Assembly: GCA_028697145.1 (NCBI GenBank)
Contig: JAQVFR010000009.1
Coordinates: 36,489 to 100,488 of the forward strand
Direction of reading: 5' to 3'
Length of the DNA: 64,000 bases
Origin: Actinomycetota bacterium
Lineage (GTDB): Bacteria; Actinomycetota; Geothermincolia; Geothermincolales; RBG-13-55-18
Position numbers and translations under genes: made by a program. Of this stretch, positions 1 through 64,000 are shown one piece after another; position 1 is the stretch's first letter; the number at the start of each line of letters is the position of its first letter. The notes below the pieces were generated by a model that saw only the letters and a program-made list of their open reading frames with translations, was not told the origin of the DNA and ran no database searches.

Positions 1-89
1 ACGCTTCCCAGGACCTCCTCGAGCGAGAACCCCTGCGAGTATCGCCGCAGCACCTCCCGGTATAGCTCCACCGCATCCTTAAGATCCAT
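1..89 (-). CDS. Partial CDS (N-terminus only), hypothetical protein MDLKDAVELYREVLRRYSQGFSLEEVLGS...
   Basis: ATG at 89 on the minus strand preceded by GGAGGGG Shine-Dalgarno; runs off the left window edge. Confidence 0.5.
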   Translation of the reverse strand, partial: MDLKDAVELYREVLRRYSQGFSLEEVLGS

Positions 90-504
90 GTTTACCCTTC
101 CCCTCCGTCATCCCCGGGTCGTTCCGGTGTATTTGCCGGGAATGCGAAACCGTAGCGGAAAACCCGGTTCCCGCCCGGTAACCGCATACTGTATAAATAT
201 TTCGCTTCAATCCGTTTATTCCTTCCCGCAGGTCACCCCCCTGGCCCCGCCCACGCCAAAACAAGCTGCAAGACAGCATCTCTGGTGTGTTATCCGGCCT
301 TCCTCCCTGCCATGCGCCGGCGCGAACGAGCCTCCATTGCTCATGCTCAGTACCGCCGCCCGCATCGGGCGGGCGCCGTTAAGCGGGGATGATCCCAACG
401 GGCGGAAAAAAAAGGGGGGGGTGAACCCGCCGCGGCGACACGCACTATCCGCGGGGAAGACGGCGCGCGGTCCCCCGCGCTGGGCCGCCTTGAAGGGGAG
501 CGGA

Positions 505-3500
505 CTATCCCTGCTGGTCCTTCTTGAGGCTGCCCAGGAGCTCGTCCAGTTCACTGGCGCTCTTGATCTCGTCGAGCAGCCACTTCACCTCTTCGCGCAC
601 CTGCGGGTCGTCGTCGCCGGCCATGGCGGCGAGGGGCTCCTCCGCCGCGCGTCCGAGCTCCGCCAGCTTGGGCCATTTCTTGCTGGCGATGAGATAAACG
701 GCTTCCTCCCGGCCCTTCGCCGGCTTCCAGCCCTGGCTTTCCAGTGTCGATGCGGCTTTGTGGCGGACGTCGCTGTGGGCGTTCGCCATGGCCTCGCGGA
801 GCGACGACATGGCGCGCTCCCCCTTGATCCTGCCCAGCGCCCAGACCGCCTTCAGCCTCACCTCCGGGTCGCCGTCATCGAGGGCCGCCGTGAGGGCGGT
901 GACCGCCCTTTCATCTCCTATCAAGCCCAGAACAGCCGAGGCCTTTTTGCGCACCTCGCTGTCCGGGCTGCCCACCGCCTGGACGAGCTGGCCGACGGCG
1001 GGGGCGCCGATCTCCGCCACCTCGTCCCACCGCCCGTCCTCCATCATATGGCTGACCGCATCCATCTCTCCGGCGGAGAGCACGGGCACGGGGGCTTCCG
1101 CCTCCGCCTCGACCGGCGCCGGCACTTCCCCGGCTACCGGCTCGGGCACCGGCGCCTCGACCTCCACGGGAGCAGGCGCCGCTTCGGCGGGTACTTCCTC
1201 CGCCGCTTCTTCCGTGACCGTGATTTCCTCCGTGACCGTGACTTCCTCCACGACCGTGAGTTCCTCTGCGGCGGTCACTTCCTCCGCAATTTCTTCCGTG
1301 ACCGCAATTTCTTCCGTGACCGTGATTTCATCCGTGACCGTGACTTCCTCCACGACCGCGAGTTCCTCCGCGGCGGTCACTTCCTCCGCAATTTCTTCCG
1401 TGACCGTGATTTCTTCCGTGACCGTGATTTCTTCTACGACCGCGGCTTCCTCTGCGGCGGTGACTTCCTCCGGCGCAGCCTCCTCCACTACCGCGGCTTC
1501 CTCCACCGGAGGCTTCCAGCCGAGTTCTCCCAGGGCCTCGGAAACCGCGGAACGCACCTCCTCGTCCTCGTCCTCGAGCGCCCTTACCAGTGAGTCAACG
1601 GCCGCCTCGCTCCCCAGCCTGCCCAGGGCCCATGCCGCTTTCCCGCGCACGCTGGACTCGGCGTCCTCTAGCGACAGCATCAACACCTCGAGCCCCCTGG
1701 GATCGCCGATCTCTCCCAGGGCCCATGCCGCCTTGAGCCGCGTATCGGCATCTCCCGTCCTGAGCGCCTCTACGAGCGAATCCACCGCCACGTCCCCCAG
1801 GCCGGCCAGGCGGTCCCACTGACGGCCGGCGATGAACTCGCGGATCTTCTCCGCCTCGTCCGGCGGTGTCCAACCAAGTTTTTCCAGAACCAGCAGAGAG
1901 ACGCGCCGTACGTCTTCATCCTCATCTTCCAGGGATCTCGTCAAGGGCTCTATTGCCCGGTCGTCCCCTATCTCGCCCAAGGCCCATGCGGTCTTGCGCC
2001 TCATCTCCGCATCGTCGTCGAGCAGGGAGACGGTCAGGGCGGGCGTGGCTTCGGGATCTCCGATAACGCCAAGGGCCCATGCGGCCCCCCTGCGCACCGA
2101 GGTATCGGGGTCGTTCAACGCGGCGACCAGGTGCAGCGTAGCCTTGCGGTTCCTGATCACGCCAAGGGCCCATGCGGCCCCCCGGCGCACGTCAGCATCG
2201 TCCTCCTCGAGGGCCGCGAGCAGGGCCTCCAGGGCTTCCTCGCCAAGGGTGACCACCTGCTCCCATTTTCCCTCAACGATAAGCTGCCTGGCCTTGCCGT
2301 ACGACACCGGCTCCGCGGTCCCGGCGGGGACCGCTTCCTCCGGCATGGGGATCTCGGGCAGCGGCGGCAGCTCCGCGGTACCGGCGGGGACTGCTTCCTC
2401 CGGCATTGGTATCTCGGGCAGCGGCGGCAGTTCCTCGGGCGCCGCGGCTTTTTCCCCGGCCCCCGCTGGGACTGCTTCCTCCGGCATGGGGATCTCGGGC
2501 AGCGGCGGCAGTTCCTCGGGCGCCGCGACTTTTTCCGGCGGGAACTCGGCCTCGACCGGCTTCCATCCCAACCTCACGAGTATCGAGGACGCCAGTTGGC
2601 GGACGCCGGGGTCCTCGTCCAGCATGGCCTCCTGGAGCGATTCGATGGCGGGTTCGCCGATCTTCTCCAGGGCATTCGCCGCCCTGCCGCGGACTCTTTC
2701 GTCCTCGTCCTTGAGCGCCCTCGCCAGGGGAGCTGTCGCGCGGATATCCCTTATCTCCCCCAACACCCTCGCCGCTTCCTTGCGCATCTCAGCTTCATCG
2801 GCATCGAGCGCCTCGATGAGCGGCCCCACGCTGGGGGTACCGATCTTCTTGAGGGACCCCGCGACGTTCACCCTGACGTCCCTGTCCATGTCCGTCAGCC
2901 TCGAGATCAAGGGGTTTATCGCCCTCGCGTTGCCGATTACACCCAGGGCCCACGCCGCTCTTTCCCTTATCTCCACCTCGTCGTCCTCCAGGGCCCGGAT
3001 AAGCGGTTCCACCGCATTGTTGCCGAGTTCGGTCACCCTGTCCCAATGCCTGCCGGCGATGAGCGCAGCTACCTCCTTCTCTTCCTCCCCGGGCTCGGCG
3101 GGCTCCCACTGCGTCGCATCCGGTATCCCCGCCACCGTCATCGCCTCGAGCTTCTCCAGCTCTTCCGCCGTTTCCGGCCCGAGGGGTTGCGCCAGCGCCT
3201 CCTCCAGCTTGGCCGCCTCGGCCAGGAGCATCTCCTCGCTCATCTCCGCGGGAACGACCTCCATCTCCAGCTTGGCGCTCAGCTTCTGCACTATCTCCTC
3301 CACCTGTTCCCTGATATCCTCGTCGGCCAGGGCCAGGTTGAGGGGCGCGATAGCCACTTCGCCGATCTCCGTCAGCGCCCATGCCGCTCCCCGCCTCACG
3401 TCCTCGTCCTCGTCCCTCAATGCCGATATCAAGCAGTCGCAGGCCTTGCCGTCCCCTATCACCCCCAGGGCCCAGGCCGACCCCCGGCGCACCTCGGTCT

Positions 3501-4782
3501 CGCCTTCTCCCAGGGCTTCCATGAGGGGGTCTACCGCGATCTCCCCCAGCCTTCCCAGGGCCCAGGCGGCCACGCGGCGCACGTCCTCGTCCTCGTCCTT
3601 GAGGGCCGCGATAAGGGGGTCTATAGCCCGGTCGCTGCCGATCTCCCCCAGGGTCAGGGCCACGCTGCGGCGCACGAACCAGTCCCGGTTGTTGAACGCC
3701 TCGAGGAGCGGGGTCAACGTCGTCTCGTCCCCCACTTCCTTGAAGACGAGCGCCGCCTCGCGGCGAACGTCCTCGTCCTCGTCGTCCATGGCGTCCACCA
3801 GGGCTTCCACCATGGGATCGCCCTTGGCCTTGAGAGCGAGAGCGACCTGCCTCCGTACCTCCCAATTCTCGCCCTTGAGCGCCCTGAGCAGCGGGACCAT
3901 GGAGTCCCGTCCCAGCTCGACGGCTTCCTGCCATTCCCGGTTTGCGATGTAGAACTGGAGCTTGTCCCCCTCCTCTTCCGGCTGCCAGCCCAGGCTCCCG
4001 AGCACGGCGGCCGCCAGGCGGCGCTCGTCCTCCTCGCCTTCCCGGAGCAGACCTTTCAGGGTGGGGATGGCCTTCTTGTCACCGATATTGATGAGAGCCG
4101 CGGCTGCCTCCCTGCGCACTCCCGGGTCATCATCGCGCATGGCGGTAAGCAAGGGGCTCACCGCCCCTTCGTCGTGTATGACGCCAAGAGCGACGGCCGC
4201 GTCCCTGCGCATCTCCGCGTTTTCGTCCTCGAGCGACTTGATGAGTGATTTCGCCGCGACTCCGCCGATCTTCTCCAGGGCCCAGGCCGCCCCCCAGCGC
4301 ACGTTTTCGTCCTCGTCCCGCAGGACCTGCACCAGGGGCCTGACCGCCCTGATGTCACCTATGGCACCCAGCACCAGCGATATCTTCGCCCTCGCTTCTC
4401 CCGACTCCACCTTCAACGCCTGGATGAGGGAATCCACCACGGGCTTCCCGATCTTCTCCAGCGCCCAGGCGGCCTTCCACTTAACGTCCCCGTCGACGTC
4501 GTTCAGCGCCTGTATCAGGGGGCGCGCCGCGGGCTTCCCTATCTCGCCCAGGGCCCATGCCGCCCCCCAGCGCACGTCCTCGTCCTCGTCCCTGAGGGCC
4601 TCGATGAGAGGAGCTACGGCCCGCGCCCTCTTGAGCTTTCCCAGGGCCAGGGCTGCATTGATGCGCAGATTTACGTTTTCGCTCTTCAGGGCCTGTATGA
4701 GGCCGTTGACGTCCCGTTTTGCCTCCATTTTCTCGATATTCGGCTTCCCGAAACGGGACTTCTTGGATTTGAAAGCGCTCAC
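505..4782 (-). CDS. Large HEAT-repeat (PBS-lyase-like) protein, 1425 aa
   Basis: Dozens of repeats of the type PLIxALxDEDExVRxxAAWALGxIG; GTG start with GGAGGGG upstream. Confidence 0.93.
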   Translation of the reverse strand: MSAFKSKKSRFGKPNIEKMEAKRDVNGLIQALKSENVNLRINAALALGKLKRARAVAPLIEALRDEDEDVRWGAAWALGEIGKPAARPLIQALNDVDGDVKWKAAWALEKIGKPVVDSLIQALKVESGEARAKISLVLGAIGDIRAVRPLVQVLRDEDENVRWGAAWALEKIGGVAAKSLIKSLEDENAEMRRDAAVALGVIHDEGAVSPLLTAMRDDDPGVRREAAAALINIGDKKAIPTLKGLLREGEEDERRLAAAVLGSLGWQPEEEGDKLQFYIANREWQEAVELGRDSMVPLLRALKGENWEVRRQVALALKAKGDPMVEALVDAMDDEDEDVRREAALVFKEVGDETTLTPLLEAFNNRDWFVRRSVALTLGEIGSDRAIDPLIAALKDEDEDVRRVAAWALGRLGEIAVDPLMEALGEGETEVRRGSAWALGVIGDGKACDCLISALRDEDEDVRRGAAWALTEIGEVAIAPLNLALADEDIREQVEEIVQKLSAKLEMEVVPAEMSEEMLLAEAAKLEEALAQPLGPETAEELEKLEAMTVAGIPDATQWEPAEPGEEEKEVAALIAGRHWDRVTELGNNAVEPLIRALEDDEVEIRERAAWALGVIGNARAINPLISRLTDMDRDVRVNVAGSLKKIGTPSVGPLIEALDADEAEMRKEAARVLGEIRDIRATAPLARALKDEDERVRGRAANALEKIGEPAIESLQEAMLDEDPGVRQLASSILVRLGWKPVEAEFPPEKVAAPEELPPLPEIPMPEEAVPAGAGEKAAAPEELPPLPEIPMPEEAVPAGTAELPPLPEIPMPEEAVPAGTAEPVSYGKARQLIVEGKWEQVVTLGEEALEALLAALEEDDADVRRGAAWALGVIRNRKATLHLVAALNDPDTSVRRGAAWALGVIGDPEATPALTVSLLDDDAEMRRKTAWALGEIGDDRAIEPLTRSLEDEDEDVRRVSLLVLEKLGWTPPDEAEKIREFIAGRQWDRLAGLGDVAVDSLVEALRTGDADTRLKAAWALGEIGDPRGLEVLMLSLEDAESSVRGKAAWALGRLGSEAAVDSLVRALEDEDEEVRSAVSEALGELGWKPPVEEAAVVEEAAPEEVTAAEEAAVVEEITVTEEITVTEEIAEEVTAAEELAVVEEVTVTDEITVTEEIAVTEEIAEEVTAAEELTVVEEVTVTEEITVTEEAAEEVPAEAAPAPVEVEAPVPEPVAGEVPAPVEAEAEAPVPVLSAGEMDAVSHMMEDGRWDEVAEIGAPAVGQLVQAVGSPDSEVRKKASAVLGLIGDERAVTALTAALDDGDPEVRLKAVWALGRIKGERAMSSLREAMANAHSDVRHKAASTLESQGWKPAKGREEAVYLIASKKWPKLAELGRAAEEPLAAMAGDDDPQVREEVKWLLDEIKSASELDELLGSLKKDQQG
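1190..1500. repeat. Degenerate in-frame tandem repeat encoding the VTVTEEITVTEEIAEEVTAAEE linker
   Basis: Repeated ttcctccgtgaccgtga / ttcctctgcggcggtcac units within the HEAT gene. Confidence 0.8.
2310..2540. repeat. Three direct repeats encoding (APEE)LPPLPEIPMPEEAVPAG linkers
   Basis: Three near-identical DNA units 'gggactgcttcctccggcatggggatctcgggcagcggcggcag'. Confidence 0.85.
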
Positions 4783-5305
4783 CGATGCACTCCCCTCCTA
4801 ACATGTACACGAGATGGGTTCGGCACTCTTAATTTCTCTTCCTTGATCTTCGTTCCTGCCCCGGAAACACCTTAAAGCGCAAAACATGTACCCTGAGCGC
4901 CAGCCCCTCGAGCTCTTCTAGCATCTAAACCGGGGTATTGTCCAGAGATATGCCTACATAAACATCTATTATATATGAAAGCGTGTCAAGACTTCGGTCG
5001 CGCCCCGACCGCCGCCGCGGCAAGAGGCACCCGTCCTGGTGCGCCTGCCGCGTGCCGCCCGAGGCAGCGGCGGGGCACGTCCCCTGAAGGAGGGGGCGCA
5101 AGAAAAGCAGAATAATGTTTTGATGATGTAGCGGGAGGAACCCGGGGTATTAACATGTACCTTACTGTGAGGTCTGGTCTGCCTGTCGCGCAAAGGCATG
5201 AAAACTGATATAGTTGCGAAAAAGATGGGCAGGATTTATTTTTTATACATGGGCCGGGAGGCTGCCTCGTAGAGGCGGTGTATCTTCTTGAAGGAGGAGA
5301 TGGCA

Positions 5306-5950
5306 GTGGCGATAAGCCCGATGAATATCCATCTTAAGGAGTTCAGCACCGTTAGCACCGAGGGCTATGACAAGGAGGAAGTCGATTCCTTCCTTGACGC
5401 CGTCGCGGACGAGCTGGAGAAGCTTGCCAACAAGAACAAGGAGCTGGAAGAGGCAGTCACCAGGATGGACCGCAAGGTCTCGCAGTTCGACGAGATGCAG
5501 AAGACCCTGGAGACGGCGCTGATGAACGCGCAGAAGAGCGCGGGCAATATTCTTCAGGAAGCGAGGAGCCAGGCGGCGGCCATCATCAAAAGGGCACAGG
5601 ACCGCAGCGATCGCATCCTCGACGACCTGGAGCGGGAGAAGACGCATATCCTCTCCACTTTCTCCGCCATCCGCGATCAGATCGTGCAGCAGATATCGCC
5701 CATGCGCGAACTCCTCCTGAAGAGCCAGAGCCTGCTCATCGAATACGAGGAGTACACCACGAAGGCGGACCTGGCCGCTGCGGCGGAATCGGCGGGAGTG
5801 GACGAGGAGGTCCTTCCGGCGGAGGCGCTGGAGGAGAAAGAGCCCGCCGCGGTGGACAAGGAAGCCGCCGGTGAGGGCGAGGGGGAGGCGACCGGAGAAG
5901 CCGCGTCTGAGGCCGAGCCCGAGGCGAAAGATAAGTACGTCTGGGAGTAA
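5306..5950 (+). CDS. DivIVA-domain protein
   Basis: MAISPMNIHLKEFSTVSTEGYDKEEVDSFLDAVADELE... typical DivIVA N-terminus followed by coiled coil; GTG start 8 nt after GGAGG (ORF track start at 5288 is likely too early). Confidence 0.9.
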   Translation: MAISPMNIHLKEFSTVSTEGYDKEEVDSFLDAVADELEKLANKNKELEEAVTRMDRKVSQFDEMQKTLETALMNAQKSAGNILQEARSQAAAIIKRAQDRSDRILDDLEREKTHILSTFSAIRDQIVQQISPMRELLLKSQSLLIEYEEYTTKADLAAAAESAGVDEEVLPAEALEEKEPAAVDKEAAGEGEGEATGEAASEAEPEAKDKYVWE

Positions 5951-5965
5951 GGTAACGTGATCGAG

Positions 5966-5994
5966 GGGAGGGGTTCCGCCCCTCCCTTTTTTTG
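5966..5994 (+). terminator. Intrinsic terminator after the DivIVA gene
   Basis: GGGAGGGG-TTCCG-CCCCTCCC followed by TTTTTTT. Confidence 0.9.
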
Positions 5995-6035
5995 TTATAC
6001 GCCCCTCTTTCCCTCCCGGCAGCGATGCGCCGTAG

Positions 6036-6893
6036 TCACTTCCCTTCCATGCCCTTCCGTCCGATGACGACGGCGCGGGCGGCGAAGGCGCCGTATGCCC
6101 TCCTGCTCAGGCGGTGGAACAGGTCGCATATGCGCGCTTCGGAGAAGCACACCACCACGCCCCTGTTCCTCTCCACGGCGTCCAGCACCGCGGCGGCGAC
6201 CTTATCGGGGGTGCGCCCCAACCTGCGCAGGCGTTTCATCCATTCCTCCGTCGCCTCCTGCCGCGACATGCCCGCGCTCGGCGTGCATTGCCGCGCGGAG
6301 TCGAAGATGCCGGAGACCACGAAAGCCGGGCATATGGCGGAGACCCCTATGCCGTGCTGAGCCGCCTCGGCCCGCAGGGTCTCCGAGAACCCGACCACGG
6401 CGTACTTGGTGCACGTGTAGGGGATCGACCCGGGCAGGGGGAAGAGTCCCGCGGCGGAGGCGACGTTGACGATATGGCCTCCTCCGCCCTGGGCGATCAT
6501 GCGCGGGTAGAAGAAGTGGCAGCCGTGGATGACGCCCATGAGGTTCGCGCCCAGGATCCACTCCCAGTCCTCCAGCCCTATGTCCTCGAAACTCCCCCCC
6601 ACGGCCACGCCGGCGTTGTTGCAGAGGACGTCCACCCTTCCCATGGCGTGGAAGACGTCATCGCAGAAAGCCCGCATTTCCTCCGCGCTGGTCACGTCGA
6701 CGACGTATGCTTTGACCTCCCCGCCCGCCGACTCCAGCTCGCGGCGGGCATCGCTCAAGCCGTTCCCGTTCACGTCGGCGAGGGCGAGCTTCGCCCCCCG
6801 GCGGGCGAAGGCCCTCGCCGTCTCCAGGCCGATGCCGCTCGCCGCGCCGGTGATCGCGACCTTCTTGCCCTCGAAACCGGCTCTTGTCTTCAT
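6036..6893 (-). CDS. Short-chain dehydrogenase/reductase (SDR)
   Basis: TGAASGIG cofactor motif, NNAG, YxxxK (YTCTKYAVVGFSE). Confidence 0.93.
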   Translation of the reverse strand: MKTRAGFEGKKVAITGAASGIGLETARAFARRGAKLALADVNGNGLSDARRELESAGGEVKAYVVDVTSAEEMRAFCDDVFHAMGRVDVLCNNAGVAVGGSFEDIGLEDWEWILGANLMGVIHGCHFFYPRMIAQGGGGHIVNVASAAGLFPLPGSIPYTCTKYAVVGFSETLRAEAAQHGIGVSAICPAFVVSGIFDSARQCTPSAGMSRQEATEEWMKRLRRLGRTPDKVAAAVLDAVERNRGVVVCFSEARICDLFHRLSRRAYGAFAARAVVIGRKGMEGK

Positions 6894-7001
6894 CCCTCAA
6901 CCCCTTTGCCCTTTTTTACCAGTCCTCTTCCCGCGAAAGCGCGGCGGGCTGGTGCCTTCCGCGGCATGCGCATGCCCCCCCGATCCAGCCCCTCGCATCC
7001 C

Positions 7002-7886
7002 TCACAGGCGCTTGAGAAAAAGGCGCACCGAGCGAGCCAGGTTCGCGTCGTTGAGCCTCCTGCTCGCGCGGTGGAGCCAGTCCCCGGCATAGGTCTCCGG
7101 ACATACCGGCACCACGCCCCGGTTCTCCTCCACGGCCCTCACCACCGCGGCCGCGACGCGGTCGGGGGTGTAATTGCGGCGTGCGTAGATGCGGGCGATG
7201 CGTTTCTGCAGCTCCCCGGGCGTCGATCTTTCCGTCCTCGAGCACAGCTTGGCCGAGCGGGTGATCGGCGTATCCACCACCCCCGGACAGATGGCGGAAA
7301 CCCCGATGCCGTGCGGAGCCGCCTCGGCCCGCAGGGTCTCGGAGAATCCGACCACGGCGTACTTGCTGCAGCAGTAGGCGGTCATGAGGGGAAGGGGGGC
7401 CAGTCCCGCCCCCGAAGCGGTGTTGACGATATGCCCGCCGCCGCCCTGGGCGATCATGCGCGGGTAGAAGAAATGGCAGCCGTGAAGGACCCCCCGTAGA
7501 TTGACCCCCAGGGCCCATTCCCAGTCCCCCAGCGAAACGTCCTCGAAGCGCCCTGCTATGCCGATACCGGCATTGTTGCAGAGGACGTCGGCCCGTCCCA
7601 TCTCGCGGTAGACGTTGTCGCAAAGGCTCTCCACGTCCGCCGCCACGGAGACGTCGACCACCTGCGCGTAAGCGGTGCCGCCCATGGCCGTCAGCTCGAG
7701 CCGGACCCTTTCCAGGGCCCCGGCGTTGATGTCGGCGACGGCCGTCCTCGCTCCCCGCCGGGCGAATGCGAGGGCGATCTCCCTGCCGATACCGCTGGCG
7801 GCGCCGGTGACGACCACAACCTTGCCCTGAAAATCCCGCAACCCGGTTGCCTCCCTATCCTCCCGGCGCTTGATGTTATCACCCAT
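7002..7886 (-). CDS. Short-chain dehydrogenase/reductase (SDR), tandem paralog
   Basis: TGAASGIG, NNAG, YCCSKYAVVGFSE; strongly similar to the 6036-6893 product; start reassigned to MGDNIKRRED. Confidence 0.92.
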   Translation of the reverse strand: MGDNIKRREDREATGLRDFQGKVVVVTGAASGIGREIALAFARRGARTAVADINAGALERVRLELTAMGGTAYAQVVDVSVAADVESLCDNVYREMGRADVLCNNAGIGIAGRFEDVSLGDWEWALGVNLRGVLHGCHFFYPRMIAQGGGGHIVNTASGAGLAPLPLMTAYCCSKYAVVGFSETLRAEAAPHGIGVSAICPGVVDTPITRSAKLCSRTERSTPGELQKRIARIYARRNYTPDRVAAAVVRAVEENRGVVPVCPETYAGDWLHRASRRLNDANLARSVRLFLKRL

Positions 7887-7924
7887 GATAACGCAAACAC
7901 CGGAGAAAACGCGCCGGCGCAAGC

Positions 7925-7956
7925 GAATGGGATCAGGACCTATCCTGATCCCATTC
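7925..7956. other. Near-perfect 14-bp stem-loop between SDR and thioesterase genes
   Basis: GAATGGGATCAGGA-CCTA-TCCTGATCCCATTC. Confidence 0.85.
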
Positions 7957-8008
7957 CCATCACCTCAAGCAGGGGTCGATCGCTTCGGCTGCCTGCGATA
8001 AGGTGCGA

Positions 8009-8485
8009 CTATTCAAGCCTTTCGTCCACCGGGTCCTTCGCCTCGCGTACCTGGGACGTGCTCCTTTGGATAACGAACGAGGTGGTCATGCCCGCGGCCA
8101 CCAGGTTGCCGTTTTCGTCCCTGACCTCGGCCTGCCCCACCCCGGTGAACCTGCCCCTGTGCAGCGCCCTGCCCTCGCCGTAGAGCACGCCTTCCTTCGC
8201 ATTGGAGATATAGTTGATGCGCTGGTCCAGGGTAACCGCGGCTTCATCCGGACCCAGCAGGGTGCCCACGGCTATGGAGCACGAGGAATCCAGGAGCGCG
8301 GCGATCACCCCGCCATGCAGGATGCCGTAGAGGTTCTTCAGCTCACCCCTGATCGGCAGGCGCAGCAGGGCCCGCCCCTCGCCCGCCTCCACGACCTCCA
8401 TGCCCAGGTGCCGGTAGAATGGGGATTCGTTGAGGAGCGCGAATATCTTCTGCCGTATCTCTTCCTGGTCCATCTCTTCGGCCAT
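8009..8485 (-). CDS. PaaI-family (hotdog) thioesterase
   Basis: NLYGILHGGVIAALLDSSCSIAVGT hotdog motif. Confidence 0.85.
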   Translation of the reverse strand: MAEEMDQEEIRQKIFALLNESPFYRHLGMEVVEAGEGRALLRLPIRGELKNLYGILHGGVIAALLDSSCSIAVGTLLGPDEAAVTLDQRINYISNAKEGVLYGEGRALHRGRFTGVGQAEVRDENGNLVAAGMTTSFVIQRSTSQVREAKDPVDERLE

Positions 8486-8530
8486 CTCGATGCCTTTCCC
8501 CCCTCCCACGACGGTGCCCCCGAAGGGCCC

Positions 8531-9556
8531 TTAAACGATCTCCTGCAGGGGCCGCACCTCGATCATGCCCAGGTTGTCGAAGCTCAGCGAGTATCTGCCG
8601 GCCTCTATGCCGCGGATGATCTCCGTCACCTTGTCATTGACCGGGGTGGGAACGCCGGCCTCCACCGATTTGTCGCTCAGGTAGCCGTTGAGGGTATCCA
8701 CCTCGCAGGGGATGCCCTTCCTCAGGTCCTGGAGCATCGATGCCACCAGGTCGCGGTGGTGTCCGAAGACCATCTTGATGACGTTAAGGGCGTTCTCCTC
8801 GCTCTCCTTGATGATGTCCAGCATCACGCCGGGATCTACCCCCTGCATTGGCTCCATGGTGACGCCCAGGGCGCGCGCCGTCTTTATCGTCTCCACGATT
8901 ATGGAGGTGGCCGCGACTATCGCCTTGTCGTTGTCGAGGATCTCGCCATAGGTGCAGTTGAGCGCGGCGCCCAGCCCGCTGAAGGACACGTTGACCATGA
9001 GCTTAGTCCAGCGAACCCCGATGAGGTTCGTCGTTAACTCGGCTTTGCCCGCCTTGTCCAGGATTTCCTTTATCTTCCTGACGCGCTCCGTCTCGGAGCC
9101 GTCCATCTCCCCGACATCATAGGTCATGACCTCCAGCTCGCTGGTGAGTTCGGAGACGCCCGGCTCCTGGAGCGTCGCCCCCCATCCTATGGCGCCACCC
9201 AGTGTCCTCTCCCTGCCCACCACCGCGGCCACCCTCTCCTCGGGTACGCCGTTCTGCAGGGTCAGGACCGTGCTGTCGTCGCCGATAAACGGCAGTATCT
9301 CCGGCAGCGCCTTGTCGTCGTAGACCGTTTTCGCCAGGTAGATGACGAGATCGTATATGCCTTCCATCTGGGAAGGGGTGATCGCCTTGACGGGCACGGT
9401 CACCTCCATGTGCCCGGTTATCCTGGCACCCTTCTCGTTCATCGCCTTGATGTGGGGCTCGTTCACGTCGACCAGCACGATGTCCTCCCCACCCCTGGTG
9501 AGAAGGGCGCCGATGATCATTCCCATGGAGCCGGCGCCGACCACGGCTATCCTCAT
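8531..9556 (-). CDS. Ketopantoate reductase family protein (PanE/ApbA-like)
   Basis: MRIAVVGAGSMGMIIGALLTRGG Rossmann motif, conserved WTKLMVNV; ATG with GGAGGG upstream; N-terminal extension in the ORF track is not coding. Confidence 0.9.
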   Translation of the reverse strand: MRIAVVGAGSMGMIIGALLTRGGEDIVLVDVNEPHIKAMNEKGARITGHMEVTVPVKAITPSQMEGIYDLVIYLAKTVYDDKALPEILPFIGDDSTVLTLQNGVPEERVAAVVGRERTLGGAIGWGATLQEPGVSELTSELEVMTYDVGEMDGSETERVRKIKEILDKAGKAELTTNLIGVRWTKLMVNVSFSGLGAALNCTYGEILDNDKAIVAATSIIVETIKTARALGVTMEPMQGVDPGVMLDIIKESEENALNVIKMVFGHHRDLVASMLQDLRKGIPCEVDTLNGYLSDKSVEAGVPTPVNDKVTEIIRGIEAGRYSLSFDNLGMIEVRPLQEIV

Positions 9557-9751
9557 CTCGTTCCCTCCTTTCATCTCCATGCCTGGATACTCTTGCGTGC
9601 CCGCGGGCCGCGGGCTTGCGGGCGGCTCCCCGCCGCCGGCCGCCTCGGTTTCCACCTGTATTATACATCCATACATCCGCCGTCGCGGGCTTGTGCCGCG
9701 TGCGTGTGCGCCCACCTCATCTGGTAAAATGTGCCCTGGAGGTATGCATAG

Positions 9752-10399
9752 ATGAGAGATAAGCGCCGTGTCGGCGGGATGGCCGCGGCTCTTCTGATCC
9801 TGGCCCTGGCGGCATTGCCGCCGGCGGGCTGCCTGGAGGCCAGCGTCCCTTCCCGCGAAAGCGATGAGAAAAGCGCCGCCGAGCTCCAGGCGGAACTGCA
9901 GGAAAGGATCGAGCACGCAAAAAACAACGCTGACAGCCTCGCGTTCTCCATCCATAACCTGATCAACCAGGAGCGCGAGGAACAGGGCTTCCAGCCCCTG
10001 CAGTGGGACCAGGCCCTGGCGTATATCGCCCTTTCCCACAGCGAGGACATGGCGCGGCGGGACTATTTCGACCACGTCAGCCCCGAGGGCGACGACTTCG
10101 TCGACCGCTACGAGGATCACGGCTACCGCCAGAACACCCGCATAGGAGACAGCATCTACGTTGGCGGGGAGAACCTCGCCCTCTACAGCGTGGTCCGCTC
10201 CTATACCTACAACGAGGAGACCAACGAGATCTACGAGTATGAGTACAACGAACTCGAAGACCTCGCCGGCTCCACGGTGCAGGGCTGGATGGACAGCCCC
10301 GGCCACCGCGAGAACATACTGACGCCCTTCTCCCGCGAGGGCATAGGAGTCTACGTATCCGACGACGGCGATGTATACATCACCGAGAATTTCTCGTAG
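9752..10399 (+). CDS. Secreted CAP/SCP-domain lipoprotein
   Basis: Signal peptide with Cys; INQEREEQGFQPLQWDQALAYIALSHSEDMARRDYFDHVSP...GENLAL...WMDSPGHRENIL. Confidence 0.9.
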   Translation: MRDKRRVGGMAAALLILALAALPPAGCLEASVPSRESDEKSAAELQAELQERIEHAKNNADSLAFSIHNLINQEREEQGFQPLQWDQALAYIALSHSEDMARRDYFDHVSPEGDDFVDRYEDHGYRQNTRIGDSIYVGGENLALYSVVRSYTYNEETNEIYEYEYNELEDLAGSTVQGWMDSPGHRENILTPFSREGIGVYVSDDGDVYITENFS

Positions 10400-10491
10400 T
10401 ATCCATCTTTGCGGCAGCGATCGCGCGGCGAGCGCGGGTGGAACCCCGTCGCCATGACTTCGCGCCCGACCACAAGAGCACGGAGGATCAG

Positions 10492-11667
10492 TTGAGCGTC
10501 AGTCCGTCCCCGGACGAGAGGTTGTTCAGGCGGGATTTCGTGACCATTTGCACGATCAATTCCCTAGCATATTTTTCCATTTATCTCATAGTGCCCATCC
10601 TGCCCGTTTACCTCGAGGAAAAGGGATATTCAAACGCCGTCATCGGCGCCCTCATGGCCATGTTCACCGTAGCCGCCCTCCTGCGGCCCCTCTTCGGCCG
10701 TACCGCCGACAAACGTGGCCGCCGCATCGTGCTCGTCTGGGGCACTCTGACGCTTGGAGCCTCGACCTTCCTTTACGCCGCCTTCGGCTCGGCTCTGCCG
10801 CTCTTCTTCGTCCGTTTCCTCAACGGCATCGGGCTGGCCGCCTTCCACACCGCCGCCTACGCCATCATCGGCGACCTCGCTCCATCCACGCGGCGGCTGC
10901 AGGCCATAGCGTTCTTTTACATGTCGGTTGACCTGGCTATCGCCACCGGCCCCATCGTCGCGAAAGCCATGGAGAACGCCTGGGGTTACGCGGCTGTCTA
11001 CCTCCTGGCGGGATGCCTGGCAGTGCTGGCGTTTTTTGTATCCCTGGCCGTGCGAGAGACGCGGGTCACGGGAGAAACGGAGGGGGAAAGCGTGCGCGCG
11101 CGCATGAGGATGACCCCGCTGCAGAAGGCGATCTTCGCAAGCACTATGGGCTTCACCCTCACCTTCGGTGCCTTACAAGCCTTTATCATCCTCTCCTCCG
11201 AGGCATCAGGCGTGGAGCGGGGAGAGCTCTTCTTCACCGTCTTCGCAGTCACCCTCATCGTCTTCCGCCTGGGCATGGGGAGGAAAGCCGACCGCCTGCC
11301 GCGGCAGCCCCTCATAATCACCTCCGCCTTGATCACCCTGGTGGGACTGGCGGTGATCGCCGTCGCCGGCAACCTGCCCGCCATCATCGCCGGCAGCTTC
11401 ATCTATGCCCTGGGGTTCGCTTATCTTCCTACAACCCTTTCCGCCCTCCTGCTGGACCATACGCCGGCAGGCGACCGCGGAGCCGCGCTGGGTATCTTCA
11501 TGGCCGTATTCGACATCGGCATCTGCCTGGGAAGCATCATCATGGGACCCCTCGCAGACCTCTGGAACTACACCTCCATGTACTTCGCCGCCGGCGGCAT
11601 CGCACTGGCCAGCCTGGTCTATTTCTTCCTCAAGGCCATGGGGACACGGGAGACGGCCGGAGACTAG
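10492..11667 (+). CDS. Major facilitator superfamily transporter
   Basis: 12 hydrophobic segments, FGRTADKRGRR motif; exact start uncertain (10438 GTG or 10492 TTG). Confidence 0.88.
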   Translation: MSVSPSPDERLFRRDFVTICTINSLAYFSIYLIVPILPVYLEEKGYSNAVIGALMAMFTVAALLRPLFGRTADKRGRRIVLVWGTLTLGASTFLYAAFGSALPLFFVRFLNGIGLAAFHTAAYAIIGDLAPSTRRLQAIAFFYMSVDLAIATGPIVAKAMENAWGYAAVYLLAGCLAVLAFFVSLAVRETRVTGETEGESVRARMRMTPLQKAIFASTMGFTLTFGALQAFIILSSEASGVERGELFFTVFAVTLIVFRLGMGRKADRLPRQPLIITSALITLVGLAVIAVAGNLPAIIAGSFIYALGFAYLPTTLSALLLDHTPAGDRGAALGIFMAVFDIGICLGSIIMGPLADLWNYTSMYFAAGGIALASLVYFFLKAMGTRETAGD

Positions 11668-11936
11668 GACGCCCATCCTCGCTCAGCCCGGCGCAGATGC
11701 GGCCGTGCGCGGCGCGGGCGGCGCGGCAGGCTTTACGGCTTCGGGCCGAGATATCGTTGTGGCCGGCGCGCGCAGGGATTAGACTATGCTTGACGCGGCG
11801 CTTGGCGCGGCATCCGCTCGGGAGGCCGGCGCTTATCGCCAGGCCATATGGGGATGACGGTGACGGACCGTTGATATCCACGGGAAGGGACGAGGTCAGA
11901 CGGATTTTGCGCTACGGCGAGGAGGTGAGGTCGGGC

Positions 11937-12749
11937 ATGGATGTCAAGATGAGCGACGCCGTGATAAATGGTATAAACATCCATTATCGTGAGTACGGGA
12001 GCGGCGATCCCCTGCTGCTGATCATGGGGCTGAGCGCCAACGCCGACTGGTGGGGCGAGGAGTTCATCCAGCCCCTGGCGGAACGCTTCCACGTGGTCGC
12101 CTACGACAACCGCGGCGCGGGAAGGTCCGGCAAACCAGAGGGTCCTTACCCGGTCCCGCTCATGGCCGAGGACGCGGCGGGGCTCATGGATCACCTGGGG
12201 TGGGAGTCTGCCCACGTGCTGGGCGCATCCATGGGTGGCATGATCGCTCAGGAGCTTGCGCTGAACCACCCGGACCGCGTGAGGCGACTGGTGCTGTTCT
12301 GCACCAACTGCGGGGGGCAGGAGCAGGTCCTGGCAAGCCCCGAGGTCTACGCCCTGCTGCACACCCCGAGGGACGGCGTCACCTCCGAGGACATCGCGCG
12401 CATGTCTCTCCCCCTGCTCTTCCCGCAGCGGTACATCGATGAGAACCCGCAAAAGATGGAGGAGTTCCTCAACGCCTACCTCAAGGCCCCCATCGAGCCG
12501 CGGTGCTTCGTGTGGCAGATAACGGGCGTCTCCTCCTGGTCCTGCCACTCCCGCCTGGCGGACCTGCGCCATCCTACCCTCATCGTCACCGGGACCGAGG
12601 ACGTGCTCATCCCGCCGCCGAACTCGCGTATCCTGGCGGATGCCATACCCAACAGCAGGCTGGTTCAGATCGAGGGCGCCGGGCACGGCTTCCAGTCCAT
12701 GTTCCCGGAGGAAGTGGCCGCCGAGGTCCTGGCCTTCCTGGAGGGTTGA
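11937..12749 (+). CDS. Alpha/beta hydrolase
   Basis: GSGDPLLLIMG, GASMGGMIAQ nucleophile elbow, GHGF; true start ATG 11937 inside the longer ORF. Confidence 0.9.
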   Translation: MDVKMSDAVINGINIHYREYGSGDPLLLIMGLSANADWWGEEFIQPLAERFHVVAYDNRGAGRSGKPEGPYPVPLMAEDAAGLMDHLGWESAHVLGASMGGMIAQELALNHPDRVRRLVLFCTNCGGQEQVLASPEVYALLHTPRDGVTSEDIARMSLPLLFPQRYIDENPQKMEEFLNAYLKAPIEPRCFVWQITGVSSWSCHSRLADLRHPTLIVTGTEDVLIPPPNSRILADAIPNSRLVQIEGAGHGFQSMFPEEVAAEVLAFLEG

Positions 12750-12752
12750 CGC

Positions 12753-13943
12753 TCAATCCCGGCGGCGGCTGACGCGAAGGGTCGGGGTCTCTTCCCAGCT
12801 TATCAAGGCCGCGAGGCAGGCGCGCACTTCCCGGTCGATGTCTTCTCTCTCCAGCAGCGATGCCGCTCTGCGGGCATCCAGGCGACTCGCGTCCTCCCAG
12901 GCCCCACACTGCCGCAACACACGTTCCAGCTCATCGCGCTGCTCGCAGCCGTCAGGCGGGAGCTTCGGCGCCCTGCCGCGCGATAACTTGAGCATGCACG
13001 AACTTCCCTGAATGTTGTCCACGGCGTGATAGGAGGAGAACTCCAGGATCTCTTCCCTCAACTCTCCCAGGCGCTCCTCCGCCTCCTTCTTGCGCCTCGA
13101 CCATTCGGCATACTGGTCCGCCAGCTGAGCCCCCCGCTCCATCCCCAGCTCGCGCTCCCGCATTTCCATCACCATGACCGGGTGCTTCCTCTTGGGGCAG
13201 TATGCCTGCAGCTCGCACCAGCCGCACAGTGCGCTCTCCCGCGCGGGAAAGTCCTCGCACGACTCTATGGCACGCACGGTCGCGGCCGCCTCCGCGGCTA
13301 TCCTCTCCAGGTCGCTCCTCTCCCTGCGCAGTCTCAACTCGCGGTCGAAGGCCAGGTAATGCCAGACCAGCTCGACCTCGCGGGCGTCCTCGAAGGCATC
13401 CTCCACCGCCAACTGGTATAGGCTGAGCTGGCGGTCCCGCTCCAGGTCATGCCGGGACGGCAGGGTGGTGGAGGTCTTGTAATCGTGGATCTCGTAGCGC
13501 CCCTCCCCCAGGCTGTCCAGGCGATCGAGGATGCCGGTGAAATCCACCCGCTCGCCCGAGGGGTGCTCGAGCGGTATGACCACTTTCCTCTCCAGCCAGA
13601 CCGGCGCGCCGCCGGCGAAGGGGTAATGGCGCCGGTGATAATCCCTAACGCAGCGCAGGCCGGTCTGACGGTAGTCCTCGACGCAGTAATCCTGCCGGAC
13701 CACGAAAACGTCATCGCTTATGGTCGTATCCCAGAGGCTCTGATAGTAGTCGGCGATCTCGTCCTCGCTCGGACAGCGCGACATGAGCACGTCACGGTAG
13801 AGCTTCTCCAGCGCTGCGTGCACCGTGCTTCCCATGAACGCCTCGATACTCTTCCGCCCCGTCCGGATACGGTCCACATATTGCAGGCGGTATTTGAGGG
13901 GGCAGTTCTGATAGGTCTCCAGCTGGCTGTGCGAATATGCCAT
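12753..13943 (-). CDS. PD-(D/E)XK (RecB-type) nuclease domain protein
   Basis: SHSQLETYQNCPLKYRLQY, DFTGILDRLD, IHDYKTS, C-terminal CGWCELQAYCP cluster. Confidence 0.88.
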   Translation of the reverse strand: MAYSHSQLETYQNCPLKYRLQYVDRIRTGRKSIEAFMGSTVHAALEKLYRDVLMSRCPSEDEIADYYQSLWDTTISDDVFVVRQDYCVEDYRQTGLRCVRDYHRRHYPFAGGAPVWLERKVVIPLEHPSGERVDFTGILDRLDSLGEGRYEIHDYKTSTTLPSRHDLERDRQLSLYQLAVEDAFEDAREVELVWHYLAFDRELRLRRERSDLERIAAEAAATVRAIESCEDFPARESALCGWCELQAYCPKRKHPVMVMEMRERELGMERGAQLADQYAEWSRRKKEAEERLGELREEILEFSSYHAVDNIQGSSCMLKLSRGRAPKLPPDGCEQRDELERVLRQCGAWEDASRLDARRAASLLEREDIDREVRACLAALISWEETPTLRVSRRRD

Positions 13944-14450
13944 GAAAGAACACCTCCACCGCAAGTTTATCCGCGCCCTGTGACAAAACCGTCATCGCCG
14001 CCGCTTTCCTGCCGGCTCCTTCGTCCGGCGCGAACCGGAACGGGGCTGCGAGGAGGGCACGGGAATGCGATAATCGCCGCAATGGTCAAATGGCCACGCG
14101 TTTACCCGTTAGGCTAAACCTATAGTTTATAGTAATATATATATGCTTTCTCGCGGGATTTCTGCCTGAATCCCCCCGCTGACGCTATTCTCTATCTCAC
14201 CCTTCCCGCCGGACTTCCCCACGCGTAGAGACAGCCCCATCCGCGCCAAGCCCCATGGATACTGGATCACAGCCGATTGCCAACTCCAAAGAGACACGCT
14301 TCACCGCTAAATCCCCATAAACCAATAACCTGGACTACAGGTTTAGATATTTGAGATTTCCGGTATCTTTTCCCCTTGTGCCCAATGCGATTATCCGGCG
14401 TTTACGAAAAACCATACAAGATGCGGACTTCCAGCCGGATGGAAAAGAGA

Positions 14451-14471
14451 GGGGCCGGTCGCGCCGGCCCC
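14451..14471 (-). terminator. Intrinsic terminator for the 14497-15102 gene
   Basis: GGGGCCGG-TCGCG-CCGGCCCC with TCTCTTTTCC tail on the minus strand. Confidence 0.75.
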
Positions 14472-14496
14472 TCCCGTTGCATGTTCTCCCCGGGTA

Positions 14497-15102
14497 TCAG
14501 CCCTCCTCCGTGACCTCCCTTATCATCATCTTCCTCGTCCGGCGGGTACGAACGACCTTCTTGATCACCCGGTATCCGACGTAAGCCCCGATGACGATGG
14601 GGACAACCTTCTTGGCCTGTTCCAGGACCTCCTGCATCTGCTTCTGGCGTTCGTCCGCCTCCTCCTTGGCGATCTCCTGCAGCTCCTGCGCCGTCTCCTT
14701 CATCTCCTCGCCCGCATCCTTGATCGGCTGCATGACCTCGTTGCCGAGCTTGGGGATTTCTTTCGCGGCCTTGCGCGCGATAGCGACCCCGATCGCGGCT
14801 ATAACTGCCCCCAGCAGCAGCGAGCCCGCCACAACGATAAGGGCGGAAAGCCACAGCCGGTCCAGCGCTATGTTCACCAGCAGGATTATCACGGCAATGA
14901 TGTACACGGACGCTACGGCAACGACGGTCAGCCCGAAGACGGAGATGCCCGCGCCGATCCCCATGCGGGTTCCGGCATCCTTCGCCTTTCTCTTCAGCTC
15001 TGTGCCCTCGGGGCCCTTCAGCCTCTCGAGTTGCTGCTTCATCCTGGCGCTGAGCCCCACCATACGCTGCAGGCGCTCCTTCATCTCCGCAAGCTTACTC
15101 AC
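14497..15102 (-). CDS. Membrane protein, holin-X-like/hypothetical
   Basis: Two strong TM segments flanked by charged coiled-coil regions. Confidence 0.7.
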   Translation of the reverse strand: MSKLAEMKERLQRMVGLSARMKQQLERLKGPEGTELKRKAKDAGTRMGIGAGISVFGLTVVAVASVYIIAVIILLVNIALDRLWLSALIVVAGSLLLGAVIAAIGVAIARKAAKEIPKLGNEVMQPIKDAGEEMKETAQELQEIAKEEADERQKQMQEVLEQAKKVVPIVIGAYVGYRVIKKVVRTRRTRKMMIREVTEEG

Positions 15103-15341
15103 CCAACCCTCCTCCTTTCCCCTGCAAGGTCGGCACGTATATGGTTAATACGGAATTCACCCCGTCTTCATGCACCTTGACGTATGCGCTAACGTCCGCG
15201 CGTTTGGCTTGTTTCACTCATATATTACACACTTATCTTCTCCAATATAATCCCTTAGACCTCCCGCAATAGGCCTTATTTCCCTGGATTCCGTGGCCGG
15301 AGGGTTGTTTTTCACCCCCAGTCTGTGGGTATATAAAGCTT

Positions 15342-15755
15342 ATGCCACAAGCGAACTGGGTCATCATCTTACACTTCGTATTGTTGTGGGGCAGCGTGAT
15401 AACCGGCCTCGCGGCCGGGTGGCGCATCGGTATACCCGTGCCCGTCGCCGTCCCCCTGGGGCTGCTCGTGTGGCTTCTTGGGCTTCTCTACAACGTGAGC
15501 ATCATCCAGCGCCGGCGGCGCGGGCTGGCCGTTCGCCGCCCCGCCCTCGGTCACCGCGGATTCCTGAGGATATCCGCAAGGACTATCATGAACCTGGGGG
15601 TGGCCATCGGCTTCGGGTCGTGGCTTACCCTGATCGTAGCGGCTATTCTCATCCCGTTCTACGCAGCCGCAGCGCGCAGGAGAGAGCGTTACCTCGATTA
15701 CATGCGCACCGGGATGATGTCGGACGCCTTCCCCGACCGCGTCGTCAGACATTGA
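15342..15755 (+). CDS. Small hypothetical membrane protein
   Basis: Three TM segments; good codon usage. Confidence 0.6.
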   Translation: MPQANWVIILHFVLLWGSVITGLAAGWRIGIPVPVAVPLGLLVWLLGLLYNVSIIQRRRRGLAVRRPALGHRGFLRISARTIMNLGVAIGFGSWLTLIVAAILIPFYAAAARRRERYLDYMRTGMMSDAFPDRVVRH

Positions 15756-15788
15756 CTGCCCGCCGCCGCCATCCGCCGGCGCGGTCAT

Positions 15789-17105
15789 TCACGCTTCCCC
15801 GCCGGCCGCATGCGGCCAGAAGCGCGCCATCATATCCAGGGCTAGGGCCGGCCAGCAGAAGTCGGCTATCCTCCTGCCTTCACCGCTCCGGGAATCGTAG
15901 TATTCGTGGAAGCCCTCACGCAGGACCATGCGCACCACCCTCGCGGTCATCTCCCGCGCCTCCTTCTCGTAGCCGTATTCCCCGAGCCCGATGGCGAGCA
16001 TCCAACAGAAGTTGATCCACACGCAGTGCCCCGACCAGAGGCGGCGGTCCACCCATTCTCCCTCCCCCCGCAACTCGCTCTCCGGGTTAAAGGGCACGGG
16101 GTACTCGGTCCAGAACTCGTCCGCGTTCAGCAGGTGTTCCTCTATCACCCTCTCCGCCCTCGCGCCGCTGCAAAGCCCGCCGAACAGCGGCATGAGCGAG
16201 TCCGCGGTCTTGCGCCGGGCCAGCCGCGGTCGTTTTATCCCGAAGCGGGGGAAGTAACACCCCTCCCTTTCATCCCAGCACAGCTCGTCCATGGCGTCCA
16301 TCATCGCGCTCGCCCTCCTCGCGTACCTGTCCTGCTCCTCTCCTTTGCCGAGCTCCCCCGCCAGGTAGGACATGCTGCGGCAGGCGCGGATGGTAAGGCA
16401 GTTCATGGTGAGCTCTTCGCACGCGAAGCGGTCGGCCGCGGCCAGCTTCGCGGCGTCCCATCCCTTGAGCAGGTTGAAGGCGAAAAGGGCGGTGGGGTAG
16501 AGATGCGACCTCAGCGCGTTCCTCCAGCCGCTGCGGTCGAGCCCCATGGCGCTGAAGAACTGGGGGGACATGTCGGTGCCGGATTCCCAGGGGTGGAAGA
16601 TGGTGACCAGGCCGTCGCCGTGCGCGTTTCTTTCCTCGAGGAGGAAGTCCAGGCTGCGGCGCATGCCGTCCCACGACCTCAGCAACCACGCTTCGTTCCG
16701 GGTACGCCTGAATACCATCTCGGCCGCGAAATGATAGCTGGGCGGATCCACCATGTAGGACGCGCCGTTGCGGTCGAAGCCCAGGCGCACCAGCAGGGTG
16801 AGCATCTTGCGTAAGCGCGGTCGGGAGGCATGATGGGGAAGCAGCGTCTCGTGGGGAAGGTGACCGTGCTTGCCCTCCTGGCGGAACAGGGTCTCCAGCT
16901 CCCGCTCCGCCTTGACCGCGTCCAGGTGGGTCATGGCCGCGGCATGAAAACCGCTGTCCCAGCCGAAGAGCGAGGGATAATGGTCATGGGAGGGCATGTG
17001 GTAATAGACGTCGCCCCGGTCCACCTCGTTCAACGCAAAGACTCGCCGGGCTTCGCTTGCCAGCTCCTTCCAGTCTTCACCCGTTAGGGGGGCGGGATCG
17101 TTCAA
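15789..17105 (-). CDS. Glycoside hydrolase (GH63/mannosylglycerate-hydrolase/trehalase-like (alpha/alpha)6 barrel)
   Basis: HDHYPSLFGWDSGFHAAAMTHLD, GHLPHETL, WESGTDMSPQF, LFGGLCSG; probable TTG start overlapping upstream stop (TTGA). Confidence 0.75.
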   Translation of the reverse strand: MNDPAPLTGEDWKELASEARRVFALNEVDRGDVYYHMPSHDHYPSLFGWDSGFHAAAMTHLDAVKAERELETLFRQEGKHGHLPHETLLPHHASRPRLRKMLTLLVRLGFDRNGASYMVDPPSYHFAAEMVFRRTRNEAWLLRSWDGMRRSLDFLLEERNAHGDGLVTIFHPWESGTDMSPQFFSAMGLDRSGWRNALRSHLYPTALFAFNLLKGWDAAKLAAADRFACEELTMNCLTIRACRSMSYLAGELGKGEEQDRYARRASAMMDAMDELCWDEREGCYFPRFGIKRPRLARRKTADSLMPLFGGLCSGARAERVIEEHLLNADEFWTEYPVPFNPESELRGEGEWVDRRLWSGHCVWINFCWMLAIGLGEYGYEKEAREMTARVVRMVLREGFHEYYDSRSGEGRRIADFCWPALALDMMARFWPHAAGGEA

Positions 17106-17380
17106 GGCTCCGGGGGGTTGAGATAGGCGGGGACCCCGTACACTTTTTCGTATGCCCTGCACCACGGGCACACCTTGAGTTTTGATTCCAGCCTCACCAC
17201 CCGGTTGAAGAAGCCCTTGCCCTTTTCCCTGCCGACCCTGCAGGCCGTGCACTTGCTCCTGCAGAACTCCGCTCTCTGCAGGGTCTTCTCGTCGAACTGC
17301 CCGGTTGCCGCCGCGTCGTTCTCCGCCATCTCTGCCCCTTTCTCGTCCACCGTCTGGCACAACCTCGCGAAAGCCTGCAT
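17102..17380 (-). CDS. Small cysteine-rich hypothetical protein, translationally coupled to the downstream hydrolase
   Basis: MQAFARLCQ...CRSKCTACR...KVCPWCRAYEKVYG; stop overlaps TTG start of the hydrolase. Confidence 0.65.
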   Translation of the reverse strand: MQAFARLCQTVDEKGAEMAENDAAATGQFDEKTLQRAEFCRSKCTACRVGREKGKGFFNRVVRLESKLKVCPWCRAYEKVYGVPAYLNPPEP

Positions 17381-17548
17381 ACCCGCGACACACAGGCGGC
17401 CGCCGGAACCCCCGTGGATTTTCAGGCTCTTTCCTGGGGAAGGCTACCTGAATATTACCCCGGGAAGGCGGGCGTGGAAAGGACCCGGTCCCGGTTTGGC
17501 CGCATCGCCGCCGGGTTTCTCCGGCTCCTGCGTCCTTTCGCCACGGGC

Positions 17549-18586
17549 CTATCCCCTGACTCTCACCAGCAAGACGCCGGGCTCGGGCGTCTCCCAGTCG
17601 AAATCGGCCCCTTCTCCTCCGCTGACGGCGGCGACCATGCCCGCCACCATGGGCGCGTTGAAGGGATTGCGCACGGCCACGCCGGCCTCCAGTTCCTCGC
17701 GTGAGGGGTTGTCGGAATCAGGTATCCCGAAACCACGCACCTTCATGAAAGAGAGGTTCCCGAGGTAAGAGGGGTGGCTGCCGATAAGCTTGCGGTAAGT
17801 CTCGAACGAAAACCTGGAGACCATGAAAGGTATTTCCTCGCCCAGTTCCCTCTCCAGCTCGCGCAGTATGGTATTCAGGCCCTCCACGTCTATATATATT
17901 ATCCATTCTCCCGTGGTCTCATCCATGATCTTGCCCTGCGCGACGTCCCAGTGGAAGTTGCCTACCCCCAGAGGGACGCCGCAGGTTCCGCAGCGGTCGA
18001 AACCGGCCCGGGCCGGCGCCTCGGGGGTTCTCTCCAGCTCCAGGCGCTCCTCTTTCGGCAGGTTGTCATCGACGTATAGCTCCAGATACCACACGTCACC
18101 TATCTGCCCGTACACGGGCCGGCACCTTTTCCCCTCCAGGCTCTCGAATGCCCCGCACACGTCGCCGACGAACAGGACGGGGTGGTAAACGGAGCTGACC
18201 CGGCCGACGAACCTGATGCCGGGTTTATAGCTCAGCAACCGCGCTTTGGCCAGCCCGATCATCGCCGCCTGGCGGATCATGATCAGATATCCCAGTCTGC
18301 GGAAAGGCCTGAGGCGGGCGATGGCCCCCGTGATGCCGGATACCACGTCGTCCACGTAGAGCTTTGCATCCCGCCGCTTGGCGTCGATGATGATGTGATC
18401 GATGGGCACTCCCAGGGTTTCGCCGATGTGGTCGAGGGCGCCCGCGAAGACCTCCCTTTCCACCAGGATGCCCCTGGACCCGCCGAGGCGGCTTTCCAGG
18501 ATCCCGTCATCCCGCCAGCGATGCATGAAAGCGATGCGCTTGGGCACCCCGCAAGCCCCGCATCTCGTCAGAGACAAGTCGTTCAC
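17549..18586 (-). CDS. Hypothetical protein with internally duplicated CxxCGVP-containing domain
   Basis: RCGACGVPKRIAFMHRW...DGIL near N-terminus and RCGTCGVPLGVGNFHWDVAQGKI in the second half. Confidence 0.75.
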   Translation of the reverse strand: MNDLSLTRCGACGVPKRIAFMHRWRDDGILESRLGGSRGILVEREVFAGALDHIGETLGVPIDHIIIDAKRRDAKLYVDDVVSGITGAIARLRPFRRLGYLIMIRQAAMIGLAKARLLSYKPGIRFVGRVSSVYHPVLFVGDVCGAFESLEGKRCRPVYGQIGDVWYLELYVDDNLPKEERLELERTPEAPARAGFDRCGTCGVPLGVGNFHWDVAQGKIMDETTGEWIIYIDVEGLNTILRELERELGEEIPFMVSRFSFETYRKLIGSHPSYLGNLSFMKVRGFGIPDSDNPSREELEAGVAVRNPFNAPMVAGMVAAVSGGEGADFDWETPEPGVLLVRVRG

Positions 18587-18680
18587 CCCCTAAGCAGATC
18601 AACCCTAAATATACCAATAGGATAGCACGGCCTCGTATGGAACAAAAACGCTGCGGCCGGAACGGTGGAGAAAAAAGGAG

Positions 18681-19066
18681 AGGGAGCCAGCCTGTAAGCC
18701 GGATCCTGTACCCGGACTGAACCGGGCGGTGGTCATCCATCTGGGACCGCCGTTACCGGCGGCCTCGAGCGGCCCACCCGAGCCTCGAGCGCTGCGGGCC
18801 ACAGCATCGGCTCCTATTTGGCCTTGCTCCGGGAGGGGTTTACCTAGCCGGCCTGTCACCAGAACCGCTGGTGGGCTCTTACCCCACCTTTTCACCCTTG
18901 CCTGCCGGCACCGCATGCGCAGCACCGGCGGGCGGTTTCCCTTTCTGTGGCACTTTCCGTCGGGTCACCCCGCCTGGGCGTTACCCAGCTCCCTGCCCTG
19001 TGGAGTCCGGACTTTCCTCGAGAGCGGCTGCCGCCGCGCCCGCGACCACCCGGCTGACTCCCTCCT
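18681..19066 (-). ncRNA. rnpB: RNase P RNA (class A)
   Basis: Minus strand: GGGAGTCAGCCGGGTGGTCGC...GAGGAAAGTCCGGACTCCACAGGGCAGG...GACGGAAAGTGCCACAGAAA...AGGTAAACCCC...ATAGGAGCCG...ACAGGATCCGGCTTACAGGCTGGCTCCCT, all hallmark RNase P blocks. Confidence 0.97.
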
Positions 19067-19096
19067 CTTTGATTATAACCCACGGGTGTAAGCCAT

Positions 19097-19390
19097 CTAC
19101 TCACCCGAGAGCTTTTCCATCTCCTTGTGGGTGAGAAAATCGCCGGCCTCTATCTCCTTGCGTGCTTCCTTGCGCCTGGCGATGAGCTCAGGGTGGTTGG
19201 CCAGGATAAAATCCTCGAGGTCCTCTTCCGAGAACGGAATGAGCATGGCCCTGGGCCTGCCGTGCCAGGTTACGATGATCCACTTGTCCTCCTCGGCGAC
19301 GTCGCGCACCACGGCAGACATCTGCCCCTTCATCTCCTTCACTCCCATAAAGCCTATGGATGAGGGAGGCTCCATGGCCTCTATCTTCAT
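19097..19390 (-). CDS. Phd/YefM-like type II antitoxin
   Basis: VKEMKGQMSAVVRDVAEEDKWIIVTWHGRPRAMLIPFSEEDLED. Confidence 0.7.
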   Translation of the reverse strand: MKIEAMEPPSSIGFMGVKEMKGQMSAVVRDVAEEDKWIIVTWHGRPRAMLIPFSEEDLEDFILANHPELIARRKEARKEIEAGDFLTHKEMEKLSGE

Positions 19391-19550
19391 GTGGCCCGCC
19401 GATGCCTTAGTCTTTGCGCTGCCAATGCCTCTCGCTGGTGGATAATATGAGGCGATTATCAGTCGTTGCTTTTCTTGACCGTCAGCGCTTCATTACAATA
19501 TCGCGCATCCGCCATGCCCTTCCTTGCCCGGCGTCGCGGGCATATCCCGC

Positions 19551-19997
19551 TTATCTTCGATGGAGCGAGGCTATAGCCGGCACCCTGTTGAACACCAAGA
19601 TGCCTAAGGGCAGAGTTATGAGCGCTACGCACAGAAACCAGCCTAGAAATATCGCCGCCAAACTGAAGGCGAGCCCGAAAGGGTAGTATATGACCCTGAC
19701 CCAGAGCGGGAACTGCTCCGCGTTCTCCAGCTTTGCCGTGTAGCCGGATTCGTCGGTTATCACCCGCATGTTCCTCTCCCGCGCCTTCAGAGAAATCGCC
19801 CCCGGGACTTTATTCAGCATGACCACGCCCAAGGGGGCGAAGACAACGGTAGCGTACATGACCCAGGAGAGCAGCGCCCAGAAGAGCCCGAACCACCAGC
19901 CGATGAAACAGAAATACAGGGCTCTTATAATGAGCCCATGGGTCTTCACCTTGATCACAATGGGCTGTGGTGTCTGGGTTTGCTGCACCATAATCAC
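19551..19997 (-). CDS. YccF-domain inner membrane protein
   Basis: Duplicated FxGWWFGLFWALLSW...PLGVVMLNKVPGAISL / FLGWFLCVALITLPLGILVFNRVPAIASL. Confidence 0.85.
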   Translation of the reverse strand: MIMVQQTQTPQPIVIKVKTHGLIIRALYFCFIGWWFGLFWALLSWVMYATVVFAPLGVVMLNKVPGAISLKARERNMRVITDESGYTAKLENAEQFPLWVRVIYYPFGLAFSLAAIFLGWFLCVALITLPLGILVFNRVPAIASLHRR

Positions 19998-20085
19998 TCA
20001 CCTCCGTAAATATACCTAATCTAAAGGGTTTGGCGATGATGCAAGGTTGTTCCTGACGAGCTGATGTCAATAGACCCGGTTACGA

Positions 20086-21042
20086 TTACGACAGCGACGA
20101 GAGCAGGTCCGGAAAGCCGCAGCGGGCGAGCAGCTCCTGCACCGTGCCGTTGAGCATGGCCTCCTCCGCCTCCCGGCCCAGTGCGAAGAACTTCAGGTCG
20201 TCCAGGAGGGCGGGGTGATACCCGAACCCCACGGGGAAATCGGTGCCGTACATGATGCGCCGGGGGAAATCCTCGAAGAGGCGGAAGAAATCGCCGTAGT
20301 TCTCCTTGACGTCGTCCACCTCGAGGCTGGTGGCCATGGGCGGCACGTCGTCGCTCACGCTCACGATGTCCTCGTAGAGGCGCATGCAGGATATGGAGTT
20401 GGTCATGTCCAGCCAGAAGTTGGGGTATTCGGAGAGCAGGCGGTGCGCGAGCTCGAAGCGCGGGAAAAGGGCGTGCACCGCGACCAACTGCATATCGGGG
20501 TAATCGCGGATGACCGCCTCCATCTCCTCCAGGTCCATGTACATGCCGTAGAAGACGTCGAACCCCGTGTGCACCAGGAGCGGCCTGCGGTGCTCGTTGA
20601 GCACCTCGAACATGGGGCGCATCTCCGGTCCGAAGGCCGGGAAGCGCTGCGCGAAGGGATGGAGTTTCATGCCGACGAAGCCGTACTCCTCGATGCAGCG
20701 GCGGGTCTCCGCCTCCTTGTCCGGCGTCTCTATGTGCACGGAGCCGAAGGGTATGGCCTCCGGGATACCGGCACAGATGTCGCGGTTGAAGCGGTTGAGG
20801 TCCGCCGTCTCCTCCTCCCAGAGGGGAAAGACGAGGTTGAAGAAATACGGTATCTCGGAGTCGCGGAGATTGCGCAGAATGTCCTCGGCGGTGATGTCCT
20901 CGCCGATGGGAAAGCCGGGGGTGAACTTCTTCACCCAGCGCACCAGGCCGGCCATGCGCCGCGGCGGCATGATGTGCACGTGGGGATCGACCCAGGTTAT
21001 GCCGTCATCGATGCTGCGCGTCCTGCCGCTCTCCCACCTCAT
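20086..21042 (-). CDS. Amidohydrolase family (amidohydrolase_2) protein
   Basis: WVDPHVHIMPP, GMKLHPF, LLVHTGFD, MYGTDFPVG. Confidence 0.88.
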   Translation of the reverse strand: MRWESGRTRSIDDGITWVDPHVHIMPPRRMAGLVRWVKKFTPGFPIGEDITAEDILRNLRDSEIPYFFNLVFPLWEEETADLNRFNRDICAGIPEAIPFGSVHIETPDKEAETRRCIEEYGFVGMKLHPFAQRFPAFGPEMRPMFEVLNEHRRPLLVHTGFDVFYGMYMDLEEMEAVIRDYPDMQLVAVHALFPRFELAHRLLSEYPNFWLDMTNSISCMRLYEDIVSVSDDVPPMATSLEVDDVKENYGDFFRLFEDFPRRIMYGTDFPVGFGYHPALLDDLKFFALGREAEEAMLNGTVQELLARCGFPDLLSSLS

Positions 21043-21232
21043 GGCCTCTCTCCTTCCCTGCCGTCCCGCGAGTACGTGCCGTCTCCTCCAAGATTATATA
21101 TCAAGAGGAAATCGCACCGGGCGGCACCGCCACGCGGCGCACCGCTTCCGGCTGGTGCAAGCGGGCGCGGGGCTCTGTTAGGATAAACGGGATATGTGTG
21201 GTGGATGAAGGCGGGAAGGAGATGACCTTCGC

Positions 21233-22420
21233 ATGCGCAGGCTCGTGATGTCCCTGGCCATGTTGCTGGCAGCCCTGCTCCTGCCCAGCGGATGTGGAGG
21301 CGACGGCCTCGAGAGGGAAGTGGCGCAGCTCCTCGCGCGCCGCAGCGGGGAGATAGATTCTGTCGCTTACGCCTGCATCACCGAGGACGCGGGACTTATC
21401 TACCGCGAGGTTTTCGAGCTGCGCTTCCCCGACGAATACAGGTACAGCTTCTACGAACTCGGGGGCGGTCAGGGGCGGCTGGTAAATCATGCCACACAGA
21501 AGGGAAGCGACGTCTACCGCGCCCGCATCATGCGGGCCGGCGGGGGCGGGACGGACTCCCTGCGGGTGGAGAGCCTGTCGCACGTTCCACCCATACGCTG
21601 TACCGGCGCTTACATGTCTCTATATCACCTCGTCGGCAACGTCGATTATTTCCAATCCGTTATCTCCCTGCTCGAGGGGGGCGAGCTGCGGGTCACGGGC
21701 ACGGAGGACCTGGAGGGTACCGCCACCTACCGCCTGGAGTCCGCGAGCGGGCTCACGCCGGGCATGCGCATCTGGCTCGACGCGGAGACGGGGCTCCCCG
21801 TGAGGAAAGAGCTCGACTTGAGCGAGGGGCGGGTGGTCGTCTTCCGCTACGAGGACGTGGTGGAGAACGCGGATTACGGGGAGGCATCCTTCCCGCCGGA
21901 CATCACTTCTATGTTCGGCGGATTGGCGGCCGAGGCGGAGCCTGCGCAGAGAGACGGTGCGTGCCGCCACATCGATATCGGGAGCGCCCTGGCGGAGGCC
22001 GGGTTCCAGCCCCTGCTGCCGAGACTGGACGGTTTTGAGCTCGCCGGCGCCTTCGTGCGCGAACCAGCCGCGTCAAACCTGTCGGCGTCGGAGGAGTCCG
22101 CCCGCTTCCCCGCGGGCTTCCGCGAACTCTACCTGGTGCTGCGCGACGGCTCGCGCCAGGTAGAGATCCGCCAGAGTCCCTACGATCCGGAGTTCTCTTA
22201 CTACACCACCGGACTGGGGTCTCTCGCAGGCGCCTACCTCACGCACCGGGAGGTCTTAGGGGAGGAAGCCGGTGGCGCCGCGTACACCGCGGCCCTGGAC
22301 TGCCAGGAGATGCGCCTCACCCTCGACGATGTCGAGATCATGGTCACCGGCGACCTCTCGCGCGAGGAATTCGAAGCGCTGGCCGTGCAGCTGCGGGAGA
22401 TGTCTTTGTCTTCGCCCTGA
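21233..22420 (+). CDS. Secreted lipoprotein, LolA/RseB-like N-terminal region
   Basis: Lipobox LLPSGCGGD; outer-membrane-lipoprotein-sorting-like strand pattern with TPGMRIWLDAETGLPVRKE. Confidence 0.7.
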   Translation: MRRLVMSLAMLLAALLLPSGCGGDGLEREVAQLLARRSGEIDSVAYACITEDAGLIYREVFELRFPDEYRYSFYELGGGQGRLVNHATQKGSDVYRARIMRAGGGGTDSLRVESLSHVPPIRCTGAYMSLYHLVGNVDYFQSVISLLEGGELRVTGTEDLEGTATYRLESASGLTPGMRIWLDAETGLPVRKELDLSEGRVVVFRYEDVVENADYGEASFPPDITSMFGGLAAEAEPAQRDGACRHIDIGSALAEAGFQPLLPRLDGFELAGAFVREPAASNLSASEESARFPAGFRELYLVLRDGSRQVEIRQSPYDPEFSYYTTGLGSLAGAYLTHREVLGEEAGGAAYTAALDCQEMRLTLDDVEIMVTGDLSREEFEALAVQLREMSLSSP

Positions 22421-22432
22421 GCCGTCCCCGCC

Positions 22433-23353
22433 TCAGCGGCTGGGCTCGATGACGCGCAGGGACCAACCCAGCGGCGTGTGGTAGGGTGGCTTCCCCGCCA
22501 GCGCCGCGTCCACCGCTACGGCTGCTTCGTAGGAGAAGGCGTCGAGCATGCGCTCCCCGGCCTCGGGCGATGCGCCGCAGGGCTCGCCGATATAGGTGGA
22601 GGGCTGTTTCTCCGTCACCCAGGAGAGCATGAGACCGGCGTGGCTCAAGTCCTTTCCCAGTTCCTCCGCGCCAAGAAAGCTCAGCAAGCGGCCAATGGTC
22701 CCCATGACGAGGCTGGGCCAGCGGCGCGGGTTGATGGAAACGCGCGGCAGATCCCTCCATTGCGGGCGCACCTCCGCAGGGAAGGTCCTCAGCATGAGGG
22801 AGGTCTCGTTGAGCCCCGCGTGGCTGTCCTCGTCGTCGCCGCACGCGCCCCTGCCGGCGCCAAGGCGCGCGAGCAGCTCCGGGTCCAGCTCCACCATGCG
22901 GCGGAAGAAGGACAGGAAGGGGGCGATGATCTGAAAGCCGTCCTTTTCGTAAAGCCTCTTCACCGCCTTGGCCGTGGCTATCTGGTGGCGCGGTCCGCCG
23001 TGGTTGTCCGTGACCAGCAGGTAGCGGAACCCGCGTGCGGCGAGGAAGGAGGCGTTGGCGCGCAGGACGAGGTTTATGGCACGGCTGTCCACCTCGATCG
23101 ATCCGGGGATGGTGTCGCTCCCGACGTAGTAAGGGGGGAAGAGCACGTAGTCCAGTTCGGGGTGGCGTTCCCCTATCTTCTCCAGGGCACGGTCCCTGAT
23201 CTCCTCGGCGATCCACACGTCGGTGCCCAGGGGGAGGTGGGGGCCGTGCACCTCCAGCGGGCTCAAGGCCATGACGAAGAGGGTCTTGCCCCGGTCGAGG
23301 GCGTCCACTTCCGGGCTCGTCATCTCCGCCAGAAGCAATCTTTTTCCAGCCAT
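22433..23353 (-). CDS. Creatininase family amidohydrolase
   Basis: LSPLEVHGPHLPLGTDVWIAEEI; TDNHGGPRHQIA; SHAGLNETSLML. Confidence 0.9.
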   Translation of the reverse strand: MAGKRLLLAEMTSPEVDALDRGKTLFVMALSPLEVHGPHLPLGTDVWIAEEIRDRALEKIGERHPELDYVLFPPYYVGSDTIPGSIEVDSRAINLVLRANASFLAARGFRYLLVTDNHGGPRHQIATAKAVKRLYEKDGFQIIAPFLSFFRRMVELDPELLARLGAGRGACGDDEDSHAGLNETSLMLRTFPAEVRPQWRDLPRVSINPRRWPSLVMGTIGRLLSFLGAEELGKDLSHAGLMLSWVTEKQPSTYIGEPCGASPEAGERMLDAFSYEAAVAVDAALAGKPPYHTPLGWSLRVIEPSR

Positions 23354-23401
23354 GGGGTGATTATACCATCCGGAAGCCCATGTCCAAGAGCGCGTATGCG
23401 T

Positions 23402-23483
23402 GCCAGGCCAGGCCTGGCTTCGCCAGGACTGGCGCTGGACACTGTTGCGCCCCCTTGCGGGGGTCGCAATCGCTTTCGCGATT
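23402..23483. repeat. Cluster of short stem-loops
   Basis: GCCAGGCCTGGC; CCCCC-TTGC-GGGGG; AATCGC-TTTC-GCGATT in about 80 bp. Confidence 0.6.
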
Positions 23484-23520
23484 CAGTCTGTCGTATGTGG
23501 TAGCGAATTCAGATGATATA

Positions 23521-24963
23521 ATGGCGCCGGGAAAAAAGGACGTGGTAGCATTGCGTTTCGACTACGAGGAAATCGACGCCGTGATCAACGCCCGCTCCCT
23601 GGCCATCGTGGGGGCGTCGGCGAAGCCGGTCAAGTTCGGCTCCCTCTTCACCATGTCCCAGCTCACCTACGGATTCTCGGGGCCGGTGTACCTCGTCAAT
23701 CCCGGCGAGGACGAGATCATGGGGCAGAAGGTCTACCCCGACCTGGCCTCGCTGCCGGAGGTGCCCGAGCTCGTTTACCTCACCATCCCCGCCCACCGCT
23801 CCATGGACATCCTGCGCGAATGCGCGGGCCTGGGGGTCAAGGGCGTGATCATCATGGCCTCCGGCTTCCGGGAGATCGGCGAGGGCGGCGAGGCGCTGGA
23901 GAAGGAGGCGCTCGAGATCGCGCGCCGGGGCGGCTTCCGCATCGTGGGGCCGAACTGCTTCGGCATCTACAACCCGCGCAACCGCCTCGCGCTGCTGCCC
24001 GGCTACGACTTCTCCTACACGCCGGGCGACGTCGCCTTCATCTCCCAGAGCGGCGGCTTCTCGGTGCACGTGGGCCGCCAGTGCAAGAGCCTGGGAATCG
24101 ACTTCTCGGCCATCGTCAGCTTCGGCAACGGGGCGGACCTGGACGAGACCGATCTCATCCGTTATTTCACCGCCGATCCCCAGACCACCTGCATCGCCGG
24201 CTACCTGGAGGGTACCGCGGACGGGCGGCAGCTCATGCAGGCGCTCAAGGAAGCCGCCGCGTGCAAGACGGTGGTGCTGTGGAAGGTAGGAAAGAGCGAG
24301 TCGTCGGCGCGGGCGGTGGTGTCCCATACCGGTTCGCTTGCCGGATCCGCGGAGATATGGGAAGGCTTGCTGCGCCAGTGCGGCGTCATCGAGGTCTCGG
24401 GGGTGGACGAGATGTGCGACGTCCTCCTGACCCTGAAGCACCTGGGGCGCAGCCCGGGCAGGCGCCTCATGCTCAGCGGGGGCGGCGGAGGCCTGGGGAC
24501 CTATGCCGCCGACCTGGCGGATGAAGCGGGCCTGGAGGTGCCTCCCCTCGCGGGAGAAAGCTTCTCCCGACTGCGCGAGATCCTGAACGCTCCCGGAGCG
24601 GCGGTAGGCAATCCGTTGGACATAGGAGCGCCCCTCATACACCTCCCGGTCTTCGAGGCGGCCATGCGCGAGGCGGCCGCCAACGCCTCCACCGACATCC
24701 TGGTCTTCGACATCGCCCTGAACTTCGCCTTCGGGCTGGGCGGCGAGGAGGGCTTGAACGCCGCCATGGACGTGCTCATCGCCGCCCGCCGCGATTACGG
24801 CAAGCCGGTGGCGGTGGTACTTTATTCCAGGGCGCTGGGCGGAGAGGACATCGCCTTCGAGGAGATGCAGCGCCGCCTGCAGGACCGCCTGCTCGCCGGC
24901 GGCGTCCTCGTCTATCCGTCCATGCCGCGCGCCATCCGCGCCCTCTCTCTCGCGAACTCCTGA
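23521..24963 (+). CDS. CoA-binding/ADP-forming acyl-CoA ligase-like protein (NDP-CoA synthetase alpha type)
   Basis: ARSLAIVGASAKPVKFG, GPNCFGIYNP, SQSGGFSVHV, SHTGSLAGS. Confidence 0.88.
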   Translation: MAPGKKDVVALRFDYEEIDAVINARSLAIVGASAKPVKFGSLFTMSQLTYGFSGPVYLVNPGEDEIMGQKVYPDLASLPEVPELVYLTIPAHRSMDILRECAGLGVKGVIIMASGFREIGEGGEALEKEALEIARRGGFRIVGPNCFGIYNPRNRLALLPGYDFSYTPGDVAFISQSGGFSVHVGRQCKSLGIDFSAIVSFGNGADLDETDLIRYFTADPQTTCIAGYLEGTADGRQLMQALKEAAACKTVVLWKVGKSESSARAVVSHTGSLAGSAEIWEGLLRQCGVIEVSGVDEMCDVLLTLKHLGRSPGRRLMLSGGGGGLGTYAADLADEAGLEVPPLAGESFSRLREILNAPGAAVGNPLDIGAPLIHLPVFEAAMREAAANASTDILVFDIALNFAFGLGGEEGLNAAMDVLIAARRDYGKPVAVVLYSRALGGEDIAFEEMQRRLQDRLLAGGVLVYPSMPRAIRALSLANS

Positions 24964-25074
24964 AAGTGAGCCTGCTCGAACGCTTTCCCGATCATTGTCT
25001 TCCGCTGCTTTAGCGCGGTACACCCATAACTCACTCAGCAGGTTCTCGTTGTGTTTCTCCCCGAAAATGACAAC

Positions 25075-25137
25075 TTGACATATATCTGAGATATATGTTA
25101 CATAACGTGATACAACGTAACACAACGTAAGCTATAT
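25075..25137 (+). promoter_or_regulatory. TTGACA -35 box, 21-bp palindrome and 3 x 10-bp iterons upstream of excisionase-like regulator
   Basis: TTGACA 25075-25080; ACATATATCTGAGATATATGT 25078-25098; AACGTGATAC/AACGTAACAC/AACGTAAGCT at 25104, 25114, 25124. Confidence 0.75.
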
Positions 25138-25149
25138 GGGAGAGATATA

Positions 25150-25587
25150 TTGCGCAACTACCTCAACACCCACCATGTGGCCAAGAGCCTGGGGGTAAAC
25201 GTGCAGACGGTACGCCACTATATCCGCCAGGGAGAACTGCGCGCGGCACGGGTGGGCAAGAGATACGTGGTCACCCAGGAGGACATAGACGACTTCCTGG
25301 AGGGGCGAAAACAGAAGAGGTCCCTGGAGAGCATCGGCCTCACGGACAAGGGGCGGGAGGCAGTGCGCAGGATCAAGGAGGACGCGGACAGGATCCTCGC
25401 TTACCTGAGGGAATGTCCGGGAGCGGGGACTTCCGAGATCGCCGCCGCCCTCGGCCTGGAGGACATGGCGGCGCAGCGGGCACTGCGCAGGCTGGAGGCA
25501 AGGGGAATGGCTTATTGCGAGCCATCGGGTGCGAAGCCGGACAGGGTCAGCGACCCCTGGCATGCCGGCACCGGACAGTCGGAATAG
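25150..25587 (+). CDS. Excisionase-family (MerR-type helix-turn-helix) DNA-binding protein
   Basis: LNTHHVAKSLGVNVQTVRHYIRQGELRAARVGKRYVVTQEDIDDFLEGR; second C-terminal wHTH-like segment. Confidence 0.85.
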   Translation: MRNYLNTHHVAKSLGVNVQTVRHYIRQGELRAARVGKRYVVTQEDIDDFLEGRKQKRSLESIGLTDKGREAVRRIKEDADRILAYLRECPGAGTSEIAAALGLEDMAAQRALRRLEARGMAYCEPSGAKPDRVSDPWHAGTGQSE

Positions 25588-25670
25588 CGCCCGCCTCGGC
25601 GGCATCCCGGCTTCGGGACGGGCATCGCCGCCGGATGGTATCCAGAGCGGCCTGAAAGGGGGAAAGGGGA

Positions 25671-26210
25671 ATGACAGAGAGCAGCCTCGGGATACAGGAA
25701 TACCTGGAGACCTATATCCCGGACCTGGTGGCGAAGCGCATGGGGGAGAAGCCCGTGTCCGATATGGAGGGCACCGACTTCACGCTCAACGTCACCATCA
25801 AGGGCGAGAAGACCTTCTCGTTCGGGATATCCATCAAGGACGCGAAGGAGATCTCCGTGATCGAGGGGGGCATCGAGAACCCCATGCTGGAGGTGGTCCT
25901 CTCCGAGGACTTCGTGAAGCCCCTGGTGGACCTGGCGTCCTCCTTCACCGGGCGCAAGCAGTACGACGCGGTCAGCCAGACTAAGGGCACGGTCGATTTC
26001 GAAGTGGGTATGCCGGGTGACTGGACCTTGCCGGTGCAAGCCGTCTTCAACGGCGCCTCCCAGCCCAGCCTGAGGATAGCGGGCTCGTCCAGCGATCTAG
26101 CCAGGATCGCGACGGGAGAGCTCAACGGCCCCACGGCCTTCATGCAGGGGAAGATAAAGTTCGAGGGCGACATGGCCTTCGGCCTCTCCCTCGGCAGTAT
26201 CTTCATGTAA
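25671..26210 (+). CDS. SCP2 sterol-binding-like protein
   Basis: Lipid-binding SCP2 pattern, ending TGELNGPTAFMQGKIKFEGDMAFGLSLGSIF. Confidence 0.8.
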   Translation: MTESSLGIQEYLETYIPDLVAKRMGEKPVSDMEGTDFTLNVTIKGEKTFSFGISIKDAKEISVIEGGIENPMLEVVLSEDFVKPLVDLASSFTGRKQYDAVSQTKGTVDFEVGMPGDWTLPVQAVFNGASQPSLRIAGSSSDLARIATGELNGPTAFMQGKIKFEGDMAFGLSLGSIFM

Positions 26211-26227
26211 GACGCCGACCCGACGGG

Positions 26228-26740
26228 ATGCGCGGTACAACCATCATGGATACGGAGAATCGAAAGAAGGCGCGCGGGTTCTCGCTAGCGCGCGCGGACG
26301 GAGAGATGGCCTATATCGTGGAGAAGAGCGATCACGGGACGCTGGCCGCCTGGGCGATCGCCTGCGTCGAGCGCGTCCTCCCTTACTACGAGAAGGAATA
26401 TCCCGAGGACGATCGCCCCCGCAAGGCCCTGCAGACCTGCCAGGCGTGGATAGACACGGGGGTCTTCAGTATGGCGGTCATACGCGAGGCCGCGCTCGCG
26501 GCCCATGCCGCCGCCCGCGAGGTCGGAGAGGACAGCGCCGCCCGGTCCGCCGCCCGTGCCGCGGGCCAGGCGGCGGCTACCGCGCACGTCCCCGCCCATT
26601 CCGTCGCCGCCGCGAACTATGCCTTGCAGGCGGTCCACCGTGCCGCAAGTCCCCCCGACGCGGACGGCGCCGTTGCCGCTGAGCGTGACTGGCAATACCG
26701 GCACCTGCTGGCATTGAGGGAGGGGCGCTCCGCGGGGTGA
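26228..26740 (+). CDS. Putative Imm5-like immunity protein
   Basis: WAIACVERVLPYYEKEYPEDDRPRKALQTCQAWIDTG...REAALAAHAAARE...AARAAGQAAATAHVPAHSVAAANYALQAV. Confidence 0.75.
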   Translation: MRGTTIMDTENRKKARGFSLARADGEMAYIVEKSDHGTLAAWAIACVERVLPYYEKEYPEDDRPRKALQTCQAWIDTGVFSMAVIREAALAAHAAAREVGEDSAARSAARAAGQAAATAHVPAHSVAAANYALQAVHRAASPPDADGAVAAERDWQYRHLLALREGRSAG

Positions 26741-26786
26741 TCTTTCCACGACGCCTCGCGTCATGCCGTGAAGCGGGCGGGCCGTC

Positions 26787-28445
26787 CTAGGCGTCCCGCA
26801 GGCGGTCCTTCATGATCTTGCCCCCGGGGTTCATGGGCAGGGGCATGTCGGAGATGACCACGAAGTCGGGGACCTTGTATTCGGCTATCTTCCCCTTGCA
26901 GAACTCCAGGACTTCCCCGGCGGTTATGGTGTGGCCGGGCATGGGAAAGACCACGGCCTTTATCTTTTCCCCCAGCACCTGGTCCGGCACCCCGATCACC
27001 GCCACCTGCAGCACCTTGGGGTTCATGGTGATGAGGTTTTCCACCTCCACCGAATACACGTTCTCGCCGCCCCTGAGTATCATGTCCTTCTTGCGGTCTA
27101 CGATGGTGTAGAACCCCTCCTCGTCCTTGACCACCACGTCCCCCGAGCGGTGCCACCTGCGCCCCCCCTCGTCGATGACGAAGAACTCGCTGGTCTTGTC
27201 GGGAAGGTTCCAGTAGCCGCGGCATACCCCAGAGCCGCTGATGAGCAGCTCGCCCGGCTCTCCCAGCGAAACCTCCCGCAGCCGGTCGTCCACCACCTTG
27301 AAGAGGGTCGGGGGCGTCGGCCAACCTATGGACGTCCCCCGCTTGATGACCTGCTCCGGGGGCAGGATGGAGCCCGCGCCCACCGAGGTGGTCTCGGTCA
27401 TGCCGAAGCCGTTGCCTATCTTTGCGTCGGGGAAATCCCTGAGCATGAGCTCTCCCAGTTCGGCCGGCATGGGGGACCCGCCCTGGAACATCAGGCGCAG
27501 GTTTCCGGCTTCCACCAGTTTCCGGTAGTTGGGCTGCATGCGCAGCAGCCAGAACATGGCGGTGACGCCGACGAAATAGTTGACCTCCTCCTCGATCATG
27601 GCCTCGATCACCTCGTCCGCCTGGAAGACAGGCATAACCACGGCGCCCGCGCCGAGCAGGCAGATGTTGAACAGCGTGTGCAGGGCGGTGACGTGGAAGA
27701 GGGGCACCGATATCATCTGCTTGATCCTGTAGAGCTCGTCCATGGAATATTCTTCCGGCATGAGGTAGGGCATGCAGCTCAACTGGGCCATGGCGTTGGC
27801 CACCACGTTGCGGTGGGTGATGATGCTCCCCTTCGGCCTCCCGGTGGTACCGCTGGTATAGCAGATGCTGCAGATGTCCTTCTCGTTTACCTCGACCTTG
27901 ATGCAAGTCGGCGCCTCCCTGGCCAGGAGGCTGGTAAAGGGAGGGCACCCGTCGATACCCTCGTTGCCAGTGACGACGATCGTCCTCAGGCCCTCGAGAC
28001 GCTCCCGCAGTGGCTTCACGCGCTCGTACAGCTCAGCCTCCACGATCAGGGCCCCGGCGCCGGAGTCCCGCAGCTGGAAGCACAGCTCCTCCGTCTCCAG
28101 CCTGGCGTTTATGACCACCGATATGGCCCCGGCCGCCGCGATGGCCAGGTAGCTTATGCAGAACTCCGGATTGTTGAGGAGGATCATGGCCACGCGGTCG
28201 CCCTTTTCGATGCCGTGGTCCTCGATGAGAGACTCAGCGACCTTCCTCACCGCTTCGTCCAGCCTCTTGCGCGTATATCTTTCACCCAGGGTAGGAAAGA
28301 TGAATATCTCCTCGTCCCCATACTTCACGAGGCCGTCCTGGAAGATCGCCATCAGGTTGGGATACCTGCACGCATAGGCCGTCTCCAGTGCCCCCTCGAA
28401 CCATTCGTCGATCACGCCTTCCCTCGGCCAACCATCCTTGAGCAT
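26787..28445 (-). CDS. AMP-dependent acyl-CoA synthetase/ligase
   Basis: CYTSGTTGRPKGSIITHRN; GYWNLPDKTSEFF; HRSGDVV; GGENVYSVEVEN. Confidence 0.95.
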   Translation of the reverse strand: MLKDGWPREGVIDEWFEGALETAYACRYPNLMAIFQDGLVKYGDEEIFIFPTLGERYTRKRLDEAVRKVAESLIEDHGIEKGDRVAMILLNNPEFCISYLAIAAAGAISVVINARLETEELCFQLRDSGAGALIVEAELYERVKPLRERLEGLRTIVVTGNEGIDGCPPFTSLLAREAPTCIKVEVNEKDICSICYTSGTTGRPKGSIITHRNVVANAMAQLSCMPYLMPEEYSMDELYRIKQMISVPLFHVTALHTLFNICLLGAGAVVMPVFQADEVIEAMIEEEVNYFVGVTAMFWLLRMQPNYRKLVEAGNLRLMFQGGSPMPAELGELMLRDFPDAKIGNGFGMTETTSVGAGSILPPEQVIKRGTSIGWPTPPTLFKVVDDRLREVSLGEPGELLISGSGVCRGYWNLPDKTSEFFVIDEGGRRWHRSGDVVVKDEEGFYTIVDRKKDMILRGGENVYSVEVENLITMNPKVLQVAVIGVPDQVLGEKIKAVVFPMPGHTITAGEVLEFCKGKIAEYKVPDFVVISDMPLPMNPGGKIMKDRLRDA

Positions 28446-28749
28446 GGTTCCCCCTTAAAGGTATAGAGATCAGCGTACTGGCAGTAAAGTAGAATAACCT
28501 TCAATAAGATTATTGCGTATCGAGCGGATTTTGAGAATAGCCGCGCAAAGGGTTCTCTGCCGCTTCACGAGGATATTCTCCTACCGGAAATAACCTGCCA
28601 ATATTGTGGACACGACCGGGCGGGAGGCAATCCGGCACGTGCCGGGGCAGCCCCGACGCTTATCCCTTGTTCCTGTGGGGAATAACAGTGCTGTACTTGG
28701 TGGACCGCGAGCGGCCCAGTGGAAAGCCGCGGGAAAGGGGGTACGGCTC

Positions 28750-29118
28750 ATGATCAAGGTCAAGCGCGTTTACGACAAGCCGTCGCGGGAGGACGGCGCG
28801 AGGATACTGGTGGACCGGCTCTGGCCCAGGGGCCTGAGCAAGGAAGCAGCCGCTCTGGACGCATGGCTCAAGGACGTCGCACCCAGCGACGAACTGCGCA
28901 AGTGGTACGGCCACGACACCTCGAAATGGGAGGAGTTCAAGAAGCGGTACGCGTCGGAACTCGCGGGCAAGGAAGACCTGCTCGAGAGCCTGGTGGACAA
29001 AGCCCGCGATGGTGCGCTCACCCTGCTCTTCGGCTCCAGGGAGGAGCGCTATAACAACGCCACGGCTATCAAGGAAATGCTCGAAACAAGGCTGGAGGAG
29101 AAGGGGGTTTCCTCATGA
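28750..29118 (+). CDS. DUF488 family protein
   Basis: [56 protein letters not shown]. Confidence 0.93.
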
Positions 29119-29660
29119 TGCCCATAGGCCCCCTCATGACCGAGCACCGTCTCATCGAGCGCATGGCGAAGCTGCTCGAAGGTGCAGCGGTGAACGCGGG
29201 AAGCGAGAAGCGCGTGGACGCGGTGTTCATCGACCGCGCCGTGGATTTCTTCCGCACCTACGCGGACCGCACCCATCACGGCAAGGAGGAGGACATCCTC
29301 TTCCGGGAGCTGGAGAAGAAGGGCCTCTCCGAGGAGCACGAGAGGGTCATGCTCGAACTGGTGGAGGAGCACAGGTACGCCAGGCGCAAGGTGGGCATGC
29401 TGGTCGAGGCCAGGGAGGTTTACCTCGCGGGCGATCCCGGCGCCGCCAACGAGATAGAGGCGATAATCATGGAGCTGGTCGGTTTCTACGCCGCCCATAT
29501 CACCAAGGAGGACCGTCACTTCTTCATACCGGTGATGGAATATTTCAACCGCGACGAACAGGACGCCATGCTCGAGGAGTTCCGCGAGTTCGACCGCGGG
29601 ATGATACACGAGAAGTACCGCAAGGTGGTAGAGTCATACGAAGATAAGAAGCGAGGCTGA
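29115..29660 (+). CDS. Hemerythrin HHE-domain protein
   Basis: [10 protein letters not shown]...[13 protein letters not shown]...EEHRYAR...[16 protein letters not shown] overlap with DUF488 gene. Confidence 0.9.
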
Positions 29661-29692
29661 AGGAACCGGAACACGGGATAAGGAAGACGGTC

Positions 29693-30793
29693 TTGGCGGG
29701 CAAGGAAAAAGTGCTCATACTCGAGGCGCGCTACGACGCGCCGCTGCTCGAGAAGCGCATGCGCGAAGTGCTCGATGCCTTTCCCCTCGAGCTGGAGGGC
29801 AAGAGCGTCCTGGTCAAGCCGAACGTCCTGGGGCCCTGGCCCGGGGAGAGCGGCGTCATCACCCACCCCATGTTCGTGAAGGCCGTGGTGGCTTCGCTGC
29901 AGGAGAGGGGCGCGCGGGTTCAGGTGGGCGACAACCCGGGGATGCGCGGTTACGGCCGGGTCGGACGTGTTCTCAAGGACACCGGGCTGGAGGAGGCGCT
30001 GGGTGATGACTTCGTGAACATCACCGCCTCACCGCGCCGCGTCCCCATACGGTCGCGCTTCGTGGATGAGACGACCGTCTCGGCCCAGGTGCTCGACTGT
30101 GACGTACTCGTCTCCGTCCCCAAGTTCAAGACCCACGTGAGCACCATCATCACCGGCGCGGTCAAGAACAGCTTCGGGTTCCTGGTGGGAGGAGAGAAGG
30201 CGCGCATGCACGCCGTAGCCCCGCGTCACCGCGACTTCGGCGAGCTCATGGTGGACATCTACCAGTTGCGCGTCCCGGACCTGGTGATCATGGACGCTGT
30301 GACGGTGATGGAGGGCAACGGCCCCTCATGCGAGGACATCCGCGAGGAGGGCAAGATGCTCGCGGCGCGCAACGGCATCGCGCTGGACACGGTGATGGCT
30401 TACATGATGGGCATCGAACCTTCCAGGGTGCCGCTGCTGGTGACGGCGGGAGAACGGGGCCTCGGTCCGGTCAGCATGGACGACATCGAGGTGCAGGGTC
30501 CCCTCGAGAGGTTCAGGGGGTTCAAGCAACCCTCCACCGTGCCGCGCATGGCCTGGACCGCGCCCTTCCAGGGCCTGGTCTTCAAGCTCGTCTCCCGCCA
30601 TGCCCTGCGCGCCGACCCCGGGCGCTGCACCGGGTGCCGCACCTGCGAGAAGGGCTGTCCCGTCGGCGCCATAGAGGTGAAGGACTTGCCCTCGTTCGAC
30701 GCCGCAAAGTGCATCAACTGCTACTGCTGCTACGAGCTGTGCCCCGAGCACGCCATCGTCCTCAACCGCTTCATCCGGCTCATCCAGAGGTAA
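29693..30793 (+). CDS. DUF362 domain protein with C-terminal 2x[4Fe-4S] ferredoxin
   Basis: DVLVSVPKFKTHVSTIITGAVKNSFGF; CTGCRTCEKGCPVGAI...CINCYCCYELCPEHAI. Confidence 0.92.
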   Translation: MAGKEKVLILEARYDAPLLEKRMREVLDAFPLELEGKSVLVKPNVLGPWPGESGVITHPMFVKAVVASLQERGARVQVGDNPGMRGYGRVGRVLKDTGLEEALGDDFVNITASPRRVPIRSRFVDETTVSAQVLDCDVLVSVPKFKTHVSTIITGAVKNSFGFLVGGEKARMHAVAPRHRDFGELMVDIYQLRVPDLVIMDAVTVMEGNGPSCEDIREEGKMLAARNGIALDTVMAYMMGIEPSRVPLLVTAGERGLGPVSMDDIEVQGPLERFRGFKQPSTVPRMAWTAPFQGLVFKLVSRHALRADPGRCTGCRTCEKGCPVGAIEVKDLPSFDAAKCINCYCCYELCPEHAIVLNRFIRLIQR

Positions 30794-32606
30794 TATAATC
30801 GCGGCACAGGTCGACGCCCTGCTTGGGGTTGAGGGTCCAGGCGTCCGCGCCAACGTAGTCCCTCACCTGCGCGGTTGTGGGCCCTCCCCCGATGATCACG
30901 AAGCGCCCTTCCCGCAGGCCGCTTTCGGCCAGGGATTCCACCACCTCGCGCATGGAATCGAAGGTGGGGGTGATAAGCGCGGACATGGCCACCACGCGCG
31001 CGCCGCTCTCCGCCACCTCCCGCACGAAGGCGTCCGGGGACACGTCCACCCCCAGGTCGCGCACCTCGAAGCCCCCCACCCGCAGCAGGGTGGCGGTGAT
31101 GTTTTTCCCGATGTCGTGGATATCGCCGCGCGGCGTCCCTATGACCACGGTACCCAGGGTGGGTCCCGCCGTGCCCCGCTCCAGCATGGGCTCCACGCGC
31201 GCCACCACTTCCTTGAAGATCTCCGCCGAGATGATCAGCTCGGAGAGGAAGTATTCCCCCGAGCTGTAAAGCTCCCCCACCAGTTCCATGCCCGCCCTGC
31301 ACTCATCCAGGATGCGCAGGGGGTCCGTGCCCTCAACGACGGCCCGCTCGACCAGTTCCTCCACTTCCTCGTAGCGCAGCTGCGTGAAGGCGCGCGCGAC
31401 GGCGCCTTCCGGCATGCTGACCTCGACCGCCTCCCTGCCCGCCGCAGCCGGGCGCGGCTTCGCGACCCCCGTCTTCTTTCCGCGGTAGGACTTGCCGGTA
31501 TCCACCATGGCCCGCAGGTTCTCCGCCTTCACGTTCACCGGGCACTCGCACCCCGTGGTGAGCATGAATCCGCCGCCGTCCCCCACCTCGTCGATGAGGC
31601 GGCGGCAGTAGGCCTCGACGTCTTCAGGGCTCCCCAGGGTGAGGAGAGCGGCGGGAACGTCGCCGCTGATGCACGTGTGCCCGCGCAGTATCTCCTTGGC
31701 CTGGAAGATATCGGTCATGCCGTCGAGGTCGCACACGCACTTCCCCGCCGGGAGGCGGGTGAGGTACGGCAGGTTCATCCCCCAATCGGTGTCGAAGTGC
31801 AGCCAGGGCAGGATGCCCTCCGCGATAAAGGCATCTACGTACTCCTGGAGGAAAGGCCACTCGAAGCGCTCGAACAGCTCCAGGGGGTAGTAGAAACCGG
31901 ATCCCCGCTCCAGGACGATGAAGGCGGTCATCTTGCCGTTGTTCCCGCACACCTCGACGGCGTTGGCGATGAGGTCACCGCAGGAGGCGCGCATGGCCGC
32001 CTCCACCTTGTCCGGCACCTCGTAGAGGTCACGGGTGAACTCCACCAGGGTGCGGCAGAGAGAGAAGGCCATCATCACCGAATCCACGGCGACACCCAGG
32101 AACACAGGCATGCCCTCAGCCTCGCAGATCCTCATGTCCTCGGTGTAGAAGCGGTTGGAGAATCCCTGCATGGCCACGAGCTTCTCCCACGATTTACCGC
32201 TCATGGACTCGTAGTTCTCCTCCCAGAAGGCGTTCCATCCCAGGGCGGCGATCTTGTCGTAATCCTCGCGGGAAAAGAGGGGCCTCTCATCGATCTGGTA
32301 CAGGGCGTCCTCCGGGAGCTGCCGGCCGGGGATGAGGTTGCGCACCGGCGCGCCGCAGAACTTCCCCGGCAGCATGGGGTAATAGTAGTTCGGCTTCGAT
32401 CCCACGTCGTAGCCGAACTCCCGGAAGCACCAGATGAGCGCCTCCCTCGCCGCATCGTGGTTCCTCCAGGCCTCGCCCTGGGTGATGCCGTAAAGGCGAG
32501 GCGCCGAGGTCACCAGGATGGGGAAGACCGGGTGGCGGTCCACGGGCTCCAGGGCGATGGCCGCCTGCATCCTCTCCTCCACGGTCATGGTCTCCTCGAT
32601 CATCAA
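30780..32606 (-). CDS. Fused uroporphyrinogen-decarboxylase-like methyltransferase and corrinoid (B12-binding) protein
   Basis: URO-D-like region (LHFDTDWGMNLPYL...TGCECPVNVKAENLRAMV) then B12-binding region with GDIHDIGKN, GVDVSPD, IGGGPTTAQ. Confidence 0.9.
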   Translation of the reverse strand: MMIEETMTVEERMQAAIALEPVDRHPVFPILVTSAPRLYGITQGEAWRNHDAAREALIWCFREFGYDVGSKPNYYYPMLPGKFCGAPVRNLIPGRQLPEDALYQIDERPLFSREDYDKIAALGWNAFWEENYESMSGKSWEKLVAMQGFSNRFYTEDMRICEAEGMPVFLGVAVDSVMMAFSLCRTLVEFTRDLYEVPDKVEAAMRASCGDLIANAVEVCGNNGKMTAFIVLERGSGFYYPLELFERFEWPFLQEYVDAFIAEGILPWLHFDTDWGMNLPYLTRLPAGKCVCDLDGMTDIFQAKEILRGHTCISGDVPAALLTLGSPEDVEAYCRRLIDEVGDGGGFMLTTGCECPVNVKAENLRAMVDTGKSYRGKKTGVAKPRPAAAGREAVEVSMPEGAVARAFTQLRYEEVEELVERAVVEGTDPLRILDECRAGMELVGELYSSGEYFLSELIISAEIFKEVVARVEPMLERGTAGPTLGTVVIGTPRGDIHDIGKNITATLLRVGGFEVRDLGVDVSPDAFVREVAESGARVVAMSALITPTFDSMREVVESLAESGLREGRFVIIGGGPTTAQVRDYVGADAWTLNPKQGVDLCRDYITSG

Positions 32607-32732
32607 GGCCTCCTTCCCGCGCGTACGAGCCGGGCCACGGGCGGAATCAACGGAGCAGGGTCAGCGTAACGGCGCGCCACCACCATCGCCCCATCTCACG
32701 GTAACCACCAGGGACCCGTGTGGCGGCTTTCT

Positions 32733-33341
32733 CTAACCCTCTCCCTTTAATGCCTCTAGGGCCTGGATGGAAGATCTCGGCCCCAGGGATATATGCGTCA
32801 TGCTGACCACCATGGCGATGCCCTGGTTGATGAGGGCCATCAGCCAGTTGTCCCACACCAGCCAGATGAGAAGGTCGATGATGGTGATCACCACCAGGCT
32901 CAGCGCGCGGTTGGGCCATGCCCTGTGCTCCTCCTCGGCCGCCGCCTGGCGCTCCAGTACTTCCATCGCCTCCTGCAACCGCTCCCCCTCGCCGCTCCAC
33001 CGGCTCTCGTCCTCCAGTTGCGCCAGCTTTTCAGCCAGCGGCAGGCGGTAGAGGTTGAGGAACCCGGCGACGGTGATCTTGCCGCCGCGCAGCCACCGCA
33101 GGGAGGATATCCACGTCCCCAGGAAGCCGAGGGAGACCAGGATGAGTATCCCTATGTCGGCTCCCCTGCCTTTTTCATCTTCCACCGTCGCCACCAGGAA
33201 GGCGAACACCGCGATGAGCACCAGGTAAAAGATGGTTGTGCCTATGAAGTACTTCCTGGTCTTGTCCAGAGACTTCCTCAAGGCCGCCAGGATCGCGGCC
33301 AGCTTCGCCCCCTCACCCGAAACCGTCTCAGTCGATGCCAT
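32733..33341 (-). CDS. Hypothetical membrane protein
   Basis: MASTETVSGEG... four TM segments; ORF-track N-terminal extension doubtful. Confidence 0.65.
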   Translation of the reverse strand: MASTETVSGEGAKLAAILAALRKSLDKTRKYFIGTTIFYLVLIAVFAFLVATVEDEKGRGADIGILILVSLGFLGTWISSLRWLRGGKITVAGFLNLYRLPLAEKLAQLEDESRWSGEGERLQEAMEVLERQAAAEEEHRAWPNRALSLVVITIIDLLIWLVWDNWLMALINQGIAMVVSMTHISLGPRSSIQALEALKGEG

Positions 33342-33490
33342 CTCGTCTCCTCTCCCGCAAGCCGACCAGCCTCCGCCTCTCCCGATAATCTTCCGCGCAG
33401 CGGCGGGTTCTACCTTCCCCGGAGCGCCCTGCTCCGCCTGCAATAGTGAGGATGCCCATAAACAAAGGGGAGCAAACAAGGTTCAACGCA

Positions 33491-33521
33491 AACAGGCGGA
33501 GGTCCGCGACCTCCGCCTGTT
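33491..33521. terminator. Bidirectional terminator-like hairpin downstream of RRM gene
   Basis: AACAGGCGGAGGT-CCGCG-ACCTCCGCCTGTTTT. Confidence 0.8.
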
Positions 33522-33566
33522 TTACGCCTCTAGTCCCCCTTGTCTCTCGACACGGGGGCCGGAAAC

Positions 33567-33839
33567 TCAATAGCGGTACGAGCTCCTGGACTCGGTCCTC
33601 TTGGGCCTGGCCTCGCTCACGTTGAGCGCACGGCCGTCCACCTCCTTGCCGTTAAGGGCCGAGATGGCGGCTTTCGCCTCGTCCCCGTTGGACATCTCCG
33701 TGAACCCGAAGCCCCTGGACCGGTTGGTGTTGCGGTCCATGACCACCTCGGCGGAATCTACCGAACCGAACTCCTCGAATAGTGCCCGCAGATCCTCTGA
33801 ACTGGTTGAGTAACTGAGGTTCCCCACGTATATCTTCAA
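33567..33839 (-). CDS. RRM-type RNA-binding protein (copy A)
   Basis: MKIYVGNLSYSTSSEDLRALFEEFGSV...RGFGFTEMSN RNP2/RNP1 motifs; TTG start. Confidence 0.95.
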   Translation of the reverse strand: MKIYVGNLSYSTSSEDLRALFEEFGSVDSAEVVMDRNTNRSRGFGFTEMSNGDEAKAAISALNGKEVDGRALNVSEARPKRTESRSSYRY

Positions 33840-33958
33840 AATCTCTCACCTCCTTCGCCTAAAAAAATCCCGAGGATACGGGTCTCCTCGGGAAGACGAA
33901 AGATCTAACCTAAAAAACCAATACGGCAGTATTATAACAGAAGCCGGCTGGTTTCCAA
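33840..33958 (-). promoter_or_regulatory. Promoter and terminator-like leader of RRM gene copy A
   Basis: Minus strand TTGGAA-N16-TATAAT (33953-33958/33931-33936) then CCCGAGGA-GACCCGTA-TCCTCGGG-ATTTTTTT (33869-33892) then GGAGGTGA. Confidence 0.85.
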
Positions 33959-34121
33959 GCCCTTTATCTCCCTGCCGCCGGGATCCACGCCTTGACGGCG
34001 TGTACCACAAGCCGGACTGCGGGATACACCCGGTGGACGGCCCAGTGAAAACAGTCCGCCACCTCAGGGCAGTAACCGCGCCCAGGTCCGAGCCTTTGGC
34101 GCCGATTCCCGGTGCCCGGCA

Positions 34122-34331
34122 TCAATCCACGCCGATCATGACGTTGCTGGCCTTGATGATGACGTAGACATCCTTTCCCTCGGCCAGCCCCAGGCTCTCG
34201 GCGGAAGCCTTGGTGATGATGGACACGACCTCATCGCCGCCCGGAAGTTCCACCTTTACCTCGGTGTTGACGGCGCCGGGCGTAACGGCTTTGACCTTGC
34301 CCTTGATGACATTCCTGGCACTGATCTTCAT
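34122..34331 (-). CDS. Molbindin/TOBE (Mop) molybdate-binding protein
   Basis: MKISARNVIKGKVKAVTPGAVNTEVKVELPGGDEVVSIITKASAESLGLAEGKDVYVIIKASNVMIG. Confidence 0.93.
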   Translation of the reverse strand: MKISARNVIKGKVKAVTPGAVNTEVKVELPGGDEVVSIITKASAESLGLAEGKDVYVIIKASNVMIGVD

Positions 34332-34429
34332 ATTTTCACCTCCTGCCTCCAAGCGTAATAGCGTTCTATATACATTGTTCCCCGCGAGGGCAGCTCATAA
34401 CCCGCCGGGGCCTCCCGTTCGGGCATCCT

Positions 34430-35287
34430 CTAATCGAATACGTAGAACAGGTGGCGGCCGTACCTCTCGACCCCGAAGCCGTCGATGAACTCCTGCGTGC
34501 CCTCCTCGAAGAGGAAGGCATCGAAGTCCCGGGCTCCCTGGATATTCGTATCGGGAAAGACGGCGGGATTGGTGACGATCACGGAATAGACGTTGAGCAG
34601 GCCGGCATCCCCCTCGACCATCACCTCCAGGTCGAGCGCCTCGTCCAGGACGATAAAGGTGGCGCGGTCGGTGAGGGTGTAGGCGCCCTCGTCCTCGGCG
34701 ATCCTCAGGGTATAACCCATGCCCTGCCCGCTCTCCCGGTACCAGTCTCCCCCGGGCTGGATCCCCGCCCGCTCCCACACGCTCATCTCCATGGCATGGG
34801 TGCCGGAAGCGTCGCCGCGGGAGAGGAAGGACCCGGCGTCGCCGCTGATGCGGGCGAACGCATCGGCTGCGTCCGTCATGCCCCTGATGCCCGCCGGATC
34901 GGAGGATGGCCCCACGATGATGAAATCGTTGTACATGACCTCGCGGCGGCTCTCCCCGTAGCCGGCATCCATGAACTCCTTTTCCGCCTTGGGCTCGTGG
35001 GTGACGCTCACGTCGGCCTCGCCCTGCCTGGCCATGAGCAGGGCGGCGCCGCTTCCCACGGCCACCGTCTTCATGCGGTAGGGATATCTTTCCTCGAAGC
35101 GCAGCACCAGCTCGTCGAGGAGTCCGGAATCGAGCACGCTGGTCGTGGTGGCCAGGATGAGCCCGCTCCTCTCCTCCTCCGGTATCCCCGGAGAGCCGCA
35201 GCCGTAAAAACTCCAAGCGAGCACGACCGTCGCCAGCAGGGCGAGGAGGACGAGGGCGGAAAGCGCGCTTGCGCCTCTTGCCTTCAT
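34430..35287 (-). CDS. Tungstate/molybdate ABC-type substrate-binding lipoprotein (TupA-like)
   Basis: LILATTTSVLDSGLLDELVLRFEERY; GEADVSVTHEPKAE; SRGDASGTHAME; LTDRATFI. Confidence 0.9.
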   Translation of the reverse strand: MKARGASALSALVLLALLATVVLAWSFYGCGSPGIPEEERSGLILATTTSVLDSGLLDELVLRFEERYPYRMKTVAVGSGAALLMARQGEADVSVTHEPKAEKEFMDAGYGESRREVMYNDFIIVGPSSDPAGIRGMTDAADAFARISGDAGSFLSRGDASGTHAMEMSVWERAGIQPGGDWYRESGQGMGYTLRIAEDEGAYTLTDRATFIVLDEALDLEVMVEGDAGLLNVYSVIVTNPAVFPDTNIQGARDFDAFLFEEGTQEFIDGFGVERYGRHLFYVFD

Positions 35288-35811
35288 CTCGCGATCTCCA
35301 TCCTGGTGATGCGGTGAACCCAGTAGAAACCGTCCTCGCTGCCCACGACCAGCCTCACCGGTCCCTGCTCCTCGGGGATGGGAGCGCCGTCTTCCTCCCA
35401 GGCCAGGATGGTGTCGGGCCGCATGGCCATCTCGTATGGTATCTTGGCGACATATCCGTCCCACGCCTCCAGCCTTATCTCGACGAACGGCTCTTCGACC
35501 CCCTGGTGGCGCAGGACGTCACCCAGGCGCACACCGGACCATACTCCCTGTTTCGCCATGCCGTTCGATCTCACCAGCACCGTATCCACATCGACCTTGG
35601 GCAGGGATTTTATCTCCTCCGTATCCACCTCGGGCAGCTCGCCCGTGGGATCGTCTATCTCTATGGTCATGCACTCCTCGTACATCCCCTCGATGCGCCT
35701 CTCGCTCTCCAGAAACGGCGAGGCCTTCTCCTCTTGCCCGCAGCCGCACAGGGCCGCCGCCAGGCAGCACCCGGCCAGCAATACGGCCAGGGACGCGGCA
35801 ATCCTGCTCAT
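35284..35811 (-). CDS. Lipoprotein with molybdopterin-oxidoreductase-like (Oxidored_molyb) domain
   Basis: Lipobox AAALCGCGQ; WSGVRLGDVLRHQGV...PIPEEQGPVRLVVG...WVHRITRMEI; ATGA overlaps on both sides. Confidence 0.75.
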   Translation of the reverse strand: MSRIAASLAVLLAGCCLAAALCGCGQEEKASPFLESERRIEGMYEECMTIEIDDPTGELPEVDTEEIKSLPKVDVDTVLVRSNGMAKQGVWSGVRLGDVLRHQGVEEPFVEIRLEAWDGYVAKIPYEMAMRPDTILAWEEDGAPIPEEQGPVRLVVGSEDGFYWVHRITRMEIAR

Positions 35812-37346
35812 CTCTCCTCCATCACGCTGTAAAGGTAACCCAGCAGCGGCAGCACCGCCTTGAGCGGCTGCAGGCGCAGTGACGATACCGCCAGCCAGCT
35901 CACGCAGAACGCGCCCTCCGGGCCGCTCAAGATCGCCTGCGGCGCCTCGGCCGCGGTGTCTTCCCCGGTTTCGCCCGGTTTCTGCTCAGGGGCGGTCTCC
36001 TCCGCCTGCGGCAGTTCCTCGGACGGAGCGGGCTGCGGCTGCGGCTGCGGCGCGGGCGCCGGTTCGCTCACCGCGCCGTAAACCGCCAGCGAGCCCTCGG
36101 GAACGGCTCCCGGCGCGGGCGGCTGTTCTCCAGCCGGCAGGGGCAGCACCTCAACCGCGTAGATCATCCTCGCGCAAAGCGGCGTGTTGGCATCGCCCCC
36201 CTGGTCCTTCGGCCCCGGGACGCTCTGCGGCACGATGAGCCGCAGGCTCCCCTCGTCGGCGCCGAGGGGAGTGCCGGCTTTCTCGTAGGCGATGATCACC
36301 TTCATACCTCCGCTGTAGACGGTCCTCACCTGGTTCAGGGTGAGGGAGACGGTGTACCCGTCCCTCGCCTTCACCTGCACGCCGGTCGCGCCAGGTGCCA
36401 GGCTCATCTTCTCTTCGATGAGATAGGAGAGGGGTACGCCCTTGTAGTCTGCCTCGTAATAGGTGAAGGGCTCCTGGGACTTGAGGAAGGTGTAATGGCC
36501 GGAGAAGGAGGGCATGGAGGCGAGTTCTCCCTTGGAGAAGATGCGGCCGCCCGGGTCCGCCCGGCAGCTTCCCCCGTCCCGTACGCACAGGGAAAGGGCT
36601 GGGACCAGCACCGACACCGCCACTGCAACCAGCACTATCTGCATTAGCGCCTTGGGTCTTTTCCGGCTCCCTTTTCCGCCGCCGACAAGTGAGACGATCG
36701 CCGCCGCCAGGACGACGATCCCGGCGCCCAGGAGCAGAAGCGGCAGCAGGATGGAGAAGGGATAGACCGCGGGAATATCGCCGTACACCCATATTTCGTC
36801 CACCGGCACCTCGGTCGCGTCGAAGGCCGCGCTGCCCTCCTCCACGGGCCCTATCTCGATGAGCCTGAGGTTGGAGACCCAGGACGGCTTGTTCACGTGT
36901 TCCTCGCCGTATTGCGGCATCACCAGCCTGAGCGGGCCGGATCCTTCCGGTTCGGGCTGCAGCGCCTCGCCGTTCATCTCCCAGGCGAGCATGGGGTAGA
37001 GGCCTTTCTCGTTGGCCTGTTTCAGATCGGACAAGGTGAGCACAGTGCCCACCGCCGGCCAGAAATAGCCGTCCGGCGCGATCAACTTCACCTGCGCGCC
37101 ATCGTCGTCCACCCCCACATCCTCCAGGAAGGTGGAGAGGACGACCCCCTCGAACTCGGTTTCCTCTATCGTCTGCCAGTTGTTGATGCTGCGGTATGCG
37201 GCCCTGGTGGAGGGCCTGGACAGCACCTCGTCGTAGCCGGCAACCACGTGATCCCCGGCGCCGACCTGGCGCACGATGAACAGGGAAAGCGCGGCCGCGG
37301 CGAGAATGGCGGCAATGACGAAGAGCAGGAGCGGCTTTCTTCCCAT
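35808..37346 (-). CDS. Membrane-anchored protein with two molybdopterin-oxidoreductase-like domains
   Basis: VVLSTFLEDVGVDDDGAQVKLIAPDGYFWP...PLRLVMPQYGEEHVNKPSWVSNLRLIEI and PLSYLIEEKMSLAPGATGVQVKARDGYTVSL...GSLRLIVPQ; start ATG with AAAGGAGGG. Confidence 0.75.
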   Translation of the reverse strand: MGRKPLLLFVIAAILAAAALSLFIVRQVGAGDHVVAGYDEVLSRPSTRAAYRSINNWQTIEETEFEGVVLSTFLEDVGVDDDGAQVKLIAPDGYFWPAVGTVLTLSDLKQANEKGLYPMLAWEMNGEALQPEPEGSGPLRLVMPQYGEEHVNKPSWVSNLRLIEIGPVEEGSAAFDATEVPVDEIWVYGDIPAVYPFSILLPLLLLGAGIVVLAAAIVSLVGGGKGSRKRPKALMQIVLVAVAVSVLVPALSLCVRDGGSCRADPGGRIFSKGELASMPSFSGHYTFLKSQEPFTYYEADYKGVPLSYLIEEKMSLAPGATGVQVKARDGYTVSLTLNQVRTVYSGGMKVIIAYEKAGTPLGADEGSLRLIVPQSVPGPKDQGGDANTPLCARMIYAVEVLPLPAGEQPPAPGAVPEGSLAVYGAVSEPAPAPQPQPQPAPSEELPQAEETAPEQKPGETGEDTAAEAPQAILSGPEGAFCVSWLAVSSLRLQPLKAVLPLLGYLYSVMEER

Positions 37347-37667
37347 GCACCCTCCTTTCCTAGCACGGGAGGCCCGCCCGTTTCCCGGCGAACCCTGTCG
37401 GCCTCTCCCCATGGCTGGAGCTTTAGGGCAAGAGGCTCGGAGAGCGTTTCTGCCGCCAAGATAGCACGGAACGCGGCCGTGCTGTCAAGCGGCTGTTTAC
37501 GGCTTCGATCCAGCCGGATACCGGCGCCACTGGCATGAATTACCCATTATCTACCATATCTTTTCATGCCGCAGCAAGCCGTTCATCCGCCGCTTCGGGT
37601 CTTATGCCCACTATGAAGGGTGCGGGGGATGCGTCCCGGGCGGGCGGCGCTCGGGCGGCGCTCGGTC

Positions 37668-37903
37668 TTGACAACCCCGAAGGAATGATGATAAACAGGC
37701 ACCGTACGGTTTTCCGAGCAGTCTGTCCTAAGGCGAAACGCTAAGGAGGGCTGCCGATAGGGTAGGATTGGAAACGGTCCTGCCTCCCGTGCTTGGAAAG
37801 GGAGACCAGGGAACAGGCTTTGCGAGGCGTCCTTTCCTCATGGGGTGGACGCCCCTTTCTTTCTGGTACGCCGTCCTTTCCGGCACGGAGAGGGTGGCTT
37901 TTT
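37668..37903 (+). promoter_or_regulatory. Promoter plus structured 5' leader with intrinsic terminator (riboswitch/attenuator candidate)
   Basis: TTGACA-N16-GATAAA; P1 AGTCTGT(37720-37726)/ACAGGCT(37813-37819); hairpin GGCGTCC/GGACGCC; terminator GCCGTCCTTTCCG-GCA-CGGAGAGGGTGGC-TTTTT. Confidence 0.7.
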
Positions 37904-37961
37904 AATGGGCCTCCTATGGTAAGTATTGGTATCCAGTAACCGGGCGAGATGGGAGGAGAAA

Positions 37962-40418
37962 ATGCGAAGATATCTGATCGTTCTGCTGGGAGTATTTCTT
38001 TGCCTCGCGCTGAGCGCTCCGCTGGCCGCGGTCTCGTCGTCGCCGGCGGCTGGGGGAGAGTTTCAAGCGGACGCTATTTCCGCGGCTTCCCCCAACTACC
38101 GCACCTTCACCGAGGCCGACCTCAAATCCATGCGGCGGGTGGACGGTTACCTGTGGGGAGGCCATTACACCTGCTCCAAGAACTCCGATCCCTTCACCTA
38201 TTTCGAGCAGGACTGGAAGGGCGTAAGCCTCTCTTACCTGCTGGAGGTGGAGACCGGCATCGGGGCCGACACCACCGCGATCAAGGTCATAGCCGACGAC
38301 AACTACGCCGTCACCCTTACCCTCGACGAGATGAGGAACAACAGCAACACCCGGGGCATGCCAACGCTGCTGGCTTACGTGAACGGTGCCCCGAGCGCGG
38401 ACAACCCGCACGCGCCCGATCCGGTGGGAGCGCCGTGGGTGACGCCGGTTGCGGCTGGCCAGGAACTGGGAAGCGGTGAGGGCCCCTTCCGCCTGGTCAT
38501 GCCCCAGAAGGTCGAGGGGCCCGACCCCCGTAACGAGTCCTACACCCCGGCCGGCACGGGCACGCCCAACTGGAACAAGGCGGTGCAGCGCGTGAGGGCT
38601 ATCGAGGTGCAGCCGGTCCCGCCGGGGATACCGCCCATCGATCCCGCCGCCATCCCGCCGGGCGAGATAGTGGTGTACGGCAACATCCTCAACCGCAAGA
38701 CCTTCACCGTGGACCAGCTGAAGAGCATCAAGCCGGTAACTGCGAGCTATCCATGGAAGAACAAGTACGACGAGACCGGGGAGACCGCATGCACCGGCAT
38801 AGCGGTGGATTACCTCCTGGACTCCGTGATCGGCCTCCAGGACACGGCCAGCGACGTGAAGTTCTACGCGTCTGACGGATGGGGATTCAAGGACACCTGG
38901 ACCCTGGACGAGATCAGGGCCGCCTACGGCGATGACGCCCTCAAGTTCATGCTTGCCTGGAACAAGGACGGGGAGGACCTTGAGCCGGAACCCGACGGCG
39001 ACGGCCCCATCCAGATGATCAAACCGCAGTTCGCTCCCGACGACACCAACATGAGCAAGTGGCTGAAGTGGACGCGTGTCGTGGAGGTGCTTCCCCTGGG
39101 AGAGGATCCCGGCATCGACCCTACGCTGGTGCCGGCCGACCGCATCATCGCCTGTGGGGCCATCGACGCGGGCAACGTGCCCGACGAGTGGTACTTCGCC
39201 GAGGGATGCACGGGATTCGGCTTCGAGACCTGGCTCTCCATCGCCAATCCCAATCCCTGGCAGACCAAGGTCATCGTGGACTACTTCATCGAGGGGGAGA
39301 CGCCGCAGCAGCAGGAGCTGTTCGTGGCCCCCCGCAGCCGCACCACCGTCAACGTCGAGGGAGTCATAGGCGCGGGTAAGAACGTCTCCGCCCGGGTCGA
39401 GGGCTATCACGGCGATTCCATCGTGGTTGAGCGCGCCATGTACTGGGGCGGCCGGGCCGGCGGACATTGCGCCTCGGGCGTGAACTCCGCCGCCGCCACC
39501 TGGTACCTGGCCGAGGGCTGCACGGCCGGAGGGTTTGAGACCTGGGTGCTGCTGCAGAATCCCGGGGATACCGCGGCCAACGTCGACATCACCTATATGA
39601 CCGAAGCCGGAGAGAAGGCGGGCGCGCAGGTGGTGGTGCCCGCGAAGTCCCGCAAGACCATCGATATCTCCACCGACGGCGTCGCCGACACCTGGAACGT
39701 GTCCACCATGGTGGACTCGGACCAGCCCGTCATCGCCGAGCGTGCCGTTTACTGGGGCGGCCGTAAGGCGGGCCACTGCGAGACCGGCGTGACCTCGCCC
39801 GCCAGTGGGTGGTACCTGGCGGAAGGTGCCACCGACGGCGGCTTCGAGACCTGGGTGCTGGTTCAGAACCCCAACGACAACCCCGTCCTCGTCGACCTGA
39901 CCTTCATGACCTCGACGGGGCCCATGGACGGGCCGCAGGCTTTCGCCATCCCGGGCAACTCGCGCTACTCCTTCAACCTGGGCGAGTCCGTCGTCGACTA
40001 TAACGTGTCCACCATGGTGACCTCCGAGGGAGGGGACATCATCGCCGAGCGCGCCATGTACTGGAGCGGCAGGGCCGGCGGTCACGACGCCCACGGCCAG
40101 CAGCAGGCGAAGTTCAGGTCCTTCCTCGCCGAAGGGGCCACCGCGGGCGGCTTCGAGACCTGGGTGCTGCTGCAGAACCCGGGCACCTGCGACGCGACGA
40201 TTAGCATAACCTACCAGACCGAAGCCGGAGCCATCGAGAGGGAGCCACTGGCGCTGGAGGCGGGCAAGAGGACCTCCATCGACGTGGGCGCGGAGATAGG
40301 GGAGACCTACGACGTCTCTACCCTGGTCCACTCCTCCGCCCCCATCGTGGCGGAGAGGGCCGTGTACTGGAACGGCCGCGTGGAGGGAAGCTGCTCCACG
40401 GGTTACTCCGCCTGGTGA
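37962..40418 (+). CDS. Large secreted protein: two molybdopterin-oxidoreductase-like domains plus four DUF5719-like WYLAEG repeats
   Basis: Signal peptide MRRYLIVLLGVFLCLALSAPLAA; DWKGVSLSYLLEVETG...; WYLAEGCTAGGFETWVLLQNPG repeats ending VSTMV.SD.PVIAERAVYWGGR. Confidence 0.85.
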   Translation: MRRYLIVLLGVFLCLALSAPLAAVSSSPAAGGEFQADAISAASPNYRTFTEADLKSMRRVDGYLWGGHYTCSKNSDPFTYFEQDWKGVSLSYLLEVETGIGADTTAIKVIADDNYAVTLTLDEMRNNSNTRGMPTLLAYVNGAPSADNPHAPDPVGAPWVTPVAAGQELGSGEGPFRLVMPQKVEGPDPRNESYTPAGTGTPNWNKAVQRVRAIEVQPVPPGIPPIDPAAIPPGEIVVYGNILNRKTFTVDQLKSIKPVTASYPWKNKYDETGETACTGIAVDYLLDSVIGLQDTASDVKFYASDGWGFKDTWTLDEIRAAYGDDALKFMLAWNKDGEDLEPEPDGDGPIQMIKPQFAPDDTNMSKWLKWTRVVEVLPLGEDPGIDPTLVPADRIIACGAIDAGNVPDEWYFAEGCTGFGFETWLSIANPNPWQTKVIVDYFIEGETPQQQELFVAPRSRTTVNVEGVIGAGKNVSARVEGYHGDSIVVERAMYWGGRAGGHCASGVNSAAATWYLAEGCTAGGFETWVLLQNPGDTAANVDITYMTEAGEKAGAQVVVPAKSRKTIDISTDGVADTWNVSTMVDSDQPVIAERAVYWGGRKAGHCETGVTSPASGWYLAEGATDGGFETWVLVQNPNDNPVLVDLTFMTSTGPMDGPQAFAIPGNSRYSFNLGESVVDYNVSTMVTSEGGDIIAERAMYWSGRAGGHDAHGQQQAKFRSFLAEGATAGGFETWVLLQNPGTCDATISITYQTEAGAIEREPLALEAGKRTSIDVGAEIGETYDVSTLVHSSAPIVAERAVYWNGRVEGSCSTGYSAW

Positions 40419-40507
40419 TCGCGAGACCGAAAGGCAGAAACGGGCAAAGGCCGCCAAGAGAGAAAACCGGCCCGGAATGAATATCCGGCCGTAGATTTCC
40501 TCCCACA

Positions 40508-40542
40508 CAATAAGGGGGGTCCGTCAAGGGCCTCCCTTATTG
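40508..40542 (+). terminator. Long stem-loop downstream of the secreted repeat protein
   Basis: CAATAAGGGGGGTCC-GTCAA-GGGCCTCCCTTATTG (15 pairs including two wobbles); no clear U-tract. Confidence 0.6.
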
Positions 40543-40553
40543 CATTCCCGCCC

Positions 40554-40587
40554 AGGCATTGGGGTCAAGCCTCGCCTCGTGCCTGAG
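40554..40587 (+). repeat. Dispersed 34-bp repeat, copy 1
   Basis: AGGCATTGGGGTCAAGCCTCGCCTCGTGCCTGAG. Confidence 0.95.
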
Positions 40588-40699
40588 AGAGCCGTGAACG
40601 CGGGCACAAACCAGGATATCCCCTTTTCTTTCCGCCCATCGTTCTGGCGATATCTAGAGGCAATCCCGCGCATGCCATCTCGCCTGGGGCGTGGTCGCC

Positions 40700-42037
40700 T
40701 CAGGGCGTGGATAAGGTCTCGTCCAGCCAGTCGAAGATGCGCTGGTGCGCCAGGAGCATGGCCCCCATCTGGCAGTGAAGCCCGGCCCCCTCCTCCGCGG
40801 TGAAGAGGATGAAATCCTTGGGGCAGGTGAGGGCGTCGTAGAGCCTCTGGGGCTCTCCCTTCATGCCGGTGTCGTGATCGGAGTCTATTACCAGGGTGGG
40901 ACAGGCGATGTCCTGCGCCGCGCCCTCCATGCTGTACTGCGAATAAGCCAGCATGAACGCGCTGGGCGAGTCCACCTTGAAGGTGAACATGCCGTTGCCC
41001 ATGAACCAGTCCAGCTGGATGCTCTCCTGCATCGCCTCCTGTATAGCCTGGTCGAAAGCATCCGGGTCCTCGCGGATAGATGCGATGAGCCCCTCCGGGG
41101 TCCCGCCCGACGGATCGTAGTACTGGGCGAGGACGGAAGCAATCGGATACCAGGGCTCGAAGACCCCGCCGTCGGCGATGAGGGCGGCGAGACGGAGCTC
41201 GTAGGCGGCCCCGCGCGGCGCCAGGTACCCGCCCATGCTGATGCCGAAGAGCGCCAACCTGTCCGGGTCCACCTCCGGACGGGAGAGGGCGTAATCCACC
41301 ACCGGCGTGATCACCTTCTCCCAGTCGTAGCGGAAGGGCAGGCCCTGCTCGCGGACGACCTCCCCCTGCCCGGGGCCCTCGAAGGTCAGGCAGTTATAGC
41401 CGCGGCGCACGGCGGCCACGGCCCCGCCGCAGTACAGCTCCTCCTGGGTGCCGTCGAATCCCGTCTGGATGATGATGGTAGGCCGCGGCACGTTCGAGTC
41501 GTCCACCCTGTAGAAGTAACCCGGTAGGGCGGTGTCCTCGTAGGGGATGCGCACCGCCTCGATGGGCGGGTCGAAGAGGTCCGCAGCCGCCGCGAAGCAG
41601 TCCCTGCTCTGCGCCGAGCTCTCCCTGATGCGCGGGTCGGAGGGATCGCCGTGCAGGTAAAACTCGGCCATGGCGTAGTAGGTGCCGGCCCTGAGGTAAG
41701 CCTCGCGGGCGCTCACCGTGTGCCCCCCGGCCAGGCTCTCCTCCGCGATGCCGCGCACGCGTTCCGCCGTCGCGTACCACTCCTCGTACCAGGAATTGAC
41801 GTCACCCTCTTCTATGCGCCAGGCGGTGGAGAGGCACTCCCCGATGTCCGCCCCTCCGTAGGCAGTGTCGCCCAGGACGCGCGTGAGCTGGAACTGCAAC
41901 TCGGGATCGGAGAAGACGAGGTTCTGCCCGTTGTGGTCATCAGGCTGCGCTGTTTCTCCCCCGCCGCATCCGCAGAAGACCATTAGCGCTGCGGCCAGCA
42001 TCATTCCCAGGATGATCGCGACGACCCTTCTCATCAC
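40700..42037 (-). CDS. Alpha/beta hydrolase lipoprotein (FrsA/dienelactone-hydrolase-like)
   Basis: Lipobox MVFCGCGGG; IIIQTGFDGTQEE; GPGQGEVVREQG; LFGISMGGYLAPRGAA. Confidence 0.85.
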   Translation of the reverse strand: MMRRVVAIILGMMLAAALMVFCGCGGGETAQPDDHNGQNLVFSDPELQFQLTRVLGDTAYGGADIGECLSTAWRIEEGDVNSWYEEWYATAERVRGIAEESLAGGHTVSAREAYLRAGTYYAMAEFYLHGDPSDPRIRESSAQSRDCFAAAADLFDPPIEAVRIPYEDTALPGYFYRVDDSNVPRPTIIIQTGFDGTQEELYCGGAVAAVRRGYNCLTFEGPGQGEVVREQGLPFRYDWEKVITPVVDYALSRPEVDPDRLALFGISMGGYLAPRGAAYELRLAALIADGGVFEPWYPIASVLAQYYDPSGGTPEGLIASIREDPDAFDQAIQEAMQESIQLDWFMGNGMFTFKVDSPSAFMLAYSQYSMEGAAQDIACPTLVIDSDHDTGMKGEPQRLYDALTCPKDFILFTAEEGAGLHCQMGAMLLAHQRIFDWLDETLSTP

Positions 42038-42104
42038 CTGCTCCTCCCCGCTTTTGGCTTTTGTTTTGACACTCTTGTTCTCGGACGAGAAAAGCTCTTA
42101 CCTG

Positions 42105-42138
42105 AGGCATTGGGGTCAAGCCTCGCCTCGTGCCTGAG
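42105..42138 (+). repeat. Dispersed 34-bp repeat, copy 2
   Basis: AGGCATTGGGGTCAAGCCTCGCCTCGTGCCTGAG, identical to copy 1. Confidence 0.95.
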
Positions 42139-42251
42139 AGTGCCGGCATACGGCGATCCCGTCGCCTCCGCCAGGGACAGCCTCGCGTTTACGATGCACG
42201 GCGTTTCCGCGATCGACCCCGGACAGCGCCATCTCCTGCGATCCTATCTGC

Positions 42252-43286
42252 TCACGGCGTCTCGAAGTAACTCTCCAGCGGCGGCAGCTCGATGAGGTCG
42301 AGGTTGGAGAAGGAGAGGCCGAGCTTACCGTCCTGGATGTCGCGGATGATCCGCGTCACCTGGTCGTTCACGGGTACGGCGACGCCGGCCTTCGCCGCCG
42401 CGGCGGAGAGAAAGCCGTTGATGCTCTCCACCTCGCAGGGGAGGCCCTTCTCCAGGTCCTGCAGCATACTGGCCTTGGCGTCGCGGAAGTCGCCGGTCAA
42501 GCTATTGAGAAGGTTCCGGGTGCCCGCGATGTCCTGCCTCGCGATATCGACGAGGATGCCGGGATCCGCCCCGCGCATGGGCTCCATCGCCACCCCCAGC
42601 GCCCGCGCGGTGAGTATGGTCTCGATCATTATATAGATGACCGCGTCCGTGGCCTTCTCGCTCTCCATGATCTTGCCGCCGGTGGCGCCCAGGGCCGTTG
42701 ACATGCCGGATGCCGCCACGTTGAAGAGGAGCTTGGTCCAGCGAGTGCCGGTCAGGTTGCTCGTGATCATGCCCATCCCGGCGTGATCGAGGACGCCCTT
42801 CACCTCCTCCAGCCTCTCCGTGATCCTCCCGTCGAGCTCCCCGATCTCGTAGCCCATCTGGTCGGGATCCGAGGTCATGCGGGAGACCCCGGGGCTCACC
42901 TGCTCCGCCGACCACAATACCGCGCCGCCCAGGGTGCGCTCGCGGCCCACGAAAGAGGCCACCTTCTCCTCGGGGACGCCGTTCTGCAGGGTCAGGATCA
43001 CGCTATCCTCTCCGAGGTGGGGCAGGACCTGGGGCAGGGCCTGCTCATCGTAGGTGGACTTGGTGATGTATACCACCAGGTCGTATACCCCCTCCATCCC
43101 GTCCGGGCTCACGGCTCTCACGGGCTGGGTAACATCCAGGTTGCCGGTGATGCGCGCGCCGTTCTCGTTCAGCGCCCGCACCGTCTCCTCCCTGGCATCC
43201 ACCATGACCACATCGAGCCCGCCCCTGGTGAGCAAGGCGCCCACCACCGTGCCCAACGAACCCGCTCCAACCACCGCTATCCTCAT
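42252..43286 (-). CDS. Ketopantoate reductase family protein, second paralog
   Basis: MRIAVVGAGSLGTVVGALLTRGG; GTRWTKLLFNVA; strongly similar to 8531-9556. Confidence 0.9.
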   Translation of the reverse strand: MRIAVVGAGSLGTVVGALLTRGGLDVVMVDAREETVRALNENGARITGNLDVTQPVRAVSPDGMEGVYDLVVYITKSTYDEQALPQVLPHLGEDSVILTLQNGVPEEKVASFVGRERTLGGAVLWSAEQVSPGVSRMTSDPDQMGYEIGELDGRITERLEEVKGVLDHAGMGMITSNLTGTRWTKLLFNVAASGMSTALGATGGKIMESEKATDAVIYIMIETILTARALGVAMEPMRGADPGILVDIARQDIAGTRNLLNSLTGDFRDAKASMLQDLEKGLPCEVESINGFLSAAAAKAGVAVPVNDQVTRIIRDIQDGKLGLSFSNLDLIELPPLESYFETP

Positions 43287-43407
43287 CTTCCCCCTCCTTT
43301 ACGCGTCCGCAACGCGTTTTTCGCCGCAAGCGGTCGATCTCCCCCGGGATGCCGCGACAAGGCATCCCCGATCCACCCTTCTCCGATCCGGCCCGCGCAC
43401 ACCGCCC

Positions 43408-44784
43408 TCAGGCGAGCAAGGTGGTGAGCTCCTTAACGTCGTCGAGCGCGTCGAGCCCCATGACCGTGTCCAGCAGCTCCTGGCGCTGTGCGTCGTCGAG
43501 GATGTTTCGCGTGCACACGTAGAGCTTGTCCCGGATGTCGATGGGGTTCTGGTAGGAACCTCGCATGGCCTCGGTGAACCTGCTGAGACTCCGCCCGTCC
43601 TTGAACCTGAAGGTGACCTCCCCCGCGTTCACCCCCTCGTCCATCTCCCTCTTGTCCAGGAAAGGATCGGCGGTGAATCGTATGCGCTCGAAGAGGGGGC
43701 GCAATTCCGCGTCCACCATGCGCTCCTTGCTGAACTGAGCCTCGGTCAGCTCCCCGTCCGCGATGGCCACGGCCAGCGGATAGGTCGAGTTGAAGAACAG
43801 CGCGGTGCTGGTGAGGTAGTCGCTGGCGGCGATCTCCTCTATCAGGGCCACGAGTTCGTCCACCGGCTTGCTCAGGAGCAAGGTGACGGTGGGGCAGCGC
43901 ACCAGCACCTCCTCGATGTCGCGCCAGTCGATGGCGTTCTCGCGCAGCAGGTCCAGGGCCGAGTCCACCAGGGCGTCCAGCCAGCCGCAGCAGGGATAGA
44001 GCTTGGGGGAATGGGTATCGGTGCGCCAGTCCTCCCCCAGCCCCTCCACCATGACCTCGAGCTCGTAGCGCTCGAAGATGGCGTTGGAGAAGCCGTCGGG
44101 ATGCTCGATGATGGCGCGGAAGCCCTTGAAACCGTGGGCGGCCAGGGACGCCGCCGAGATGCCCGCGTACACCGGGGCCCCGGTGACCATACCCTTGGTG
44201 GGGGAGAACCAGCCCGCGAAACACTGCGTCATGGGAGGGAAACAGGATATCCCCACGGCGTCGGTGAGAGCGGTGGCGTCCAGCCCGAGCAGTTTCCCGG
44301 CCACCAGAGCCGCGTCGATCTGATGGTTGGGGCAGGAATTCGTATAGAGCCGGCTCTTGATGTACGCCTGGCCCGTGCGGCCGCTGACCTCGTTTCCCGC
44401 CACCAGAGCGGTGAGGAGGTCCCTGCCGCTGGCGCCCGCTGCCTCCGCCACCGCCAGCGCGGTGGGCACTGTGGAGGCCCCTGTGTGCTGCGACAGGAGG
44501 TAGTCCTCCCATTCCAGTATCTGGGCGGCGAAGGCGTTGGCCATTCCCGCATGGCGCATGCTGCTCTTGAACCCAGCGCCCACCACCGTGGACTCCGGCC
44601 TGTCTTCCCAGTCGCGCAGGGCGGCATAGAGAGGCGCGCTGGCGGTGCTGCGGCTGCCGGCGTAGGTGGCCGCGATGATGCCGACGATCTGCTCCTTGGC
44701 GCACTGCAACGTACGGTCGGGGATGTCCTCGAAACGCAGAGCGTGGACCCACTCCGCCAATATGCGCGTAACCTCGACGCTCAT
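43408..44784 (-). CDS. MmgE/PrpD family protein
   Basis: AKEQIVGIIAATYAGSRS; HTGASTVPTALAVAEAAGASGRDLLTALVAGNEVSGR; FKGFRAIIEHPDGFS; YPCCGWLDALVD. Confidence 0.9.
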   Translation of the reverse strand: MSVEVTRILAEWVHALRFEDIPDRTLQCAKEQIVGIIAATYAGSRSTASAPLYAALRDWEDRPESTVVGAGFKSSMRHAGMANAFAAQILEWEDYLLSQHTGASTVPTALAVAEAAGASGRDLLTALVAGNEVSGRTGQAYIKSRLYTNSCPNHQIDAALVAGKLLGLDATALTDAVGISCFPPMTQCFAGWFSPTKGMVTGAPVYAGISAASLAAHGFKGFRAIIEHPDGFSNAIFERYELEVMVEGLGEDWRTDTHSPKLYPCCGWLDALVDSALDLLRENAIDWRDIEEVLVRCPTVTLLLSKPVDELVALIEEIAASDYLTSTALFFNSTYPLAVAIADGELTEAQFSKERMVDAELRPLFERIRFTADPFLDKREMDEGVNAGEVTFRFKDGRSLSRFTEAMRGSYQNPIDIRDKLYVCTRNILDDAQRQELLDTVMGLDALDDVKELTTLLA

Positions 44785-44801
44785 CTCGTTCCCCCTTTCC
44801 T

Positions 44802-45191
44802 CTATCCCTGCGGGAGATTGACCAGGGCCTGGATAATAGTGGAAAAGCGTTCGACCAGGGCCATCTCATGCAGGGGGACCGCGTCTCTCTCCGGCGCGAG
44901 GTCGAAGCGGAATATGGTGGCGTAGGTCCTGGTGCCGCCGAAGATCTTCTCCCACTGCTCGCGCGTGGTGCGCATGCGGGCATGGGCATAGGGGTCTTCC
45001 CCCTCCTCCACCTCGAATCCCTGGGGGGAGATGGCGACGGTGAAGGAAGGCCCGCCTTTCTCGCTCAGGACCAGCTTGCGGTGGAGCAGGTCCTCGATGA
45101 TCCCCATCTGGATCATGAGGGGGGTGAGCGCGTTCCACTTCTCGGACACCCCCATGATCATGTCGCGCAGCGAATAAGCGGTGCTTCCCAT
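44802..45191 (-). CDS. Hypothetical protein (possible SCP2-like)
   Basis: Compact ORF immediately downstream in the same orientation; alpha/beta composition. Confidence 0.6.
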   Translation of the reverse strand: MGSTAYSLRDMIMGVSEKWNALTPLMIQMGIIEDLLHRKLVLSEKGGPSFTVAISPQGFEVEEGEDPYAHARMRTTREQWEKIFGGTRTYATIFRFDLAPERDAVPLHEMALVERFSTIIQALVNLPQG

Positions 45192-45330
45192 GACGTCCTC
45201 CCTTCAGGCGCCTTTCGTGCCACGGCTCATATCAATTATATGGGGTCGCGGCCCTGAAAGTTGTAGGAGCAAGCCGGTTGGTCTATACTTGGGACCGCAT
45301 GCAGCCTATTCGCCGACTGAGGAGGGAGAA

Positions 45331-45792
45331 ATGAAGAAGATCATCATCACGCTGTTAGTGCTGGCCCTTTCCGTCTCGGTGCTTGCTCTCGCAGGATGCG
45401 GCGGGAGCGATTCCGGTGATGGGGACAGCCCGGAGAAAGTGGTCGAGCAGTTCATGAAAAGCACTGTTGCGGAGGACGCCGACGCCGTTTACGACCTTCT
45501 CAGCGAGGCCGACCAGGCAGAGGTCACCGACAAAGAGGAGCTGGTGGCGGGCTCCGCGGACGCTATCGACAGTTACACAGTGGGCAAGGCCACCATATCC
45601 GGTGACGAGGCCCGCGTGCCGTCCACCATCGTGCTTACCGACCTCGACTCCACGCTGGAGTTCGACGTGGTCCTGGTCAAGGAGGGTGGAGCATGGAAGA
45701 TATCCCTGGAAGGAACCGGGGCTTCCATGGACGATGCCTTCGACAAGATCTTCGAGGATATGGACCTGGAGGACCTGGAGGTCTCCGAATAG
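45331..45792 (+). CDS. DUF4878-like lipoprotein
   Basis: MKKIIITLLVLALSVSVLALAGCGGS lipobox; SPEKVVEQFMKSTVAEDADAVYDLLS...WKISL; GGAGGG SD. Confidence 0.8.
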   Translation: MKKIIITLLVLALSVSVLALAGCGGSDSGDGDSPEKVVEQFMKSTVAEDADAVYDLLSEADQAEVTDKEELVAGSADAIDSYTVGKATISGDEARVPSTIVLTDLDSTLEFDVVLVKEGGAWKISLEGTGASMDDAFDKIFEDMDLEDLEVSE

Positions 45793-45824
45793 GCCTGCGC
45801 CACAAATGAATTGACCGTTGGATT

Positions 45825-45853
45825 GACCGTCCCGCTCGCCGGGACGGTCTTTT
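45825..45853 (+). terminator. Intrinsic terminator
   Basis: GACCGTCCC-GCTCGCC-GGGACGGTC-TTTT. Confidence 0.85.
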
Positions 45854-46091
45854 CCATGCCCTCGATTCGCGGCGTCAGGACGCCGGTCGGCTCCCTTCCC
45901 TTACCACAGGTTGATTCGCTGAACACCTGGTACACGAACCACCCGTCCTCCCGGTTCAGCAGCTCGAAGATCACATCCTCGCTGTGCGCGGGCACCTCCT
46001 GCCCCTCCGTGTCCAGGTATGCGCTGTAATCCAGCTGAGGTAGACGGTGAGCCAGTCCCCCTCCTCGTCCGTGCTGCCGCGCGCATGGCCG

Positions 46092-47525
46092 CTAGGTCAG
46101 GGCCTCCCGCGTCAGGCGGTAGTCCAGCAGGGCGCGCATGGCGCGGGCAGAACGCGACGCCGATGGATAAGACGGCACGCCGAAGTCGATGAGGCTCTGG
46201 ATCGACCTGCTGCGCGCGCCCGCCAGGGACATCACCGCCAGGGGCCTGGCGTGCTGCCTGGGAACCTCGGCGAGCCCGGCGAGGAATTCCTGGTAGCCTT
46301 TTCCCCACTCCTCCTCCATCGCCTGCATGGCGGGGAAGCGCTTCTTCAGGTTGACCATGAAATCGGAGGCCCCGAATATACCGTAGATGAAAGCTCCGTC
46401 GACCTCCCCGGATTCGTAGACCAGCTCCAGCAGCTGCTTGAAGATGAAGACGTTGGTCTCGAAGGTGAGGTCTATGGGATTGCCGGTGAAGGTGAGAGGG
46501 CCGGTGACCGCGTCCAGTCTCTCGCGCAGCCCGGCGGAGAAGGGGGGCGCCTCCAGGCCGGCCTTCTCCAGGTGATAGGCGAGGGAGGAGCCGGGTCCTC
46601 CCGAATTGGTGATCACCGCCATGCGCCTGCCCGCGGGCAGCGGCTGCATGGAGAGTATCCACAGCATGTCGAGCATCTGGTCCAGGTCGTCGGCGCGCAG
46701 GATCCCCGCCTGCCGGAAGAGCCCGTCGTATAGCTCGTCGGGGCCGGAGATTGCGCCCGTGTGCGAGAGGGACGAGCGCGAGCCCGCGGCGGTGCCTCCC
46801 ACGTAGATGGCCACCACCGGCTTCCTCTTCACCGTCTCCCGCGCCGCTGCGATGAACTCCCGGGGACGGCGTATGGCCTCCACGTAAAGTCCCACCGCTT
46901 TTATGTAGTCCTCCTCCCTGAGGTAATCGAGGCAGTCCACCAGGTCCATGTCCGCCTCGTTGCCCACGCTCAGGGTCTGGCACATCCTGATGCCCTGCGC
47001 CCTCAAGTAGGGATTGATCATGGCGGTGTAGGCCCCCGACTGGGAGGCAAAGGCGATCCCTCCGCCCATGGGGGGGTCCACGATGGTGGTCGTGTTCAGT
47101 GAGATCCTGCCGTTCATTATGCCCACGCAGTTCGGCCCCAGGAAGCGAATGCCATACTTTGCCGCTACCTCCAGGAGCTGCCGCTCGCGCTCCCTGCCCA
47201 CCTCGCCGGGGACCTCCTTGAAGCCGCCGGAGATGATGATGGCCCTGCGCACCCCGGCCTTGCCGCATTCCTCCAGGATCTGCGGTACCACCTCCGTGGG
47301 CAGCACCAGTTGCGCCAGATCCACGGGCTTGTCCACCTCGGCTATGCTCTTGTAGGCGGGTACGCCCATCACCGTCTCCTCGCTGCGATGGATGGGATAT
47401 ACCTCCCCTTCGTAGCCCGTCTCCAGGATATTGGCGAGCTGGATGGATCCCATCTTCATGGGGTTGTTCGAGGCGCCGAACACGGCGATGGACGACGGGT
47501 ACATGATTTGCTGCAACGGATGCAT
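46092..47525 (-). CDS. CoA-binding/ADP-forming acyl-CoA ligase-like protein, paralog of 23521-24963
   Basis: YPSSIAVFGASNNPMKMGS; FLGPNCVGIMN; SQSGAYTAM; SLSHTGAISGPD. Confidence 0.88.
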   Translation of the reverse strand: MHPLQQIMYPSSIAVFGASNNPMKMGSIQLANILETGYEGEVYPIHRSEETVMGVPAYKSIAEVDKPVDLAQLVLPTEVVPQILEECGKAGVRRAIIISGGFKEVPGEVGRERERQLLEVAAKYGIRFLGPNCVGIMNGRISLNTTTIVDPPMGGGIAFASQSGAYTAMINPYLRAQGIRMCQTLSVGNEADMDLVDCLDYLREEDYIKAVGLYVEAIRRPREFIAAARETVKRKPVVAIYVGGTAAGSRSSLSHTGAISGPDELYDGLFRQAGILRADDLDQMLDMLWILSMQPLPAGRRMAVITNSGGPGSSLAYHLEKAGLEAPPFSAGLRERLDAVTGPLTFTGNPIDLTFETNVFIFKQLLELVYESGEVDGAFIYGIFGASDFMVNLKKRFPAMQAMEEEWGKGYQEFLAGLAEVPRQHARPLAVMSLAGARSRSIQSLIDFGVPSYPSASRSARAMRALLDYRLTREALT

Positions 47526-47569
47526 CGAATCCCTCCCTCGCTTCTAACCTATGCAGGCACACGTAATCA

Positions 47570-47597
47570 TTCTAAAACAAAAGCCCCGAAGGGGGCT
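47570..47597 (-). terminator. Terminator of the FMN-binding protein gene
   Basis: Minus strand AGCCCC-CTTC-GGGGCT-TTTGTTTT. Confidence 0.8.
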
Positions 47598-47657
47598 GGC
47601 GCGTGCTACTCGCGCTCGAAGTCCCGCGCGTTCACGCCATGGCGGCCCGGCATGGCG

Positions 47658-48152
47658 TCATGGGCCTTCAACGCCGCCGAGGGCTTCCTCCACGGCCTTG
47701 AGCGAGACCTTCTTGCTCACCGTAGCCCCACTGGTGATGTCCACGTCGAGCGATTGCGACGATATCACCTCGTCGAAGATCTCCCCTATCTCCTGCAGGG
47801 TCTCGTCCGACATCCTCCCGCTGTCGGTGAAGGCGATGGAGACGATACGGCCGCCCTCCACCTCGACGTCCACCGCAGCCTTGACGTGAAACACCTCGTA
47901 CGCTCCCGCGTGGACGCCGCTGGCCACCCCGGAGACATCCACGTCCTTTATGCTTAGTTCACCCGCGACCTCGTTGAAACGCCAGGCATACAGGCCTCCT
48001 ATGAGGCCGGCGAGCAGGAGGAGGAAGAGAAGCGCAGCGGACATCCACAGGACTATCTTCCTCCTGGAGGACTTCTCTTTCGCCGCGGGTGCGGGCGAAT
48101 ATGGAGGCGGCTGCGGCGGTACGCCGCCGCCCTCTAGCGGTCGCTCATCCAT
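47658..48152 (-). CDS. FMN-binding domain protein, membrane anchored
   Basis: TM segment then VEVEGGRIVSIAFTDSGRMSDETLQEI...VDITSGATVSKKVSLKAVEEAL (SGAT flavinylation motif). Confidence 0.88.
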   Translation of the reverse strand: MDERPLEGGGVPPQPPPYSPAPAAKEKSSRRKIVLWMSAALLFLLLLAGLIGGLYAWRFNEVAGELSIKDVDVSGVASGVHAGAYEVFHVKAAVDVEVEGGRIVSIAFTDSGRMSDETLQEIGEIFDEVISSQSLDVDITSGATVSKKVSLKAVEEALGGVEGP

Positions 48153-48553
48153 GCGCGTACTCCAGACTCTCTGACCTCGGCAAAAACACCCTATCATTAT
48201 ATATGGTCACATCGTATGCGGGTAACGCCCTTCCGGGGACTCCGGAGTGCTGGTGTGGCGCAGATCCACATGGTCCTGTCCGTTGACGATCTCGTATGCT
48301 TCCGCCGTCCGCGCAATTACGATATGGTAACTATTAACATACGGCTTCCGCGATAAACGCCCTGAAAACCGCTTCCAAGCTGGTCTTATTCTGACCGGCG
48401 GTAAGATGAAAGCGCGGCGTGGAGGCCCCAGACCTGTTAGAATAGAGGCGTTGGAACGGGCTGTCACCCGCTCTGAAGGCAAAGCGAGACGATGGCGTCG
48501 AGGCGATAAAGGATCCGCGGACCGCGCATCGTCGATTCCGGAAAGGAGGAGGC

Positions 48554-49513
48554 ATGGAAGGTTACATCTGGGACTATCGCGATCCCTACGCATGGATGGC
48601 GAAGGTCAGGGAGGGCCTGCCCCCGCTGATCATCTCGGTGGCTATCACCGGCGGCGTGCAGGGCAAGGAGATGAACGAGAACCTGCCCGAGACGCCGGAG
48701 GAGCAGGCGGAGCAGACCAGGGAGGTTTACGAGGCCGGCGCCAGCATCGTGCACGTGCACGCCCGCAACCCCGAGGTGCAGTGGATGACCACCAGCAACC
48801 CTGAGGACTACCTCAGGGTCAACGCGATGATCAGGGACAAGTGCCCGGACATCATCATCAACAACACCACGGGCGGAGGGCCGGAGCTTACCATGGAGCA
48901 GCGCATGGCCTCCATCTACGCCAACCCGGAACTCTGCTCCCTCAACCTCGGGCCCTTCGTGCTCAAGGTCCCGCTGAAGGAACGCGCGGAGCCCCTGCCG
49001 CACCCCAGGCCGGCCATGGTCTTCGACCGCTGCCTCCCCTGCAGCTACTCGGACGTCGAGGCCTTCGCCCGCACCATGAAGGAGAAGGGCATCAAGCCGG
49101 AGATGGAGCTATATCACCCCGGACAGTACTGGGTATTCCAGGATCTGCTCATGGAGGGCCTCGTCGATCCGCCCTACGACTTCCAGTTCGTCATGGGCTT
49201 CCAGACCAGCTCCTTCCCCACCCCGGCGAACCTGCTCGGCCTGGTGAACGAGCTGCCGCCGCAGTCCATCTTCTCCGTCATCGGCGTCGGGTACTTCCAG
49301 ATCCCCATGAACGTCATGGGCATCATGCTCGGCGGCCACGTGCGCGTGGGCATGGAGGACAACCTCTACTACGCCAAGGGCCAGAAGCTCAAGAGCAACG
49401 CCGAACTGGTGGCGAGGATCGTGCGCATCGCCAAGGAGATGAACCGGGAGATCGCCACGCCCGCGCAGGCGCGCGAGATGCTCGGCATCTCCCAGGAGCC
49501 CACGCAGTATTGA
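48554..49513 (+). CDS. BKACE/DUF849 beta-keto acid cleavage enzyme
   Basis: PPLIISVAITGGVQG; EAGASIVHVHARNPE; INNTTGGG; PYDFQFVMGF. Confidence 0.92.
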   Translation: MEGYIWDYRDPYAWMAKVREGLPPLIISVAITGGVQGKEMNENLPETPEEQAEQTREVYEAGASIVHVHARNPEVQWMTTSNPEDYLRVNAMIRDKCPDIIINNTTGGGPELTMEQRMASIYANPELCSLNLGPFVLKVPLKERAEPLPHPRPAMVFDRCLPCSYSDVEAFARTMKEKGIKPEMELYHPGQYWVFQDLLMEGLVDPPYDFQFVMGFQTSSFPTPANLLGLVNELPPQSIFSVIGVGYFQIPMNVMGIMLGGHVRVGMEDNLYYAKGQKLKSNAELVARIVRIAKEMNREIATPAQAREMLGISQEPTQY

Positions 49514-49563
49514 GGAGGAACCCGGGCGAAGCGGAGACCTCACGTCATCCAGACCGCATGAGC

Positions 49564-49590
49564 GAGCGGGGCGCAACCAGCGCCCCGCTC
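49564..49590 (+). terminator. Intrinsic terminator after BKACE gene
   Basis: GAGCGGGGCGC-AACCA-GCGCCCCGCTC-TTGCTTTTCTT. Confidence 0.85.
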
Positions 49591-49816
49591 TTGCTTTTCT
49601 TCCCGCCGCGGGCCGCCTGCTCTTGGCCCTACCGTCTTCCGCGGAGGTAAAGGCCGCCTCTTTCTCGGGAAATATTCCGGCGAGCGGAGCGGAACGGTGG
49701 GCATGAAAAGGCACAGGAAAAGATATGTAGTTAATATGCGCCGTGCCCAGCCCGATAATCTAGACGACGGAGGCAGGTATGCGCGGGCACACTGCGCGAC
49801 GAGTCAGGAGGTTCAC

Positions 49817-50983
49817 ATGAGGATTTCTCTTTCCGCGGCTGGGAGGCCGCATTTGTTCCCGCGGCTTCTGGCCTGCGCGGCCCTGCTCATGCTGGCCATG
49901 CCGCTTGCTTCCTGCGGCGGCGAGGCGGAGCCCGCCCCGTCCTTCAGCGATGAGATGCAGCAGGACATGGAGGCGACCGTCCTCAACCTCATGGAGCAGG
50001 CGAGCATCCCCGGCGCGATCGTGGGGGTATGGGTCCCGGAAATGGGGGAGTGGGTCGCGGCTTTCGGACTCGCGGACAAAGACGCTGACCGCGCCATGGC
50101 CACTGGCGACAAGGTGCGCATCGCCAGCAACACGAAGACCTTCACTGCAACCCTGGTGCTGCTCCTCGCCGACGAGGGCCTCCTCGACCTGGACGACCGG
50201 CTGGAGGACTACATCCCGGGTGTGCCCTACGGCGACGAGATAACCGTCCGGCAGCTCCTCAACATGACCGCGGGCATCTTCAGTTTCTCCGAGGACGAGG
50301 GGTTCCTGGACGCTTTCACCGCCGATCCCCTCATGGAGATGACCCCGCAGGAGGGCCTGGACATCGCGCTGTCCCACGAGCCCGACTTCGCGCCCGGCCA
50401 GGGCTGGCATTACTCGGACACCAATTACGAGATCCTGGGGATGATCGTCGAGCAGGTCACCGGCAACGACATCGAGGATGAGATGCACAGGCGCATCATC
50501 GAGCCCCTGGGGCTCTCCCATACCTCCTTCCCCACCACGCCGGAGATGCCCGAGGGCCATGCCCGGGGTTACGTGCTCCAGAAAGACGGGACCATGGTTG
50601 ATTACACCCTGGTAAGCCCCTCGGTACCCTGGGCGGGAGGAGCCATGATCTCCAACCTGGAGGACCTCCGGGTCTGGGCGAAAGCCCTGGCCACCGGCGA
50701 GCTGTTGAGCGAGGAGATGCACGCGCAGCAGCTCGACTGGGTGGAGGTCCCCGAGTTGGCCAACGTGGAGGGAAAGTACGGCCTGGGGATAATGAGCCTG
50801 GGCGGATTCCAGGGCCATAACGGGGCCATCTTCGGGTACAACAGCACGGCGCTCTACCTGCCGGAGGATGACACTACCATCGTGGTGCTGGTGAACAAGT
50901 CCACCAATTCCTCCCAGGAATCGATGCTCATCTTCATCGCGCTGGCGCAGATGCTCTTCCCCGAGCAATTCCCCGCCCTTTAA
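49817..50983 (+). CDS. Serine hydrolase (class C beta-lactamase family) lipoprotein
   Basis: Lipobox PLASCGGE; RIASNTKTFTATL (SxxK); YSDTNYEIL (YxN). Confidence 0.92.
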   Translation: MRISLSAAGRPHLFPRLLACAALLMLAMPLASCGGEAEPAPSFSDEMQQDMEATVLNLMEQASIPGAIVGVWVPEMGEWVAAFGLADKDADRAMATGDKVRIASNTKTFTATLVLLLADEGLLDLDDRLEDYIPGVPYGDEITVRQLLNMTAGIFSFSEDEGFLDAFTADPLMEMTPQEGLDIALSHEPDFAPGQGWHYSDTNYEILGMIVEQVTGNDIEDEMHRRIIEPLGLSHTSFPTTPEMPEGHARGYVLQKDGTMVDYTLVSPSVPWAGGAMISNLEDLRVWAKALATGELLSEEMHAQQLDWVEVPELANVEGKYGLGIMSLGGFQGHNGAIFGYNSTALYLPEDDTTIVVLVNKSTNSSQESMLIFIALAQMLFPEQFPAL

Positions 50984-51083
50984 GCTGGCGCGGCCACGGC
51001 ACGGGCAGAGGCGGAGCAGGGGCGCTGTCCCGGGGAGATCTTCCCGGCGGACGGCCGGAGCGCAGCGGAACGGAGACGAGGCG

Positions 51084-51869
51084 ATGGATAACCCGAGGAG
51101 ATACGGCGACCCCCCGTACGGCGTGGTCGTGGTGCACGGCGGCCCGGGCGCGCCCGGTGAGATGGCGCCGGTGGCGAGGAAGCTGGCGCTTTCCCGCGGA
51201 GTCCTTGAACCACTGCAGACGCGGGCGAGCCTCGCCGGCCAGGTCGAGGAGCTCGGGAATTTATTGGAAGATACTGGTGAACAACCCTTCGTTCTCATCG
51301 GTTATTCCTGGGGGGCGATACTCTCCTTTATCTTCGCCGCCCAAAATCCCGCCTGGGTGAGCAAACTCATCCTGGTGAGCAGCGGGGTCTTCTCCAACGC
51401 TTACGTGGAGACCATCAAGAGGAACCGCCTCAGCCGCCTCTCGGCGGGGGAGAGGGCACGTATGGACGAGCTCCTGGAGGTCCTCGGCGACCCTTCCACC
51501 GCGGACAAGGATACGCCTTTCGCGGAACTGGGGGACCTCATAGCACGAGCGGACGCTTACGACCCGCTTCCCCACCAGAACGACGCCACCGCTTTCCAGC
51601 ACGACATCTTCGAGGCGGTGTGGAGGGACGCGGAGGAATTGCGCGCCGGCGGCAGGCTGCTGGAGATGGGCAGGGATATCGCCTGTCCCGTGGTGGCCAT
51701 ACACGGCGATTTCGATCCCCACCCCTGGGAAGGTATAAAGAAGCCGCTCGAAGAAGTACTCCATGATTTCCGCTTCGTATTGCTGGAAAAGTGCGGTCAC
51801 CATCCATGGTACGAGAAACACGCCAGGGAAGATTTCTTCAAGGCCCTGGAGGAGGAGGTCGGGCGTTGA
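51084..51869 (+). CDS. Alpha/beta hydrolase
   Basis: VVVVHGGPGAPGEM; LIGYSWGAILS nucleophile elbow; HGDFDPHP; KCGHHPWYE. Confidence 0.9.
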   Translation: MDNPRRYGDPPYGVVVVHGGPGAPGEMAPVARKLALSRGVLEPLQTRASLAGQVEELGNLLEDTGEQPFVLIGYSWGAILSFIFAAQNPAWVSKLILVSSGVFSNAYVETIKRNRLSRLSAGERARMDELLEVLGDPSTADKDTPFAELGDLIARADAYDPLPHQNDATAFQHDIFEAVWRDAEELRAGGRLLEMGRDIACPVVAIHGDFDPHPWEGIKKPLEEVLHDFRFVLLEKCGHHPWYEKHAREDFFKALEEEVGR

Positions 51870-51977
51870 GGTCAAAGCTCGCCCCTTGCCTGAGGGCTCT
51901 GTCATCGCGAGCGCAGCGAAGCGATCCTCCTTTTGGTATAAGCCGTGCCTTGTCACTGTCATCGCGAGCGCAGCGTG

Positions 51978-52011
51978 AGGCACCGGGGTCAAGCCTCGCC
52001 TCGTGCCTGAG
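51978..52011 (+). repeat. Dispersed 34-bp repeat, copy 3
   Basis: AGGCACCGGGGTCAAGCCTCGCCTCGTGCCTGAG. Confidence 0.9.
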
Positions 52012-52069
52012 GGATTTCAGACCTGAAGATATTGGTGGAGGAGAGTCTATCTGTTGAGGGGGTTTGTTC

Positions 52070-53518
52070 ATGAAAGCGTCGCGTTCGATCTGCCTGATCG
52101 TCACCCTGCTGCTCGTCGCAGGCGGCCTGTCCCTGTCCTCCTGCGGAGGCGAGACGCAGGAGGGCGGAACCTCCATAGGAGATGTCGATACCTTCCGCGA
52201 GGCCCTCGAAGCGGACGGCTTCACGGTGCAGGAGGGAAAGCTGGAGACGTTCGATGTCATCGCCATGTATGGTGCAGGCCTCGTCCCCAGCTGTTACGGC
52301 AACAATGCCCAGGCTCCCTACATGTGTTACAAACTTCCCAAGGCTCCCGGCCAGACTACGAACAATACCATCTCGGATTCACCCATCAAGCCCGAGAACG
52401 CCGGCTTATGGGCGGACTCTCGCCTGCGCCCCGACGAAGCCATCGTCTTCATCGGCAAGACACCGCCAGAGTGCAGCTACTTCAGTTATTGCAGTTACAT
52501 AGCGGTGAGGTACTTCCCGGAGGAAGGCCAATCCAGGCGGGTGTTCGGCAGCCTGGGCGACTCTCTGAATAATATGACCATCAGCACCGAGGGGACTCCC
52601 GGCGGGGAGGACGGTGATGTCTTCGAGAAATACACCGTGATCATCTGTACCGCGGACAGGGGGATTGACCAGAGGGTGCGTGACTCCCTCGCGTCGGCGG
52701 GATATTCCGAGGACATCGTTAATACCGACGTTATCCCCTCCGGCATGGTTAAGATGGGTCTTGACGCTGAGGACGACACCTTCACCTTACTGCACCGCCT
52801 GGCTTTTTTCGCGGATGAGCAAGCGGGCGAAGACTACATGAACAGCTCGCAGGGTACCGTGCTCCGCCTCACGCCGAATGACGATACACAGCTTGACCCG
52901 TTCGGGGTGCCGGAGACGCGGGTGCGGGGTACCGGAGATACATCCGAGTTGGACCTCATGGGGGCGTTGGAGGAACTTCGCCAGGCTATACTTGCTGAAT
53001 ATAGCGATCTGCAGGCGACCGAGCTCGAGACGAATGTGTGGCTGCTGCAGGGCTATAACGCTATCCAGACGGGGACCGACGCGCTTGGCGACAACAACGA
53101 CACCGTCTATCTGCGCACCGACCAGTTCACCCTGGGGGACAACCCTCAGGAATTCCTCATCGTTTACGGCGTGAACCACACAGAGTCAGGAAGGTACTCC
53201 TATAATAACTTCAGCATATATGGCGCCGACATCATGAACGGGATAGCAGGCAGGGAGAACGCCACACTCGCGGGTTCCGCCGTGGAATACCTGCCGGATA
53301 ACCCTGCAGCGGAGTTTCTATATGTATGCAAGGTGGCGCGCGATGCCGGTGGAGACCCCGCCGTCGTGGAGGTGCCCACGGGGCCCGTTGCTTACGGCAT
53401 TCCCCTGGACAAGCAGATCTTTCTTGGTTACCGCATCTATCTGGAGAAGGAGACGAAGACAGGGCCGTTCTGGTTCGAGCTGCTCTACGACCGCGCCATC
53501 AAGTTCGACCCGCGCTGA
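52070..53518 (+). CDS. Lipoprotein of unknown family, tandem paralog 1
   Basis: MKASRSICLIVTLLLVAGGLSLSSCGGE lipobox; strongly similar to next gene. Confidence 0.88.
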   Translation: MKASRSICLIVTLLLVAGGLSLSSCGGETQEGGTSIGDVDTFREALEADGFTVQEGKLETFDVIAMYGAGLVPSCYGNNAQAPYMCYKLPKAPGQTTNNTISDSPIKPENAGLWADSRLRPDEAIVFIGKTPPECSYFSYCSYIAVRYFPEEGQSRRVFGSLGDSLNNMTISTEGTPGGEDGDVFEKYTVIICTADRGIDQRVRDSLASAGYSEDIVNTDVIPSGMVKMGLDAEDDTFTLLHRLAFFADEQAGEDYMNSSQGTVLRLTPNDDTQLDPFGVPETRVRGTGDTSELDLMGALEELRQAILAEYSDLQATELETNVWLLQGYNAIQTGTDALGDNNDTVYLRTDQFTLGDNPQEFLIVYGVNHTESGRYSYNNFSIYGADIMNGIAGRENATLAGSAVEYLPDNPAAEFLYVCKVARDAGGDPAVVEVPTGPVAYGIPLDKQIFLGYRIYLEKETKTGPFWFELLYDRAIKFDPR

Positions 53519-53529
53519 TGCGGGGGGTC

Positions 53530-53563
53530 AGGCATTGGGGTCAAGCCTCGCCTCGTGCCTGAG
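53530..53563 (+). repeat. Dispersed 34-bp repeat, copy 4
   Basis: AGGCATTGGGGTCAAGCCTCGCCTCGTGCCTGAG. Confidence 0.95.
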
Positions 53564-53620
53564 GGATTTCAGACCTGAAGATGTTGGTGGAGGAAGATCT
53601 ATCTGGTGAGGGGTTTTTTC

Positions 53621-55069
53621 ATGAAAGCATCGCGTTTCATTTGCCTGGCCGTCATCCTTCTGCTCGTCGCAGGCGGCCTGTCATTGTCTTCCTGCGGGGG
53701 TGAGGCGCAGGGCGGCAACACTTCGGTAGGAGATATAGACGCCTTCCGGGAAGCCCTGGCATCGGATGAGTTCACGGTGCAGGAGGGCAAGCTCGAGGTG
53801 TTCAACATCCTCGACATGTACAACGCCGGGCTCATCCCCAGTTGCTGGGGGAACAACGCCCAGGCCCCGTACATGGTTTACAAGCTCCCGGAATCCCCCG
53901 GACAGACGGCCCCCAACACCATAACCGACGCGCCCCTCAGGCCGGAGAACGAGGGGCTGTGGGGGGACTACAGACTGCGGCGGGACGAGGCCATCGTCTA
54001 TATCGGGCCCACGCCGCCCGAATGCAGCTACTTCAGCTACCGCAGCTACCTGGCTGGGAGGTATTTCCCCGCCGTGGGAAGGTCGCAAAGGGTCTTCGCG
54101 AGCCTGGGAGACACCATCAACAACATGACCATCAACTCGACGGGCACTCCCGGCGGCAAGGCCGGCGACGCCTTCGAGGGCACCACGGTGATCATCACCG
54201 CCGCCGACAGTAGCATAGAGCAGCGGGTGCGCGCTGCGCTGCAAGAGGCGGGCTATTCCATGGACGTCGTGAACACCGACATCATCCCGCAGTCGCTGGT
54301 GAGGATGGGGTTGGAGGCCGAGGCGGACAGCTTCGTCTTCATCCACCGCGTCGCTTTCTTCGAGGACGAGCAGGCGGGAGAGGACTATATGGCGAGCGCG
54401 CAGGGAACGGTGCTGCGCCTCACGCCTCAGACGGTCGACGATCCCGATCCTTTCGCCGTGCCCGAGCTGCGTGTACGCGGCACCGGGGACGCCTCCGAGC
54501 TTGACCTCACGGCGGACGTGGAGATGTTGCGCCAGGCCATCCTGGAGAAGCACGCGGGACTGCTGGCGACGGAGCTGAAGACCAGCATCTGGCTGCTGGA
54601 GGGGTACGACGCCATCCAGAGGGGCATCGACGTCCTGGGGGAGAACCGCGACACCGGCTACCTGTGGACGGATCAGTTCACCCTCGGCGACGACCCCGAA
54701 GAGTTCGTCATCGTTTACGGCGTGAACCACGCCGCCTTCGGGAAGGCCACCTACAGCAACGTCAGCATATACGGCTTTGACATCAAGAACGGCGTGGCCG
54801 GGGTGGAGAACACCTCGCTTGCAGGCACGGCTGATGAGTACCTGCCGGGCAACCCCAACGCCAAGTACCTCTACGTGTGGAAGATAGCCCGCGACGCCGG
54901 CGGCGACCCCGACTGCCTTGCGGTGCCCACCTGGCCCGGGGCCTACGGCATACCCCTGGACGCCAATTGCTACATCGCCTTCCGCGCCTATCTCGAGCAG
55001 GAGACGCGGGTGGGGCCTTACTGGTTCGAACTTTTCTACGACCGCGCCATCAAGTTCGACCCGCGCTGA
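53621..55069 (+). CDS. Lipoprotein of unknown family, tandem paralog 2
   Basis: MKASRFICLAVILLLVAGGLSLSSCGGE; colinear with 52070-53518 over full length. Confidence 0.88.
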   Translation: MKASRFICLAVILLLVAGGLSLSSCGGEAQGGNTSVGDIDAFREALASDEFTVQEGKLEVFNILDMYNAGLIPSCWGNNAQAPYMVYKLPESPGQTAPNTITDAPLRPENEGLWGDYRLRRDEAIVYIGPTPPECSYFSYRSYLAGRYFPAVGRSQRVFASLGDTINNMTINSTGTPGGKAGDAFEGTTVIITAADSSIEQRVRAALQEAGYSMDVVNTDIIPQSLVRMGLEAEADSFVFIHRVAFFEDEQAGEDYMASAQGTVLRLTPQTVDDPDPFAVPELRVRGTGDASELDLTADVEMLRQAILEKHAGLLATELKTSIWLLEGYDAIQRGIDVLGENRDTGYLWTDQFTLGDDPEEFVIVYGVNHAAFGKATYSNVSIYGFDIKNGVAGVENTSLAGTADEYLPGNPNAKYLYVWKIARDAGGDPDCLAVPTWPGAYGIPLDANCYIAFRAYLEQETRVGPYWFELFYDRAIKFDPR

Positions 55070-55080
55070 CCCGGTGGGTC

Positions 55081-55114
55081 GGGCATTGGGGCCAAGCCTC
55101 GCCCCGTGCCTGAG
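55081..55114 (+). repeat. Dispersed 34-bp repeat, copy 5
   Basis: GGGCATTGGGGCCAAGCCTCGCCCCGTGCCTGAG. Confidence 0.9.
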
Positions 55115-55200
55115 AGCGTCGGGCCTCAGCGCGACCTCCTTGCTGCGCGCAACCCGTGATAGAATCTTTACGCAAGGCCATTTGGCAAGGAGGTGCGCGC

Positions 55201-55695
55201 GTGAAGACCCTGGTAGCCTATTTTAGCCAGACCGGAAAGACCAAGATGGTCGCGGAAGCGATCTACGAGAGTATCGAGGGCGAAAAAGAGCTGAAGGAAT
55301 TGAGCGAGGTGGACAGCCTGGATGGTTACGACCTCTCCTTCATCGGCTTCCCCATCATCGCCTTCGGCCCCTCCAAGGAGGGCAAGGAATTCCTCGAGCA
55401 GAAGGCCGCCGGGAAGAAGGTGGCTCTCTTCATAACCCACGCCGCGCCCGAGGACCAGGAGGGCATCGGCGCATGGCTGGACAAATGTAAAGCGGCAGCC
55501 GCTGACGCCGAGCTGGTGGGCTTCTTCGACTGCATGGGGGAACTCTCGCAGCAGATCGCGGACTTCCTCATGAAAAACGATGACCCCACCATGAGGTCCT
55601 TCGGTGAGCGCCGCCCCGAGACCATCGGCCAGCCCGACGAGACGCGCCTGCAGCGCGCCCGGGACTTCGCGAAAGAGGTCGTGGGCAAGCTCTGA
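55201..55695 (+). CDS. Flavodoxin-like protein
   Basis: MKTLVAYFSQTGKTKMVAEAIYE FMN loop; YDLSFIGFPIIAFGPS; GTG start. Confidence 0.88.
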   Translation: MKTLVAYFSQTGKTKMVAEAIYESIEGEKELKELSEVDSLDGYDLSFIGFPIIAFGPSKEGKEFLEQKAAGKKVALFITHAAPEDQEGIGAWLDKCKAAAADAELVGFFDCMGELSQQIADFLMKNDDPTMRSFGERRPETIGQPDETRLQRARDFAKEVVGKL

Positions 55696-55749
55696 AGAAC
55701 CCGCAGAATAACGGGGAGCCAGGTCAGGACCTGACGCCATCGACATAGA

Positions 55750-56551
55750 TCAGCGAGCGTACCCGGTGGAGCAGGTGCCGCCGGAGCGGGCTGACCAGTA
55801 GGTGGCGCGCTCGCAGCAAAGGGGTTCAGCCGCGGCCACGCGCAGCGACAGCGACCCGTCGTAATAGTCGTCCACCTTCACCGTGACCCTCCTGCGTGCC
55901 GCCACCCGGACCTCGTCTATCTCCTGCTCGCCCCCGGAGGTCATGGCGCAAACCGTCGCCGTGGTGTCCACGTCGCCGGGGTTGTAAAGCAGCAACCAGG
56001 TGTCGAAGCCGGAGTGGGTAGCCCCCTCCGCCAGGTACCATTTATTGGCATGCGCTGCGGCCCCCATGGAGCAAGTGCCGGAGCGGCGCCCCGGCCCGTA
56101 CAGAGACACCTCGGGCACCACCACCGTTCCCGCCTGCCCGGCGCCGTCTTCGCACAGGAAACGCATGTCCACCGCGCTTGCCGCGTTGCCGGGGTTGAGG
56201 ATGGTTATCCAGGTCTCGAAGCCGTAGTCCGTGCACCCCTCGGCGAGATACCACTGCCGTGAAGGCGCACTGGTCAGGGTGGCCGTGTGCCCCTCGGAGC
56301 GGTCTGCCCAGTACATGGCGCGCTCCGCGTAAACCGGCTGGTCCGATCCCACGCTGATGCCCGCGCTCCTGGCCCAGATGGTGTCGCTGGCGCTCATGGT
56401 CAGGCGCGATCGCGCGGGGACGGTAACGGGATCGGCGTTGCGCGGCCCCTGTTCGGTATAGAAGGATATGCTCACCTCCGCGGCGGTGTCGTTGGGGTTG
56501 GCTACCAGCACCCAGGTCTCGAAACCGTAGTCCGTGCAGCCCTCGGCGAGC
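55750..56551 (-). pseudogene. 5'-truncated DUF5719-like WYLAEG repeat protein
   Basis: Reading frame LAEGCTDYGFETWVLVANPND... with no start or signal peptide; breaks exactly at dispersed repeat copy 6; intact C-terminus CSTGYAR*. Confidence 0.8.
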
Positions 56552-56585
56552 AGGCATTGGGGTCAAGCCTCGCCCCGTGCCTGAG
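56552..56585 (+). repeat. Dispersed 34-bp repeat, copy 6
   Basis: AGGCATTGGGGTCAAGCCTCGCCCCGTGCCTGAG. Confidence 0.95.
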
Positions 56586-56609
56586 ACTGTTATCGCGGGT
56601 GCGTTTCAA

Positions 56610-56707
56610 TGTCATTGCGAGCGGAACGAGGCAATCCCTTTTTAACCACACCGCGTCTCTCCCTGGGGGATCGACACGCCGCCCGTGACTCCTCGCCGCA
56701 ATGACGG
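56610..56707. mobile_element. MITE-like element with CATTGCGAG-type inverted termini
   Basis: TGTCATTGCGAGCGGAACGAGGCAATCC ... CTCGCCGCAATGACGG. Confidence 0.65.
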
Positions 56708-56856
56708 GGTGATCGAATTTTACTTACCGACGGTTTTTTCGCCTTTTCCCCCGCCCGGATGATAAGCTTTTCGAAGCGGACGATCGGCACTGTGGATCTA
56801 CGCGCCCCCTCCCGCCGGATGGGGGGCGCTGCGGCCGTGATAGGAGGGAGGAACAG

Positions 56857-57672
56857 ATGGAGAACAAGGACATACTCGTCGAGAAGGACGGCTACGTGAC
56901 TATCATCACCTTGAACCGTCCCGATCATCTCAACGCCCTTACCTTGGGAATGCAGGACGAGTTGCTCGCCGCCCTGCAGGAGGTGGACGGCGACCCGGAG
57001 GTGCGGGCTATCGTACTCACCGGAGCAGGGCGGGCTTTCTGCGCCGGTATCGATATGTCCAGCGGCGCCACCGCCGCCGAGGACACCGTCCCCCAAGACC
57101 TGCTGGAAGAAAAGACCAGCACGGTGAAGCTCCTCTTCTCGCTGAAGAAGCCGGTAATCGTGGCCTACAACGGCCCGGCGGTGGGAGTGGGGGTCACCAT
57201 GACCCTGCCTTTCGATATACGCATCGCGGCGGAGAGCGCCAAAATGAACCTGGCCTTCGTGCGCCGCGGGCTCCTGCCGGAGCTGGCCTGCCCCTGGCTC
57301 CTCCCCAGGATAATCGGCATCAGCCGCGCGGCCGAGTTCATGTACACCGGGCGCGCCCTCACAGCCAGGGAGGCCCTGGAGTTCGGCCTGGTGAGCCGCG
57401 TGGTCCCGGACGAAGAATTGATGCCGACGGCCCTGGAGCTGGCGCGGGAGATCGCCGAGAACTGCTCACCGGTGAGCGTCTCGCTGACCAAGAAGATGCT
57501 CTATGACTTCCTCGCCGAGACCGACGTCGAGAGGGCCGAGAAGACCAATCACCGCTACCTGGACTGGGTCATGACCCAGCCGGATGTGGTCGAGGGGATC
57601 ATGTCCTTCATGCAGAAGCGCAAGCCGGAGTGGGCGGGCAAGGTTCCGGGCGACATACCCGACTTCGATTGA
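56857..57672 (+). CDS. Enoyl-CoA hydratase/isomerase family protein
   Basis: ITLNRPDHLNALT; GAGRAFCAGIDM; RRGLLPELACPWLLPRIIG. Confidence 0.93.
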   Translation: MENKDILVEKDGYVTIITLNRPDHLNALTLGMQDELLAALQEVDGDPEVRAIVLTGAGRAFCAGIDMSSGATAAEDTVPQDLLEEKTSTVKLLFSLKKPVIVAYNGPAVGVGVTMTLPFDIRIAAESAKMNLAFVRRGLLPELACPWLLPRIIGISRAAEFMYTGRALTAREALEFGLVSRVVPDEELMPTALELAREIAENCSPVSVSLTKKMLYDFLAETDVERAEKTNHRYLDWVMTQPDVVEGIMSFMQKRKPEWAGKVPGDIPDFD

Positions 57673-57730
57673 GGAACGGCCGCGGCCTGTGTGTTCCCAG
57701 AGGGGATCGCTTCGCCTACGCTCGAGACCC

Positions 57731-57826
57731 GAGGCACGAGGCGAGGCTTGACCCCCATGCCCGAGGCACGAGGCGAGGCTTGACCCCCATGCCTGAGGCA
57801 CGAGGCGAGGCTTGACCCCGATGCCT
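57731..57826 (-). repeat. Three tandem inverted copies (32-bp period) of the dispersed repeat
   Basis: GAGGCACGAGGCGAGGCTTGACCCCCATGCCC units starting at 57731, 57763, 57795. Confidence 0.95.
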
Positions 57827-57851
57827 GGGATTTGACCGCCTTCAGGGGCTT

Positions 57852-60599
57852 TCAGGGGCGGTAGCGGATGGTGAGCTTCCTGGTCGCGACGTTGGAGGGC
57901 ATGGCGGCGTCGCGGACCTGCACGAAGACCTGGCGCGGGCCGGCGGGACCGGCCGCGAGTGTCCAGGGCGTGGTGATCGCCTCTCCGTCCCCACCGTCCC
58001 CGCACGGCAGCCACACCACGCCGGTGAAATCCTTGCTGCCGGAGACCCGGAAGGACATGAGGCCGGCGCCGTCGTCGTGGGCGCGCAGGGACAGCGTCAC
58101 CTCCAGGCTGGATGTCGTCTTCGCGCCGCCGTTTATCTTCGCCTCGTCGATGACCGGTTTCACCGCGTCCATCCCGGCCGCATAGATCCTTACCGGCAGG
58201 ACGGCCCCACCTGGTACGTCCGCCAGGATCACGACCATGCGCTCGCCCGAGTCCGCGTCATACTGCTCGAGCACGGCGCCGTTCTGCACCGCGTAATAAC
58301 CGCCGCCCGTCAGCCTGATCATGGGGAACTCGATACGGCAGCCGTCCAGGTCGAGGACGGCGCCCGGCTGGCTCAGGGTGTTCTTCACCTTGCAGGTGAC
58401 ATCGGTGTAGGGTCCGGTCTCGTTCAGAGGCAAAGCCCGGCTGAAAGCGCCCTCCCCGTCCGCTATGGGCGGGCGCGGGTAGGCGGTGCCGGCCGAGGCG
58501 TCCTGCTCCATCCACTGGATGACCGGGCGGTTCGCGCGGTACTTCGCGTAATCGTTCACCCCGCCCCCGCCAACCACCAGGCCGGCCCATCCCGGGATGG
58601 ACCACTTGCTGTCGGGATCTCCCGTCGCGCCGGGAAAACCCCAGCCCGCCAGCTTACCACCCCGCGTGGTGATGAGACGGTAGCCGCCGTAGCCCTCGGA
58701 GGTCCTGTCCATGAGAAGGGACCTGCCGTCCACGGGAGGCTCGGCACCGCAGGTGTTGATGGACACTACCTGGCCATGTGAACCGCCGTATGGGGCCCAG
58801 TCGATCCTGTTGATGTCGTCTTCGTGGGTATGGCCGGAGGCCACGAAATCCACCTCGTGCTTGCGCAGCAGGTACATAAGGGCCTGGGAGCCTTCCCCCT
58901 CCCCCGCCGGCATGGGCAGCAGCCCGAATTGCTCGGCGTTGGCGAAGCTCTCGGGAGGTGAGCCCGCGGGGCGCAGGGGGTCGTGGTGGATGAAAGCCCC
59001 CTTCAAGGCCTTGCCCTCGGACTGCGCACGCTCGAGCTCCCCCTCGATCCAGGCCAGCTGGCCGCTGAAGCCGTCGCCGCCCGGGTCCGCCCCCCACAGC
59101 CACGGCTGCCATTCCCAGGTATCTCCGCCTCCCCTGACCTGGCCGTGCCACTTGTGGGGGAAGATCACCTTGAGCGGCAGGAATATCCTGGTAAGGTCCA
59201 CCAGGAAGCCGTTGCGGTCGTCGTAATCAAGGGCCATCTCCGGATAGAGGCTGGTGGCCAGGCACCACGCGATGGGATTGACCTCCCCGGGCGTGAAGGG
59301 CTCGGGCCCGTCAGCGTCCACCTTGCCCCAATCCATGCTGTTGATCGCGAGGAAGACAGCATCCCCGTAATCCCATGAATAATAGAGCGGGCCGAAGAGG
59401 TCCTGCCAAATCTCCTGGCCGTCGTCGTGTGCCAGGGCGTGCCCGTCCCAGCAGTAGCTGTCGTGGTTGCCGGGCACGCAGAACACGGGCACGTCGAGCG
59501 CCAGCAGCTCGTCGTACCACCATGTGTACTCGAAACGGTACTCGCTGCCCAGCTCGCCGTTGACGTCTCCCCACAGCCAGGTGTCCTTGGGGTAAGTGCT
59601 GAAGTTCTTCTGGGCAAAGACGCTGTCGCCAGTGAAGACCACGAAGTCGGGGTCGATGAGATTGATGGCCTGCAGCTCCTCTTGCAGGTAGATGGCGCCT
59701 TCGTTGGCCTTGCCATCCCCGTCCAGGTCCATGGGAAAACCTGGATACCCGACGAAGGAGAGGTCGATGCGGTCGGGTGTGCCGGGGCGGGGCTCCCGCA
59801 GTTCGAAGGAGTTATAGTCCAGGTTGAGGCCGCACCTGGTCTCGGGGCCGTAAACATGGGTATCGGTGATGTGGACGATCTTCAGGTCGCGGCCGAATTC
59901 CGAGACCACCCGCAGGGCGTGGGGTTGTGAATCCTCCACGCGGTACCCGGGAGCGGCCTCCGGGGAGACGCAGCGCACGTGCAGGTCGTAGAGGTCCAGG
60001 GGGATGTCGTCCGGTATCTCCACCGTGACGTGGTCCACCTCGAAACCAGGCTGGCCGAAGATCTCGGGCCAGCGCAGGCTGGGCCCGCGGGCGACCTCCT
60101 TCACCTCCAGCACGCGGGTGTTGACCACGCTGTGCACGGGGTGCGCGTAAGTCCCGTAGGAGGGGCCACCGTAGCGGTACCACGCAGCGGGCGGGTCCTC
60201 CGGGTTACCGGGGACGGAGCTGTCGTAGTTCTGCACGTTGGCCGCCACCGCGGTGGTGACCCACACCTCCCAGTCGGAGGTGCCGTCCACCTGCGCCAGT
60301 TCCGGTCGCGGCGCCCCCGGGACGCTCTTGCGCCAGTCCCACTCCAGGGTCATCTCGGAGCCCCGCACGTGGATGGAGGGGTATCCCAGGGTGGGATAGA
60401 TGAGCTGGTTGATCCTCTTGCCGACCTCCGGCAGCGAGCCGGCCGGGTCGAACCCCTGTGCCCTGGCCGCAGCGCCGGGCAGCACGCACAGCCCTCCCGA
60501 TAAGATGGCCATCGCGCAGGTAAGCGCGACAAGGGCCTTGGCAATGGAACCCAAAGACTTAGCGGCGGGCCTGGAACCCGCTCTCCCCCCAGAGCGCAT
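57852..60599 (-). CDS. Large secreted calcineurin-like metallophosphoesterase
   Basis: KIVHITDTHVYG; VVFTGDSVF; VPGNHDSY; ASGHTHEDD; N-terminal signal segment. Confidence 0.92.
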   Translation of the reverse strand: MRSGGRAGSRPAAKSLGSIAKALVALTCAMAILSGGLCVLPGAAARAQGFDPAGSLPEVGKRINQLIYPTLGYPSIHVRGSEMTLEWDWRKSVPGAPRPELAQVDGTSDWEVWVTTAVAANVQNYDSSVPGNPEDPPAAWYRYGGPSYGTYAHPVHSVVNTRVLEVKEVARGPSLRWPEIFGQPGFEVDHVTVEIPDDIPLDLYDLHVRCVSPEAAPGYRVEDSQPHALRVVSEFGRDLKIVHITDTHVYGPETRCGLNLDYNSFELREPRPGTPDRIDLSFVGYPGFPMDLDGDGKANEGAIYLQEELQAINLIDPDFVVFTGDSVFAQKNFSTYPKDTWLWGDVNGELGSEYRFEYTWWYDELLALDVPVFCVPGNHDSYCWDGHALAHDDGQEIWQDLFGPLYYSWDYGDAVFLAINSMDWGKVDADGPEPFTPGEVNPIAWCLATSLYPEMALDYDDRNGFLVDLTRIFLPLKVIFPHKWHGQVRGGGDTWEWQPWLWGADPGGDGFSGQLAWIEGELERAQSEGKALKGAFIHHDPLRPAGSPPESFANAEQFGLLPMPAGEGEGSQALMYLLRKHEVDFVASGHTHEDDINRIDWAPYGGSHGQVVSINTCGAEPPVDGRSLLMDRTSEGYGGYRLITTRGGKLAGWGFPGATGDPDSKWSIPGWAGLVVGGGGVNDYAKYRANRPVIQWMEQDASAGTAYPRPPIADGEGAFSRALPLNETGPYTDVTCKVKNTLSQPGAVLDLDGCRIEFPMIRLTGGGYYAVQNGAVLEQYDADSGERMVVILADVPGGAVLPVRIYAAGMDAVKPVIDEAKINGGAKTTSSLEVTLSLRAHDDGAGLMSFRVSGSKDFTGVVWLPCGDGGDGEAITTPWTLAAGPAGPRQVFVQVRDAAMPSNVATRKLTIRYRP

Positions 60600-60900
60600 C
60601 CCCCATCACTCCCTCGTTTTGTCTGCAAATCCCTCAACCGTAGCCTAATTATATACGAAAGGCTTGCGCGGCCGAAAAGGGCGTGGATTCAAGCTGAGAC
60701 AGATTTGACATGTTAGAGATCACTCCTTTCTCCTGTTTGCTTAGCTTCCACTCAGGAATAATTGAGTGGTCTCTCCTCTTTTTCCTTCTAAGACCTGCCT
60801 ACGAAAGACTTACAGCAACGGATTCAAGTGACTCTCGTCCCAGACCGATTCATTACCTATGTTGTTCTCACCGTCTCACCGTAACAATGGAGGCAGTCGC

Positions 60901-62424
60901 ATGCGAATGAGGAAAAGGCTCGCGCTCGTACCAGTCCTGATCGTTTCCCTCCTGCTCTGCGCGGGCTTGGGTTGCGGCGGCGGGGGCGCGGGGCAGAAGG
61001 ACGCCGGCGCCGCGGGCCTGATGGAGCAAGCCCGGGCCGAGATGGAGGATGGTAATTTCACCCAGGCCAGAGAGCTCTTCCAGGGGGCCAGGCAGGAGTT
61101 CCTCTCCGAGGGTGACGAAAACGGCGCAAGGGATTGCCTGGACCGCATCCAGGACATGGGCATCATCGAGCTGAACTACACCATACGCGAGGACGAGTTA
61201 CGCGGCCATCTGGCCGAGGCCTTCCCGCGGGTGCCGGAGGCCCAGCGCGAGGAATGGATAGCCTCGGGTGAGCTCGAGCACATGATAATCGATGCAGAAC
61301 CCATGTACTTCGATGAAGTTATCAGCAACATCAAGTTCCGCGCCGTTGAGCTGTTTCAACAGGATCCCGAGATGCTCGCTGGCTACGAGTACGGCTACAA
61401 TCTGCTCGTGGATATCATTGATGAGCCGCGCGGGCCCTCCTGGCAGCCTTTCAACAACCCAGCCAGCTACAGGGGGACCCATATACTGGACGTCCCGAGA
61501 GATGAGCTCCCCGCGAGCGGGCTGCTGAAGATATGGTTTCCCATCCCCATTATCACAGGCCCCCAGCCGGCGGTCAGGGTGACCTCGATCGTCCCGGACA
61601 CCTACGTGGTCGATCCTCCATCCATCGACGGGGATATCGGGGTGGTGTACATGGAGGTTCCCCTGGACGAGTTGGCCGGGGACCTCGAGCTGAGCGTGCA
61701 GTTCGAGTTCGACCACTACGAACAGCGCTTCGATGTCGATCCCGCGCAGGTGGGAACGTACGATACCGCAAGCGCCCTTTACCAGGAATACACCGCGTCG
61801 TCCGGGAACATCATCATCACTCCCGAGATCGAGGCAGCAGCCATGGAGGCGGTAGGCAACGAGGTGAACCCGTACCTGGCGGCTAAGAAGATCTACGACT
61901 ATGTCCTCGACAATATCACCTACAGCTTCATGCCCCACACCGCCCTATGGCCGCGGGGGGAGCCGGAGTCGGTATACGTGCACGAGCACCGCTTCGGCGA
62001 TTGCGGTGCCCAGAGTATGTATTTCTCCGCCCTCTGTCGGGCGGTGGGCATCCCGGCACGCACCACCGGCGGTTGGCAGCTTTTCAAGGGTAACTTCTCC
62101 GACCATTTCTGGGCTGAGCTCTACCTTCCCAACTACGGTTGGCTGCCCGTGGACCCAACCGCGGCGGATCTGGCCGATTACATCCCCGGCTTGAGCAATA
62201 AGGAATTGCAGAGCTTCCAGGACTTCTTCTTCGCCAACCAGGACCACCTGCGCTGCGTGGTGCAGAAAAACGTAGACGTGCCGCTCGTGCCTCCCGCAAC
62301 GGAGCCCACGATAATAAAGCTGGCCCTGCAGCATCCGGCGAGCAATTGCGACACCATGGAGGATATGCCCGACCTGGTGATCAACCAGTACTGGTCCACT
62401 CAACTGGAGGTGCTGGGCGAGTGA
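60901..62424 (+). CDS. Lipoprotein with transglutaminase-like domain
   Basis: Lipobox AGLGCGGG; HRFGDCGAQSMYFSALCRAVGIPARTTGGWQLF...HFWAELYLPNYGWLPVDPT (C-H-D triad). Confidence 0.92.
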   Translation: MRMRKRLALVPVLIVSLLLCAGLGCGGGGAGQKDAGAAGLMEQARAEMEDGNFTQARELFQGARQEFLSEGDENGARDCLDRIQDMGIIELNYTIREDELRGHLAEAFPRVPEAQREEWIASGELEHMIIDAEPMYFDEVISNIKFRAVELFQQDPEMLAGYEYGYNLLVDIIDEPRGPSWQPFNNPASYRGTHILDVPRDELPASGLLKIWFPIPIITGPQPAVRVTSIVPDTYVVDPPSIDGDIGVVYMEVPLDELAGDLELSVQFEFDHYEQRFDVDPAQVGTYDTASALYQEYTASSGNIIITPEIEAAAMEAVGNEVNPYLAAKKIYDYVLDNITYSFMPHTALWPRGEPESVYVHEHRFGDCGAQSMYFSALCRAVGIPARTTGGWQLFKGNFSDHFWAELYLPNYGWLPVDPTAADLADYIPGLSNKELQSFQDFFFANQDHLRCVVQKNVDVPLVPPATEPTIIKLALQHPASNCDTMEDMPDLVINQYWSTQLEVLGE

Positions 62425-62448
62425 GCCGTACCTCCGTGTCGTGAATAT

Positions 62449-62577
62449 TTGCTTTAATATGCTGCACCTGTTATGCTTGGCATGCATACAGTTTTAGTCT
62501 AGATAGGTTCGGTACTTGTCCCGAGGAGAACGGTATCCTCGGGATTTTTTTAAGACAGAAGGAGGTGAAGAAAGAGG
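62449..62577 (+). promoter_or_regulatory. Promoter and terminator-like leader of RRM gene copy B
   Basis: TTGCTT-N17-TATGCT then CCCGAGGA-GAACGGTA-TCCTCGGG-ATTTTTTT (62520-62550) then GGAGGTGA. Confidence 0.85.
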
Positions 62578-62850
62578 ATGAAGATATACGCAGGGAATTT
62601 GAGTTATTCAACTAGTTCCGAGGACCTGTGGAAAACCTTCGAGGAGTACGGCAACGTGGAATCGGCCGATGTGATCATGGATCGCAATACCAACAGGTCT
62701 AAGGGCTTTGGTTTTGTGGAGATGACCAACGAGGCGGAAGCGAAGGCCGCTATCAGTTCATTGAATGGTAAGGAGATGGACGGACGCGCCCTTAACATCA
62801 GTGAAGCCAGGCCTCGGAATACCGAGTCGCGGGGTTCGTACCGCTACTAG
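62578..62850 (+). CDS. RRM-type RNA-binding protein (copy B)
   Basis: MKIYAGNLSYSTSSEDLWKTFEEYGNV...KGFGFVEMTN; strongly similar to 33567-33839. Confidence 0.95.
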   Translation: MKIYAGNLSYSTSSEDLWKTFEEYGNVESADVIMDRNTNRSKGFGFVEMTNEAEAKAAISSLNGKEMDGRALNISEARPRNTESRGSYRY

Positions 62851-62997
62851 GATTTTCCATACGTGATTGACCCGGCGGCCCTCAAAGGGCCATCGGGTTA
62901 TTTTTTTGCGCTTACATGTTTTTCATTCATGCCCGGCAGGTGGTACAGGCAGATTGCACCGTGCATGGGAGTCGGCGGGCGAGGTTATAATGCCTTC

Positions 62998-63822
62998 ATG
63001 GACGATAAAGCATGCGGGATCGGGAGCGCTGTCTTCTGCGCGGTCGATGTGGAGACCTCTGGACTCTACATGGGCAGCCGGCTGGTGGAGCTGGGCGCTG
63101 TCAGGTTTACCCCGCTGGGCATCCTCGACGAGTACCATACCCTTGTCGATCCCATGGAACCCATCCAGTGGCAGGCGACGGAGATACACGGCATCACCGA
63201 CGAGATGGTGCGGGGCTGCCCGTGCCCGACCGAGGTGATGGAGGACTTCACCTCGTACCTGGGGGATGCAGTATTCATCGCGCATAACGCCAGGTTCGAC
63301 GTGCGCGTCATCGCCAGCGAGCTTGCCCGTGCGGGCACGTCACCGCCGGCAAACCACGTCGTGGACACGGTGCTCCTGGCGAGAAGGGCGTTCCCAGGTA
63401 TGCCCAACTACCGCCTGGGCACCATCGCCAGCCACCTGGGGATCAGGCAGGACGTCCATCACCGCGGGCTCCCGGACGCCGTGGCCGCCATGGAGATCTT
63501 CCGCCGTTACCTCCGCGGGGCGCCTGCCCCCGCTGCGATAGGCGAGATACCGGGCTACATCGGCGTCTTCTCAGGCCTCGTTCCCGCCACTGTGGAGGTA
63601 GAGCTCAGCGGCGCCGCCTCCGACCTCTACCTGCTGGTGGAGAAAAAAGTGGTGGTGGAGATGATCTATGGGGGCGGGACCTCGCCGGGAGTCCCGCGCA
63701 TGATCACGCCGCTGCAGGTGTTCTGCCAGGAGTCGGGCGAGTATTTCAGGGCATACTGCCACCGCACCGGCATGGTGAAGACCTTCCGCGTCGATCGCGT
63801 GATCGAACTGCGCCTCCCCTGA
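62998..63822 (+). CDS. DnaQ-like 3'-5' exonuclease with C-terminal WYL-like domain
   Basis: FCAVDVETSGL; HNARFDVRVI; HHRGLPDA; C-term VVEMIYGG...RMITPLQVFCQESGEYFRAYCHRTGMVKTFRVDRVIEL. Confidence 0.85.
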   Translation: MDDKACGIGSAVFCAVDVETSGLYMGSRLVELGAVRFTPLGILDEYHTLVDPMEPIQWQATEIHGITDEMVRGCPCPTEVMEDFTSYLGDAVFIAHNARFDVRVIASELARAGTSPPANHVVDTVLLARRAFPGMPNYRLGTIASHLGIRQDVHHRGLPDAVAAMEIFRRYLRGAPAPAAIGEIPGYIGVFSGLVPATVEVELSGAASDLYLLVEKKVVVEMIYGGGTSPGVPRMITPLQVFCQESGEYFRAYCHRTGMVKTFRVDRVIELRLP

Positions 63823-63956
63823 ATGGGGGCTGACCCCACAACGTACAGGGCTGTCTTCTTGCATCGCCCGCGTGGATGACTTCATGAAAAAGCAGCCCCC
63901 CGTGCTACCATCACTGTGGGAAACAGTAGGCGGTAGCAGGAAGGAGGCTGGTTACA

Positions 63957-64000
63957 ATGCTACACGCGGGTATGGACATGCACAAGCGCTTCAGTGTGGT
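63957..64000 (+). mobile_element. 5' end of an IS110-family (DEDD) transposase, cut by window edge
   Basis: MLHAGMDMHKRFSVV...; canonical GxDxHK start, AGGAAGGAGG SD. Confidence 0.75.

Follow-up and report, generated by a model that had tools for sequence, protein, structure and literature searches.

Moco RNAs are a known riboswitch class whose cofactor response was established genetically in Escherichia coli; direct binding of a ligand to these RNAs had not been demonstrated in 2008 (PMC2408646). Members lacking the P3 stem were proposed to sense the tungsten cofactor, and loss of P3 was found to correlate with tungsten genes (Regulski et al. 2008, PMC2408646). The P3-lacking type of Rfam family RF01055 combines the conserved core with P1, P2 with a tetraloop-receptor bulge, P4 with a GAAA loop, and P5; it acts through terminators or Shine-Dalgarno platforms, occurs in several copies per genome, and has neighbors from Mo/W metabolism. 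In Syntrophomonas wolfei, P3-lacking Moco RNAs precede 'sulphite oxidase' genes (PMC2408646). In tandem Moco/Wco riboswitches, multiple elements are found near one promoter region (PMC9481103).

The window analyzed here, a 64,000-nt stretch of an Actinomycetota genome, contains two elements of this family. A scan of the 64 kb with 4227 Rfam families matched RF01055 (Molybdenum, Moco RNA motif) to the leader on the forward strand (73.5 bits, E = 7.6e-16) and to a second site on the reverse strand (76.4 bits), which the first-pass annotation had not mentioned; the curated cut-off is 36 bits, about half of either score. Both alignments span the full model (1-135), and the deletion in each comprises the P3 stem only. 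When the leader was compared with Rfam, including the Moco, c-di-GMP-I/II and cobalamin families, no class except RF01055 exceeded its cut-off there, and the remaining weak matches in the window were chance miRNA and snoRNA families with E near 1. The forward alignment includes P1, P2, P4, P5, the conserved junction and the GNRA loop, and the neighbors of the element are Mo/W transport, cofactor synthesis or cofactor-using genes. By its sequence, the forward leader is a Moco RNA of the P3-lacking type. The first-pass annotation had read it as a transcriptional riboswitch, which the sequence supports well, and had named the Moco motif and set it aside, a step that the match to RF01055 reverses. 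We put at roughly 80% the probability that the leader functions as a Moco-family riboswitch without P3, acting on the transcription of a single gene, with cofactor binding leading to termination. The coordinates of the features are collected in Table 1. The window also encodes a class A bacterial RNase P RNA (18679-19061, reverse strand, 302.6 bits) and a URO-D methyltransferase domain fused to a corrinoid-binding protein (30780-32606, reverse strand).

Table 1. Features of the divergent Moco RNA locus, in window coordinates
Feature	Position	Strand	Details
Mop/TOBE molybdate/tungstate-binding protein, 69 aa	34122-34331	-	TIGR00638 85 bits, cut-off 55
TupA-like tungstate-binding protein	34430-35287	-	NF041772 188.6 bits, below equivalog cut-off 400
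Lipoprotein, 175 aa	35284-35811	-	Oxidored_molyb-like
Membrane protein, 512 aa	35808-37346	-	Two Oxidored_molyb-like domains, apparently without metal-ligand Cys
Divergent P3-lacking Moco RNA	37336-37454	-	RF01055 76.4 bits
Predicted promoter of divergent leader	37458-37488	-	TTGACA 37488-37483, TATCTT 37463-37458
Predicted promoter of forward leader	37668-37695	+	TTGACA-N16-GATAAA; TTGACA 37668-37673, GATAAA 37690-37695
Moco RNA, P3-lacking, subtype A	37700-37817	+	RF01055 73.5 bits; covariation over 65 elements
Forward-aptamer helices P1 and P2		+	P1 37708-37715/37800-37807; P2 from 37718-37722/37750-37754
Forward-aptamer P4	37760-37784	+	GAAA loop 37771-37774
Aptamer 3' core (P5 and 3' strand of P1)	37784-37809	+	Putatively doubles as antiterminator strand
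Terminator-like hairpin T1	37826-37853	+	GGCGTCC...GGACGCC, then CCTTTCTTTC; shorter version in terminator listing
Predicted intrinsic terminator T2	37870-37903	+	13-bp stem 37870-37898, then TTTTT
Exported protein, 818 aa	37962-40418	+	Oxidored_molyb (PF00174)-like domains, then DUF5719/WYLAEG repeats

The fold of the forward element was examined among 80 elements taken from the taxonomic class and nearby genomes, nearly all of them P3-lacking. In an alignment of 65 elements of the class, 90% of cells are paired and 325 double-sided changes were counted, whereas shuffles gave 116 and slid partners no more than 133; the covariation score is 0.424 versus 0.160, and six of the eight P1 pairs have changes on both sides. 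The 215-nt forward leader folds 3.6 standard deviations better than its dinucleotide shuffles, none of 200 being as good. Lack of covariation among homologous leaders had been named in advance as evidence against a riboswitch; as far as sequence tells, covariation is strong. Transcription starting 3' of 37903, the other such point, is at odds with a predicted promoter that lies 5' of the aptamer and is conserved, its TTGACA recurring at about the same distance from most of the 13 homologous leaders.

The homologues back a P1 that pairs GGTTTTCC with GGGAGACC. The first-pass annotation had instead closed the structure with AGTCTGT/ACAGGCT (37720-37726/37813-37819). These letters are in place and are not P1: their pairing competes with P2, is unpopulated in folds of the growing transcript, and scores across homologues only marginally above re-assigned partners (P = 0.043). 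We rejected this pairing as P1 and retained it as a weak possible alternative to P2. The earlier fold model went astray because of the wrong closing stem and because the AU/GU-rich P1 of subtype A was overlooked. Several of its other parts recur in the Moco fold, CCTAAGGCGAAACGCTAAGG as part of P2 and GGTAGGA-N10-TCCTGCC as P4, while CTTGG/CCAGG falls outside it; the promoter with its 16-nt spacer and the start codon at 37962 are present as had been described.

The forward element represents a subtype, here called A, with the signature UUUUCCGAGCAG...CUGCCG...GGAARAC. It differs from the described P3-lacking type in having CAG/CUG at the base of P2 and UUUUCC/GGAARAC in P1, and this signature was absent from the roughly 65 elements compared from outside the class. 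P1 is able to form all eight pairs in 12 of 13 subtype-A leaders, though its sequence is unlike that of other subtypes.

Two further differences from the described type are the two successive terminators that follow the aptamer and the target, an exported multi-domain protein; a literature search on two-terminator riboswitches and on the lineage returned nothing relevant. All 13 homologous leaders have two terminator-like hairpins. T2 has the 13 pairs and the TTTTT tract that had been assigned to it, and T1 has the same UCCUUUCC as T2, in this leader and in those of some relatives. Within its 5' arm and loop, T1 also has TCCTTTCC, a complement of the aptamer core. The duplex between the aptamer 3' core and the 5' arm and loop of T2 has a predicted energy of -26.9 kcal/mol, equaled by 1 of 500 shuffles. 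This pairing is kept in every one of the 13 homologous leaders (-16.7 to -28.7 kcal/mol), and in 12 of them at most 4 of 500 shuffles are as good. When cores were combined with the T2 hairpins of other genomes, no clear preference for the own T2 was found (own -24.7, cross -23.9 kcal/mol) because all cores and all T2 hairpins are alike; thus, the case for the antiterminator is one of conserved complementarity more than of covariation. The T2 hairpin has weak covariation in an automatic alignment; the MAFFT alignment of T2 loops is too poor for counts of antiterminator pairs and shows the T2 stem alone. Judged by sequence and energy only, the leader has the parts of a transcriptional riboswitch, namely a terminator and a mutually exclusive antiterminator that shares its strand with the aptamer.

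Full-length folds gave -99.8 kcal/mol for the antiterminator, -97.8 for the terminator state and -92.9 for the aptamer with the terminator. The modeled gap between these states is within reach of ligand stabilization, and a bound ligand together with the tetraloop-receptor contact could reverse their order. Thermodynamic folds differ among homologues, the core pairing with T1, T2 or the aptamer. The proposed mechanism has the following steps: (i) without the cofactor, the core CCCGUGCUUGGAAAGGGA (37786-37803) would pair with the 5' arm and loop of T2, or alternatively with the matching segment of T1, (ii) with the core held by a terminator arm, RNA polymerase would read into the gene for the 818-aa protein, and (iii) a bound Mo or W pterin cofactor would lock P1, P5 and the core in the aptamer, so that both terminators would fold and transcription would stop. 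Conceivably, T1 hands the core over to T2 while the RNA is lengthening, but this is speculation. Since the core is unable to serve the aptamer and the antiterminator at once, ligand binding should favor termination, and the forward leader is probably an OFF switch that halts transcription of the secreted-protein gene when the cofactor is plentiful.

The two Moco RNAs of the window stand back to back, 245 nt apart. In the reverse element, the Shine-Dalgarno sequence AAGGAGG (37357-37351) lies within the 3' strand of P1, 4 bases 5' of the start codon at 37346, the same layout as in E. coli moaA. This placement marks the reverse element as one of the translational type, which would sense a cofactor of the same kind and hide the ribosome-binding site of its operon. 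The molybdate/tungstate cluster that the first-pass annotation had seen next door is real and is this very operon, encoding two Oxidored_molyb proteins, a TupA-like protein and a Mop protein. We infer that both elements are OFF switches; with such control on both sides, their products would fit a response to scarcity of the metal or cofactor, through capture or uptake. The pair resembles tandem Moco/Wco riboswitches in bringing multiple elements near one promoter region, whereas its members are arranged head-to-head, with separate promoters and different kinds of platform. The window genome also contains a tandem of two P3-lacking Moco RNAs (G000:C34:9334-9595, L006), which precedes a FecBCD-type ABC transporter, a radical SAM protein and two unknown proteins. 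In this tandem, the leading element has a terminator of its own, the 5' arm of which (CCTCTCC) is complementary to the 3' strand of P1 in that aptamer.

Moco RNAs were found in 28 of the 31 genomes of the class, including all 19 good ones. The window genome (2.98 Mb, 97.6% complete) has five; three of these, additional to the pair, precede a tupABC-moeA operon and the FecBCD-type transporter. The TupA-, TupB- and WtpC-like proteins of that operon score below equivalog cut-offs, and MoeA was named from its sequence. Most subtype-A copies sit 5' of homologues of the 818-aa protein, and the minus-strand kind sits 5' of homologues of the 512-aa, 175-aa and TupA-like proteins. Eight genomes (G000, G001, G005, G015, G019, G024, G027 and G028) retain the head-to-head pair, with gaps of 81-493 nt, and in another genome, G003, homologues of the 818-aa, 512-aa and TupA-like proteins are collinear behind a single subtype-A element. 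This conserved linkage suggests that the proteins of the paired operons work together.

Several other arrangements were observed in these genomes. At two loci, L123 (~7518-7598) and L116 (~7328-7409), the divergent -35 hexamers almost touch (TGTCAA...TTGACA), so the two transcripts may compete. NiFe hydrogenase small-subunit genes lie 3' of Moco RNAs at L119:4758-5882, L140:435-1547 and L089. In many genomes, a 287-aa protein with no Pfam or NCBIfam match is encoded between a Moco RNA and tupA (L007:8192-9055, reverse strand); by eye, it looks nucleotide-binding and MobB-like.

The matches of the regulated proteins to PF00174 cover just the later, C-terminal part of the domain. In the 818-aa family, Cys at the likely metal-ligand position of domain 1 is invariant in 10 of 10 homologues, and in the 512-aa family the matching place of domain 2 is occupied by Phe, again in 10 of 10. 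The predicted signal sequences of the regulated proteins appear to be Sec-type, not Tat. Sec-type export is unusual for enzymes that are loaded with their cofactor in the cytoplasm. A structure model of the first 394 residues of the 818-aa protein was of low confidence (pLDDT 58.5); Foldseek with this model ranked SorT and YedY first, both weakly (E > 0.01), and a PDB sequence search with the same residues gave nothing useful. OFF control on both sides would favor a role in capturing or handling extracellular Mo/W species over catalysis, and we consider the former the more plausible. Proteins most closely related to the 818-aa protein lie on contigs titled as Candidatus Solincola sediminis or other uncultured Actinomycetota, and weaker, repeat-only matches include Candidatus Geothermincola.

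The P3-lacking elements of S. wolfei are similarly placed before a sulphite-oxidase-type molybdopterin domain; compared with that system, as known from its description, the domains here match the C-terminal part of PF00174, and the copies in the partner operon appear to be without the metal-ligand Cys. The S. wolfei proteins that stood out in 2008 as 'sulphite oxidase' exceptions may be similar in kind to those regulated here.

As for the metal, the reading that both members of the pair are specifically tungsten-cofactor (Tuco) sensors, and so respond to the same metal, has in our judgment somewhat less than an even chance. P3 positions are deleted from the alignment of both elements, in keeping with the association between P3 loss and tungsten genes described in 2008, and the window genome is rich in tungsten enzymes and tungstate transporters: it encodes four aldehyde ferredoxin oxidoreductases and three likely selenoprotein formate dehydrogenases, and no ModA was found in it. 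The collinear run of G003, where TupA lies farther down behind the subtype-A element, points the same way. Against this reading, P3 does not seem to track the metal in the phylum, where elements with P3 stand before TupA in several families. The P3-bearing elements there comprise 15 with TupA and 3 with ModA-like proteins, and the P3-lacking non-A elements 71 and 7, respectively, with no significant separation (Fisher P = 0.39); these counts are approximate, P3 status outside the class having been called by eye from sequence and length. Moreover, subtype A precedes ModA twice and an A-like element precedes MOT1 once.

Individual loci from this survey are of interest in themselves. P3-bearing Moco RNAs directly precede TupA, contrary to the 2008 rule by which P3 accompanies molybdenum genes, at L173, L174, L175, L181, L182, L183, L193, L161, L167 and L178. 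P3-bearing and P3-lacking elements occur in series before TupA at L168 (G156:C5), L172 (G075:C13) and L126 (G020:C20), a possible case of two-input control. In the window genome, three PF00384 enzymes with an in-frame TGA (L146, L147 and L148) are likely selenocysteine formate dehydrogenases.

More doubtful is the proposal that the pair is a two-metal sensor, in which forward subtype A would sense the Mo cofactor and the reverse element the W cofactor; specificity would then depend on features of P1/P2 adjoining the core and not on P3. Within the class, ModA exceeds its cut-off in two genomes and MOT1-like genes do so in two; the elements ahead of both ModA genes and of the strong MOT1 are subtype A or A-like, and the 44 non-A elements that accompany TupA or ModA are all with TupA. 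The Mo-transporter cases of subtype A come from two genomes, the two ModA proteins share 70% identity and could go back to a single origin, and the MOT1 element is A-like in that it has CCG/CGG instead of CAG/CUG. The P3-bearing Mo sensor of E. coli moaA is without CAG/CUG at the base of P2, so CAG/CUG is not a general Mo signature.

It is improbable that a protein or another signal regulates the gene and the Moco-like fold is a mere scaffold: this would suit a class for which direct ligand binding had not been shown in 2008, but the whole conserved core is present, covariation runs through all helices, and most contexts of the elements are related to Mo or W. We give equally little credence to a degenerate aptamer followed by constitutive terminators, with the gene weakly expressed. 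Such decay could be read from the AU/GU-rich P1 and from the fold of the isolated leader, which does not favor the aptamer; yet P1 has compensatory changes in the 13 leaders, which represent several families of the class, and the core has stayed complementary to T2. Assignment to another class, whether c-di-GMP, cobalamin or a novel one, had been left open by the first-pass annotation when it found no class match and is ruled out, RF01055 alone reaching its cut-off at the leader.

Our reading of both elements as Moco-family riboswitches within the known class is well supported by the sequence comparisons, and the pair has been conserved within a bacterial group that is little known. Three features make it noteworthy: (i) the conserved head-to-head arrangement with two kinds of platform, (ii) the predicted use of the core as an antiterminator for two terminators, and (iii) the apparent failure of the P3 rule in this phylum. 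How Moco RNAs discriminate Mo from W has been a question since 2008, and the sole rule on offer, the presence or absence of P3, does not set Mo transporters apart from W transporters in this phylum. At this locus, two P3-lacking elements, one of the transcriptional and the other of the translational type, stand naturally side by side in tungsten-enzyme-rich bacteria; thus, the Mo/W question could be tested with two short RNAs. The exported proteins with sulphite-oxidase-type domains, which the locus connects with scarcity of the metal or cofactor, become candidate capture proteins. If the two members of the pair do sense different metals, one promoter region would balance Mo and W acquisition.
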